Assembly (NCBI GenBank): GCA_021372395.1 | Contig: JAJFUP010000154.1 | Location: 1-40,320 of the forward strand | DNA length: 40,320 bases | From: Deltaproteobacteria bacterium | GTDB lineage: Bacteria > Desulfobacterota > Desulfomonilia > UBA1062 | Reading direction: 5' to 3' | Shown: positions 1-40,320 of the stretch, one piece after another | Numbering within the stretch: position 1 is the first letter of the stretch | Layout of the letters: each line of letters starts with the position of its first letter | Position numbers and translations under genes: made by a program | Notes under the pieces: model-generated | Told to the model about the DNA's origin: nothing | What the model saw: only the letters and a program-made list of their open reading frames with translations | Databases searched by the model: none

Positions 1-171
1 CTGCACATGATCCTGAGGCCCCCCGTGCGGTTTTTCAAGGACTTCGTGCTCCGTCTCGGAATGCTGGACGGCTGGCGGGGTTTCCTCATCGCCTCCATGA
101 GCGCCTTTGCCGAGCTCGTCATGGCGGCCAAGGTCGTGCAGTTCTCTTTCGAAAAGGGCCGGAACCGATAG
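1..171 (+). CDS. Glycosyltransferase family 2 (LPS core type), 3' end only
   Basis: The last 56 codons of a gene that begins before the window. The tail contains RPPVRFFKDFVL followed by a hydrophobic stretch around GWRGFLIASMSAF. This resembles the C-terminus of WaaE/KdtX-like family 2 glycosyltransferases of LPS core synthesis, where an RP..RF.K.Y motif precedes a membrane-associated helix. The stop TAG is three bases before the next start, so the two genes are probably cotranscribed. The catalytic half is not visible, so sugar and acceptor cannot be named. The assignment rests on the tail motif and the following glycosyltransferase and kinase genes. Confidence 0.6.
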   Translation: MHMILRPPVRFFKDFVLRLGMLDGWRGFLIASMSAFAELVMAAKVVQFSFEKGRNR

Positions 172-174
172 CCC

Positions 175-1239
175 ATGAGGATCGTGCACATCAACCTCGA
201 GAGGGGATGGCGCGGCGGAGAGAGGCAGACCCTGTTTCTCATGCAGGGGCTCAGATCCCTTGGCCATGACAGCACCCTCCTGGCCAGGCACAACGATGGC
301 TTCGTCGATCGCGTCCGTGAGGAGGGCTTTCCGGTGATCGTCATGAGCAAGCCGTTTTTTTTCCACGGGGGCAGTCTCTTCGGGTTCGACATCGTGCATG
401 CCCACGAGACCCGGGGACTCCAGCTTGCAGCGCTCTGGAAGCCCTTTCACCAAAGCCCCCTCGTCTACACCAGGAGGGTGGATACCCCCCCCGGGCGTCA
501 CACGATCGACCGCCTGAAGTACACCGCAGTCGATCGTCTCGTGGCGATATCCGGGAAGGTGGCCGAGGTCATGACAGGGTGGGGCTTTGACCCTCCCCGC
601 ATGAAGGTCATCCACAGCGCAGTGCCGCTTCGCCAGGATCTCGGCATGGACAGCGTCGAAAAGCTGAGGCAGAGGTTCCCGGACCGCACCATCGTGGGCT
701 GTGTCGCTTCCCTGGAGAAGAGGAAGGATCACGGGACACTGCTGGATACCGCTGCCATCGTCCAGCAGGAGCGTGGCGATGTGCTCTTCGTCCTGGTGGG
801 AGACGGCGATCTCAGGGGAGAACTCGAGAAGAAGGCCTTGAAACTGGGGCTTCACAATGTCGTGTTCGAGGGCTACCAGGATGACCCATACCCCTACTAC
901 GGGGTGTTCGACGTGTTCGTGATGACCTCCAGGGTGGAGGGGCTGGGGAGTTCGATCCTCGACGCCTTCCGCTACCGGGTTCCCGTGGTTGCCACCTCGG
1001 CCGGAGGGATACCCGAGATCGTGAAGGACGGCCGGACAGGGCTGCTAGCCCGGGTCGGGGACCCTTGCGCCGTGGCAGGATGCATCCTGAGGATGCTCGA
1101 TGACCAAGGCCTGCACAAAAGCTGCACGGAGAATGCGTATGCCCTCCTGGAGAAGGAGTTCACCATCGAGACCATGGCGCGTTCCTACGAAGCCCTGTAC
1201 CGGGAAGTGGCGGGATCGGGCGCCTCGCGAGTGAGGTGA
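175..1239 (+). CDS. Glycosyltransferase family 4 (GT-B fold)
   Basis: A 354-residue cytoplasmic or peripheral membrane enzyme expected to move a sugar from a nucleotide donor to a growing LPS or surface glycan. The N-terminal domain opens with a glycine-rich loop (GWRGGERQT, residues 11-19) typical of GT4 acceptor-side domains. The C-terminal Rossmann half starts at IVGCVASLEKRKDHG (173-187) and carries the donor-binding segment EGLGSSILD (255-263). The usual EX7E pair is here EX7D (E255, D263), a conservative change. It starts three bases after the preceding glycosyltransferase stop, and the kinase-like gene starts one base after its stop, so all three look like one operon. The exact sugar cannot be read from sequence. 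Confidence 0.85.
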   Translation: MRIVHINLERGWRGGERQTLFLMQGLRSLGHDSTLLARHNDGFVDRVREEGFPVIVMSKPFFFHGGSLFGFDIVHAHETRGLQLAALWKPFHQSPLVYTRRVDTPPGRHTIDRLKYTAVDRLVAISGKVAEVMTGWGFDPPRMKVIHSAVPLRQDLGMDSVEKLRQRFPDRTIVGCVASLEKRKDHGTLLDTAAIVQQERGDVLFVLVGDGDLRGELEKKALKLGLHNVVFEGYQDDPYPYYGVFDVFVMTSRVEGLGSSILDAFRYRVPVVATSAGGIPEIVKDGRTGLLARVGDPCAVAGCILRMLDDQGLHKSCTENAYALLEKEFTIETMARSYEALYREVAGSGASRVR

Positions 1240-1240
1240 A

Positions 1241-2698
1241 ATGCGGGAGCAATCGCATGAAAAGAGGCAGCGGACGGCCTTGCGGGAGGTGCTCTCAGGG
1301 ATCAGCCAGGATCACGTGAGGCAGCAAACGCCGGTCTCTTTTCCGGTGAAGATCCCCGGCCTCGGCGAGGCGCTGTGTTTGCGAGTGTTCCGGGTGATCG
1401 TTGGGAAGCGCATCGTGTGCCTGGGGCAGGCGGACGCCGGGAAGATGATCGTGAAGCTCTACCTGGCACGCCACGGTGCGCGCAGCCACTGGAGACGCAG
1501 CGAGAGGGGATGCAAAGCCTTTGTCGAGAAAGGCGTCCCTGCACCCGGGGTCCTCTTTTCCGGGTATCTCCCGGAGCATGGGGTCTATGCCCTGGTGCTC
1601 GAGTATCTCGAAGGCGGCACCCGGGTGGACCGGTCGCTTGAGGCCATTCATGACAATGCGGACAGAGGTGCCGTGCTCGATGCCCTCGTGGCGGCCCTTG
1701 CTCATCACCATGCCCGCGGCATCCTTCAGCAGGACCTGCATCTCGGCAACTTCATGATCAGGGAGGGAGGCATCTACTCCCTTGACGGAGACCAGGTGAG
1801 ATCCGGAAGCAGGCCTGTGGGAAGAAAGGGTTCGTTCAGGAATCTCGCCCGTTTGCTTGCCAGCCTCCCCACTGTCTCCGGCCCGGCTGGCGATGCACGG
1901 ATCACGGCCTATGCGGGCGCGAGGGGATGGGAGATCTCGGGCAGAGAAACGCGATGGATCGAAAAGGAGGCCCGGCGTATCCGGGACCGGAAACTCGGCG
2001 AGTACCTGGACAAGGTGTACCGGTCAAAGGACCCGTTTGTTGCCCGTTCGGACAAAGACGGTTTTTCCGTCCATGACAGGCGGCACGAAGACGTGAGCCT
2101 CTCTGCGATCCTTGAAGCAGCGGGACAGCTTTCCCGGTCGAGGAGGGCCGCAGATGTCCCGGGGTACTCCCGGGTCCTCGTGAACGGGAAGGACATGCTG
2201 GTCTGGCCGTCGACGGGCTTTGGCCCCCTCCTGCTGAGGAGGCTCTGGCCGGCGGCCAGGGTCTGGAAGAAGGCACTCATGCTGGGGAGGCTCGGTGTGG
2301 AGACCTTGCAGCCCGTGGCCCTGGTGGGGAGGCGGAAGGGGCTGCTCCAGTGGGACTGCTCCGTCTTTTTCAAGCCTGCCCCGGGCATCCCCCTGAAGGA
2401 ACTCATGACTTACGGTTCCCTCTCCCACCAAGACACGGAGCAGATTGCAGAAAACCTTGCAGACGCATTCTCCCTGCTCGGCGGCATGGGGATCGTCATG
2501 GACCGCGTAGACCCGGAAGAGTTCCTCGTGTCCGGGGATCGGATCGTGATCCTCGGGCTGGATGCCGCTCAAAGGGGAAGCCCGGGCGGAAGGCGGAGGC
2601 AGTCCCGTGCTCTCCGGGCCTTTCTCTCCCAGCCCGGGGTCTCACCCGCTGTCAGGAAGATTTTCATCGACCAGTTCACGGGCAGGGGTCTCATCTGA
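1241..2698 (+). CDS. Twin-domain lipopolysaccharide-kinase-like protein
   Basis: A 485-residue protein with two protein-kinase-like halves. The first half (about 45-210) has a VxK lysine (K72 in MIVKLY), a catalytic-loop-like ILQQDLHLGNF (D165, N170) and a DFG-like aspartate (SLDGDQ, D182), as in the WaaP/InaA/Kdo-kinase family that phosphorylates LPS core sugars. The second half (about 300-460) repeats the architecture in degraded form: GMGIVMDRVDPEEFLV stands where the catalytic loop should be, with Glu in place of the metal-binding Asn, followed by VILGLD. The inference is one active domain plus one pseudokinase. LPS kinase is the best guess from two adjacent glycosyltransferases; other small-molecule kinases of the same fold are possible. 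Confidence 0.65.
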   Translation: MREQSHEKRQRTALREVLSGISQDHVRQQTPVSFPVKIPGLGEALCLRVFRVIVGKRIVCLGQADAGKMIVKLYLARHGARSHWRRSERGCKAFVEKGVPAPGVLFSGYLPEHGVYALVLEYLEGGTRVDRSLEAIHDNADRGAVLDALVAALAHHHARGILQQDLHLGNFMIREGGIYSLDGDQVRSGSRPVGRKGSFRNLARLLASLPTVSGPAGDARITAYAGARGWEISGRETRWIEKEARRIRDRKLGEYLDKVYRSKDPFVARSDKDGFSVHDRRHEDVSLSAILEAAGQLSRSRRAADVPGYSRVLVNGKDMLVWPSTGFGPLLLRRLWPAARVWKKALMLGRLGVETLQPVALVGRRKGLLQWDCSVFFKPAPGIPLKELMTYGSLSHQDTEQIAENLADAFSLLGGMGIVMDRVDPEEFLVSGDRIVILGLDAAQRGSPGGRRRQSRALRAFLSQPGVSPAVRKIFIDQFTGRGLI

Positions 2699-2812
2699 AG
2701 GTTTCTCCCGGGAGCAGCATCTCGAAAAAGTCAGTCAGGAGAGAACTTTACCTTGACGGGTTTGGTCAACTCGCATACACCTTTGAGGGAGAGATACCGG
2801 GGGGAGGACTTC

Positions 2813-3295
2813 ATGGTGGAAGATGCCGAAGGAAAGACGCATGTCAAGGCCATTCTCTTTGTCATCCTGGTGATCTTTATCGCCGGCTTCGTGCTCGGAT
2901 ACTACATCTGGGGCTATCGGACGCAGAAGCACTCCGATTACAAGGACATGCTCCAGCAGACCATTACCTACATCACGACCCTTGAGGAAAAAAACCTGGA
3001 GCTGGCAAAGAATGTCAGCACCCTTGAGAACGAGGTCGCCTCGCTGAAGAAGCAGCAGGGGGCTCCGGCTGACAGCCAGGTTGCGCAGCTCACGAACCGG
3101 GTTGCCGCCCTCGAGAAGGAGAACGCCGACCTCAAGGCGGCTGTCAGCCTGAACGAGGCGCTCACCCAGGAGAACCAGCAGCTGCGGCTGAAGGTGCAGG
3201 CCCTTGTGGAAGCCATGAACGGATCACGGCCTTCCGGGTCTGCGGGGAATGCACCGCTGCAGGCACCTCCACTGCAGAGGGCTGCTCCGAAATAG
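2813..3295 (+). CDS. Membrane-anchored coiled-coil protein, unknown function
   Basis: The ATG at 2813 is preceded by GGGGAGG at a good distance, so it is preferred to the in-frame ATG at 2753. The 160-residue product has a short charged N-terminus, one transmembrane helix (about 11-31, VKAILFVILVIFIAGFVLG), then a long heptad-rich segment (about 40-130) with repeated leucines and E/K pairs. The tail is proline- and alanine-rich. This suggests a bitopic inner-membrane protein with a periplasmic coiled coil, a shape shared with division or envelope scaffold proteins. No family was recognised. It may be the last gene of the LPS operon, 114 bases after the kinase, and it converges on the HD-GYP gene with only six bases between. 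Confidence 0.7.
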   Translation: MVEDAEGKTHVKAILFVILVIFIAGFVLGYYIWGYRTQKHSDYKDMLQQTITYITTLEEKNLELAKNVSTLENEVASLKKQQGAPADSQVAQLTNRVAALEKENADLKAAVSLNEALTQENQQLRLKVQALVEAMNGSRPSGSAGNAPLQAPPLQRAAPK

Positions 3296-3301
3296 GGAGC
3301 A

Positions 3302-4726
3302 TCAGGGCTTTATCACGTTCCGGATGAATATCTCCGCCAGTTCGGGATCGAACTGACTTCCCGTACATCGCAAAATCTCCTCGATGGCCTTGTCCACGGA
3401 GAGACCGTCCCGATACGGTCTGTCCGAAGTCATGGCATCGTAGGAATCGGCCAGGGTGATGATGCGCGAGAGCAGGGGGATCTCCTGACCCCCGATCCCG
3501 GACGGGTAGCCTTTCCCGTCGTAGCGCTCGTGGTGATACCTGATGATGTCTGTTTCCCTGACCATGGGCGGTAGAGGCTTCAGGATATCGGCGCCGATGT
3601 CGGGGTGACGCTTGATGACTCTGAACTCGTCATCCGTGAGCCTGCCGTTCTTGAGGAGGATGCTGTCCGGTATGCCGACCTTTCCGATGTCGTGGAGTGA
3701 TGCCGCGATATAGAGGACATCCTTTTCGTCCTCGGTGAGCTTCAGAATATTGCCCATGGCGAGAGAGAAATTGGTCACCCTGGTGGAGTGCTGCGAGGTG
3801 TGAGGGTCTCTCGCATCGAGGATTTTGGCCATGCTGTTCAGCGTCGAGAGCATGTTCTCGTAGAGACCCTCGTAGAGCGCCACGTTTTCCATGCGCTCGG
3901 CGGACCGGTTGAGGAGGTAGAGGATCTTGTGCTCTTTTTCTTCGCCGAGCATGGTGTTGGAGTGAACGTCGAGGGTTCCGAATACCTGGCCTTCGATGAT
4001 GAGTGGAAAGATGGTCTCGAACCGGCGATGGGAGTTCTCCGATGCAGTGTCCCTCCTGACGATCTTCCCCTCCAGCAGCTCGCTGCTGATGAGCCTGTCC
4101 TCCCCCCCCGAAGGATTCATGAGCTTCAGGGTCTTCCGGTTCAGCGGGAAGAACTGCACGTCCACGTCTTCCAGGAGCTGCTTCGACACGTCGATAATGG
4201 CGCTCACGAGATCCCGAATGCCCCTGAGGCTGATGATCCTCTCGGAGATCGCCTGGAGGGAGGTGATTTCCCGGTTCTTATCGTCGAGCTGACCTGCGAG
4301 GTTGTCGATGAGGCGGTGGAGTTCGATGGTGTCCGAGTATTTCCTGTTTTCCTCGATCAGGAGCTTTTCCCTCTTCACCTTGTTGAGGAGGAGCTGGATC
4401 TGGCTTACCTTGAACGGCTTTGCGATGAAATCCGAGGCGCCGCATTTCATCGCATCGATGGCAATCTCCAGAGATGCATACCCGGTGATCACGATGATGG
4501 GCAGGGATATCTCCCGTGCCTTGATCCGCTTGATGAGCTCGAGCCCTGTCATCTTGGGCATCATAATATCGGTGAAGACACAGAAGTAGGGGCCCGATTC
4601 GAGCATTGAAAGGGCATCGAAGCCGTCGGAAGCGGTCTCGGGTGCGTACCCGAGACCTTCTATCATCTGCGAAATCGTCTCCCGTATCCCGGGGTCATCG
4701 TCTACGATCAGGACCTTATTGTTCAT
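3302..4726 (-). CDS. Response regulator with HD-GYP domain (REC, GAF-like linker, HD-GYP)
   Basis: Residues 5-118 form a receiver domain with the phospho-acceptor aspartate in VFTDIMMPK and the conserved lysine in IAKPFK. A middle segment (about 165-290) looks GAF-like but is weak. The C-terminal half carries HDIGK (about 345), HHERYDGKGYP (about 398-408) and the LADSYDAMTSDRPYR segment, all hallmarks of HD-GYP cyclic-di-GMP phosphodiesterases. It probably lowers c-di-GMP in response to phosphorylation. A GTG lies just before the chosen ATG; the ATG is preferred because it forms a TGATG overlap with the upstream regulator's stop and has AAGGAT before it. No histidine kinase is encoded nearby, so this is an orphan regulator. 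Confidence 0.92.
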   Translation of the reverse strand: MNNKVLIVDDDPGIRETISQMIEGLGYAPETASDGFDALSMLESGPYFCVFTDIMMPKMTGLELIKRIKAREISLPIIVITGYASLEIAIDAMKCGASDFIAKPFKVSQIQLLLNKVKREKLLIEENRKYSDTIELHRLIDNLAGQLDDKNREITSLQAISERIISLRGIRDLVSAIIDVSKQLLEDVDVQFFPLNRKTLKLMNPSGGEDRLISSELLEGKIVRRDTASENSHRRFETIFPLIIEGQVFGTLDVHSNTMLGEEKEHKILYLLNRSAERMENVALYEGLYENMLSTLNSMAKILDARDPHTSQHSTRVTNFSLAMGNILKLTEDEKDVLYIAASLHDIGKVGIPDSILLKNGRLTDDEFRVIKRHPDIGADILKPLPPMVRETDIIRYHHERYDGKGYPSGIGGQEIPLLSRIITLADSYDAMTSDRPYRDGLSVDKAIEEILRCTGSQFDPELAEIFIRNVIKP

Positions 4727-5340
4727 CACGCAATCCTTTTGAGGATTCTCCCCTTGTACTCACCGAACTCCTGTTCCGTGATGAGGCCGTCGGACTTGAG
4801 CCTGCCAAGATACTCGATGGCGGAAAAGGCCTTGCTGAGGTCGTTCGGGGCCTGCCTGGGTGTCAACACAGACGGGAGCGCGATGTTCTGGAAGTCATCG
4901 CTCATCTCCTTGGAGAGCCTGGATTGCAGCATAACAACCTGCTGCTTGAGCATGGCGATCTCCATAAGGACATCCTGTCTCTGCCTGAGTCGGTTGATGA
5001 CGAATCGTATCTCTTCGATGTTGAAGGGTTTCTTGATGTAGGAGAAGGCGCCTTTGTTGACTGCTTCTATCGCGGAATCAAGAGAGGCATACCCTGTGAT
5101 CAATACAAAGGGGATGGTGATGCCCTTCCGGTGCAGGCTCTCCAGGAGTTCGAGCCCTGTGAGGCCAGGAAGCATGAGGTCGGAGATGATGATGTCGAAC
5201 GAGGTGTGCTCCACAGCCTCAAGCAGTTCCTCGGCGTGGTGGAACCTCCGCGTCCCGGCACCTTCCTCAAACAATATTTGTTCAATAAGATCAAGGACTT
5301 CATCGTCATCATCGACGAGGGCTGCAGTGACATTTGCCAT
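4726..5340 (-). CDS. Response regulator with C-terminal SHOCT-like domain
   Basis: A 204-residue protein. The receiver domain (1-120) has an acidic cluster (DDDD near 10-13), phospho-acceptor D54 in IIISDLMLP and K104 in KKPF. A short coiled region follows, then a C-terminal segment (about 170-204, EYLGRLKSDGLITEQEFGEYK) resembling the SHOCT domain, a small oligomerisation module. It has no DNA-binding or enzymatic output domain, so it probably acts through protein contacts. Its stop overlaps the start of the HD-GYP regulator, implying translational coupling and a shared pathway. The two receiver domains share LPGLTGLELL/MPKMTGLELI and ITGYASL segments and look like paralogues. Confidence 0.88.
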   Translation of the reverse strand: MANVTAALVDDDDEVLDLIEQILFEEGAGTRRFHHAEELLEAVEHTSFDIIISDLMLPGLTGLELLESLHRKGITIPFVLITGYASLDSAIEAVNKGAFSYIKKPFNIEEIRFVINRLRQRQDVLMEIAMLKQQVVMLQSRLSKEMSDDFQNIALPSVLTPRQAPNDLSKAFSAIEYLGRLKSDGLITEQEFGEYKGRILKRIA

Positions 5341-5373
5341 GCATTCCCTTATCGTAAGCCGTGAGGCTGAACT

Positions 5374-6384
5374 TTAGAGCGTTCGCTGCTTATTCTTCTG
5401 CCTGAGGTTTCTGGAGACGGCGCGGTTATGTTCGGTAAGCGAGCTGGAAAACTCATGGGTGCCGTCACCCCGGGAGACGAAGTAGAGGTAGCTCGTTTTT
5501 GCTGGCCATAAGGCGGCAGCGATTGACTCCGAGCCGGGGTTGCATATGGGGCCCGGTGGAAGCCCCTTGTGGCGGTAGGTATTATACGGGCTTTCTCGGA
5601 GCAGGTCCTGGGGCTCTATTCTGCCTTTGAATCCATCGACGCCATAGACGGCGGTGGGATCGGATTGCAGGCGCATCCCGAGCGCAAGCCTGTTGTAGAA
5701 CACGGATGCTATCAGGGGTTTATCCCCGGCGGAAACCGCTTCCTTTTCGATGAGTGAGGCGAGAGTGATGACCTCCAGTCTGCTCATGCCCAATGTTTTT
5801 CGCCTCTTCTCCATGTCGGAGGTGTAGGCGTGGTTGAACTGGTCGAGCATCTTTGCCATGATCTCGATGGGTGTCATGTGCGGGGCAAGGTAGTACGTGT
5901 CGGGATAGAGGTAACCCTCCATGGAGGGGGCGTCTATCTTGAAGAAAGATCTGACCCTGTCGCTGTGAGCGCTCCGGACGAACTGCTCGCCGGTGAGCAG
6001 CCCAGTGGAAGAGATGATCTCGCCGATCTGGGAGACGGTCGAGCCCTCGGGGATGGTGATCCGGTACCGGAGGGTCTTGCCCATGAACAGGATGTTGATG
6101 ACCTCCAGGGGGTAGTGGTTCCCTTCGAACACATACGAGCCCGCCTGCAGATGGGTGGCCTTGCCCAGGCCGATGGACAGTGCCATGAACATCGATGCAT
6201 TCGTGATGATCCCGCGTTTCTCGAGCGTTTTCGAGATCTCCCAGGCGCTCTGCCCGTGGGTGATGTCCAGTTGGACGGGTTTACCCGGAGAGGTTGGCGT
6301 GGCGACGAACCGGATGGTATACAGGAGACCGAGTACAAGGAAGGACGCCATGATGAGATGGGTGCGGTTTCTGCGTGATTTCAT
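5374..6384 (-). CDS. mltG: Endolytic murein transglycosylase MltG
   Basis: A 336-residue inner-membrane enzyme that cuts nascent glycan strands in the periplasm and so helps set their length. It has one N-terminal membrane helix (about 10-27), a LysM-like region, and the YceG catalytic domain with the signature LASLIEKEAV (E213 or E215 catalytic by family comparison) followed by ASVFYNRL, LQSDPTAVYG, SPYNTYRHKGLPPGPI and NPG. Length fits the family. The start overlaps the ruvX stop as ATGA, the usual sign of translational coupling; mltG and ruvX are neighbours in many bacteria. It is the last gene of the hpt-led run and lies 33 bases before the response regulator pair. Confidence 0.95.
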   Translation of the reverse strand: MKSRRNRTHLIMASFLVLGLLYTIRFVATPTSPGKPVQLDITHGQSAWEISKTLEKRGIITNASMFMALSIGLGKATHLQAGSYVFEGNHYPLEVINILFMGKTLRYRITIPEGSTVSQIGEIISSTGLLTGEQFVRSAHSDRVRSFFKIDAPSMEGYLYPDTYYLAPHMTPIEIMAKMLDQFNHAYTSDMEKRRKTLGMSRLEVITLASLIEKEAVSAGDKPLIASVFYNRLALGMRLQSDPTAVYGVDGFKGRIEPQDLLRESPYNTYRHKGLPPGPICNPGSESIAAALWPAKTSYLYFVSRGDGTHEFSSSLTEHNRAVSRNLRQKNKQRTL

Positions 6385-6794
6385 GGGTTCTCGGAATCCA
6401 GATAGGCTTTCAGGATGATGCTTGCGGCGATTTTGTCAACGATAGTCTTGCGTTTTTTGCCTTTGACCTTCAGCCCGAGGAGAAAGTCATGGGCCTCCGA
6501 GGTGGTGAGCCGCTCATCCCAGAAGACAACCGGCAGACCGAGCACCTCCTCGAGGTGTCTGCCCCACCTGAGCACCTCATCGCCCGAGGTGCCCAGCGTC
6601 CCGTTCATGTTGTAGGGGAGCCCCACCACCACCTTCTCCACCTGGTATGCATCCGCTATCTTCCGGATGGCCTCGATATGCGCGCCGTCAGGCCTCACCA
6701 CGATCGTCTCGAGCGGGTGTGTCATGACCCCATCAGGATCGCTGAGTGCGATCCCGATGCGCTTCATGCCGTAGTCGATTCCCAGTAAACGCAT
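6381..6794 (-). CDS. ruvX: RuvX/YqgF-family putative Holliday junction resolvase
   Basis: A 137-residue RNase H-fold nuclease-like protein. It begins LLGIDYGMKRIGIALSD, which holds the first metal-binding aspartate of the family, and carries DERLTTSEA near residue 95 and a C-terminal DKIAASIIL segment with the last acidic residue. Length is normal (about 140). Family members are linked to 16S rRNA 5'-end processing in E. coli and to recombination; which role applies here cannot be told from sequence. It is coupled to mltG through ATGA and follows the K+ channel by five bases, so it is internal to the operon. Confidence 0.93.
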   Translation of the reverse strand: MRLLGIDYGMKRIGIALSDPDGVMTHPLETIVVRPDGAHIEAIRKIADAYQVEKVVVGLPYNMNGTLGTSGDEVLRWGRHLEEVLGLPVVFWDERLTTSEAHDFLLGLKVKGKKRKTIVDKIAASIILKAYLDSENP

Positions 6795-6799
6795 ATCTT

Positions 6800-7819
6800 C
6801 TAGCTGATGGCCAGAGCCTTCATGGACTGGAGGGCTTCGGCATCCCCGATGCAGACGAGCACGTCATCCACCGAGATGGCCAGTTCGGCGCCCGGGTTGA
6901 AGATCATCTTTCCGCTGCTTTCCCTGACCGCAACCACGATGAGCCCGATGTCCTTCCTGATGGGGGTGTCCTTGAGGGTCTTGCCCACGAGCCGCGACCC
7001 TTCGCGGATCTTGAACCCTTCCATCTGGATGAAGAAGTCTTCAGTCTTGTCCCCGGTTGCCAGTTCGATGAAGTCCACCACCGTGGGCTTGAGTATGATG
7101 TTCGCCATGTGGCGGCCACCGATGAGATAGGGGGATACCACCTTGTTGGCCCCGGCCCGCTTCAGGTTCCTGGTGGAGTCGTCTGTTTCGGCGCGGGCAA
7201 GCACATAGATATCGGGGTTGAGCTCCCGGGCGATCAGGATGATGTAGACGTTGGTCATGTCGGATGATGCGGTGGCAATCAGCCCCTTTGCCCGTTTGAT
7301 CCCGGCTTTCAGCAGGGTATCCTCGTTCGAGGCATCGCCCAGGATGTAGGGTATGCCTGCGCGCTCAAGCCCTTCGATGGTCAAAGGATCCTTGTCGATG
7401 ACGAGGAACGTCTTGTTGGAATGATGAAGCTCCTGACTGATGAGCGACCCGATCCTGCCGTTGCCGCAGACGATGTAATGATCGCTCATTCTCATGATTT
7501 TCTTGTCCAATCTTCTCCTCCCGAAGAATCTCTGCATCTCCCCCTCTACTATGAACCGCGCTGCGGATGCAAATCCGTAAGCAGCCGATCCGACACCGAG
7601 GAAGATGATCAGGATATCGAAGGCCATTCCGGCATCAGAGAGAGGGTGGATCTCCTGGTAGCCGATGGTGGTGATGGTGATCAGGGTCATGAAAAAGGAA
7701 TCGAGATAGTTCCAGCCTTCGATGAGGTGAAAACCGAGGGTGCCGACGATGAAGACAATTCCCAGGAGCAGCGCCCCGTATTTCAGCCTCTGTGCCAGCG
7801 AAGGTCCATTTATTTCCAA
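6800..7819 (-). CDS. Two-helix potassium channel with cytoplasmic RCK (TrkA-N/TrkA-C) domains
   Basis: A 339-residue MthK-like channel subunit. Two membrane helices (about 13-32 and 67-90) flank a pore loop with TITTIGYQE (48-56). A cytoplasmic RCK domain follows with the dinucleotide-binding loop CGNGRIG (118-124) and an acidic residue at the end of the second strand (IDKD, 141-144), then a TrkA-C domain (about 255-339) that usually binds gating ligands. The selectivity filter reads GYQ instead of GYG. Channels of this type assemble as tetramers in the inner membrane and conduct K+ or related cations. The start overlaps the end of the DUF3426 gene by 10 bases. The substrate is inferred from the fold. 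Confidence 0.87.
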   Translation of the reverse strand: MEINGPSLAQRLKYGALLLGIVFIVGTLGFHLIEGWNYLDSFFMTLITITTIGYQEIHPLSDAGMAFDILIIFLGVGSAAYGFASAARFIVEGEMQRFFGRRRLDKKIMRMSDHYIVCGNGRIGSLISQELHHSNKTFLVIDKDPLTIEGLERAGIPYILGDASNEDTLLKAGIKRAKGLIATASSDMTNVYIILIARELNPDIYVLARAETDDSTRNLKRAGANKVVSPYLIGGRHMANIILKPTVVDFIELATGDKTEDFFIQMEGFKIREGSRLVGKTLKDTPIRKDIGLIVVAVRESSGKMIFNPGAELAISVDDVLVCIGDAEALQSMKALAIS

Positions 7820-8724
7820 CGAAATTCCTTCACTTCAACCTTGAATGTCGCCCCATCCTGAGCAGGCTTGCCAAAGAAGGCCACGGCAAAGGGGATGTCG
7901 GATGAGGGAATGGCGGGATCTGCGGAGGCGGGTTGGGAAGTGAGCAGCGCGTCGATATCCTTGCCTGCCTGCCTGGTGAACTCGGAGGTGTCAGGCACGA
8001 TCCCCGCATAGGCGAGACGGGATTCCAGGGCCTTGCCGGCACTGTCATACACCCGCGCCTCGACCAGTATGGATTCGACCGGTCTGGGGGTAATCTTCTT
8101 GATTCTCCCCCGGATCACGAGCACGCTGCCTTCGTTCTCGTGGGTGAGGATCTCGTAGGTGAGGCCCTTCTCCGGTATCGCGAAGAAAGGCCCTCTCTCG
8201 AGGACGGTCTGTGCCGGCTTGTGACGCATTCCTTCCAGGAATGGCAGCCTGTCCTGGAAAAACCACAGAGCGGCCATGCCGATGGAGAGGATAGCGACGG
8301 TGCCGAGTGCAATGGCAAATACGCTTCTGTGCCTGGCCTCCTGCGGCGCAGGAAGGTCTTCCTCTCCGGCGATCTCGGAGCCGGCACCCAGGATGGAGTC
8401 GATCTCTCTCATCACGGAGTCGGACGGGGCTTCAGGTGCTACCGGGGTTTGTTCCTGCTCCGGGGGCAGTTCCTCCTCAGGAGTTTCCGTGATCTCTTGG
8501 GCAATTTCCTCCCCGGAGGGCTCCTTCCCCGGGGCCGGTTTGTCGATATTCTGACTGGAACTCAGGAGGGAATTGAATTCTTCTTCCAGGGAAGCCTCGG
8601 GCTCGATGGTGTAGGGAAAGACGTGGGCGCATATGCTGCAGCGCATCTTGACAACACTCCTGGCGGATCCTTCATGGGAGAACCTGTATTTGCTGTGACA
8701 GTTCGGACAGGTGACAATGATCAT
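7810..8724 (-). CDS. Zinc-ribbon (MJ0042) protein with membrane helix and DUF3426 domain
   Basis: A 304-residue protein. The N-terminus has two CxxC pairs (C6, C9 and C29, C32), the MJ0042-type zinc ribbon. An acidic, proline-rich linker (40-130) with many EE and PE pairs leads to one membrane helix (about 134-156). The C-terminal domain is DUF3426-like, a predicted beta-rich fold with VLVIRGRIKKI and VESILVEARVYDS, ending in EVKEFRWK. The same arrangement is common in deltaproteobacteria; its function is unknown. The zinc ribbon is expected to be cytoplasmic and the DUF3426 domain periplasmic. Its ATG overlaps the hpt stop (ATGA), so the two are translationally coupled. Confidence 0.87.
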   Translation of the reverse strand: MIIVTCPNCHSKYRFSHEGSARSVVKMRCSICAHVFPYTIEPEASLEEEFNSLLSSSQNIDKPAPGKEPSGEEIAQEITETPEEELPPEQEQTPVAPEAPSDSVMREIDSILGAGSEIAGEEDLPAPQEARHRSVFAIALGTVAILSIGMAALWFFQDRLPFLEGMRHKPAQTVLERGPFFAIPEKGLTYEILTHENEGSVLVIRGRIKKITPRPVESILVEARVYDSAGKALESRLAYAGIVPDTSEFTRQAGKDIDALLTSQPASADPAIPSSDIPFAVAFFGKPAQDGATFKVEVKEFRWK

Positions 8725-9251
8725 GAAAGGTCCCTCCCGTTGTTGGGATCGATGACGCAGATGTCCGGCAAGGCTCTGAAGTTCTCAGCGAAATCAAGGC
8801 CGTAACCGACGACGAATCCATCGGCGATCCGGAATCCATAAAAGTCGGGCGAAAGAGAGGTGTCCCGGCGGCAGGTCTTGTCGATCATGGTGCAGATCTT
8901 CACCGATGCAGGCCCCTGATCCTCGAGATGCTTTTTGAAGGCGTACAGGCTGTGGCCGGTGTCCATGATGTCGTCAACGATGATGACGTGTTTCCCGTCA
9001 ATCGGTTCGCGGACGTCCTCAAGTATCTTGACATCCTCTTGGGGGCTGTCGGAATTGCCGTAACTGGAAAGCCTCGCAAACCCTACCTTCACGGGGAGGT
9101 CGATCTGACGCACCAGGTCAGACATGAAGATGAAGCCCCCTTTTAAGATTCCCACAATATAGAGTTCCGTGCCGGCATATACCTGAGAGATCTCTTTTCC
9201 GAGATCCTTGACCCTGTCAGCGATTTCTTCCGCAGAATACAGTACTTTCAT
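8721..9251 (-). CDS. hpt: Hypoxanthine phosphoribosyltransferase
   Basis: A 176-residue purine-salvage enzyme that converts hypoxanthine (often also guanine) and PRPP to the nucleotide. The PRPP-binding motif is VIIVDDIMDTGHSL (about 89-102), the GILKGG loop is at 34-39, and the C-terminal VGYGLDFAENFR matches the family. The chosen ATG gives MKVLYSAEEI, the normal N-terminus and length; a longer in-frame start at 9326 adds 25 unrelated residues and overlaps the promoter. No Shine-Dalgarno sequence is visible, and the -10 element ends eight bases before the ATG, so the mRNA may be leaderless. It is the first gene of the run down to mltG. Confidence 0.93.
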   Translation of the reverse strand: MKVLYSAEEIADRVKDLGKEISQVYAGTELYIVGILKGGFIFMSDLVRQIDLPVKVGFARLSSYGNSDSPQEDVKILEDVREPIDGKHVIIVDDIMDTGHSLYAFKKHLEDQGPASVKICTMIDKTCRRDTSLSPDFYGFRIADGFVVGYGLDFAENFRALPDICVIDPNNGRDLS

Positions 9252-9258
9252 CGCCAGA

Positions 9259-9287
9259 TCTATAGCGTATTGGGCCGAGGGTGTCAA
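9259..9287 (-). promoter_or_regulatory. Sigma-70-type promoter for the hpt run, possibly leaderless
   Basis: On the minus strand a perfect TTGACA (9282-9287) is followed after 17 bases by TATAGA (9259-9264). The expected start of transcription falls at or within a base or two of the hpt ATG at 9251, which explains the absence of a ribosome binding site there. Confidence 0.7.
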
Positions 9288-9454
9288 CGTGGTGTTGCCC
9301 TGCTGAATCCTGAATCCAGCCGGCATATCATGGGCATGAGTTCACATGGTATGATCGACAAGGACACGTCCCGGGGCTCATTGCCGTTTTGAGGACTTGA
9401 ACTCCGATCCGACATCCAGTATGATTTTTCGGGATGTGGCAAGGGAGTACTTCT

Positions 9455-9796
9455 GTGAGCGAACATGAAAGGACAGGGTCCTCAGTCATGGATGACCAGA
9501 GGGCACATAAGCGGGTCAGGGTGAACATGCGGATCGCCTATCGTGACGACGATCACGCATACCGGATGGGCAGGACCTGCAACATCAGCAGAGGAGGCAT
9601 GTACGTCGAAACAGGGAGCAAACCCGACGTGGAAGGATACGTGATCGCGAGCCTCGATGTGGAGGAGTTCGGCAAGGTCATCTGGGTCCAGGGACGGGTG
9701 GCGAGAAAGACGGACTCCGGGATGGCAATAACCTTTACACGCACGGATGAAAAGGGACTGGGGAACCTCCTGTCCTACTGGTGCGTGCCGTTTTAG
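9455..9796 (+). CDS. PilZ-domain protein (predicted c-di-GMP binding)
   Basis: A 113-residue single-domain PilZ protein. The c-di-GMP-binding signature is present in both parts: an arginine-rich RAHKRVRV near residue 17, and NISRGGM about 27 residues later, which fits RxxxR and (D/N)xSxxG. The remainder (VIWVQGRVARK, GMAITF) matches the beta-barrel. The GTG at 9455 is chosen because GGGAG precedes it at suitable spacing; ATGs at 9434 and 9488 are alternatives, and all keep the whole domain. It diverges from hpt and converges on the LysM gene. The HD-GYP regulator in this window is a possible functional partner, since both act on c-di-GMP; that link is inference. Confidence 0.85.
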   Translation: MSEHERTGSSVMDDQRAHKRVRVNMRIAYRDDDHAYRMGRTCNISRGGMYVETGSKPDVEGYVIASLDVEEFGKVIWVQGRVARKTDSGMAITFTRTDEKGLGNLLSYWCVPF

Positions 9797-9801
9797 AGAT
9801 A

Positions 9802-9831
9802 CCGGCCCGCCTCCGGAGCGTAGCGGGCCGG
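9802..9831. terminator. GC-rich hairpin between convergent genes
   Basis: CCGGCCCGC (9802-9810) and GCGGGCCGG (9823-9831) form a perfect 9-bp stem around a 12-base loop that itself contains CTCCGGAG. It lies between the PilZ stop and the LysM stop and could serve both strands. Neither side has a clear T-run, so intrinsic termination is likely but not certain. Confidence 0.5.
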
Positions 9832-9840
9832 TTCCAGCCG

Positions 9841-10836
9841 TTATTTCTTGCCGGTCACAAGGAAGCCTTTGTCGATTCTGGCCTTGGTCTCGACCAGAAG
9901 GCCCATGGAGTTGTTGTCCAGGGTTTGCAGTACCAGCACCAGCCCCTGGTATTCGTGGAACACGGGAGTGGTTCCCTTTTTCTCCTTGTCCTCCTGGAAC
10001 GAAGTCGGCTGCACGATGGACATGATGGCGCCCTTTTCTACCCCCTGGTTCCTGCCCGCATCCAGGAAAACCAGATCAAAGGTGCTGCAGCCGGATACGC
10101 CTCCGAAGTGGTCGATGATCTTTCCCCGTGAGCCGATCTCAGGTTCGGAAACGTTCAGCGTCATGGGTTTCACGGCGGCAAGGTCGTCGAAGATCACGGA
10201 GCCGGCCCTCACTTCCTGACTGGAATAGGTAATGTGGGCTTTCACGATATCGGACTGGATCTCTTCCACCCGGGCTGTGGCTACTGCCTTGTAGAGATAG
10301 CCGGCCGCTTTCTTCCCATCCTTGATGTCCTGAATCCGGGAGACGATGGTGATCCCCTGTCCCTCTTTGAGATCCGATGAGGTTCTGATCAGGAGATGCT
10401 CGTCCTGGGAAGCGAGGTCGCCCTCCTCCTGTTTCCTGATCACGGTTCCCGAACCGGTGAGGACATTGGGACTGTAGATGTAGGTCGAATACTGGGGAGA
10501 GACCACGATGGTCTTGCCCTTCACTGCCGCCGCCTCCGTGGGGGTGTAGATGAGCGGCTCTTCCGTACTTCCCTTGCGCACGATCTTGATCACGGTCTTC
10601 CCACCGTCACGGGTGATGATCACGGTGTCGCCGGGGTAGATGAGGTGAGGGTTCGTTATGTCCTGGTTGTTCGCCCATACGAGAGGCCACTGCCATGGTG
10701 TCTTCAAGTACTTCACGGAGATATCCCAGAGGGTGTCTCCCTTCTTTACCGTATGCTTTATCTCATCCGCAGAGCACGGGCTGATCAAGGCAAGAAAGAA
10801 AAAAAGGCCCATCAGGAAAGCGATTCTTTTTTTCAA
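9841..10836 (-). CDS. Exported LysM-domain protein
   Basis: A 331-residue secreted or periplasmic protein. It opens with a typical signal peptide (KKR, then a hydrophobic run to about residue 20, cleavage near CSADE) and one LysM domain (about 28-75: HTVKKGDTLWDIS ... NPHLIYPGDTVII), which binds peptidoglycan. The rest is a beta-rich region without a recognised catalytic domain; similar LysM proteins are common in deltaproteobacteria and are of unknown role. The start is TTG at 10836: no ATG fits, and AAGGAGGA lies six bases upstream. It diverges from the small winged-helix-like gene. Confidence 0.85.
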   Translation of the reverse strand: MKKRIAFLMGLFFFLALISPCSADEIKHTVKKGDTLWDISVKYLKTPWQWPLVWANNQDITNPHLIYPGDTVIITRDGGKTVIKIVRKGSTEEPLIYTPTEAAAVKGKTIVVSPQYSTYIYSPNVLTGSGTVIRKQEEGDLASQDEHLLIRTSSDLKEGQGITIVSRIQDIKDGKKAAGYLYKAVATARVEEIQSDIVKAHITYSSQEVRAGSVIFDDLAAVKPMTLNVSEPEIGSRGKIIDHFGGVSGCSTFDLVFLDAGRNQGVEKGAIMSIVQPTSFQEDKEKKGTTPVFHEYQGLVLVLQTLDNNSMGLLVETKARIDKGFLVTGKK

Positions 10837-10842
10837 AGCAGG

Positions 10843-10850
10843 TCCTCCTT
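10843..10850 (-). promoter_or_regulatory. Strong ribosome binding site that fixes a TTG start
   Basis: AAGGAGGA on the minus strand sits six bases before TTG at 10836, and the next codons encode a clean signal peptide. This near-perfect match to the anti-Shine-Dalgarno sequence compensates for the weak start codon of the LysM protein. Confidence 0.75.
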
Positions 10851-10959
10851 CGAATGCTTCAGTTGAAGCAGCTTATCTTTGTTTTCTCTATCGGTGAAGT
10901 CAAGGATATTCTTGAATCACGGTTGCATTGCGGGCTGAATTTGTTCTACAGTTACCTTC

Positions 10960-11382
10960 ATGTTACCGGGAGATGTGTACAGTCAGGCTCACCTCTTCGT
11001 GGCCTCAATCAGGGTCATGGAACATCTACAGGGGTCGCCCCCGTCGCTGAAGGGGCTCTCGGGTTTCCTTCATGTGTCGGAGGAAGAGCTGTCCCGAGTC
11101 TCGAGGAGGCTCGAGGAAGAGGGGGTCATAAGCATCATCAGGAGCGGGGGTGATACCCGATTTGCCGTCCGCGACCACACCCGGATAGAAAAGCTCCCGC
11201 GCACCCGGGAGGCCCCTAGGATGGAAGAGGAGATCTCGCAATTCAAGACCAAGCAGGAGTCCCGCCTGAAGGATCTCGAGGAATCTCTGGCAAAGAAGGG
11301 TGACCGTTCGAGCATATTCTCGGAACTCGACAAGGCCCTCAAGGACCCCTCCCTGTTGAAGAAGAAGAACCCTCTCGACTGA
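10960..11382 (+). CDS. Small winged-helix-like protein with charged tail, unknown function
   Basis: A 140-residue protein. The first 80 residues (AHLFVASIRVMEHLQG, VSEEELSRVSRRLEEEGVISII, then a strand-rich GGDTRFAVRD) look like a helix-turn-helix followed by a beta wing, as in MarR- or Rrf2-type DNA-binding domains. Residues 85-125 are highly charged and probably helical or coiled, and the tail is lysine-rich. I infer a transcription-related or nucleic-acid-binding role without a named family. No ribosome binding site precedes ATG 10960; GTG 10975 is an alternative. A weak promoter candidate (TTGCAT 10923-10928, 18 bases, TACAGT 10947-10952) would start the mRNA at about 10959-10960. Confidence 0.65.
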   Translation: MLPGDVYSQAHLFVASIRVMEHLQGSPPSLKGLSGFLHVSEEELSRVSRRLEEEGVISIIRSGGDTRFAVRDHTRIEKLPRTREAPRMEEEISQFKTKQESRLKDLEESLAKKGDRSSIFSELDKALKDPSLLKKKNPLD

Positions 11383-11556
11383 CGAACCCGGACCTCGATC
11401 CCCATCCCTGGCGGAAAGAAAGGCATCCTTGATTTTTCCCGGCCCCGGGGAGAAAAAACGAAGACACCTGCCCCGGTTTTACCGGTGGCTTCCCTGGGAA
11501 GTCTACGAGAGGAGAACTATTGATCTCGGGGTGTTCCGACACTGCCCATTATGGTC

Positions 11557-11585
11557 TTGTAATTTGAATGCCTCTATTGTATAGG
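11557..11585 (+). promoter_or_regulatory. Candidate promoter for rpsA
   Basis: TTGTAA (11557-11562), 17 bases, TATAGG (11580-11585) lie in a distinctly AT-rich stretch (about 11555-11610) just before rpsA. A second TATAAG is at 11603-11608 without a good -35. The untranslated leader would be about 43 bases. Confidence 0.45.
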
Positions 11586-11634
11586 AACCCAACTTATTAA
11601 GGTATAAGGAACGACGGATGGGGGGAAGGAAGCC

Positions 11635-13419
11635 ATGTATAGCGTAGACGAAACAAAAACCGACCAAGAACACGAAGATATTATCAAGGAGGATGTGGTC
11701 GAGCCTAGAGGAGAGGAGCAGGACACCGAGAGCACGGATCTCGAGGCACTCTACGGAGAGACATTCGATAAGCGTATCACTTCCGGTTCCGTGGTGACGG
11801 GCACGGTCGTCCAGATCAGTGCGGACCACATCATGATAGACATCGGGAGAAAGATAGACGGTCAGGCACCGATAAACGAATTTATCGGCGAGGACGGAGA
11901 GATCACCATTTCTGTGGGTGATGAAGTGGAAGTCCTCGTTGAAAGCATGAATTCAGGAAAAGGCATTATCAGGCTGAGCAAGGAAAAGGCCAAACGGCTC
12001 AAGATCTGGGACGATATCATGAAGGCCTACCAGGATAACACCTACCTCAGGGGCAGGGTTACGGAGAGGATCAAGGGCGGGCTCATCGTCGACATCGGTA
12101 TGCCGGCATTCCTGCCGAGCTCCCAGGCCACCTCGAACCCGGTGTCCGAAGCCGATCTCGAGAAGATGATCGGCCAGGGCATCGACGTGGCCGTCATCAA
12201 GTTCAACCGCAAGAAGAACAACGTGGTGGTAAGCCACCGGGAAGTCCTTGAAAAGCTGCGCGAGGAGAACAAGAAGACCCTGCTCACCACCCTGGCAAAG
12301 GGTGACGTGGTCAAGGGCAAGGTCAAGAACATCATGAGCTATGGCGCCTTTGTCGACATCGGCGGCATCGACGGTCTGCTCCACATCACCGACATGTCGT
12401 GGGGCAAGCTGAAGGACCCCAAAGACAAGGTTGCATCCGGCGAGGAGATAGAGGTGAAAGTCCTCGAGTTCGACCCTGCCACGGAGAAGATTTCGCTCGG
12501 CCTCAAGCAGCTCATGCCGGACCCCTGGGAGGGTCTGGAGTATCGTTACCCCATCGGCAAGAAGATCTCGGGCAAGGTAACCTCTGTGACCAACTACGGC
12601 GCATTCGTGGAGTTGGAAGAGGGGGTCGAGGGTCTCGTGCACATCTCCGAGATGTTCTGGACCAAGCGGGTCAGGCACCCTTCCTCCATCCTCGATGAGA
12701 GTCAGGTTGTAGACGTGGTCGTCCTGGGCGTGGACCAGAACAACCGACGCATCTCGCTCGGCCTCAAGCAGACAATGCCCAATCCGTGGAAGCAGATCGA
12801 GGAGTATTATCCCGAGGGCACCGTGGTGGACGCGACCGTGAAGAATGTCACGGATTTCGGGCTTTTCGTGAGCGTCGATGCCAGCATCGATGTTGACGGC
12901 CTCATACACGTCTCCGACATATCTTGGGATCCGAAGATAAAGAACCCCCGAGAGCTTTTCAAAAAAGGCGATGTGATCAATGCCAAGGTCCTTGCCATCG
13001 ACCCCGAGAACGAGAAGTTTTCTCTGGGGGTCAAGCAGCTCCAGCCGGACCCGTGGCATCAGATCGCGAACGAACACCCGGTAGGGACCCTCATCAAGGG
13101 CAAGGTCACCTCTTTGACTGACTTCGGTGCCTTCGTGGAGATCAAGCCGGGTATCGAAGGGATGATCCACATCTCCGAGGTGAGCAGCAACAAGATCGAC
13201 TCCCTTGCAGACGTGCTCGAGGTGGGTCAGGAGATCGAGGCCATGGTTCTGAGGATCAGCCCGGAGAACAAGAAGATCGGGCTCTCCATAAAGGCCATAG
13301 ACGAGGTCCATCACCGGAAGACCATGGCAACCACGCAGGAAAAGCCATCGGATAACAAGGTCGGCACCAATCTTGGCGACCTGCTCAAGGGGCTGAGAGA
13401 AACCAAACAGAAGAGCTGA
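11635..13419 (+). CDS. rpsA: 30S ribosomal protein S1, six S1 domains
   Basis: A 594-residue mRNA-binding ribosomal protein needed for translation initiation on structured leaders. Six S1 (OB-fold) repeats are visible at about 50-117, 135-202, 222-292, 307-379, 393-466 and 482-553. The central repeats carry the typical SYGAFVDI...GLLHITDMSW and NYGAFVEL...GLVHISEMFW patterns, and repeats 3-5 end in SLGLKQ or SLGVKQ. The acidic N-terminal 45 residues and the basic tail are normal. GGAAGGAAG precedes the ATG. It stands alone between its own candidate promoter and a hairpin, and the usual partner cmk is not adjacent. Confidence 0.97.
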   Translation: MYSVDETKTDQEHEDIIKEDVVEPRGEEQDTESTDLEALYGETFDKRITSGSVVTGTVVQISADHIMIDIGRKIDGQAPINEFIGEDGEITISVGDEVEVLVESMNSGKGIIRLSKEKAKRLKIWDDIMKAYQDNTYLRGRVTERIKGGLIVDIGMPAFLPSSQATSNPVSEADLEKMIGQGIDVAVIKFNRKKNNVVVSHREVLEKLREENKKTLLTTLAKGDVVKGKVKNIMSYGAFVDIGGIDGLLHITDMSWGKLKDPKDKVASGEEIEVKVLEFDPATEKISLGLKQLMPDPWEGLEYRYPIGKKISGKVTSVTNYGAFVELEEGVEGLVHISEMFWTKRVRHPSSILDESQVVDVVVLGVDQNNRRISLGLKQTMPNPWKQIEEYYPEGTVVDATVKNVTDFGLFVSVDASIDVDGLIHVSDISWDPKIKNPRELFKKGDVINAKVLAIDPENEKFSLGVKQLQPDPWHQIANEHPVGTLIKGKVTSLTDFGAFVEIKPGIEGMIHISEVSSNKIDSLADVLEVGQEIEAMVLRISPENKKIGLSIKAIDEVHHRKTMATTQEKPSDNKVGTNLGDLLKGLRETKQKS

Positions 13420-13434
13420 TACGTTCAGGGCACC

Positions 13435-13455
13435 CCCGGGGGAATTTTCCCCGGG
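13435..13455 (+). terminator. Hairpin after rpsA
   Basis: CCCGGGG (13435-13441) pairs with CCCCGGG (13449-13455) around a seven-base A/T-rich loop, 16 bases after the rpsA stop. No T-run follows, so the strength is uncertain. Confidence 0.5.
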
Positions 13456-13575
13456 TTGCCGCTTCCTCACGTGGCGATCCTTTTGTGATGTTCAGGAGAA
13501 GAGGTCCAACTGCAGTTCCACCAAGGTTCCTTTGAGGGCATAGGTATATTTTTCAAGTGAAGAGGCCTGAGCCTC

Positions 13576-13605
13576 TGGACAAGTCCGGTAATCTTATATT
13601 ATACT
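13576..13605 (+). promoter_or_regulatory. Candidate promoter for sppA-guaB
   Basis: TGGACA (13576-13581), 18 bases, TATACT (13600-13605): each hexamer has one mismatch to the sigma-70 consensus. It lies about 60 bases before the sppA ATG, in the gap after the rpsA hairpin, and could drive sppA, guaB and perhaps dnaE-accA. Confidence 0.5.
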
Positions 13606-13669
13606 TCGGCATGGATACGAAAGCATCGCCGCTGTTACACCAAGCCGGAGACCGAAGCTGCCAGATACT

Positions 13670-16019
<2,350 letters not shown>

Positions 16020-16026
16020 GGGGTCG

Positions 16027-19460
<3,434 letters not shown>

Positions 19461-19464
<4 letters not shown>

Positions 19465-20393
19465 AGGCGAAAGAGAAGTTTACGGATATCGACAATGCAT
19501 TGAAAGAACTCCATGATACCATCGCGAAGCTCGAGGGGGTGGATACGGCCGAGATCGAGCGCAAGGTTGATGCATTCAGGAAGGAGCTCTATGAGGGGAT
19601 ATCCCGGTGGAGCAGCGTGGAACTCTCCCGTCATGCCGAACGGCCGGGTATCGACGACTTCATTTCCCGGTTGTTCCACGATTTCACTGAGCTCCACGGG
19701 GACAGGCTCTACGAGGACGACCCGGCCATACTTGGCGGGCTCGCTTACCTGGACGACACGCCCGTGGTGGTCATCGGGCACAAGAAACACTCCGAGGGGA
19801 AAAAGGATTACATCCGTTACCACTACGGCATGGCGAGCCCGTCCGGCCACCACAAGGCACGCAGGCTCCTCGGGCTTGCGGAGAAATTCGGCAGGCCGGT
19901 GATCACCTTTGTGGACACACCCGGCGCGTACCCCGTTCCCGAGGCTGAGGATCGCGGCCAGGCATTCTCCATCGCGCAGTGCATCCAGGCCATATCGAGC
20001 GTCAGAACACCGGTGGTGGCGTGCATCATTGGAGAGGGCGGATCCGGCGGGGCACTGGCGCTCGGTTTCGGCGACCGCATCATCATGCTGGAAAACGCCT
20101 TCTACAGCGCCATCAGCCCCGAGGGTTTTTCCTCCATCATCTATGGCGACCCATCGAAGAAGGAGCGTGCCGCGGAGACGCTCAGGGGCACCGGCAAGGA
20201 TCTCTTCGGCAGCGGGATCGTGGATCACCTGGTCAACGAGCCCATGGGCGGCGCCCATAACGACCCTGTTCAGGTCATCGATGATGTGGGCCGCGCGGTG
20301 CGGCAGTGCGTCCGCGAACTTGAGTCTCTCGACATCGGCGAGCTCATGAAGGCCCGTTCTGCCTTCATCCAGCGTCTCATTCCCCCTTCGTGA
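19461..20393 (+). CDS. accA: Acetyl-CoA carboxylase carboxyltransferase subunit alpha
   Basis: A 310-residue subunit of acetyl-CoA carboxylase; with AccD it transfers CO2 from biotin to acetyl-CoA, making malonyl-CoA for fatty acids. The crotonase-fold core shows YEDDPAILGG, GRPVITFVDTPGAYP, IGEGGSGGALALG and ISPEGFSSIIYGD, all family landmarks. The segment after GAYP reads VPEAEDRGQ where most family members have GIGAEERGQ, a local divergence. The start is GTG inside the dnaE stop (GTGA). accD is not in the window. Confidence 0.94.
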
Positions 20394-20521
20394 TGACGTG
20401 GATCATTTTTCCTCCTGACCAGGGAATAAAGTTCCCCATCAAGATCCTGCGCCATGATGACGACTTGGAGGACTGGGCTGGCATCATCCTTGCTTGCATC
20501 AGGATCAGGAGGCGATTATGA
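20393..20521 (+). CDS. Possible 42-codon micro-ORF coupled to both neighbours
   Basis: An open frame starting MTWIIFPPDQ and ending RIRRRL fills the gap between accA and the next gene exactly. Its ATG shares the last base of the accA stop (TGATG), and its stop overlaps the next ATG (ATGA). I counted 29 of 42 codons ending in G or C. The peptide has no recognised motif; the middle is acidic (HDDDLED) and the end basic. No Shine-Dalgarno is needed if translation is coupled. It may be a real small protein, a coupling device, or chance; confidence is limited by its shortness. Confidence 0.3.
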   Translation: MTWIIFPPDQGIKFPIKILRHDDDLEDWAGIILACIRIRRRL

Positions 20522-20943
20522 AGATTGATCCGAACATGGCAATCGGTTCTGTTGCTGGGCCTCAGGTAAGGCCCCAGCGCACTGCAGAGAGCGGATTCGA
20601 AGAGGTCCTCAAGGGAATGGAGGCAGATGCTGCGCCAAAGGCGGCCTCCCTGGGCATGCCCATGCCCATGAGCTCCATCAGCCCCCAGAAACTGAACGCG
20701 CTCAGCACGAGCGAGGAGGCCCTCGACCTCCTGGACAAGTATTCTCAAGCCATGGTTGACCCGGCGTCGAACCTCAAGGCCATTGCACCCATGGTGGATG
20801 AGCTCGACGCCATGAGACAGAAGGTCGTGGAGGCAGGCTCCTCCATTGCGAACGACGATCCTCTGAAGGGCATCCTGAACGAGGTGAGCTCAGCGCTCTA
20901 CGGCGAGGTTCTGCGTTTCCAGCGCGGCGAGCTGATCGGCTGA
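20518..20943 (+). CDS. Unknown small protein upstream of the prepilin peptidase
   Basis: A 141-residue soluble protein beginning MKIDPNMAIGSV. AGGAGG lies five bases before the ATG at 20518, so this start is secure. It has a low-complexity MPMPM segment near 48 and a largely helical second half (EEALDLLDKYSQAM ... DELDAMRQKVVEAG ... LYGEVLRFQRGELI). No signal peptide or membrane helix is seen. I do not recognise a family. It ends one base before the prepilin peptidase start and is surely cotranscribed with it, so a role in type IV pilus, secretion or flagellum-like assembly is conceivable but not shown. Confidence 0.75.
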   Translation: MKIDPNMAIGSVAGPQVRPQRTAESGFEEVLKGMEADAAPKAASLGMPMPMSSISPQKLNALSTSEEALDLLDKYSQAMVDPASNLKAIAPMVDELDAMRQKVVEAGSSIANDDPLKGILNEVSSALYGEVLRFQRGELIG

Positions 20944-20944
20944 T

Positions 20945-21703
20945 ATGGTGTTGTTTGTCGCTGTCCTCGGGCTGTTCATCGGGAGCTTCCTGAATGTCTG
21001 CATCCACCGGATTCCCGTCAAGGAATCCATCATGTGGCCCGGATCCCACTGCCCCCGGTGCGGGAAGGCCATCAAGCCATGGGACAACATCCCGGTGGTG
21101 AGCTACCTGATCCTGAGGGGCAGATGCCGGAGCTGTTCCGAACCGATTTCCTTACGCTACCCCGTGGTGGAACTCCTCAGCGGCCTTTTGGCGGTGAGTC
21201 TGCTGTACCGGTTCGGGCCCGGCGTGGGTTTCATCTTCTACTACCTCTGGGCATGCGCTCTGCTCGTCATCACCTTCATAGACCTCGATCATCAGATCAT
21301 ACCCGACCGGCTCTCGCTGGGCGGCATCGTGGTGGGCCTCCTGGCAGTGCCGTGGCTCGCCGTGGAGGGGTACAAGGACGCACTCATGGGGCTTGCCCTG
21401 GGGGGAGGCCTTCTCCTTGCGATCATCTACGGCTATTACCTGATCACGAAGAAGCAGGGTATGGGCGGCGGCGATGTCAAGCTGCTGGGCATGATCGGCG
21501 TCTTTATCGGCTGGCAGGGAGTCCTCTTCACGGTGTTCATGGCTTCCCTCATGGGAACCTGCATCGGCATCCCGTGGGTATACTTCCACAAGGCCACCCT
21601 CAAGGCAGCCATTCCCTTCGGTCCCTTCCTCTCGCTGGGGGCGTTCATCTACGTCCTGTGGGGCTCTCAGATGATCAGCTGGTACTTCGGCCTCATGGGA
21701 TGA
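20945..21703 (+). CDS. pilD: Type IV prepilin peptidase (leader peptidase and N-methyltransferase)
   Basis: A 252-residue polytopic inner-membrane aspartic protease that cleaves class III signal peptides of type IV pilins and type II pseudopilins and methylates the new N-terminus. Two CxxC pairs (C36, C39; C61, C64) form the zinc site of the methyltransferase half, and the catalytic aspartates lie in FIDLDHQIIPD (about 113) and GGGDVKLL (D177). The N-terminus GLFIGSFLNVCIHR is also typical. Length fits. No pilin genes are in the window, so its substrates are encoded elsewhere. A good terminator follows. Confidence 0.95.
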   Translation: MVLFVAVLGLFIGSFLNVCIHRIPVKESIMWPGSHCPRCGKAIKPWDNIPVVSYLILRGRCRSCSEPISLRYPVVELLSGLLAVSLLYRFGPGVGFIFYYLWACALLVITFIDLDHQIIPDRLSLGGIVVGLLAVPWLAVEGYKDALMGLALGGGLLLAIIYGYYLITKKQGMGGGDVKLLGMIGVFIGWQGVLFTVFMASLMGTCIGIPWVYFHKATLKAAIPFGPFLSLGAFIYVLWGSQMISWYFGLMG

Positions 21704-21713
21704 AGAACCGTTC

Positions 21714-21740
21714 GAGACCTCCCACAGGTTTCTTTTCTCT
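21714..21740 (+). terminator. Intrinsic terminator after the prepilin peptidase
   Basis: GAGACCT (21714-21720) and AGGTTTC (21726-21732) form a 7-bp stem (one G-T pair) around CCCAC, followed at once by TTTTCTCT. This is the clearest stem-plus-T-tail in the window and ends the rightward transcript from dnaE, accA and pilD. Confidence 0.6.
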
Positions 21741-21752
21741 GCCCGCCCAAGG

Positions 21753-21780
21753 TTGACCACCGCACCGGTCCGATTACTAT
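21753..21780 (+). promoter_or_regulatory. Candidate promoter for the 21876 glycosyltransferase
   Basis: TTGACC (21753-21758), 16 bases, TACTAT (21775-21780); TATAGA at 21778-21783 is an alternative -10 at 19 bases. It lies just after the terminator and about 95 bases before the next gene. Confidence 0.4.
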
Positions 21781-21875
21781 AGACAGGTACATCGAGGATC
21801 TTCTCTCTCCAGTCATCCGTCGGGGATGCACTTTTCTGTGCCTTGATCTCGCGCCAGGTTCCATAAGGAGGTCAC

Positions 21876-23237
21876 ATGTCGGATTTTGCACAGAAACACA
21901 CAAGGATCTGCACGTTTTATCTCCTGACAGATGAAAACCCCCAGATGGAGCAGGAACTCCTCCAGTATTCAAAGTGGAAAAAGGCAGTATTGATAATCCC
22001 TCTGCTCGCATCCGAGTATACACTGACCGAGAATCTCCCGGTGCTGGAAAACATCGCCTCCCAGCTCAGCAATGCGAGCTACCTTTCCCGGATCATCTTC
22101 GGGCTCGACAAGGCCTCCGGGGAGGATGCCCTCCTCCTTGCAGAGATCCTGAAACGATCGGGCATGAAGAACTACCTCATCCAGCACAACGACGGCACCG
22201 GCTTTTCGTCGATCTATCAGAAGCTCTCGGAAGCCGGTTTCGGTTTTAATGAGCCCGGAAAGGGCAGGAACATGTTCATGTCCTTCGGGATCGCGCTGGC
22301 GCTGGGAGCCCAGTCCATCGGGATCATCGATGCGGACATACGGACATTCAACCGCAGACAGCTCGACAGGCTGTTCTACCCGGTCCAGGCACTCAACTAT
22401 CAGTTCAGCAAGGCATATTATGCCCGGATCAAGGAGAGGCAATTTTACGGGCGGGTCAAGAGGCTTCTGCTGGACCCTCTCCTGATCTCCCTGAAGAGGA
22501 AATTCACCGACACCCAGGAAGAGAAGGTGCTCCGTCTCGTGGATTTTCTCCTCAACTTCAACTATCAGCTGTCCGGGGAAGTGGTCTTCGATGCCCAACT
22601 TCTCAAGCGCATGCAGTTCGCCACGGACTGGGGTGTGGAGATCTTCACCCTCATCGAGGTTTACCGAAAGGCCACCAGCTGCGCCCAGGTGGAGATATCG
22701 CACGGGCCCTTCGACCACAAGCACCAGCCGGCATCGGAGGCCGACAGGAACAAGGGGCTGTACCGCATGGGCATCGACGTGGTGACCACGTTACTTTCCG
22801 CCCTGGTCATAGAGGAGGGGCTCGAGATCAACGAGCACTTCATCAGGGATCTCACCACCACATACTTGAGCGTGGCGGACGACCTTATCAAGATGTATGC
22901 GGACAATGCCGCATTCTGCGGGCTCTCCTACGACACGAACAGCGAGGAGTTCCTCGTGGACCGGGTCTTCAAGAATGTCATCCTGTACGCCGGTGATCTC
23001 CTTCTTTCCCCGTCGTTTGTGGTCAACCGGTTCAGCTCTTTCGTATCGGCCCACGAGTCGTTCAAGCCATACATCGAAGGGGGCCTTCTGAACGTGATCG
23101 AGAAGACGGGCGAGAATATCCGCACCGACCTCTATGAAACGCCGAAGACGGTTTCCTGGGAACGGGTGACGAGAAAGATCCCCTCCATCATCAACGAGAT
23201 CATCGATGTGGTGGAGAAAGAGAAGCGGCTCTATTAG
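21876..23237 (+). CDS. GT-A glycosyltransferase, glucosyl-3-phosphoglycerate synthase-like
   Basis: A 453-residue cytoplasmic GT-A enzyme. The metal-binding motif is IGIIDADIR (D152, D154), preceded by GKGRNM. Downstream, QLSGEVVFDAQLLKRM and DWGVEIFTLIEVYRKA followed by AQVEISH match the acceptor and nucleotide regions of GpgS-like (GT81) enzymes, which join a hexose from a nucleotide-sugar to 3-phosphoglycerate, the first step to the solute glucosylglycerate. The C-terminal 170 residues are extra and helical. AAGGAGG precedes the ATG. It ends 25 bases from a second, related glycosyltransferase on the other strand. A polysaccharide role is the main alternative; no GpgP-type phosphatase is adjacent. 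Confidence 0.65.
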   Translation: MSDFAQKHTRICTFYLLTDENPQMEQELLQYSKWKKAVLIIPLLASEYTLTENLPVLENIASQLSNASYLSRIIFGLDKASGEDALLLAEILKRSGMKNYLIQHNDGTGFSSIYQKLSEAGFGFNEPGKGRNMFMSFGIALALGAQSIGIIDADIRTFNRRQLDRLFYPVQALNYQFSKAYYARIKERQFYGRVKRLLLDPLLISLKRKFTDTQEEKVLRLVDFLLNFNYQLSGEVVFDAQLLKRMQFATDWGVEIFTLIEVYRKATSCAQVEISHGPFDHKHQPASEADRNKGLYRMGIDVVTTLLSALVIEEGLEINEHFIRDLTTTYLSVADDLIKMYADNAAFCGLSYDTNSEEFLVDRVFKNVILYAGDLLLSPSFVVNRFSSFVSAHESFKPYIEGGLLNVIEKTGENIRTDLYETPKTVSWERVTRKIPSIINEIIDVVEKEKRLY

Positions 23238-23261
23238 CCATGCCTGAACCGCGGAGCGGAA

Positions 23262-24509
23262 TCACGGGCGGCTCTTTTCGTCCCAGACCTTCAGGAGATA
23301 ATCCTTGTGGTCTTCGAAGAGCTGGGCCTGTTCCTCGACGAGGTCCTCGGCCTGCTGTGAGTTCATGTCCCGGCTCATGTTCACGAAGGAGGCAACCCTG
23401 GCATAGTAGAGGGGCACCATGAGATCGATGAGCTTGTTGCGGTTTTTCTGCCAGACGTGAAAGGTCGCCGCCAGTTCATAGAGGATCCTGACCCATGTGT
23501 CCACCGGGAACAGGAAGGCGTCCTTCTCGATGGTGAATGCCTTCTCGATCTCACTGAAACACTCCTCGGAAAAGACATCCCTCCACAGAGATCCGAACTG
23601 GCTGAACCCGACCCTGAAGTTCTCGAGCAGCGCATCCATGTTCACTCGCACAGGTTCCGGCTCGGTATACCCCTGCATGCCGAAGGTCTCCACCGGGCTG
23701 CTCCCCCTGGTCGCCTTCCAGAAGTCCTCATAGACCTCCATGAGGTGAAAGATGGTCCACACCACCTGCCGGAACATCGGACCCAGGTGGAGCGAGGGGT
23801 CTTTCACGTCGTGGATCTTCACGCCGAGGTTCGACTGACATATCTTGAAGCCGTTCGTGATGGCGGTGGTGGTCATCCAGCTGTCGATGCCGAATCTGGC
23901 TACATCCGTATCCCAGACATCCTGCTCTGCATAGAATTTCGCCACGTCGTACGAGAAGGCAAAGTCGCCGCCGATGGGCTGGCGGATCCTTTTCCCGTAG
24001 AGGACCCTGGTGAGGTTGTACACGATGTTGTTGGTGATGGTGCCGTCATATTTGTGCCTCATGTACACGGGGGCTACGAACTGGAAGCCCTTTTCCATCA
24101 CGGGGTCCAGGAGATAGTAGACCCAGTCCGAGGTGATGCTCCTGAGATCCGAGTCAACCACGGCGCATGCCTTCACCTTCAGTCTGAGCGCGGCTTCGAA
24201 GATCGATCTCAGGGCCGTTCCCTTACCCGCGGGACCGCGATAGATGGAGACGATTTTCTCCTGCCAGGGTTTAATCTGGAAATCCTTTGCCTCTTCCCTG
24301 GTGTCGTCGGTGGAGCCGCCGTCGGCAATCAGGATGACGCTCCTCTTGTCCTTGTACTTGTTGGCCAGGCCGTGCGTCACCATCTGGATCACGTGGGCTA
24401 TGGTCGTCTGATTGTTGTAGGAGGGGATGCCGATGAGGATGTCCGCGCTTTCGATCTCCTCGAGACGCTTCGAGGTATAGGACCTGATACCGGTATCATA
24501 GTGGGACAT
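23262..24509 (-). CDS. Family 2-type glycosyltransferase related to solute-synthesis GTs
   Basis: A 415-residue GT-A enzyme. It begins with a classic family 2 fold (ADILIGIPSYNNQTTI, LIADGGSTDDTRE), then RGPAGKGTALR, the metal site VVDSDLR (D119, D121), and PIGGDFAFSYDVAKF followed by FGIDSWMTTTAI and LGVKIHDVKDPS. The order GKG, DxD, GG(D/E) and a late histidine is the same as in GpgS and mannosylglycerate synthase-like enzymes. The ATG at 24509 is chosen because AAAGGAG lies nine bases upstream; the in-frame ATG at 24569 lacks this. The C-terminal helical region is long, as in its neighbour at 21876. Product unknown; a hexosyl-glycerate-type solute is inference. Confidence 0.72.
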   Translation of the reverse strand: MSHYDTGIRSYTSKRLEEIESADILIGIPSYNNQTTIAHVIQMVTHGLANKYKDKRSVILIADGGSTDDTREEAKDFQIKPWQEKIVSIYRGPAGKGTALRSIFEAALRLKVKACAVVDSDLRSITSDWVYYLLDPVMEKGFQFVAPVYMRHKYDGTITNNIVYNLTRVLYGKRIRQPIGGDFAFSYDVAKFYAEQDVWDTDVARFGIDSWMTTTAITNGFKICQSNLGVKIHDVKDPSLHLGPMFRQVVWTIFHLMEVYEDFWKATRGSSPVETFGMQGYTEPEPVRVNMDALLENFRVGFSQFGSLWRDVFSEECFSEIEKAFTIEKDAFLFPVDTWVRILYELAATFHVWQKNRNKLIDLMVPLYYARVASFVNMSRDMNSQQAEDLVEEQAQLFEDHKDYLLKVWDEKSRP

Positions 24510-24896
24510 CCCGTATGCTCCTTTCTTCCCCAGGGTTTTAGGGTTTGTTCGTTTTCCCTTAAGACTCATATCCTTACATAAAGTCTATAGCACGGGAGCG
24601 AAAAGTCAAGGCTCTCCCGGAAAACTGCCCAGGAGCGGCGCGGTGGAACTCGAGAAGCCCGGCATGAATGATTCTGTCTCAGCGCATGGCAGGGGATAGC
24701 GGACCTGTGCATTTTGGTCATCTCGCCTGATGCCAGGCGAGATGACCAAAATGCACAGGCAACTCGTGAACTTCCTGGTGTTACAACGCCTGCTGAGATC
24801 CCCCGGCCGAAGAAAATATTTCACCGGGTTTTCTATCCTGCTTGCCCGGCTCCGGGGCTGCATGCATGCCGGGAGGAAGGAGTCAGGCCGCTCTTG
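24510..24896. other. Gene-free stretch holding a large palindrome
   Basis: 387 bases between two minus-strand starts and stops with no convincing gene: open frames here are shadows or short. It contains the leader and ribosome binding site of the 24509 glycosyltransferase and the perfect inverted repeat at 24704-24759. The remaining sequence shows no tRNA or clear terminator. Confidence 0.6.
24704..24759. repeat. Perfect 26-bp inverted repeat with a 4-base loop
   Basis: The left arm (24704-24729) begins CCTGTGCATTTTGGTC and the right arm (24734-24759) ends GACCAAAATGCACAGG; all 26 positions pair, and ATGC (24730-24733) is the loop. The match stops abruptly on both sides. It is longer than ordinary terminators and has no T-run. 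The outer TGTGC...GCACA ends are compatible with two insertion-sequence ends left together, a MITE-like or REP-like element, or a regulatory cruciform. No second copy is present in this window and no target duplication was seen. Confidence 0.85.
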
Positions 24897-25295
24897 TCAC
24901 ACCCCGCGATACGCGATGCAGGAGATCTCCACGAGCACGTCCCGGGGAAGCCGCGACACCTCGACAGCATGGCGGGCCGGCTTGGCCTCGCCCGTGAAGA
25001 AGGTCGCATACACCTCGTTCATGGCGGAGAAGTCGTTCATGTCCTTGAGAAACACCTCGGCTCTGACGATGCGTCCGGGCGTGAGGCCTGCCTCGGCGAG
25101 GATTGCTTCGATATTCTTCAGGGCTTGTCTGGTCTGTTCCCTGATCCCGCCGGGAACAATGACCGCTGTGGACGGGTTCATGGGTATCTGGCCCGAGACG
25201 AATACGAAATCGCCTGCCATGATGGCCTGGGAATATGGTCCAATGGCCTTGGGTGCCGTCTCTGCGCAGATGGCAATGATCCTGGATTCGGGCAT
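24897..25295 (-). CDS. ridA: RidA family reactive enamine/imine deaminase
   Basis: A 132-residue protein of the YjgF/YER057c/UK114 family. RidA hydrolyses 2-aminoacrylate and related enamines formed by PLP enzymes, and works as a trimer in the cytoplasm. [16 protein letters not shown] and [13 protein letters not shown] are present, with the substrate-binding arginine R108 and E123 in VEIS at family positions. The ATG at 25295 gives the standard length and has GGAGG upstream; a longer frame to 25421 would add 42 unrelated residues. It diverges from the flavin reductase gene. Confidence 0.93.
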
Positions 25296-25650
25296 GCCTT
25301 GCTTCCCTCCTTCTCGACCTGATGGGCGTGAGCCCAATATTTTCGTACCGTGAAGCCGTGCGGGGATCGTGCAGGCAAGATCCCGGGGGGCTCCAGCCCA
25401 TACCTTTCCCGAGTGACGCACTTCCGGATTCTACGCGCTTTGGTGCGTACGTACCACACTCGTGCGTTGCAATCCACGGTTTTTGCGACTGTTCATCGAG
25501 AGGGACACCATCCGAACGATAAAGAGCCGACATTCAGGAAGGTTGGCTGTTCATTAAAAAGCGAGCGATCGCTCTATTATGCCTTGCAACAAAGGTCATT
25601 CTTGATTATGCTCCGCTTCAGCGCGATCAAGAGAATGCAAGGAGATGAGC
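25296..25650. promoter_or_regulatory. Divergent control region with two dyads
   Basis: 355 bases between ridA (-) and the flavoprotein reductase (+). GAGCGATCGCTC (25563-25574) is a perfect 12-base palindrome directly before TATTAT (25575-25580), a good -10; no strong -35 is seen, as expected for an activator- or repressor-controlled promoter. A second dyad, TGGTGCGTACGTACCA (25441-25456), has one mismatched pair. No gene was found inside. The operator reading is inference. Confidence 0.4.
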
Positions 25651-27585
25651 ATGGAGAGACTGTCCCACCTGTTTTCCCCTATCAGGATACGGAACGTGGA
25701 GCTTGTGAACCGTGCGGTGATACCCCCCATGGGGACCAACCTGGGCAGGAAAGACGGCACGGTGAGCGATGCGCTCATCGCGTATATCAGACGAAGGGCT
25801 GCATCCGGCCCGGGACTCATCATCACCGAGATCACTGCGGTCCACCCCACGGGTTCGGTCATCAACACCGAGCTCGGCATCCACGACGACAGGTTCATCC
25901 CGGGGTTGAAGACCCTTGCCGACACGATCCATGCAGGAGGGGCAAAGGCCGCAATCCAGCTCCACCACGGGGGAAGGGAGTGCTTCTTCCACCTCACGAA
26001 GGGCAGGGCCCTCGGTCCATCCGCCATCCCCTCTCTCATATATGGAGTGGCCCCCAAGGAGATGACTCTCGACGATATCCACGAGATCGTGACCGCATTC
26101 GGGGTTTCGGCGGCCAGGGCCAGGGAGGCCGGGTTCGACATTGTGGAGATCCACGGCGCCCACGGCTACCTCCTCTGCCAGTTCCTCTCGGAGCTTTCAA
26201 ACCAGCGGCAGGACGAATACGGTTCGAGCATGAAGAGCCGAGCCCGGTTCGTCGTCGAGGTGATCCGGGAGGTGCGCAGAAACGTTGGCGATGATTTTCC
26301 CATATCACTGCGCCTGTCCATCGAAGAGAGTATCAAGGGGGGCTACACCGTGGAGGACATGCTCACCGTGGTCCCCGATTTCGTGGGGGCAGGGGTCGAC
26401 ATCATCCATGCATCGCTCGGCACCTACGGGAGCCCGGGCGGTGTCACGAGCGCACCCGTGGAGTACGAGCCCGGGTTCAATGCCTGGCGGGCCCGGAAGG
26501 TAAAGGACGTGGTGAACATACCGGTGATCGCGGTCGGGCGGTTCAGCGACCCTGCCTTCGCCGACGAGGTGATCGGGCGCGGAGATGCGGACATGGTCTC
26601 CTTCGGGAGGCAGTTCCTGGCCGACCCTGATTTCCTGAACAAGGCCCGGCAAGGCAGGGCGGAAGAGATACGCACCTGTATCGCCTGCAACCAGGGGTGC
26701 ATCGAGCGCCTCATGTTCGAGGGCAAGACGATCCGCTGTGCCATCAACCCGGAAACCGGCCAGGAGACAACGTATCCCCTGCCGGAACAAAAGTCCCCGA
26801 AGAAGGTGTGGATTGCCGGCGCAGGCCCTGCCGGGCTGACTGCGGCATATGAAGCCTCAAGGCTGGGCCACGAGGTGACCGTCTTCGAGAAGGATGACGT
26901 CGTCGGCGGCCAGATCCGGTATGCGGGCATGCCTCCCTTCAAGGACGTCTATCTCAAGTGGATCCACTGGCTCGAGAACCAGGCGGTCAAGGGCGGGGCA
27001 AAGATCCGGACCGGCGAGCCGCTGACCCGGGAGATGCTTGCATCCGAAAGGCCCGATGCCGTCATCGTGGCCACGGGCGGTGAAAAGATGGTGCCCCCCA
27101 TAGAGGGGATAGACCTCCCCCATGTCTGTGATGCATGGCAGATCCTTTCCGGAGAGGTCTCACCGGGCAGGAGCGTGCTCATCATCGGGGGCGGGCTCAT
27201 CGGGATGGAGGTTGCGGATTTTCTGTGCGGGAAGGCCCCGGCCGTCACCGTGGTGGAGGCCCTGCCGACCTCGCCGGTCTCCAAGCTCACCTCGCACGGC
27301 TACATGCTCCACCGGCGCCTGCGCCAGGGAGGCTGCAGCCTGATCTTCGGGATCACGGTCACGAGGATCACCCCGGACTCGGTGCGACTGTGTACGGCTG
27401 ACGAAGAGCGCGAGCTCTCGCCCGTGGACCAGGTGGTGGTTGCGGTGGGGCTTACGCCGAGGCAGGAGCTCAAAGCCATCCTCGAAGAGCTCTGCATTCC
27501 CTTCACCCTTGTGGGGGACGCGGCAGAACCCCGGAGGATCATCGAGGCAACGGAAGAGGGGGCGCGTGCTGCGTGGGATCTCTAG
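25651..27585 (+). CDS. NADH:flavin oxidoreductase / 2,4-dienoyl-CoA reductase-like Fe-S flavoprotein
   Basis: A 644-residue enzyme of the FadH/trimethylamine dehydrogenase type. An FMN-binding old yellow enzyme barrel (1-335) shows AIQLHHGGRE and HGAHGYLLCQFLS. A 4Fe-4S site follows (C343, C346, C350, C363), then an FAD domain (IAGAGPAGLTAA) with an inserted NAD(P)H domain (VLIIGGGLIGMEVA). Such enzymes pass electrons from NAD(P)H through FAD and Fe-S to FMN and reduce an enoyl or enone substrate; the substrate here is unknown. The ATG at 25651 has AAGGAG six bases upstream, better than the ATG two codons earlier. Divergent from ridA. Confidence 0.92.
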   Translation: MERLSHLFSPIRIRNVELVNRAVIPPMGTNLGRKDGTVSDALIAYIRRRAASGPGLIITEITAVHPTGSVINTELGIHDDRFIPGLKTLADTIHAGGAKAAIQLHHGGRECFFHLTKGRALGPSAIPSLIYGVAPKEMTLDDIHEIVTAFGVSAARAREAGFDIVEIHGAHGYLLCQFLSELSNQRQDEYGSSMKSRARFVVEVIREVRRNVGDDFPISLRLSIEESIKGGYTVEDMLTVVPDFVGAGVDIIHASLGTYGSPGGVTSAPVEYEPGFNAWRARKVKDVVNIPVIAVGRFSDPAFADEVIGRGDADMVSFGRQFLADPDFLNKARQGRAEEIRTCIACNQGCIERLMFEGKTIRCAINPETGQETTYPLPEQKSPKKVWIAGAGPAGLTAAYEASRLGHEVTVFEKDDVVGGQIRYAGMPPFKDVYLKWIHWLENQAVKGGAKIRTGEPLTREMLASERPDAVIVATGGEKMVPPIEGIDLPHVCDAWQILSGEVSPGRSVLIIGGGLIGMEVADFLCGKAPAVTVVEALPTSPVSKLTSHGYMLHRRLRQGGCSLIFGITVTRITPDSVRLCTADEERELSPVDQVVVAVGLTPRQELKAILEELCIPFTLVGDAAEPRRIIEATEEGARAAWDL

Positions 27586-27792
27586 GCAGGACAGGCGGCT
27601 CACGAAGATCGCCATGAGAAGGCCCGTTGAGACGGAATCACGTGAACCGCGTGACGAATTTTGCGGCGGGCCTCCTCCGGGGGAACGAACCGACATTACG
27701 TGATTTTTCGACTTTCTCCCAGTCTTATCTTCTGGTAGACTCAGGCTCTACGCTTGCCGGCACAGACCGTCAGTGCAAAAGGAGCCCTGAGG

Positions 27793-28944
27793 ATGAAGTC
27801 CGTATTCGTATACGCGTCTCAGTTCGACAGGTTTAGTCTCGGGGAAAGTCACCCCTTCAAGCCTTACAAGGCCACCATGGTCTACGAGCTCTGTTACCGG
27901 TTCGGTCTCTTCGACCACCCCTGGATCAGGGTCTTCGAGCCACAGCCGGCCGCCGAAGAGGTCCTGGCCGAGTATCATTCCCCGGAATTCATCGACGCGT
28001 TGAAGGGTGCAAACAGCGGATCCTTTGATTTCACCATGCTCCACTATGGCCTGGGGTCCAATGACAATCCGATCTTCAAGGGGGTCTTCGATTTCTCCCT
28101 GCTCGTGGTGGGCGCCACGATTGCGGGTGCCGAGTTCATCGCATCGGGCCAGGCCGATACCGTGTTCAGCCCTGTGGGGGGACTTCACCACGGTGGACGG
28201 GCACACGCCGAAGGGTTCTGCTATGTGAACGACATCGTGATAGCCATCAAGCGTCTTCTAAAACAAGGCTTTCAGCGAGTTCTCTACGTGGACATCGATG
28301 CCCATCACGGAAACGGGGTCCAGGATGCCTTCTACGATACGGATCAGGTGATGTTCGTCTCGTTGCACCAGACCGGAGAAACCCTGTACCCGGGCACGGG
28401 GTTCGAGACCGAGATGGGAGAGGGAAAGGGCTACGGATACACGGTGAACGTGCCTCTTGCGGAGTACACGGATGATGAGACCTATGTCAGGGCCTTCAAG
28501 GCCATCTACCCGCCGCTCGTGCAGGCCTATAAGCCCGATTGCGTGGTGGCACAGATCGGGATGGATACCCTCAAGAAGGATCCGCTCACGAACCTGAGGC
28601 TCACCAATAACGGGTACTGCCAGGTCATCGAGGAGATCCGGAAGAGCTGTCCACGGATTCTTGCGCTGGGTGGAGGGGGTTACAGCGTTCCCGATGTAGT
28701 CCGGGGATGGACGCTTGCGTGGGCACTGCTCAACGGCATAGAGCCGGTGGATCACTTTGCGGGCAGCGTGGGCGGCGGAGTCTACGGTCACGGCCAGGAC
28801 ATAGACTCCCTTCGCGATCAGCCTCACCGCATCTCCGACACCCTGAAGAAGGCTGTAGACAGGTATGTTGACAGTAAGATAGCATATATAGTGGACCACG
28901 TTTTCCCCATAGTGGGAGTACGCAAGGCCACCGGGACGGTCTAG
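27793..28944 (+). CDS. Histone deacetylase / AcuC-family zinc hydrolase
   Basis: A 383-residue class I HDAC-fold protein. The zinc and charge-relay residues are all visible: GGLHHGGRAHAEGFCYVND (HH dyad), VLYVDIDAHHGNGVQ (DxH ligands), QIGMDTLKKDPL (third Asp) and GGGGYSVPDV with the catalytic tyrosine. Bacterial members include AcuC and acetylpolyamine amidohydrolases and deacetylate proteins or small molecules. The segment after the HH dyad has GGRA, where AcuC proteins usually have AKKS-like residues. The ATG at 27793 is preferred for AAGGAG at good spacing; the frame could begin 13 codons earlier. Preceded by a 207-base gap and followed by a strong hairpin. Confidence 0.88.
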   Translation: MKSVFVYASQFDRFSLGESHPFKPYKATMVYELCYRFGLFDHPWIRVFEPQPAAEEVLAEYHSPEFIDALKGANSGSFDFTMLHYGLGSNDNPIFKGVFDFSLLVVGATIAGAEFIASGQADTVFSPVGGLHHGGRAHAEGFCYVNDIVIAIKRLLKQGFQRVLYVDIDAHHGNGVQDAFYDTDQVMFVSLHQTGETLYPGTGFETEMGEGKGYGYTVNVPLAEYTDDETYVRAFKAIYPPLVQAYKPDCVVAQIGMDTLKKDPLTNLRLTNNGYCQVIEEIRKSCPRILALGGGGYSVPDVVRGWTLAWALLNGIEPVDHFAGSVGGGVYGHGQDIDSLRDQPHRISDTLKKAVDRYVDSKIAYIVDHVFPIVGVRKATGTV

Positions 28945-28950
28945 GGACCT

Positions 28951-28976
28951 TGTCCCCTGGATGCGTCCAGGGGACA
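28951..28976 (+). terminator. Strong hairpin after the deacetylase gene
   Basis: TGTCCCCTGGA (28951-28961) and TCCAGGGGACA (28966-28976) form a perfect 11-bp stem around TGCG, seven bases after the stop. There is no T-run, so it may be an attenuating or 3'-protecting hairpin rather than a classic terminator. Confidence 0.5.
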
Positions 28977-29025
28977 CACCCTGATACGAGGAAGCGGCCC
29001 AGTCACCTTTAAGCGGAGAGATGCC

Positions 29026-29430
29026 ATGGAAGACGAGAAGAAGGAAGAGAAGAGAGGCTACACCTTTTCTGACAAGCGGGGGCGCAGTGATGAGGATGAC
29101 GCGCTAGACCGCCGGGAGATGAAGAGTGACCCGGGGTGCGAGCACTCTGAACAAGAGCCTTCACCGGGAGACCCTTCACTGTTGATCGATTTTGTGACCC
29201 TCATCATGAGCTTTGCGAGCGCATCCATGATCTGCATGGGCAAAATACCGGACCCGGCTACGGGAACGGTCCAGAAGAACCTCCCCATTGCCAAGCAGAA
29301 CATCGACATCATAAGCCTGCTCATGGAAAAGACCAAGGGCAATCTCACCGAGGAGGAAGATCGGATCATCGAACAGATCCTGTATGAGCTGAGGATGCAC
29401 TATGTGGAAGCAGTGAAGGGCCGGCAATGA
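29026..29430 (+). CDS. DUF1844 domain protein
   Basis: A 134-residue protein of unknown function, well known in deltaproteobacteria. The first 50 residues are charged and probably disordered. The DUF1844 region follows: FVTLIMSFASASMICMG, IPDPATGTVQKNLPIAKQNIDII, and EKTKGNLTEEEDRIIEQIL, three helices with the conserved IPDP turn. GAGAG precedes the ATG. Its stop overlaps the start of the protease gene (ATGA), and the following genes also overlap, so it leads the protease-ispE-spoVG chain. Confidence 0.85.
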   Translation: MEDEKKEEKRGYTFSDKRGRSDEDDALDRREMKSDPGCEHSEQEPSPGDPSLLIDFVTLIMSFASASMICMGKIPDPATGTVQKNLPIAKQNIDIISLLMEKTKGNLTEEEDRIIEQILYELRMHYVEAVKGRQ

Positions 29431-30920
29431 AGATTCGCAAAAAACTCGGGTTCTATGGCATCCTCCTCATGGTGGCAGTGTGCTCCGCGTTCATCGGGAT
29501 GTTCATTGCCTCTTCCCTGCGGATGGGCTCCGTGAGCGAGGCCCAACCGTTCTGGAAGGAAGGGGCGGCACCCACCGGGGTAAAGGTTCCGCTGCCAAGC
29601 TTCTCCTCGCTTGCCAAGGAACTCACCCCGACGGTGGTCAATATCCGGACGAGCAAGACACTGGAAAGCAGGGATATCTCCCGCCGTTTCGATCCGCCGC
29701 CAGGGTATGACGACTGGTTTGACGAGTTCTTCAAAAAATTCTTCAACAACATCCCCGACCAGGATCTCAAGCAGCGGAGCCTGGGGTCGGGATTCATCAT
29801 CTCGAAGGACGGGTACGTCCTGACGAACAACCACGTGGTTTCCGGTGCCGACGAGATCATCGTCTCGCTGGCCGATTCAGAGGAGTTCAAGGCCAAGGTT
29901 GTGGGGACGGACGACAAGACGGATATCGCCCTTATCAAGATCGATGCCAAGAACAAGGATTTTCCCGTGGCCGTGCTCGGCGACTCGGAGGCCCTCGAGA
30001 TCGGGGAATGGGTGGTCGCCATCGGGAATCCCTTCGGGTTCGGGCACACCCTGACCCAGGGAATAGTATCTGCCAAGTCGCGTGTCATCGGTGCGGGCCT
30101 CTACGATAATTTCATCCAGACCGATGCGGCCATCAATCCAGGAAACTCGGGTGGCCCGCTCATCAACATGCAGGGGCAGGTGATCGGGATCAACACCGCC
30201 ATCGTGGCTTCAGGCCAGGGCATCGGGTTTGCCACACCCATCAACATGGCCAAGGAGATCCTCCCTGAGCTCAAGGCAACCGGTGAGGTGGCACGAGGCT
30301 GGCTCGGGGTGGCCATCCAGGATGTGACGCCCGAGATAGCCCGTGCCGTGGGGCTCAAAGAAGCCAAGGGAGCCATGGTCACGTCCGTCTATGCCGGCGA
30401 TCCCGCAGACAAGGCCGGCATGAAACCCGGCGACATCATCCTCAAGATCGAAGGGCGAGACGTATCCGACCCGAGGGCACTGACGAGGATCATCGGCAGC
30501 CTGAAGCCCAACGCAAGGGTAACGCTGGTGGTCTGGAGGGAAGGGCGTTCCCTCAATCTGACCACCAAGCTGCAGAAACGGCTCGAAGAGCACGTTGCGG
30601 GCATGGAAAAGGGTCCCGGTGGTTCGGAGGGGACCAAGGACAGGCTCGGGCTCACCGTGGTGAACATCACACCCCAGGTGCAGCAGCAGTACAACCTGGA
30701 AGATGCCGCAGGGGTGCTCGTGGTCGGCATGGATCCCAAGGGCAGTGCCTCCAGGGGCCAGATTCAGAAGATGGATATCATCCGGGAGGTGGACAGGCAC
30801 GTGGTGAACAACGTGTCCCAGTACCTGAAAGCCATTGCTGCAAAGAAGAAGGGCCAGACAGTGCTGCTGCTCATCCAGCGAGGGGTGAAGCCTCTGTACG
30901 TGGCCGTTGACGTCGAGTGA
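29427..30920 (+). CDS. Do-like periplasmic serine protease (DegP/DegQ/HtrA family)
   Basis: A 497-residue envelope quality-control protease. A signal peptide or anchor (about 8-30) precedes a trypsin-like domain with the catalytic triad H136 (NNHVV), D166 (TDIALI) and S241 (GNSGGP). Two PDZ domains follow, at about 285-375 and 405-497. The linker near 90-115 (PPGYDDWFDEFFKKFF) is aromatic- and acid-rich, as in the LA loop of DegP/DegQ oligomers. It recognises misfolded periplasmic proteins. Whether it is DegP, DegQ or MucD in role cannot be decided. The start overlaps the DUF1844 stop, and its stop overlaps the ispE GTG. Confidence 0.94.
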   Translation: MKIRKKLGFYGILLMVAVCSAFIGMFIASSLRMGSVSEAQPFWKEGAAPTGVKVPLPSFSSLAKELTPTVVNIRTSKTLESRDISRRFDPPPGYDDWFDEFFKKFFNNIPDQDLKQRSLGSGFIISKDGYVLTNNHVVSGADEIIVSLADSEEFKAKVVGTDDKTDIALIKIDAKNKDFPVAVLGDSEALEIGEWVVAIGNPFGFGHTLTQGIVSAKSRVIGAGLYDNFIQTDAAINPGNSGGPLINMQGQVIGINTAIVASGQGIGFATPINMAKEILPELKATGEVARGWLGVAIQDVTPEIARAVGLKEAKGAMVTSVYAGDPADKAGMKPGDIILKIEGRDVSDPRALTRIIGSLKPNARVTLVVWREGRSLNLTTKLQKRLEEHVAGMEKGPGGSEGTKDRLGLTVVNITPQVQQQYNLEDAAGVLVVGMDPKGSASRGQIQKMDIIREVDRHVVNNVSQYLKAIAAKKKGQTVLLLIQRGVKPLYVAVDVE

Positions 30921-31801
30921 AGCTCCTTGCGCCGGCAAAGATCAACCTTTTCCTCAAGGTAATGAGGAAGAGGCCTGATGGGTACCATGAGCTCCGGACC
31001 ATCATGGTGCCGATTTCTTTCGGTGACGAGATCACCCTCGAGGAGGCGCCTTCCGGCATCATCCTCGACGAGTGTGGCTGCGGATGCGCTGCCAAGGACA
31101 ATCTTGCCTTTCGGGCGGCCGGGCTTTTCCTGGAGAGGACGGGTATCCCCGGGGGTGTATCCATCGGGATCGTAAAAAAGATCCCCGTGGGAGCGGGCCT
31201 GGGAGGGGGCAGCAGCGATGCGGCCTGTGTGCTGCTCGGCATGAACGATCTCTTCAAGGCAGGCCTCGGCCGGCAGGAACTGGTGGCCCTCGCCGGAGAG
31301 CTGGGGGCTGATTGTCCGTTTTTCATCTACCGGAAGGCCATGCTCATGGGTTCGCGCGGCGATGTTCCCCTCCAGGAGGTGACCCTCGAAGACCGCGCCT
31401 ATCTCATCGTCATTCCCCCGTTCGGGATATCCACTGCCGAAGTTTTCTCGAAGTTTACCTTTCCATTGACTCCTGATGGTAATGGAATTACTATAGATAG
31501 TATTAAAGAGAATTGTATTGAGCCGGAGCACTGGGTCCTCAACGACCTGGAGGTTGTGGCATTTGATATTCATCCCGAGCTTACTCGAATCAAGGTAGAG
31601 CTTATGAAGGCGGGGGCACTGAAAGCCGGAATGTCGGGTAGCGGATCGGCTGTCTTCGGGATATTCGAGTCGGGTGCCCACCTGTGCAGTGTTATGAGCC
31701 GCCTCAAACGGCATGATGGGTATAGCTACATACCCACAACAAGATTGACGGGGGATATTTATGGAGATTACAGAGGTCAAGGTGTTTCCGGTCAAGGATA
31801 A
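30917..31801 (+). CDS. ispE: 4-diphosphocytidyl-2-C-methyl-D-erythritol kinase
   Basis: A 294-residue GHMP kinase that phosphorylates CDP-ME in the MEP isoprenoid pathway. LLAPAKINLFLKV (K8 catalytic), the ATP-binding PVGAGLGGGSSDAA, GADCPFF and the C-terminal GMSGSGSAVFG are present. GTG is the start, inside the protease stop (GTGA). The last 14 codons run 41 bases into spoVG in another frame, so the C-terminus is slightly longer than usual. Codons around 31460-31515 are AT-rich compared with the rest of the gene, where a promoter-like sequence lies. Confidence 0.94.
   Translation: MKLLAPAKINLFLKVMRKRPDGYHELRTIMVPISFGDEITLEEAPSGIILDECGCGCAAKDNLAFRAAGLFLERTGIPGGVSIGIVKKIPVGAGLGGGSSDAACVLLGMNDLFKAGLGRQELVALAGELGADCPFFIYRKAMLMGSRGDVPLQEVTLEDRAYLIVIPPFGISTAEVFSKFTFPLTPDGNGITIDSIKENCIEPEHWVLNDLEVVAFDIHPELTRIKVELMKAGALKAGMSGSGSAVFGIFESGAHLCSVMSRLKRHDGYSYIPTTRLTGDIYGDYRGQGVSGQG
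31466..31502 (+). promoter_or_regulatory. Promoter-like patch with dyad inside ispE
   Basis: TTGACT (31466-31471), 17 bases, TACTAT (31489-31494), in an AT-rich patch of an otherwise GC-rich gene. The -10 is the left arm of TACTATAGATAGTA (31489-31502), a perfect dyad with a two-base centre, so it could be an operator. It would serve spoVG, about 260 bases downstream. Confidence 0.4.
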
Positions 31802-32027
31802 CGACAAGCTCAAGGCATACGCTTCCATCGTGTTCGATGATTGCTTTGTTATCCGCGATCTCCGGATCATCAGCGGGACAACGGGATTGTTTGTGGCTAT
31901 GCCTTCCCGGAAGCGGAAGGACGGGACCTTCAGGGATACCGCACACCCCCTGAATATGGAGACGAGGGACAAGATCGAGAAATCCATTCTCGATTCCTAC
32001 AAACTAAAGATTGCCAACGAGGTTTAA
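31761..32027 (+). CDS. spoVG: SpoVG-family protein
   Basis: An 88-residue protein. MEITEVKVFPV, LKAYASIVFDDCFVIRDLRII, GLFVAMPSRK and DTAHPLN are nearly invariant in SpoVG. In Firmicutes it affects sporulation septation and binds nucleic acids; in non-sporulating bacteria it is a global regulator of gene expression, and its role in this organism is unknown. GGGGGA lies a few bases before the ATG. It overlaps the end of ispE by 41 bases and sits just before tRNA-Gln and prs. Confidence 0.95.
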   Translation: MEITEVKVFPVKDNDKLKAYASIVFDDCFVIRDLRIISGTTGLFVAMPSRKRKDGTFRDTAHPLNMETRDKIEKSILDSYKLKIANEV

Positions 32028-32039
32028 TTCTACTATATT
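32011..32039 (+). promoter_or_regulatory. Strong candidate promoter for tRNA-Gln
   Basis: TTGCCA (32011-32016), 17 bases, TATATT (32034-32039), with one mismatch in each hexamer. The -35 overlaps the last codons of spoVG. Transcription would begin near 32046, 27 bases before the tRNA, and may continue through prs. Confidence 0.6.
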
Positions 32040-32072
32040 TCGCTCCCGGTAACCGGAGGATTCCGCGGGTAC

Positions 32073-32146
32073 TGGGATGTCGTCTAATGGCAGGACACGA
32101 GATTTTGGATCTCGTTATGGTGGTTCGAATCCACCCGTCCCAGCCA
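32073..32146 (+). tRNA. tRNA-Gln (anticodon UUG), CCA encoded
   Basis: A full cloverleaf can be drawn. The acceptor stem TGGGATG pairs with CGTCCCA with one G-T. The anticodon stem CGAGA/TCTCG encloses the loop TTTTGGA, with anticodon TTG. The T arm GGTGG/CCACC closes the TTCGAAT loop. Discriminator G is followed by encoded CCA. It reads CAA and, by wobble, CAG. A tRNA-Gln between ispE/spoVG and prs is a recurrent arrangement in deltaproteobacteria. Confidence 0.96.
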
Positions 32147-32219
32147 CATTCTCAAAGTGTGAGTACTCCCCTGCTCAGTATCCTGTGCACGGCCCAGTAG
32201 CCACGAGAATCCGAAGTGA

Positions 32220-32298
32220 GGGGATGTCGTTTCACTGCATGGACGCGAGGATTCAAGGGTCTCGCTAGACAGTGGTTCCAACCCACCCGTGCCAGTAC
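32220..32298 (+). pseudogene. Decayed tRNA-Gln copy between the tRNA and prs
   Basis: This stretch is homologous to the tRNA 73 bases upstream. GGGATGTCGT is shared at the 5' end, and the 3' part (32271-32295) matches tRNA positions 32119-32143 at 21 of 25 bases; the following ACATTCT and TGTGAG are also shared. It is not functional: the acceptor stem has two mismatches (G/A and G/G), the anticodon loop is enlarged to about nine to eleven bases with no TTG at the right place, the T-loop G is lost (TTCCAAC), and TAC replaces CCA. It most likely arose by tandem duplication. Confidence 0.72.
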
Positions 32299-32323
32299 AT
32301 TCTATGTGAGAAGGGAAAGAGAT

Positions 32324-33265
32324 ATGCAATCCAGCATCTGCGTCCTTACAGGGAATTCCAACAGACCCCTTGCCGAGAGCATCTGCCAGATTCTCGGGAT
32401 CGAGATGGGCCACGGGGAGGTGAAGCGGTTTTCCGATGGCGAGACATCGGTGGACATCCACGAGAGCATCCGCGGCAGGGACATCTTCATCGTCCAGTCC
32501 ACATGCTCGCCGGTGAACGAGCATCTCATGGAGCTTCTCGTGATGGTCGATGCCACCAGGCGCGCATCGGCCAAGAGGATTACCGTCGTGATGCCCTACT
32601 TCGGATATGCCCGACAGGACCGGAAGGCATCGCCACGGACCCCCATCACCGCGAAGCTCATCGCCAACCTGCTCACCATCGCCGGTGCCGACCGCGTGCT
32701 CACCATGGATCTCCATGCGGGCCAGATCCAGGGATTCTTCGACATCCCCGTGGACAACCTCTATGCCAAGCCCGTGATGCTGGATTACATAAAGGACAAG
32801 TTCATCAATCACCTCAGCTTCGTTTCCCCCGATGCCGGCGGTGTGGAGAGGGCCAGGGCCTATGCCAAGCCCTTGAAGGCCGACCTGGCGATCATCGACA
32901 AGAAGCGGGAACGGGCAAACGAGTCGAACGTCATGCACATCATCGGCGACGTGAAGGGAAAGGTGTGCGTCATCGTCGATGACATCGTGGATACGGCGGG
33001 AACGCTCTCCAACGGCGCAGTGGCGCTCATGGATTCCGGAGCGTCAAAGATCGTTGCATGCTGTTCCCATGCGGTGCTGTCAGGGCCTGCCATCAGCAGG
33101 ATCATGAGTTCTCCCATCGAGGAGATCGTGGTCACCGACACCATCCCCCTGAAAGGCGAGGCCGCGATGTGCCCGAAGGTCACCGTCTTGAGCGTGGCGC
33201 CGTTGCTGGCAGAAGCCATCAAACGGATCTACACCGAGTCATCGGTGAGTGAGCTGTTCGTCTAG
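32324..33265 (+). CDS. prs: Ribose-phosphate pyrophosphokinase (PRPP synthase)
   Basis: A 313-residue enzyme that makes PRPP from ribose 5-phosphate and ATP, feeding purine, pyrimidine, His, Trp and NAD synthesis (and the Hpt reaction). The class I signature is intact: DLHAGQIQGFFDIPVDNL (about 127-145), VIVDDIVDTAGTL (PRPP loop), the SDGETSVDI and YFGYARQDRK segments. The ATG at 32324 is right: it gives standard length and has an AAGGGA upstream. A longer frame beginning at 32216 runs back into the tRNA pseudogene and is an artefact. Confidence 0.96.
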   Translation: MQSSICVLTGNSNRPLAESICQILGIEMGHGEVKRFSDGETSVDIHESIRGRDIFIVQSTCSPVNEHLMELLVMVDATRRASAKRITVVMPYFGYARQDRKASPRTPITAKLIANLLTIAGADRVLTMDLHAGQIQGFFDIPVDNLYAKPVMLDYIKDKFINHLSFVSPDAGGVERARAYAKPLKADLAIIDKKRERANESNVMHIIGDVKGKVCVIVDDIVDTAGTLSNGAVALMDSGASKIVACCSHAVLSGPAISRIMSSPIEEIVVTDTIPLKGEAAMCPKVTVLSVAPLLAEAIKRIYTESSVSELFV

Positions 33266-33278
33266 GGTAAGGAATTAA

Positions 33279-33296
33279 GGGGCTATTGCCCTCTTT
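33279..33296 (+). terminator. Weak hairpin after prs
   Basis: GGGGC (33279-33283) and GCCCT (33288-33292) form a short stem (one G-T pair) with loop TATT, followed by CTTT. It lies 14 bases after the prs stop in the short gap before the convergent comM gene. Confidence 0.35.
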
Positions 33297-33334
33297 CCGC
33301 CCGGGGATACAGCGCCCTCGATGGGCTTGCAGGG

Positions 33335-34834
33335 CTAGCGTCCGGCCATCTCGGGCCGGTACTGGAGCGCCTCAGCCACGTGGTGATCGCGGATGTCGGG
33401 GCATCCGTCGAGGTCTGCAATGGTCCGTGCCACCTTGATCACCCTCGTGTACCCCCGCATGCTCAGGCTGTAGCGCTTCATGGCCGTGATGAGCAACGTC
33501 CGGGAGGGTCCGTCCAGCCTGCACCCCTCATCGAGCCCGCCATCCGGGATCCTCGCGTTCAAAAAGCCCCGGTGCATCTGCCGCAAACGGGATGCCACGA
33601 TCCTGTCCCGCACGGCCTCGGACGAAGCGGCCCCTTTCGGGGCCAGGACGCTCTCGACATCCACCGGGTCGACCCAGACATGGATATCGATGCGGTCGAG
33701 CAGGGGACCCGAGACCCGGGCCTTGTACTTTGCGATCCATGCGGGCGTGCACCGGCACTCCCGTGCCGGGTGGGCGAGCCAGCCGCACGGACACGGATTC
33801 ATGGCCGCTACGAGCTGGAATCCGGCCGGGAACGTGAAGGCCGAGCTGGCCCTCGATACGGTCACCTTCCTGTCCTCCAGGGGCTGGCGCATGGCTTCGA
33901 GCGCACTGCGCCTGAACTCCGGAAGCTCGTCCAGGAACAGGACGCCGTTGTGTGCAAGGCTCACCTCCCCCGGTGTGGGCATGGCGCCCCCTCCGATGAG
34001 ACCCGCGTCTGAGATGGTGTGGTGAGGTGACCTGAAGGGCCTCAGCGTCACCACGTCATTGCGCTTCAGCTTGCCGGCGGCGGAATAGATGCTGGTGCAT
34101 TCCAGGATCTCATCGCGGGTCAAGGGCGGCAGTATCGAGGGAAGGCGTTTTGCCAGCATGGACTTCCCGGCGCCGGGTGGACCTACCAAGAGGAGATTGT
34201 GGGATCCTGCAGCGGCTATGGCGAGCGCCCTCTTGGCCAGGTCCTGGCCGGATATCTCGGAAAGGTCGAGCAAGGATGCCTCCTGCTCGGGGAATTCCCC
34301 AGCCGGTTCTTCCTCCGGCACGGGCAGACCGCCCGTGAGATAGGCGAAGGCCTGTTTGAGGTCGGATACCGGCAGCACTTCCACCCCCGAGAGAGAGGCC
34401 TCCCGCACGTTCTGGGGTGGGCACACAATCCCCTTCAAGCCCAGGCGCCTGGCGAGGAACGCGGCGGACACAACCCCGCGCACGGGCCGCACGCTGCCGT
34501 CCAGGCCCAGTTCGCCCACGAAAAGGTAGTTTTGGAGCACATCCCCGGGCACCATGCCGAGGCAGGCGAGGATGGCGACGGCAATGGGCAGGTCGAAGGT
34601 CCCTCCCTCCTTCCTCACATCCGCCGGGGCGAGGTTCACCGTGATGCGCCTGGGGGGGAAGTCGAGGCCGGCATTCCTGATGGCGGATCTCACCCGCTCC
34701 CTGCTCTCCTTTACCGAGCTGTCGGGCAGCCCCACGATGGCAAAGTACGGCAGACCTCCCTGAATATCAACTTCCACCACAACACCGAGCGCATCAGTCC
34801 CCCACAGGGTGGCTGACTGCACACTGGCACTCAT
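33335..34834 (-). CDS. comM: YifB/ComM family Mg-chelatase-like AAA+ ATPase
   Basis: A 499-residue protein. It has an N-terminal Lon-protease-like domain (SATLWGTDALGVVVEVDIQGGLPYF, VNLAPADVRKEG), an AAA+ core with Walker A GPPGAGKSML, Walker B VLFLDELPEF and arginine finger region, a cysteine-rich NPCPCGWLAHPARECRC, and a C-terminal Mg_chelatase_C part (YTRVIKVARTIADLDG). ComM is a hexameric helicase that helps branch migration during natural transformation; many non-transformable bacteria also carry it. ATG 34834 has no visible ribosome binding site, and a promoter-like pair sits just upstream. Convergent with prs. Confidence 0.94.
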   Translation of the reverse strand: MSASVQSATLWGTDALGVVVEVDIQGGLPYFAIVGLPDSSVKESRERVRSAIRNAGLDFPPRRITVNLAPADVRKEGGTFDLPIAVAILACLGMVPGDVLQNYLFVGELGLDGSVRPVRGVVSAAFLARRLGLKGIVCPPQNVREASLSGVEVLPVSDLKQAFAYLTGGLPVPEEEPAGEFPEQEASLLDLSEISGQDLAKRALAIAAAGSHNLLLVGPPGAGKSMLAKRLPSILPPLTRDEILECTSIYSAAGKLKRNDVVTLRPFRSPHHTISDAGLIGGGAMPTPGEVSLAHNGVLFLDELPEFRRSALEAMRQPLEDRKVTVSRASSAFTFPAGFQLVAAMNPCPCGWLAHPARECRCTPAWIAKYKARVSGPLLDRIDIHVWVDPVDVESVLAPKGAASSEAVRDRIVASRLRQMHRGFLNARIPDGGLDEGCRLDGPSRTLLITAMKRYSLSMRGYTRVIKVARTIADLDGCPDIRDHHVAEALQYRPEMAGR

Positions 34835-34843
34835 TGTTACGCC

Positions 34844-34872
34844 ATATTAGCAGAAACGCACGGGATAGTGAA
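34844..34872 (-). promoter_or_regulatory. Candidate promoter for comM
   Basis: On the minus strand TTCACT (34867-34872), 17 bases, TAATAT (34844-34849). Transcription would start about three bases before the comM ATG, giving a near-leaderless message. Confidence 0.35.
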
Positions 34873-34956
34873 GCGCTGTTGGCGTGGTGGGTGAGATCTT
34901 CCCTGACGGCCTTCGTCCGGGGCCTTCAACGAGGAGAAGGCTCCATTATTTCCTGA

Positions 34957-34982
34957 TGAGAACCTTTCGGGGGAAGGTCTCA
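34957..34982 (-). terminator. Hairpin at the end of the DUF255 gene
   Basis: TGAGACCTTCC on the minus strand (the first TGA is the stop codon itself) pairs with GAAAGGTTCTCA: 11 pairs with one bulged base and one G-T. No T-run follows, so termination is possible but unproven. Confidence 0.35.
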
Positions 34983-36983
34983 TTTCGAGACATGGTCGAG
35001 CACGGTCCGGATATCGCCCGAGGGCACGAGACAGACGTTCTCTGTGCACACGGAGGCAACGGCCTTTCCCTGATCAGGTCTGAGACGGGTCACCACGTGG
35101 GGGAGGAAGCGCCTGCCCAGCGCTTCGATCATGTCTGCCGTGTCCTGACGGGCCGGGTCTCCGGAGATGGTCACCTCAAAGGTCGGACCCATGAGGAGAT
35201 CCACGGCGCACATCATGAAGGCATGGGCGGACGGGATGCGGGATGCGGACTGAGAGAAGGCCCTACCTGTCTCCATGGCCAGGTCTTTCAGCGAGGGGTC
35301 GCCCAGGAGAAGGGAGAGCTTCAGGAGGTTGAGCATGGCAACCGAATTGCCCGAGGGGATGGCGTTGTCGAACGAGGCCTTGGACCGGGAGAGGATGGCC
35401 TCCGCATCGTCGGAGGTGGAGAAGAACCCGCCGTTCTCACGGTCGAGGAAGTGTTCCACGAGAACCTCATGGAGGGTGGTTGCGGCCTCGAGGTATCGTG
35501 GTTCGAAGGTGGCCTCATGGAGCTCGATGAGCCCCCAGATGAGGAACGCATGGTCGTCCAGGCCTGCCTTGAGGCGGGCCTTCCCTGACCGGTACACATG
35601 CAAGAGCCTGCCATCCGGAAACATCTTTTCGAGGAGACCGTCTGCTGCCTGTCCGGCCGCATCCGCGTAGTCCCGCCTCGAGAAGGTCCTGCTGCAGCTG
35701 GCGAGAGCGGCGATCATGAGGCCGTTCCAGTCCGTGAGCACCTTGTCGTCCCTGAAGGGCCTCACCCTTTTTAAACGCGCCTCGAAAAGGGCATGCCTGA
35801 TACGGGCCATGCGCCAGGCGAGATCTTGCCAGGTGAGGGCGATCCGGCGGGCAAGGTTGGTCTCGTCCTGCGGCATGCGCAGGATGTTGGCCCCCTCCTC
35901 GCGGATGTCGAAAATCTCCCGGGCAAGGTCGTAGTCCTTGTTGTCCAGGGTTTCTTTCATCTCTCCGGCCGTCCATTGGTAGAACCTCCCCTCTTCGCCC
36001 TCGCTGTCTGCATCCTCGGCGGTTGCGAACATGCCTTCAGGGGTGCACAAGTCGCGAATGACATAATCGAGGACCCCTTCCGCGGTGTGCCTGAAATCGT
36101 CGCGGGCAGTCACCTGGTATGCCTCGGCATAGGCGCGGGCCAGCAGAGCCTGGTCGTAGAGCATCTTCTCGAAGTGGGGCACGCGCCAGAGTTCGTCCGT
36201 GGAGTAGCGGTGGAACCCGCCGCCCACATGGTCGTAGATCCCGCCTAGCCGCATGGCCTCGAGCGTCCTGACTGCCATGGACAGGGCCTCCTGGTCCCCG
36301 GTGCGGCGGTGGTGCCTCAGGAGGAGCATGATGTGGTGAGGCATGGGGAATTTGGGCGCACCCGCGAGACCTCCATGGACCGGGTCGTGGCGCGATTTGA
36401 TCTCGCCGACTGCCTTGCCGGGGAGGTCACCTCCGAGTGCATCTCCGGGCTTCATGACACCGGACTGCCTCACCACCCGGGTGATCTCGGCAGCCGAGTC
36501 GGTGATCTTTGCCCTCCCTGTCTGCCAGGCTTGGGCGATGAGCGGGATCATCTCCATCATGCCCGTGATTCCTCCCCTGGTGTGCTTGGGCAGGTAGGTT
36601 GCAGCGAAAAAAGGTTTCCTGTCCGGGGACATGATGACGGTGAGCGGCCAGCCCCCGCTGCCGGTCATGAGCTGGCAGGCCTCCATGTAGACGTGGTCGA
36701 TGTGGGGGAGTTCCTCCCGGTCCACCTTGACGGACACGAAGGTCTCGTTCATCAGCGAAGCCACTTCCTCGTCCTCGAAGCACTCGTGCGCCATGACATG
36801 GCACCAGTGACAGGTGGAGTAGCCGATGGAGAGGAACACGGGCCTGTCCAGGTTCTTTGCCCTCTCGAAGGCCTCGTCCCCCCAGGGGAACCAGTCCACC
36901 GGGTTCGTCGCGTGCTGGAGCAGATAGGGGCTCGTCTCAGCTGCAAGACGGTTGGCCTTCACGGGACTGTCCTGTCGAGTCAT
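34980..36983 (-). CDS. DUF255 thioredoxin-domain protein (YyaL / SPATA20 family)
   Basis: A 667-residue protein. The N-terminal domain is thioredoxin-like, with [17 protein letters not shown] and the redox motif [16 protein letters not shown]. The remainder is a six-hairpin glycosidase-like (alpha/alpha) toroid: [49 protein letters not shown], and a late [14 protein letters not shown]. This domain pair is highly conserved from bacteria to human SPATA20, but no reaction is established. No signal peptide; cytoplasmic. It has its own candidate promoter. Confidence 0.92.
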
Positions 36984-37072
36984 GGTCTTTCCTCCTTGGC
37001 CCCCCTTTCCGGGAAGCCTCGATCACGCAGGTCCTTTCGTGCCCTCAGGTGCATCACCCACGCGTGTATTGT

Positions 37073-37101
37073 AGAATAGGGAGGCAGGGCATCCGTATCA
37101 A
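37073..37101 (-). promoter_or_regulatory. Candidate promoter for the DUF255 gene
   Basis: On the minus strand TTGATA (37096-37101), 17 bases, TATTCT (37073-37078); TACAAT slightly downstream is an alternative -10. The leader would be about 80 bases. Confidence 0.4.
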
Positions 37102-37123
37102 GATCCGGGGAGGGGCATAATTT

Positions 37124-37147
37124 CCGTCAGGGAAGCGTCCCCTACGG
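37124..37147 (-). terminator. Hairpin at the end of the YbhB-like gene
   Basis: On the minus strand CCGT, AGGG, a loop, CCCT, one bulged base and ACGG form an eight-pair hairpin that includes the stop codon TAG. It is followed by AAATTATG, without a T-run. Confidence 0.35.
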
Positions 37148-37678
37148 TTTCCTGTAGGTGCCCATAAGCTCCGCCTGGTCCAGGATATGCCCGTTCATGG
37201 CCTTTACGAGCTCTTTCTTTGTCGCACCCGCCTTCAGACCCAGGAACGTGTCCAAGGCATAGAGCCTGAAGAAGTACCGGTGGGTGCCGAAAGGCGGGCA
37301 CGGGCCGCCATAGCCTGCCTTGCGGAAGCTGTTCTTCCCGCTCGTCCCGCCGGGGGAGGGCTTCTCTGCCGAGCCGATTGCTTCAGGGAGAGCATAAACC
37401 GATGCAGGGATGTCGTAGTACACCCAGTGGACCCAGGTCGCAAGAGGCGCATCGGGGTCGTCGCAGATGAGCGCGAAGCTCCGGGTGGCCTTCGGGGCAC
37501 CCGACCACGCCAGAGGCGGCGAGACATCCTCGCCCCTGCAGGTGTGCCTCGTCGGTATCGGCTCCCCTGCCTTGAATGCGGTGCTCGATAGCTCGAAGGC
37601 GCCTGCACTGCTGACCGCGGGCATCAGGGCGAGGGAGAGAGACAGGGTGAAGACAGAGAGCGTACGGTTTATCCTCAT
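37142..37678 (-). CDS. Exported YbhB/YbcL (PEBP, Raf kinase inhibitor-like) protein
   Basis: A 178-residue phosphatidylethanolamine-binding-protein fold. The signal peptide (about 1-25, ending AVSSA) sends it to the periplasm. ICDDPDAPLATWVHWVYYDIPA, GYGGPCPPFGTHRYFFRLYALD and the N-terminal FELSSTAFKAGEPIP are family landmarks, including the DPD and GPCPP ligand-site segments. Bacterial homologues bind small anionic ligands; function is poorly known. The start at 37678 is fixed by GAGGAGG six bases upstream; the frame could begin 21 codons earlier but would overlap the promoter. Confidence 0.93.
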   Translation of the reverse strand: MRINRTLSVFTLSLSLALMPAVSSAGAFELSSTAFKAGEPIPTRHTCRGEDVSPPLAWSGAPKATRSFALICDDPDAPLATWVHWVYYDIPASVYALPEAIGSAEKPSPGGTSGKNSFRKAGYGGPCPPFGTHRYFFRLYALDTFLGLKAGATKKELVKAMNGHILDQAELMGTYRKP

Positions 37679-37713
37679 GACAGACCTCCTCTTCTGACAG
37701 GTACTCCCAGAAA

Positions 37714-37741
37714 AATATAACATGATCCGCATGAATGACAA
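37714..37741 (-). promoter_or_regulatory. Extended -10 promoter for the YbhB-like gene
   Basis: On the minus strand TTGTCA (37736-37741), 16 bases, TATATT (37714-37719), one mismatch in each hexamer, and TG one base before the -10 (TGTTATATT). It is among the best promoters in the window. Confidence 0.6.
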
Positions 37742-37819
37742 AGGCCGGACAGGAAAATTCCCTGCGCACAGAGGGAACGGCGCTCTCCCGCCCGAAGACC
37801 TCCTGCGTTGCAGAATGGT

Positions 37820-38536
37820 TCAGCCGAGGATCGTCAGGAGTCTCAAGGCATTCTTCGGGGCATACCCCATGAAGTCGTTGTCGAAGTAGACGTAGGCGTC
37901 CCTGCCGAAGTCCCGGATTCTCGCTGCCCACTGCCGAAGCTCTTCTTCCGAGTAGCAGGACGCATAGAGGCTGGTGGATCCGTGGAGACGCACGTAGACG
38001 AAGTCGGCTGTCACGGCCTCGAGAGAGGGGTACCTCCCGGCTGTATCCGATATGCACCAGGCAATGCAGTGATCCGCGAGGCATTGGAGGGCCTCGCTTT
38101 CCGTCCAGCTCGCATGCCTCGCCTCGAGCGCGTACCGGTGGACGGCGGGCAGCAGCGAGCAGAACGCTTCGCACAGGCCTTTGTCGAAAAAGAGCGTCGG
38201 CGGAAGCTGGAAGAGGATGGGGCCGAGCTTTTCCCTGAGCGGCTCCAGGGATTTCATGAACACGCTGAGAGCGCCTTGTGCATCTGCGAGCCGTTTGATG
38301 TGGGTGATGAACCGGCTCGCCTTGACCGCCCAGAGGAATCCCTCCGGGGTGCCCTGCCTCCACTTCTCAAAGGTCGACGGCCTCATCTGCCGGTAGAAGG
38401 TGGCATTCACCTCCACGGAGGAGAATGTCTGCGCATAGTGGCCGAGCCACCTTGCCCTGGGGAGACCCTCGGGGTAGAAGACTCCCCTCCAGTGGTCGTA
38501 GTTCCAGCCCGAGGTGCCTATGCATACCCGTGCCAT
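37820..38536 (-). CDS. DUF72 family protein (YecE-like)
   Basis: A 238-residue TIM-barrel protein. ARVCIGTSGWNYDHWRGVFYP, YAQTFSSVEVNATFYRQM, PEGFLWAVKASRFITH, LGPILFQLPP, ALEARHASW and the late DFVYVRLHGS and DAYVYFDNDFMGYAPKNA are all DUF72 landmarks. The reaction is unknown. ATG 38536 gives the normal start and follows GAGG at eight bases; the 39 codons that extend to 38653 have no counterpart in the family. Confidence 0.92.
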   Translation of the reverse strand: MARVCIGTSGWNYDHWRGVFYPEGLPRARWLGHYAQTFSSVEVNATFYRQMRPSTFEKWRQGTPEGFLWAVKASRFITHIKRLADAQGALSVFMKSLEPLREKLGPILFQLPPTLFFDKGLCEAFCSLLPAVHRYALEARHASWTESEALQCLADHCIAWCISDTAGRYPSLEAVTADFVYVRLHGSTSLYASCYSEEELRQWAARIRDFGRDAYVYFDNDFMGYAPKNALRLLTILG

Positions 38537-38797
38537 GCGTAAAACCTCTTCTCCTGTAATCAGGACATCCCATCCCCGCCGCGCACGTGTCACCCATTGT
38601 TCCTGTGCACTCGCGCTTAATGAATAGGGGGATGAGGTGGACGGTGCAAGCATCCGCGGTCTCGTCCAAGGACCGAGGAGGTTTCATGCCTTGCACAGGA
38701 CACCCTATGCCCTGGGCAATGGGTGGTTTTTCCGGGCTTGCTCACCGGGGAGGCTTTGGTGTATGTCGAGGTGCCTGAATCCGAGGAGGAGAATGCT

Positions 38798-39955
38798 ATG
38801 GGGATGATGTCCAACACGGTGAGTGTCTACCAGTACCTGGTGGTCGGGGAATGCAAGGGGGATGCCTGGGTGCAGGAGTGTCTGCAGAAGAACCAGTTCA
38901 TGCCCATCGATGCGACCCCGGACCAGGAATCGACCGGCTGGGTGAGCTTCGATGATCACACCAGTGCCGATTTCGACAACGACAATGTATTCAAGCGTCA
39001 GCCTTACTACCTGTTTACCCTGCGCAGAGACCAGCGCAAGGTTCCCTCTGCCCTGCTGAAGAACCTCCTCGCAAAGGAGTGCGGCCGCTGGCTCTCGGAA
39101 AGGGCCGACCTGAACCGGGTCCCCTTCAAGCGCAAGGCCGAGATGCGGGAAACGCTCCATGCCGCGCTCATCACCAAGACCCTGCCGGTGCCCTCCACCT
39201 ACGACGTGGTCTGGAACACGGAGGCGTCCACGCTCCTGGTGACGAGCATCAGCGAGCGGGTCCTGGATTTCGTGGAAGATGCCTTTGCGCAGGCCTTCGA
39301 GGGCCTGAGCCTGGAGCCTGTCCATCCCATGAGCAGGGCATACCGGGTGGTGAAGGACGATCAGCAGCCGGCTCTTACGCGCTGTGACCAGGCGCCGTCC
39401 AAGGACGTGCTCCTCCAGATCAAGAGGAACCGATGGGTCGGGTGGGACTTCCTGCTGTGGCTCATGTACCAGACCAGCAACGGGTCTTCGGTCTACACCG
39501 TGAACCAGCAGGGCCCCATGGAGCAGGGAGAGAGCTTTCTCGGCTATCTCCAGGACCGGTTCGTGCTCAAGGCCGAGCACGAGGAGGGGATCAGAAAGAG
39601 CTCCATCACCGGCCCTCAGAGGGACTTTGCCGAGGCCAGGAGCTCCGTGAGAGACGGCAAGAACATCATAGAGGCGGTGATCCACCTGGAGAAGGACAGC
39701 AGGTCATGGAAGATGGCGCTCAAAGGCGACATCTTCGCCTTCGGCTCCTATGCATGCCCTCCGGTGCAGCTCGAGAAGGATGAGCTGACAGACCCTTTCC
39801 AGGAACGCATAGCCGCATTCTACGAGCGGATGAGCCTCGTGGAGACTGGGTTCCAGCTCTTCGACAGCATCTTCCGGGACTTCCTGAGCGAGCGCATCAC
39901 CGATGCATGGCCCGCTCGTTTCAAGCAGATCACCGAGTGGCTGAACAAGCCCTGA
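38798..39955 (+). CDS. RdgC-like recombination-associated protein
   Basis: A 385-residue protein. The segment GWVSFDD ... YYLFTLRRDQRKVPSALLK, then FKRKAEMRETLHAALITKTLPVPSTYDVVWNT and LLVTSISERVLDFVEDAFAQAF with GLSLEPVHP, follows the order of RdgC, a ring-shaped DNA-binding protein that restrains RecA in proteobacteria (in E. coli GWVPP, ...VLHSLLPRAF, MMWIDT, LPVVPL). The C-terminal half diverges, and identity is low, so I give no gene symbol. ATG 38798 is chosen because GGAGGAG lies about eight bases upstream. Alternatives within three codons do not matter. Confidence 0.7.
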   Translation: MGMMSNTVSVYQYLVVGECKGDAWVQECLQKNQFMPIDATPDQESTGWVSFDDHTSADFDNDNVFKRQPYYLFTLRRDQRKVPSALLKNLLAKECGRWLSERADLNRVPFKRKAEMRETLHAALITKTLPVPSTYDVVWNTEASTLLVTSISERVLDFVEDAFAQAFEGLSLEPVHPMSRAYRVVKDDQQPALTRCDQAPSKDVLLQIKRNRWVGWDFLLWLMYQTSNGSSVYTVNQQGPMEQGESFLGYLQDRFVLKAEHEEGIRKSSITGPQRDFAEARSSVRDGKNIIEAVIHLEKDSRSWKMALKGDIFAFGSYACPPVQLEKDELTDPFQERIAAFYERMSLVETGFQLFDSIFRDFLSERITDAWPARFKQITEWLNKP

Positions 39956-39999
39956 GAAGCGCGCGCTTCCGTTGAGAACGAAACGGCCCCGGCCGCACC

Positions 40000-40320
40000 C
40001 TACGCCGGGGGCCTCACCTCGATGAGGGATATGGCGCCCACAGGGCAGGCCGTGGCACACAGACCGCACCCGATGCATTCATCCTGGTTTACCCCGGCAG
40101 GCTCATCCTCACAAAGCGATATGGCCCCAACCGGGCAGATATCCGTGCACAGGGCGCAGGAAGTGCACTCTGCGGCCTTCACACGGGCCTGAAACCGGCT
40201 CGGTGCCAGCACGCCTTTGGTCTTCGTGTCCGTGGCGAAGCGGAGCATCTCGCAGCAGCAGCTGCAGCAGTTGCACAGGACGTTCGACCTGCCGGGCGTG
40301 TTTTCCGTCAGGTGTACGAG
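40000..40320 (-). CDS. Ferredoxin with two 4Fe-4S clusters and a CNCCSCCC motif, 5' end beyond the window
   Basis: The C-terminal 106 residues of a protein that continues past the right edge. The frame is open through 40320 and reads [28 protein letters not shown], so the internal ATG at 40248 is not the start. Two ferredoxin motifs follow: [16 protein letters not shown] and [16 protein letters not shown], each CxxCxxCxxxCP. The extra CNCCSCCC cluster upstream may bind another metal centre; in deltaproteobacteria such proteins are iron-sulfur electron carriers of uncertain partner. It converges on the rdgC-like gene. Confidence 0.88.

Follow-up and report, generated by a model that had tools for sequence, protein, structure and literature searches.

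The window, meaning the whole 40,320-nt stretch of DNA that was analysed, contains one perfect palindrome at positions 24704-24759, in which two 26-nt arms with 100% complementarity enclose a 4-nt loop (ATGC); it is the sole inverted repeat of such size within the window. By an arithmetic estimate, the chance expectation for a perfect 26-bp stem in 40 kb is approximately 1e-11. Folding of the 101-nt strand yields -36.4 kcal/mol, compared to -14.8 +/- 2.3 kcal/mol in shuffled sequences (z = -9.6), and none of 200 shuffles folded as well. The features of the locus, together with the single tRNA gene of the window, are as follows.

23262-24569, minus strand: family-2 glycosyltransferase gene (PF00535), with its 5' end on the other side of the element from ridA
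24681-24703, plus strand: head, conserved and 5' of the hairpin; it sets the orientation of the element and reads AGCGCATGGCAGGGGATAGCGGA here, against a consensus of ATGGCATGGCAGGGGAAAnCnTGA
24704-24729, plus strand: left arm, 26 nt, from the inverted-repeat search and aligned in A1 (see below)
24730-24733, no strand: loop ATGC; among copies the loop varies from 3 to >20 nt and its sequence is not fixed
24734-24759, plus strand: right arm, the perfect complement of the left arm, from the inverted-repeat search
24760-24781, plus strand: weakly conserved tail (in the family, AGGC, 5-7 variable bases, then AAAAactCC)
24897-25295, minus strand: RidA / endoribonuclease L-PSP gene (PF01042), with its 3' end towards the element; the open reading frame remains open to 25421
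32073-32143, plus strand: tRNA gene, the only Rfam match within the window

The hairpin lies 138 nt from the ridA stop codon and is flanked by CAACTCGTG and TCCGCTATC, with no T-run beside it on either side. An Rfam covariance-model scan of the window returned no family for the hairpin and matched the tRNA alone. An earlier note, made from the sequence, had described a perfect 26-bp palindrome with a 4-nt loop that lacks a T-run and sits between two minus-strand genes, and the arm complementarity, the folding energies far outside those of shuffles, the flanks and the gene calls bear this out. The outer ends given in that note as TGTGC...GCACA need correction, in that the arms start and end as CCTGTGC...GCACAGG.

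Copy number and distribution

A DNA search of the genome from which the window derives (G000) matched the palindrome at approximately 25 places. Many of these matches extend about 20 nt beyond the palindrome on one side only, indicating that the repeat is both larger than the palindrome and directional; the recognisable element in the window spans approximately 24681-24781. Together, a covariance model of 21 copies (R1) and a wider model (R2) recovered a total of 55 places in the 3.0-Mb genome, of which 34 are outside R1, copies in a model matching it by construction and the E-values of strong matches being rough. The genome-wide search for the arm that the earlier note had proposed thus yields many copies, and the case in which the arm is found only at this locus is excluded. 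That the palindrome is a one-off terminator or the product of chance, a reading to which its siting between two same-strand genes lends itself, is next to impossible to uphold against approximately 55 family copies and against covariation far above that of shuffles (see below).

In congeneric genomes, R2 identified a total of 27 elements, 15 of them in G004, 6 in G003, and 6 in G002, and none in congener G001 or among 19 further members of the taxonomic family. No match to R1 was obtained among 55 genomes from outside the genus, and a sample of 148 genomes from the phylum gave a lone weak out-of-genus match (G132) that proved, when read, to be a GC-rich hairpin without relation to the element; these larger scans ran with stricter filters that weak distant relatives might escape. 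Within these scans, the element family is restricted to the genus. No element match was found in viral contigs or in phage and plasmid collections. An exact scan of GTDB genomes for CATTTTGGTCATCTCGCC returned 25 scattered single matches in unrelated taxa, which were read as chance or coding occurrences. When the window copy was compared to 40 relatives by BLAST, matches were found in its own genome alone, which reflects a limit of sensitivity since R2 later detected the 27 congeneric copies.

Architecture and paired changes of the arms

The element is approximately 100 nt in length and consists of a conserved head, GGCAGGGGAAAACCTTGA, followed by a 20-27-bp hairpin and a short tail. When copies are compared within their own genome, the stem starts with CCT and ends with AGG, after which come C and an A-rich tail; in congeneric copies, a second short hairpin, CCAGCGCCGAAGGCGCTGCAG, often forms the tail. 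Across the 82 elements from the own and congeneric genomes, Watson-Crick pairs occupy about 95% of stem positions, the CC at the foot is the sole invariant part of the stem, and preferences are evident for T3, C7, A8, T10, and a CATCTCGCC stretch. Perfect stems were found in 28 of the 55 own-genome copies.

Hairpins were aligned with MAFFT in an alignment that was not fitted to structure (A1). A total of 98.1% of cells in A1 are paired, compared to 82% in shuffled alignments, a percentage somewhat favoured by the picking of sequences on hairpin similarity, which does not in the same way explain two-sided changes. The latter affect 17 of 23 pairs (6.1 in shuffles) and 54 cells (9.9 in shuffles), against only 3 one-sided changes that keep the pair and approximately 9 unpaired cells. 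None of 500 shuffles reached the A1 values for paired cells, two-sided pairs, or two-sided cells, and sliding the partner by 1-3 columns lowers pairing to 33-43%. A tentative and rather improbable reading is that both arms are renewed jointly by a templated process that rewrites whole hairpins, for instance by copying from a fold-back, by quasi-palindrome correction, or by conversion from one copy to another; under such a process, arms would diverge fast yet stay perfectly paired.

Gene context, shared sites and signs of movement

Longest-ORF gene calling was misled by palindromes and antisense open reading frames, and gene context was instead determined with dicodon-scored calls from a simple, purpose-made, unpublished caller. 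Of the 82 elements, 3 fall inside a called gene, possibly due to misplaced starts, and the rest are intergenic. Flanking gene pairs are convergent in 31 cases, tandem in 35, and divergent in 5; the excess of convergent over divergent pairs (p = 1.3e-5) places the elements mostly at the 3' ends of genes. Such a bias would be expected if the stem served as an RNA-level device for terminating or insulating transcription or for shielding the 3' ends of mRNAs, with the hairpin under selection and its dispersal secondary. A further point in favour of such a device is that, in tandem settings, mismatches on the transcribed strand are more often G-U (24) than A-C (13), a difference that points the way RNA pairing would predict but is not significant (binomial p ~0.1); over all elements, however, G-T and A-C mismatches are approximately equal (33 and 43). 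Also weighing against it, no T-run directly follows the hairpin on either strand (on the minus strand, the head yields TTTT only 6-7 nt on, and this in some copies), the orientation of elements relative to transcription in tandem pairs shows no clear preference (23 to 12, p = 0.09), and conservation extends to the head and tail, parts that a device made of a stem alone could do without.

Sites shared between species bear on both function and movement. An element with different arms is also present 3' of the ridA orthologue in G004 (G004:C42), and none was seen behind ridA when the corresponding regions of G002 and G003 were read. With the ridA site occupied in one of the three other congeners read, conservation does not support the local regulatory role of a single copy that had been raised in the earlier note. 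Other orthologous sites carry elements in two species (G000:C35 and G004:C34; G004:C37 and G002:C135; G003:C86 and G002:C132), and hairpins that keep their position at several such sites although their arms have diverged favour an RNA-level role. Nevertheless, when own loci were compared with congeneric element loci, only two matched and most sites are unshared, which is unfavourable to such a role. Safe sites that were used more than once, old copies whose arms have changed, or a selected function may each account for shared sites.

At one site, occupied and empty states can be compared directly. In G000 (contig C92; L130, positions 1475-1722), a 248-nt block that includes an element lies between a conserved terminator-like hairpin, which has its own T-run, and the polA stop codon; of the two convergent genes, named by eye from sequence, one is presumably acyl-CoA-dehydrogenase-like and the other polA-like. 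The 248-nt block is absent from G003 and G004, where the polA stop comes directly after the terminator-like hairpin. The simplest reading of the alignment is that the block was inserted in G000, and this single locus would also permit a deletion in G003 and G004. The ends of the block are blurred by other intergenic sequence, and no target-site duplication could be resolved at this one empty site. That the element here lies downstream of a T-run terminator-like hairpin that congeners possess without it weighs against an RNA-level 3'-end device, which, in sum, we consider unlikely; a terminator or mRNA 3'-end role in addition to mobility is possible.

In G002, the same site (L212, G002:C45, between 1362 and 1501) holds another palindromic sequence, AAATACGGGGACAGTATACATATTTATCCATGG..., and the 10-mer GACAGTATAC of this locus recurs in two Y1_Tnp loci of G002 (L205 and L208). 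GACAGTATAC may mark a different, transposase-linked repeat.

The long perfect inverted repeat and the 248-nt insertion would also be compatible with the suggestion, made in the earlier note, of two abutted insertion-sequence ends (e.g., IS21-like) whose 4-base centre is a scar, or with a MITE derived from a DDE element. Nearly all of the own-genome matches, however, are tight two-arm hairpins; separated arms around a transposase, arm pairs at a transposon-sized distance, and terminal inverted repeats shared with an autonomous DDE element were not seen among them. Moreover, the variable loops do not behave as a scar, the arms diverge strongly among copies whereas transposon ends stay constant, and the phage, plasmid, and viral collections hold no match. 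Abutted insertion-sequence ends or a DDE-derived MITE are for these reasons very improbable.

A second comparison involves replacement rather than presence or absence. Contigs G004:C47 and G003:C141 share a 3.6-kb segment at 97.5% identity, and in one intergenic gap each has an element with different arms and in opposite orientation, the head and tail sides being swapped; at a distance of 650 nt, another element shows 94% identity. As all genomes are draft assemblies, a chimeric contig could mimic the swapped element. Elements, some of them nested or in tandem, also abut or succeed each other in five contigs (C137, C89, C122, C109, and C190), and in C137 and C89 the second element comes after the head and partial left arm of a first. 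The loci L120 (G000:C190) and L122 (G000:C109) are paralogous, contain 2 or 3 elements as tandem direct repeats of approximately 100 nt that are identical over about 120 nt including flanks, and adjoin a gene that, named by eye, resembles a radical-SAM activating enzyme. Taken together, recent mobility of the hairpin repeat is the best reading of these sequence comparisons; the observations at orthologous sites also fit old, functional hairpins that have been kept in position.

Other sequences were noted in the vicinity of elements. A further palindrome, GGGGTCGGAGTCGATTTTC...GAAAATCGACTCCGACCCC, lies near elements at L182 and L185 in G004, and a short palindrome, CCCCGCTTTCGCGGGG, occurs within a few hundred bases of elements at five own-genome loci (L105, L118, L120, L129, and L139), with L105 and L129 representing the same locus in two near-identical copies. 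Additionally, a 2.9-kb segment is 99.8% identical between L180 (G004:C32) and L199 (G003:C56), in genomes treated as different species, and could represent recent transfer or misbinning.

Comparison with known repeats and a candidate mobiliser

REPs are short intergenic palindromes that are present in many copies, are specific to a species or genus, and lie between convergent and co-directional genes (PMC3733652; PMC8266576). The element resembles them in its many intergenic copies, its siting between convergent or co-directional genes, and the complementary changes of its stem. Classical REPs are palindromes of 20-50 nt preceded by a GTAG or CGTC tag, and in the families described in PMC3733652 the stem measures 6-13 bp, whereas the stems described here reach approximately 20-27 bp, follow a purine-rich head of about 20 nt and, in congeners, precede a second short hairpin as tail. 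No GTAG or CGTC tag was found 5' of the stem, where the bases are TTGA-, CGTA-, or CTGA-like. Given its longer stems and the lack of these tags, the element is classified as REP-like rather than as a REP. REPINs are REP doublets that form hairpins with compensatory stem changes (PMC3116915). They share with the element a long compensated hairpin, an intergenic location, dispersal as a unit, and an inferred mobilisation in trans by a Y1 transposase. REPINs, however, end in two invariant inverted REPs around a variable spacer, and no REP end was recognised in the element, whose one nearly invariant part is the CC(T)...(A)GG at the foot. Untagged REP-like palindromic families are mentioned for Bordetella, Brucella, cyanobacteria, and others (PMC3733652); when likened by description alone, they are similarly palindromic, dispersed, intergenic, and without a terminal tag. 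Intrinsic terminators likewise comprise a GC-containing hairpin at gene 3' ends, but the element differs in having no T-run directly after the stem, an unusually long stem, and conserved flanks, and one of its copies lies behind an existing terminator-like hairpin. As far as the open-access literature shows, the element looks like a new untagged, long-stem, REP-like family.

The palindrome in the window thus probably belongs to a family of mobile, non-autonomous repeats that is confined to the genus; its members are miniature, intergenic, and non-coding, and they are REP- or REPIN-like but untagged. Of the identities offered in the earlier note, that of a MITE or REP-like element is supported by the approximately 55 own-genome copies and the genus-wide family. 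As non-autonomous mobile DNA, the family would spread when its folded strand, present as single-stranded DNA or a cruciform, is recognised by a trans-acting enzyme, and the abundance of copies at gene 3' ends would follow from insertion being least harmful at such places. By analogy with REPs and REPINs (PMC3116915; PMC8266576; PMC2817692), a Y1/HUH transposase acting in trans on the folded single strand is the leading, albeit unproven, candidate mobiliser. Y1_Tnp genes are present in all four element-bearing genomes and absent from G001, a correlation over five related genomes. However, no element was found within approximately 1.5 kb around each of the 10 Y1_Tnp genes of the genus, some of which are near contig ends, and the candidate is therefore without physical linkage to the element; likewise, none of these 10 loci shows the REP-type arrangement in which two inverted copies flank the RAYT (Y1_Tnp) gene. 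The lack of a GTAG-like tag also weighs against a Y1 transposase.

The family would add an untagged, long-stem member to the REP-like repeats, and relatives within the genus can be compared at sites where a copy is present, missing, or replaced. A conspicuous palindrome in a short stretch of DNA may belong to a family that a plain sequence search misses. If templated renewal of the arms were true, such repeats would amount to self-correcting palindromes with a faster turnover than the sequence around them. Since two-sided changes greatly exceed one-sided changes (54 to 3), the family could help in asking what maintains the pairing of arms: selection acting on the DNA, selection acting on the RNA, or a copying mechanism.
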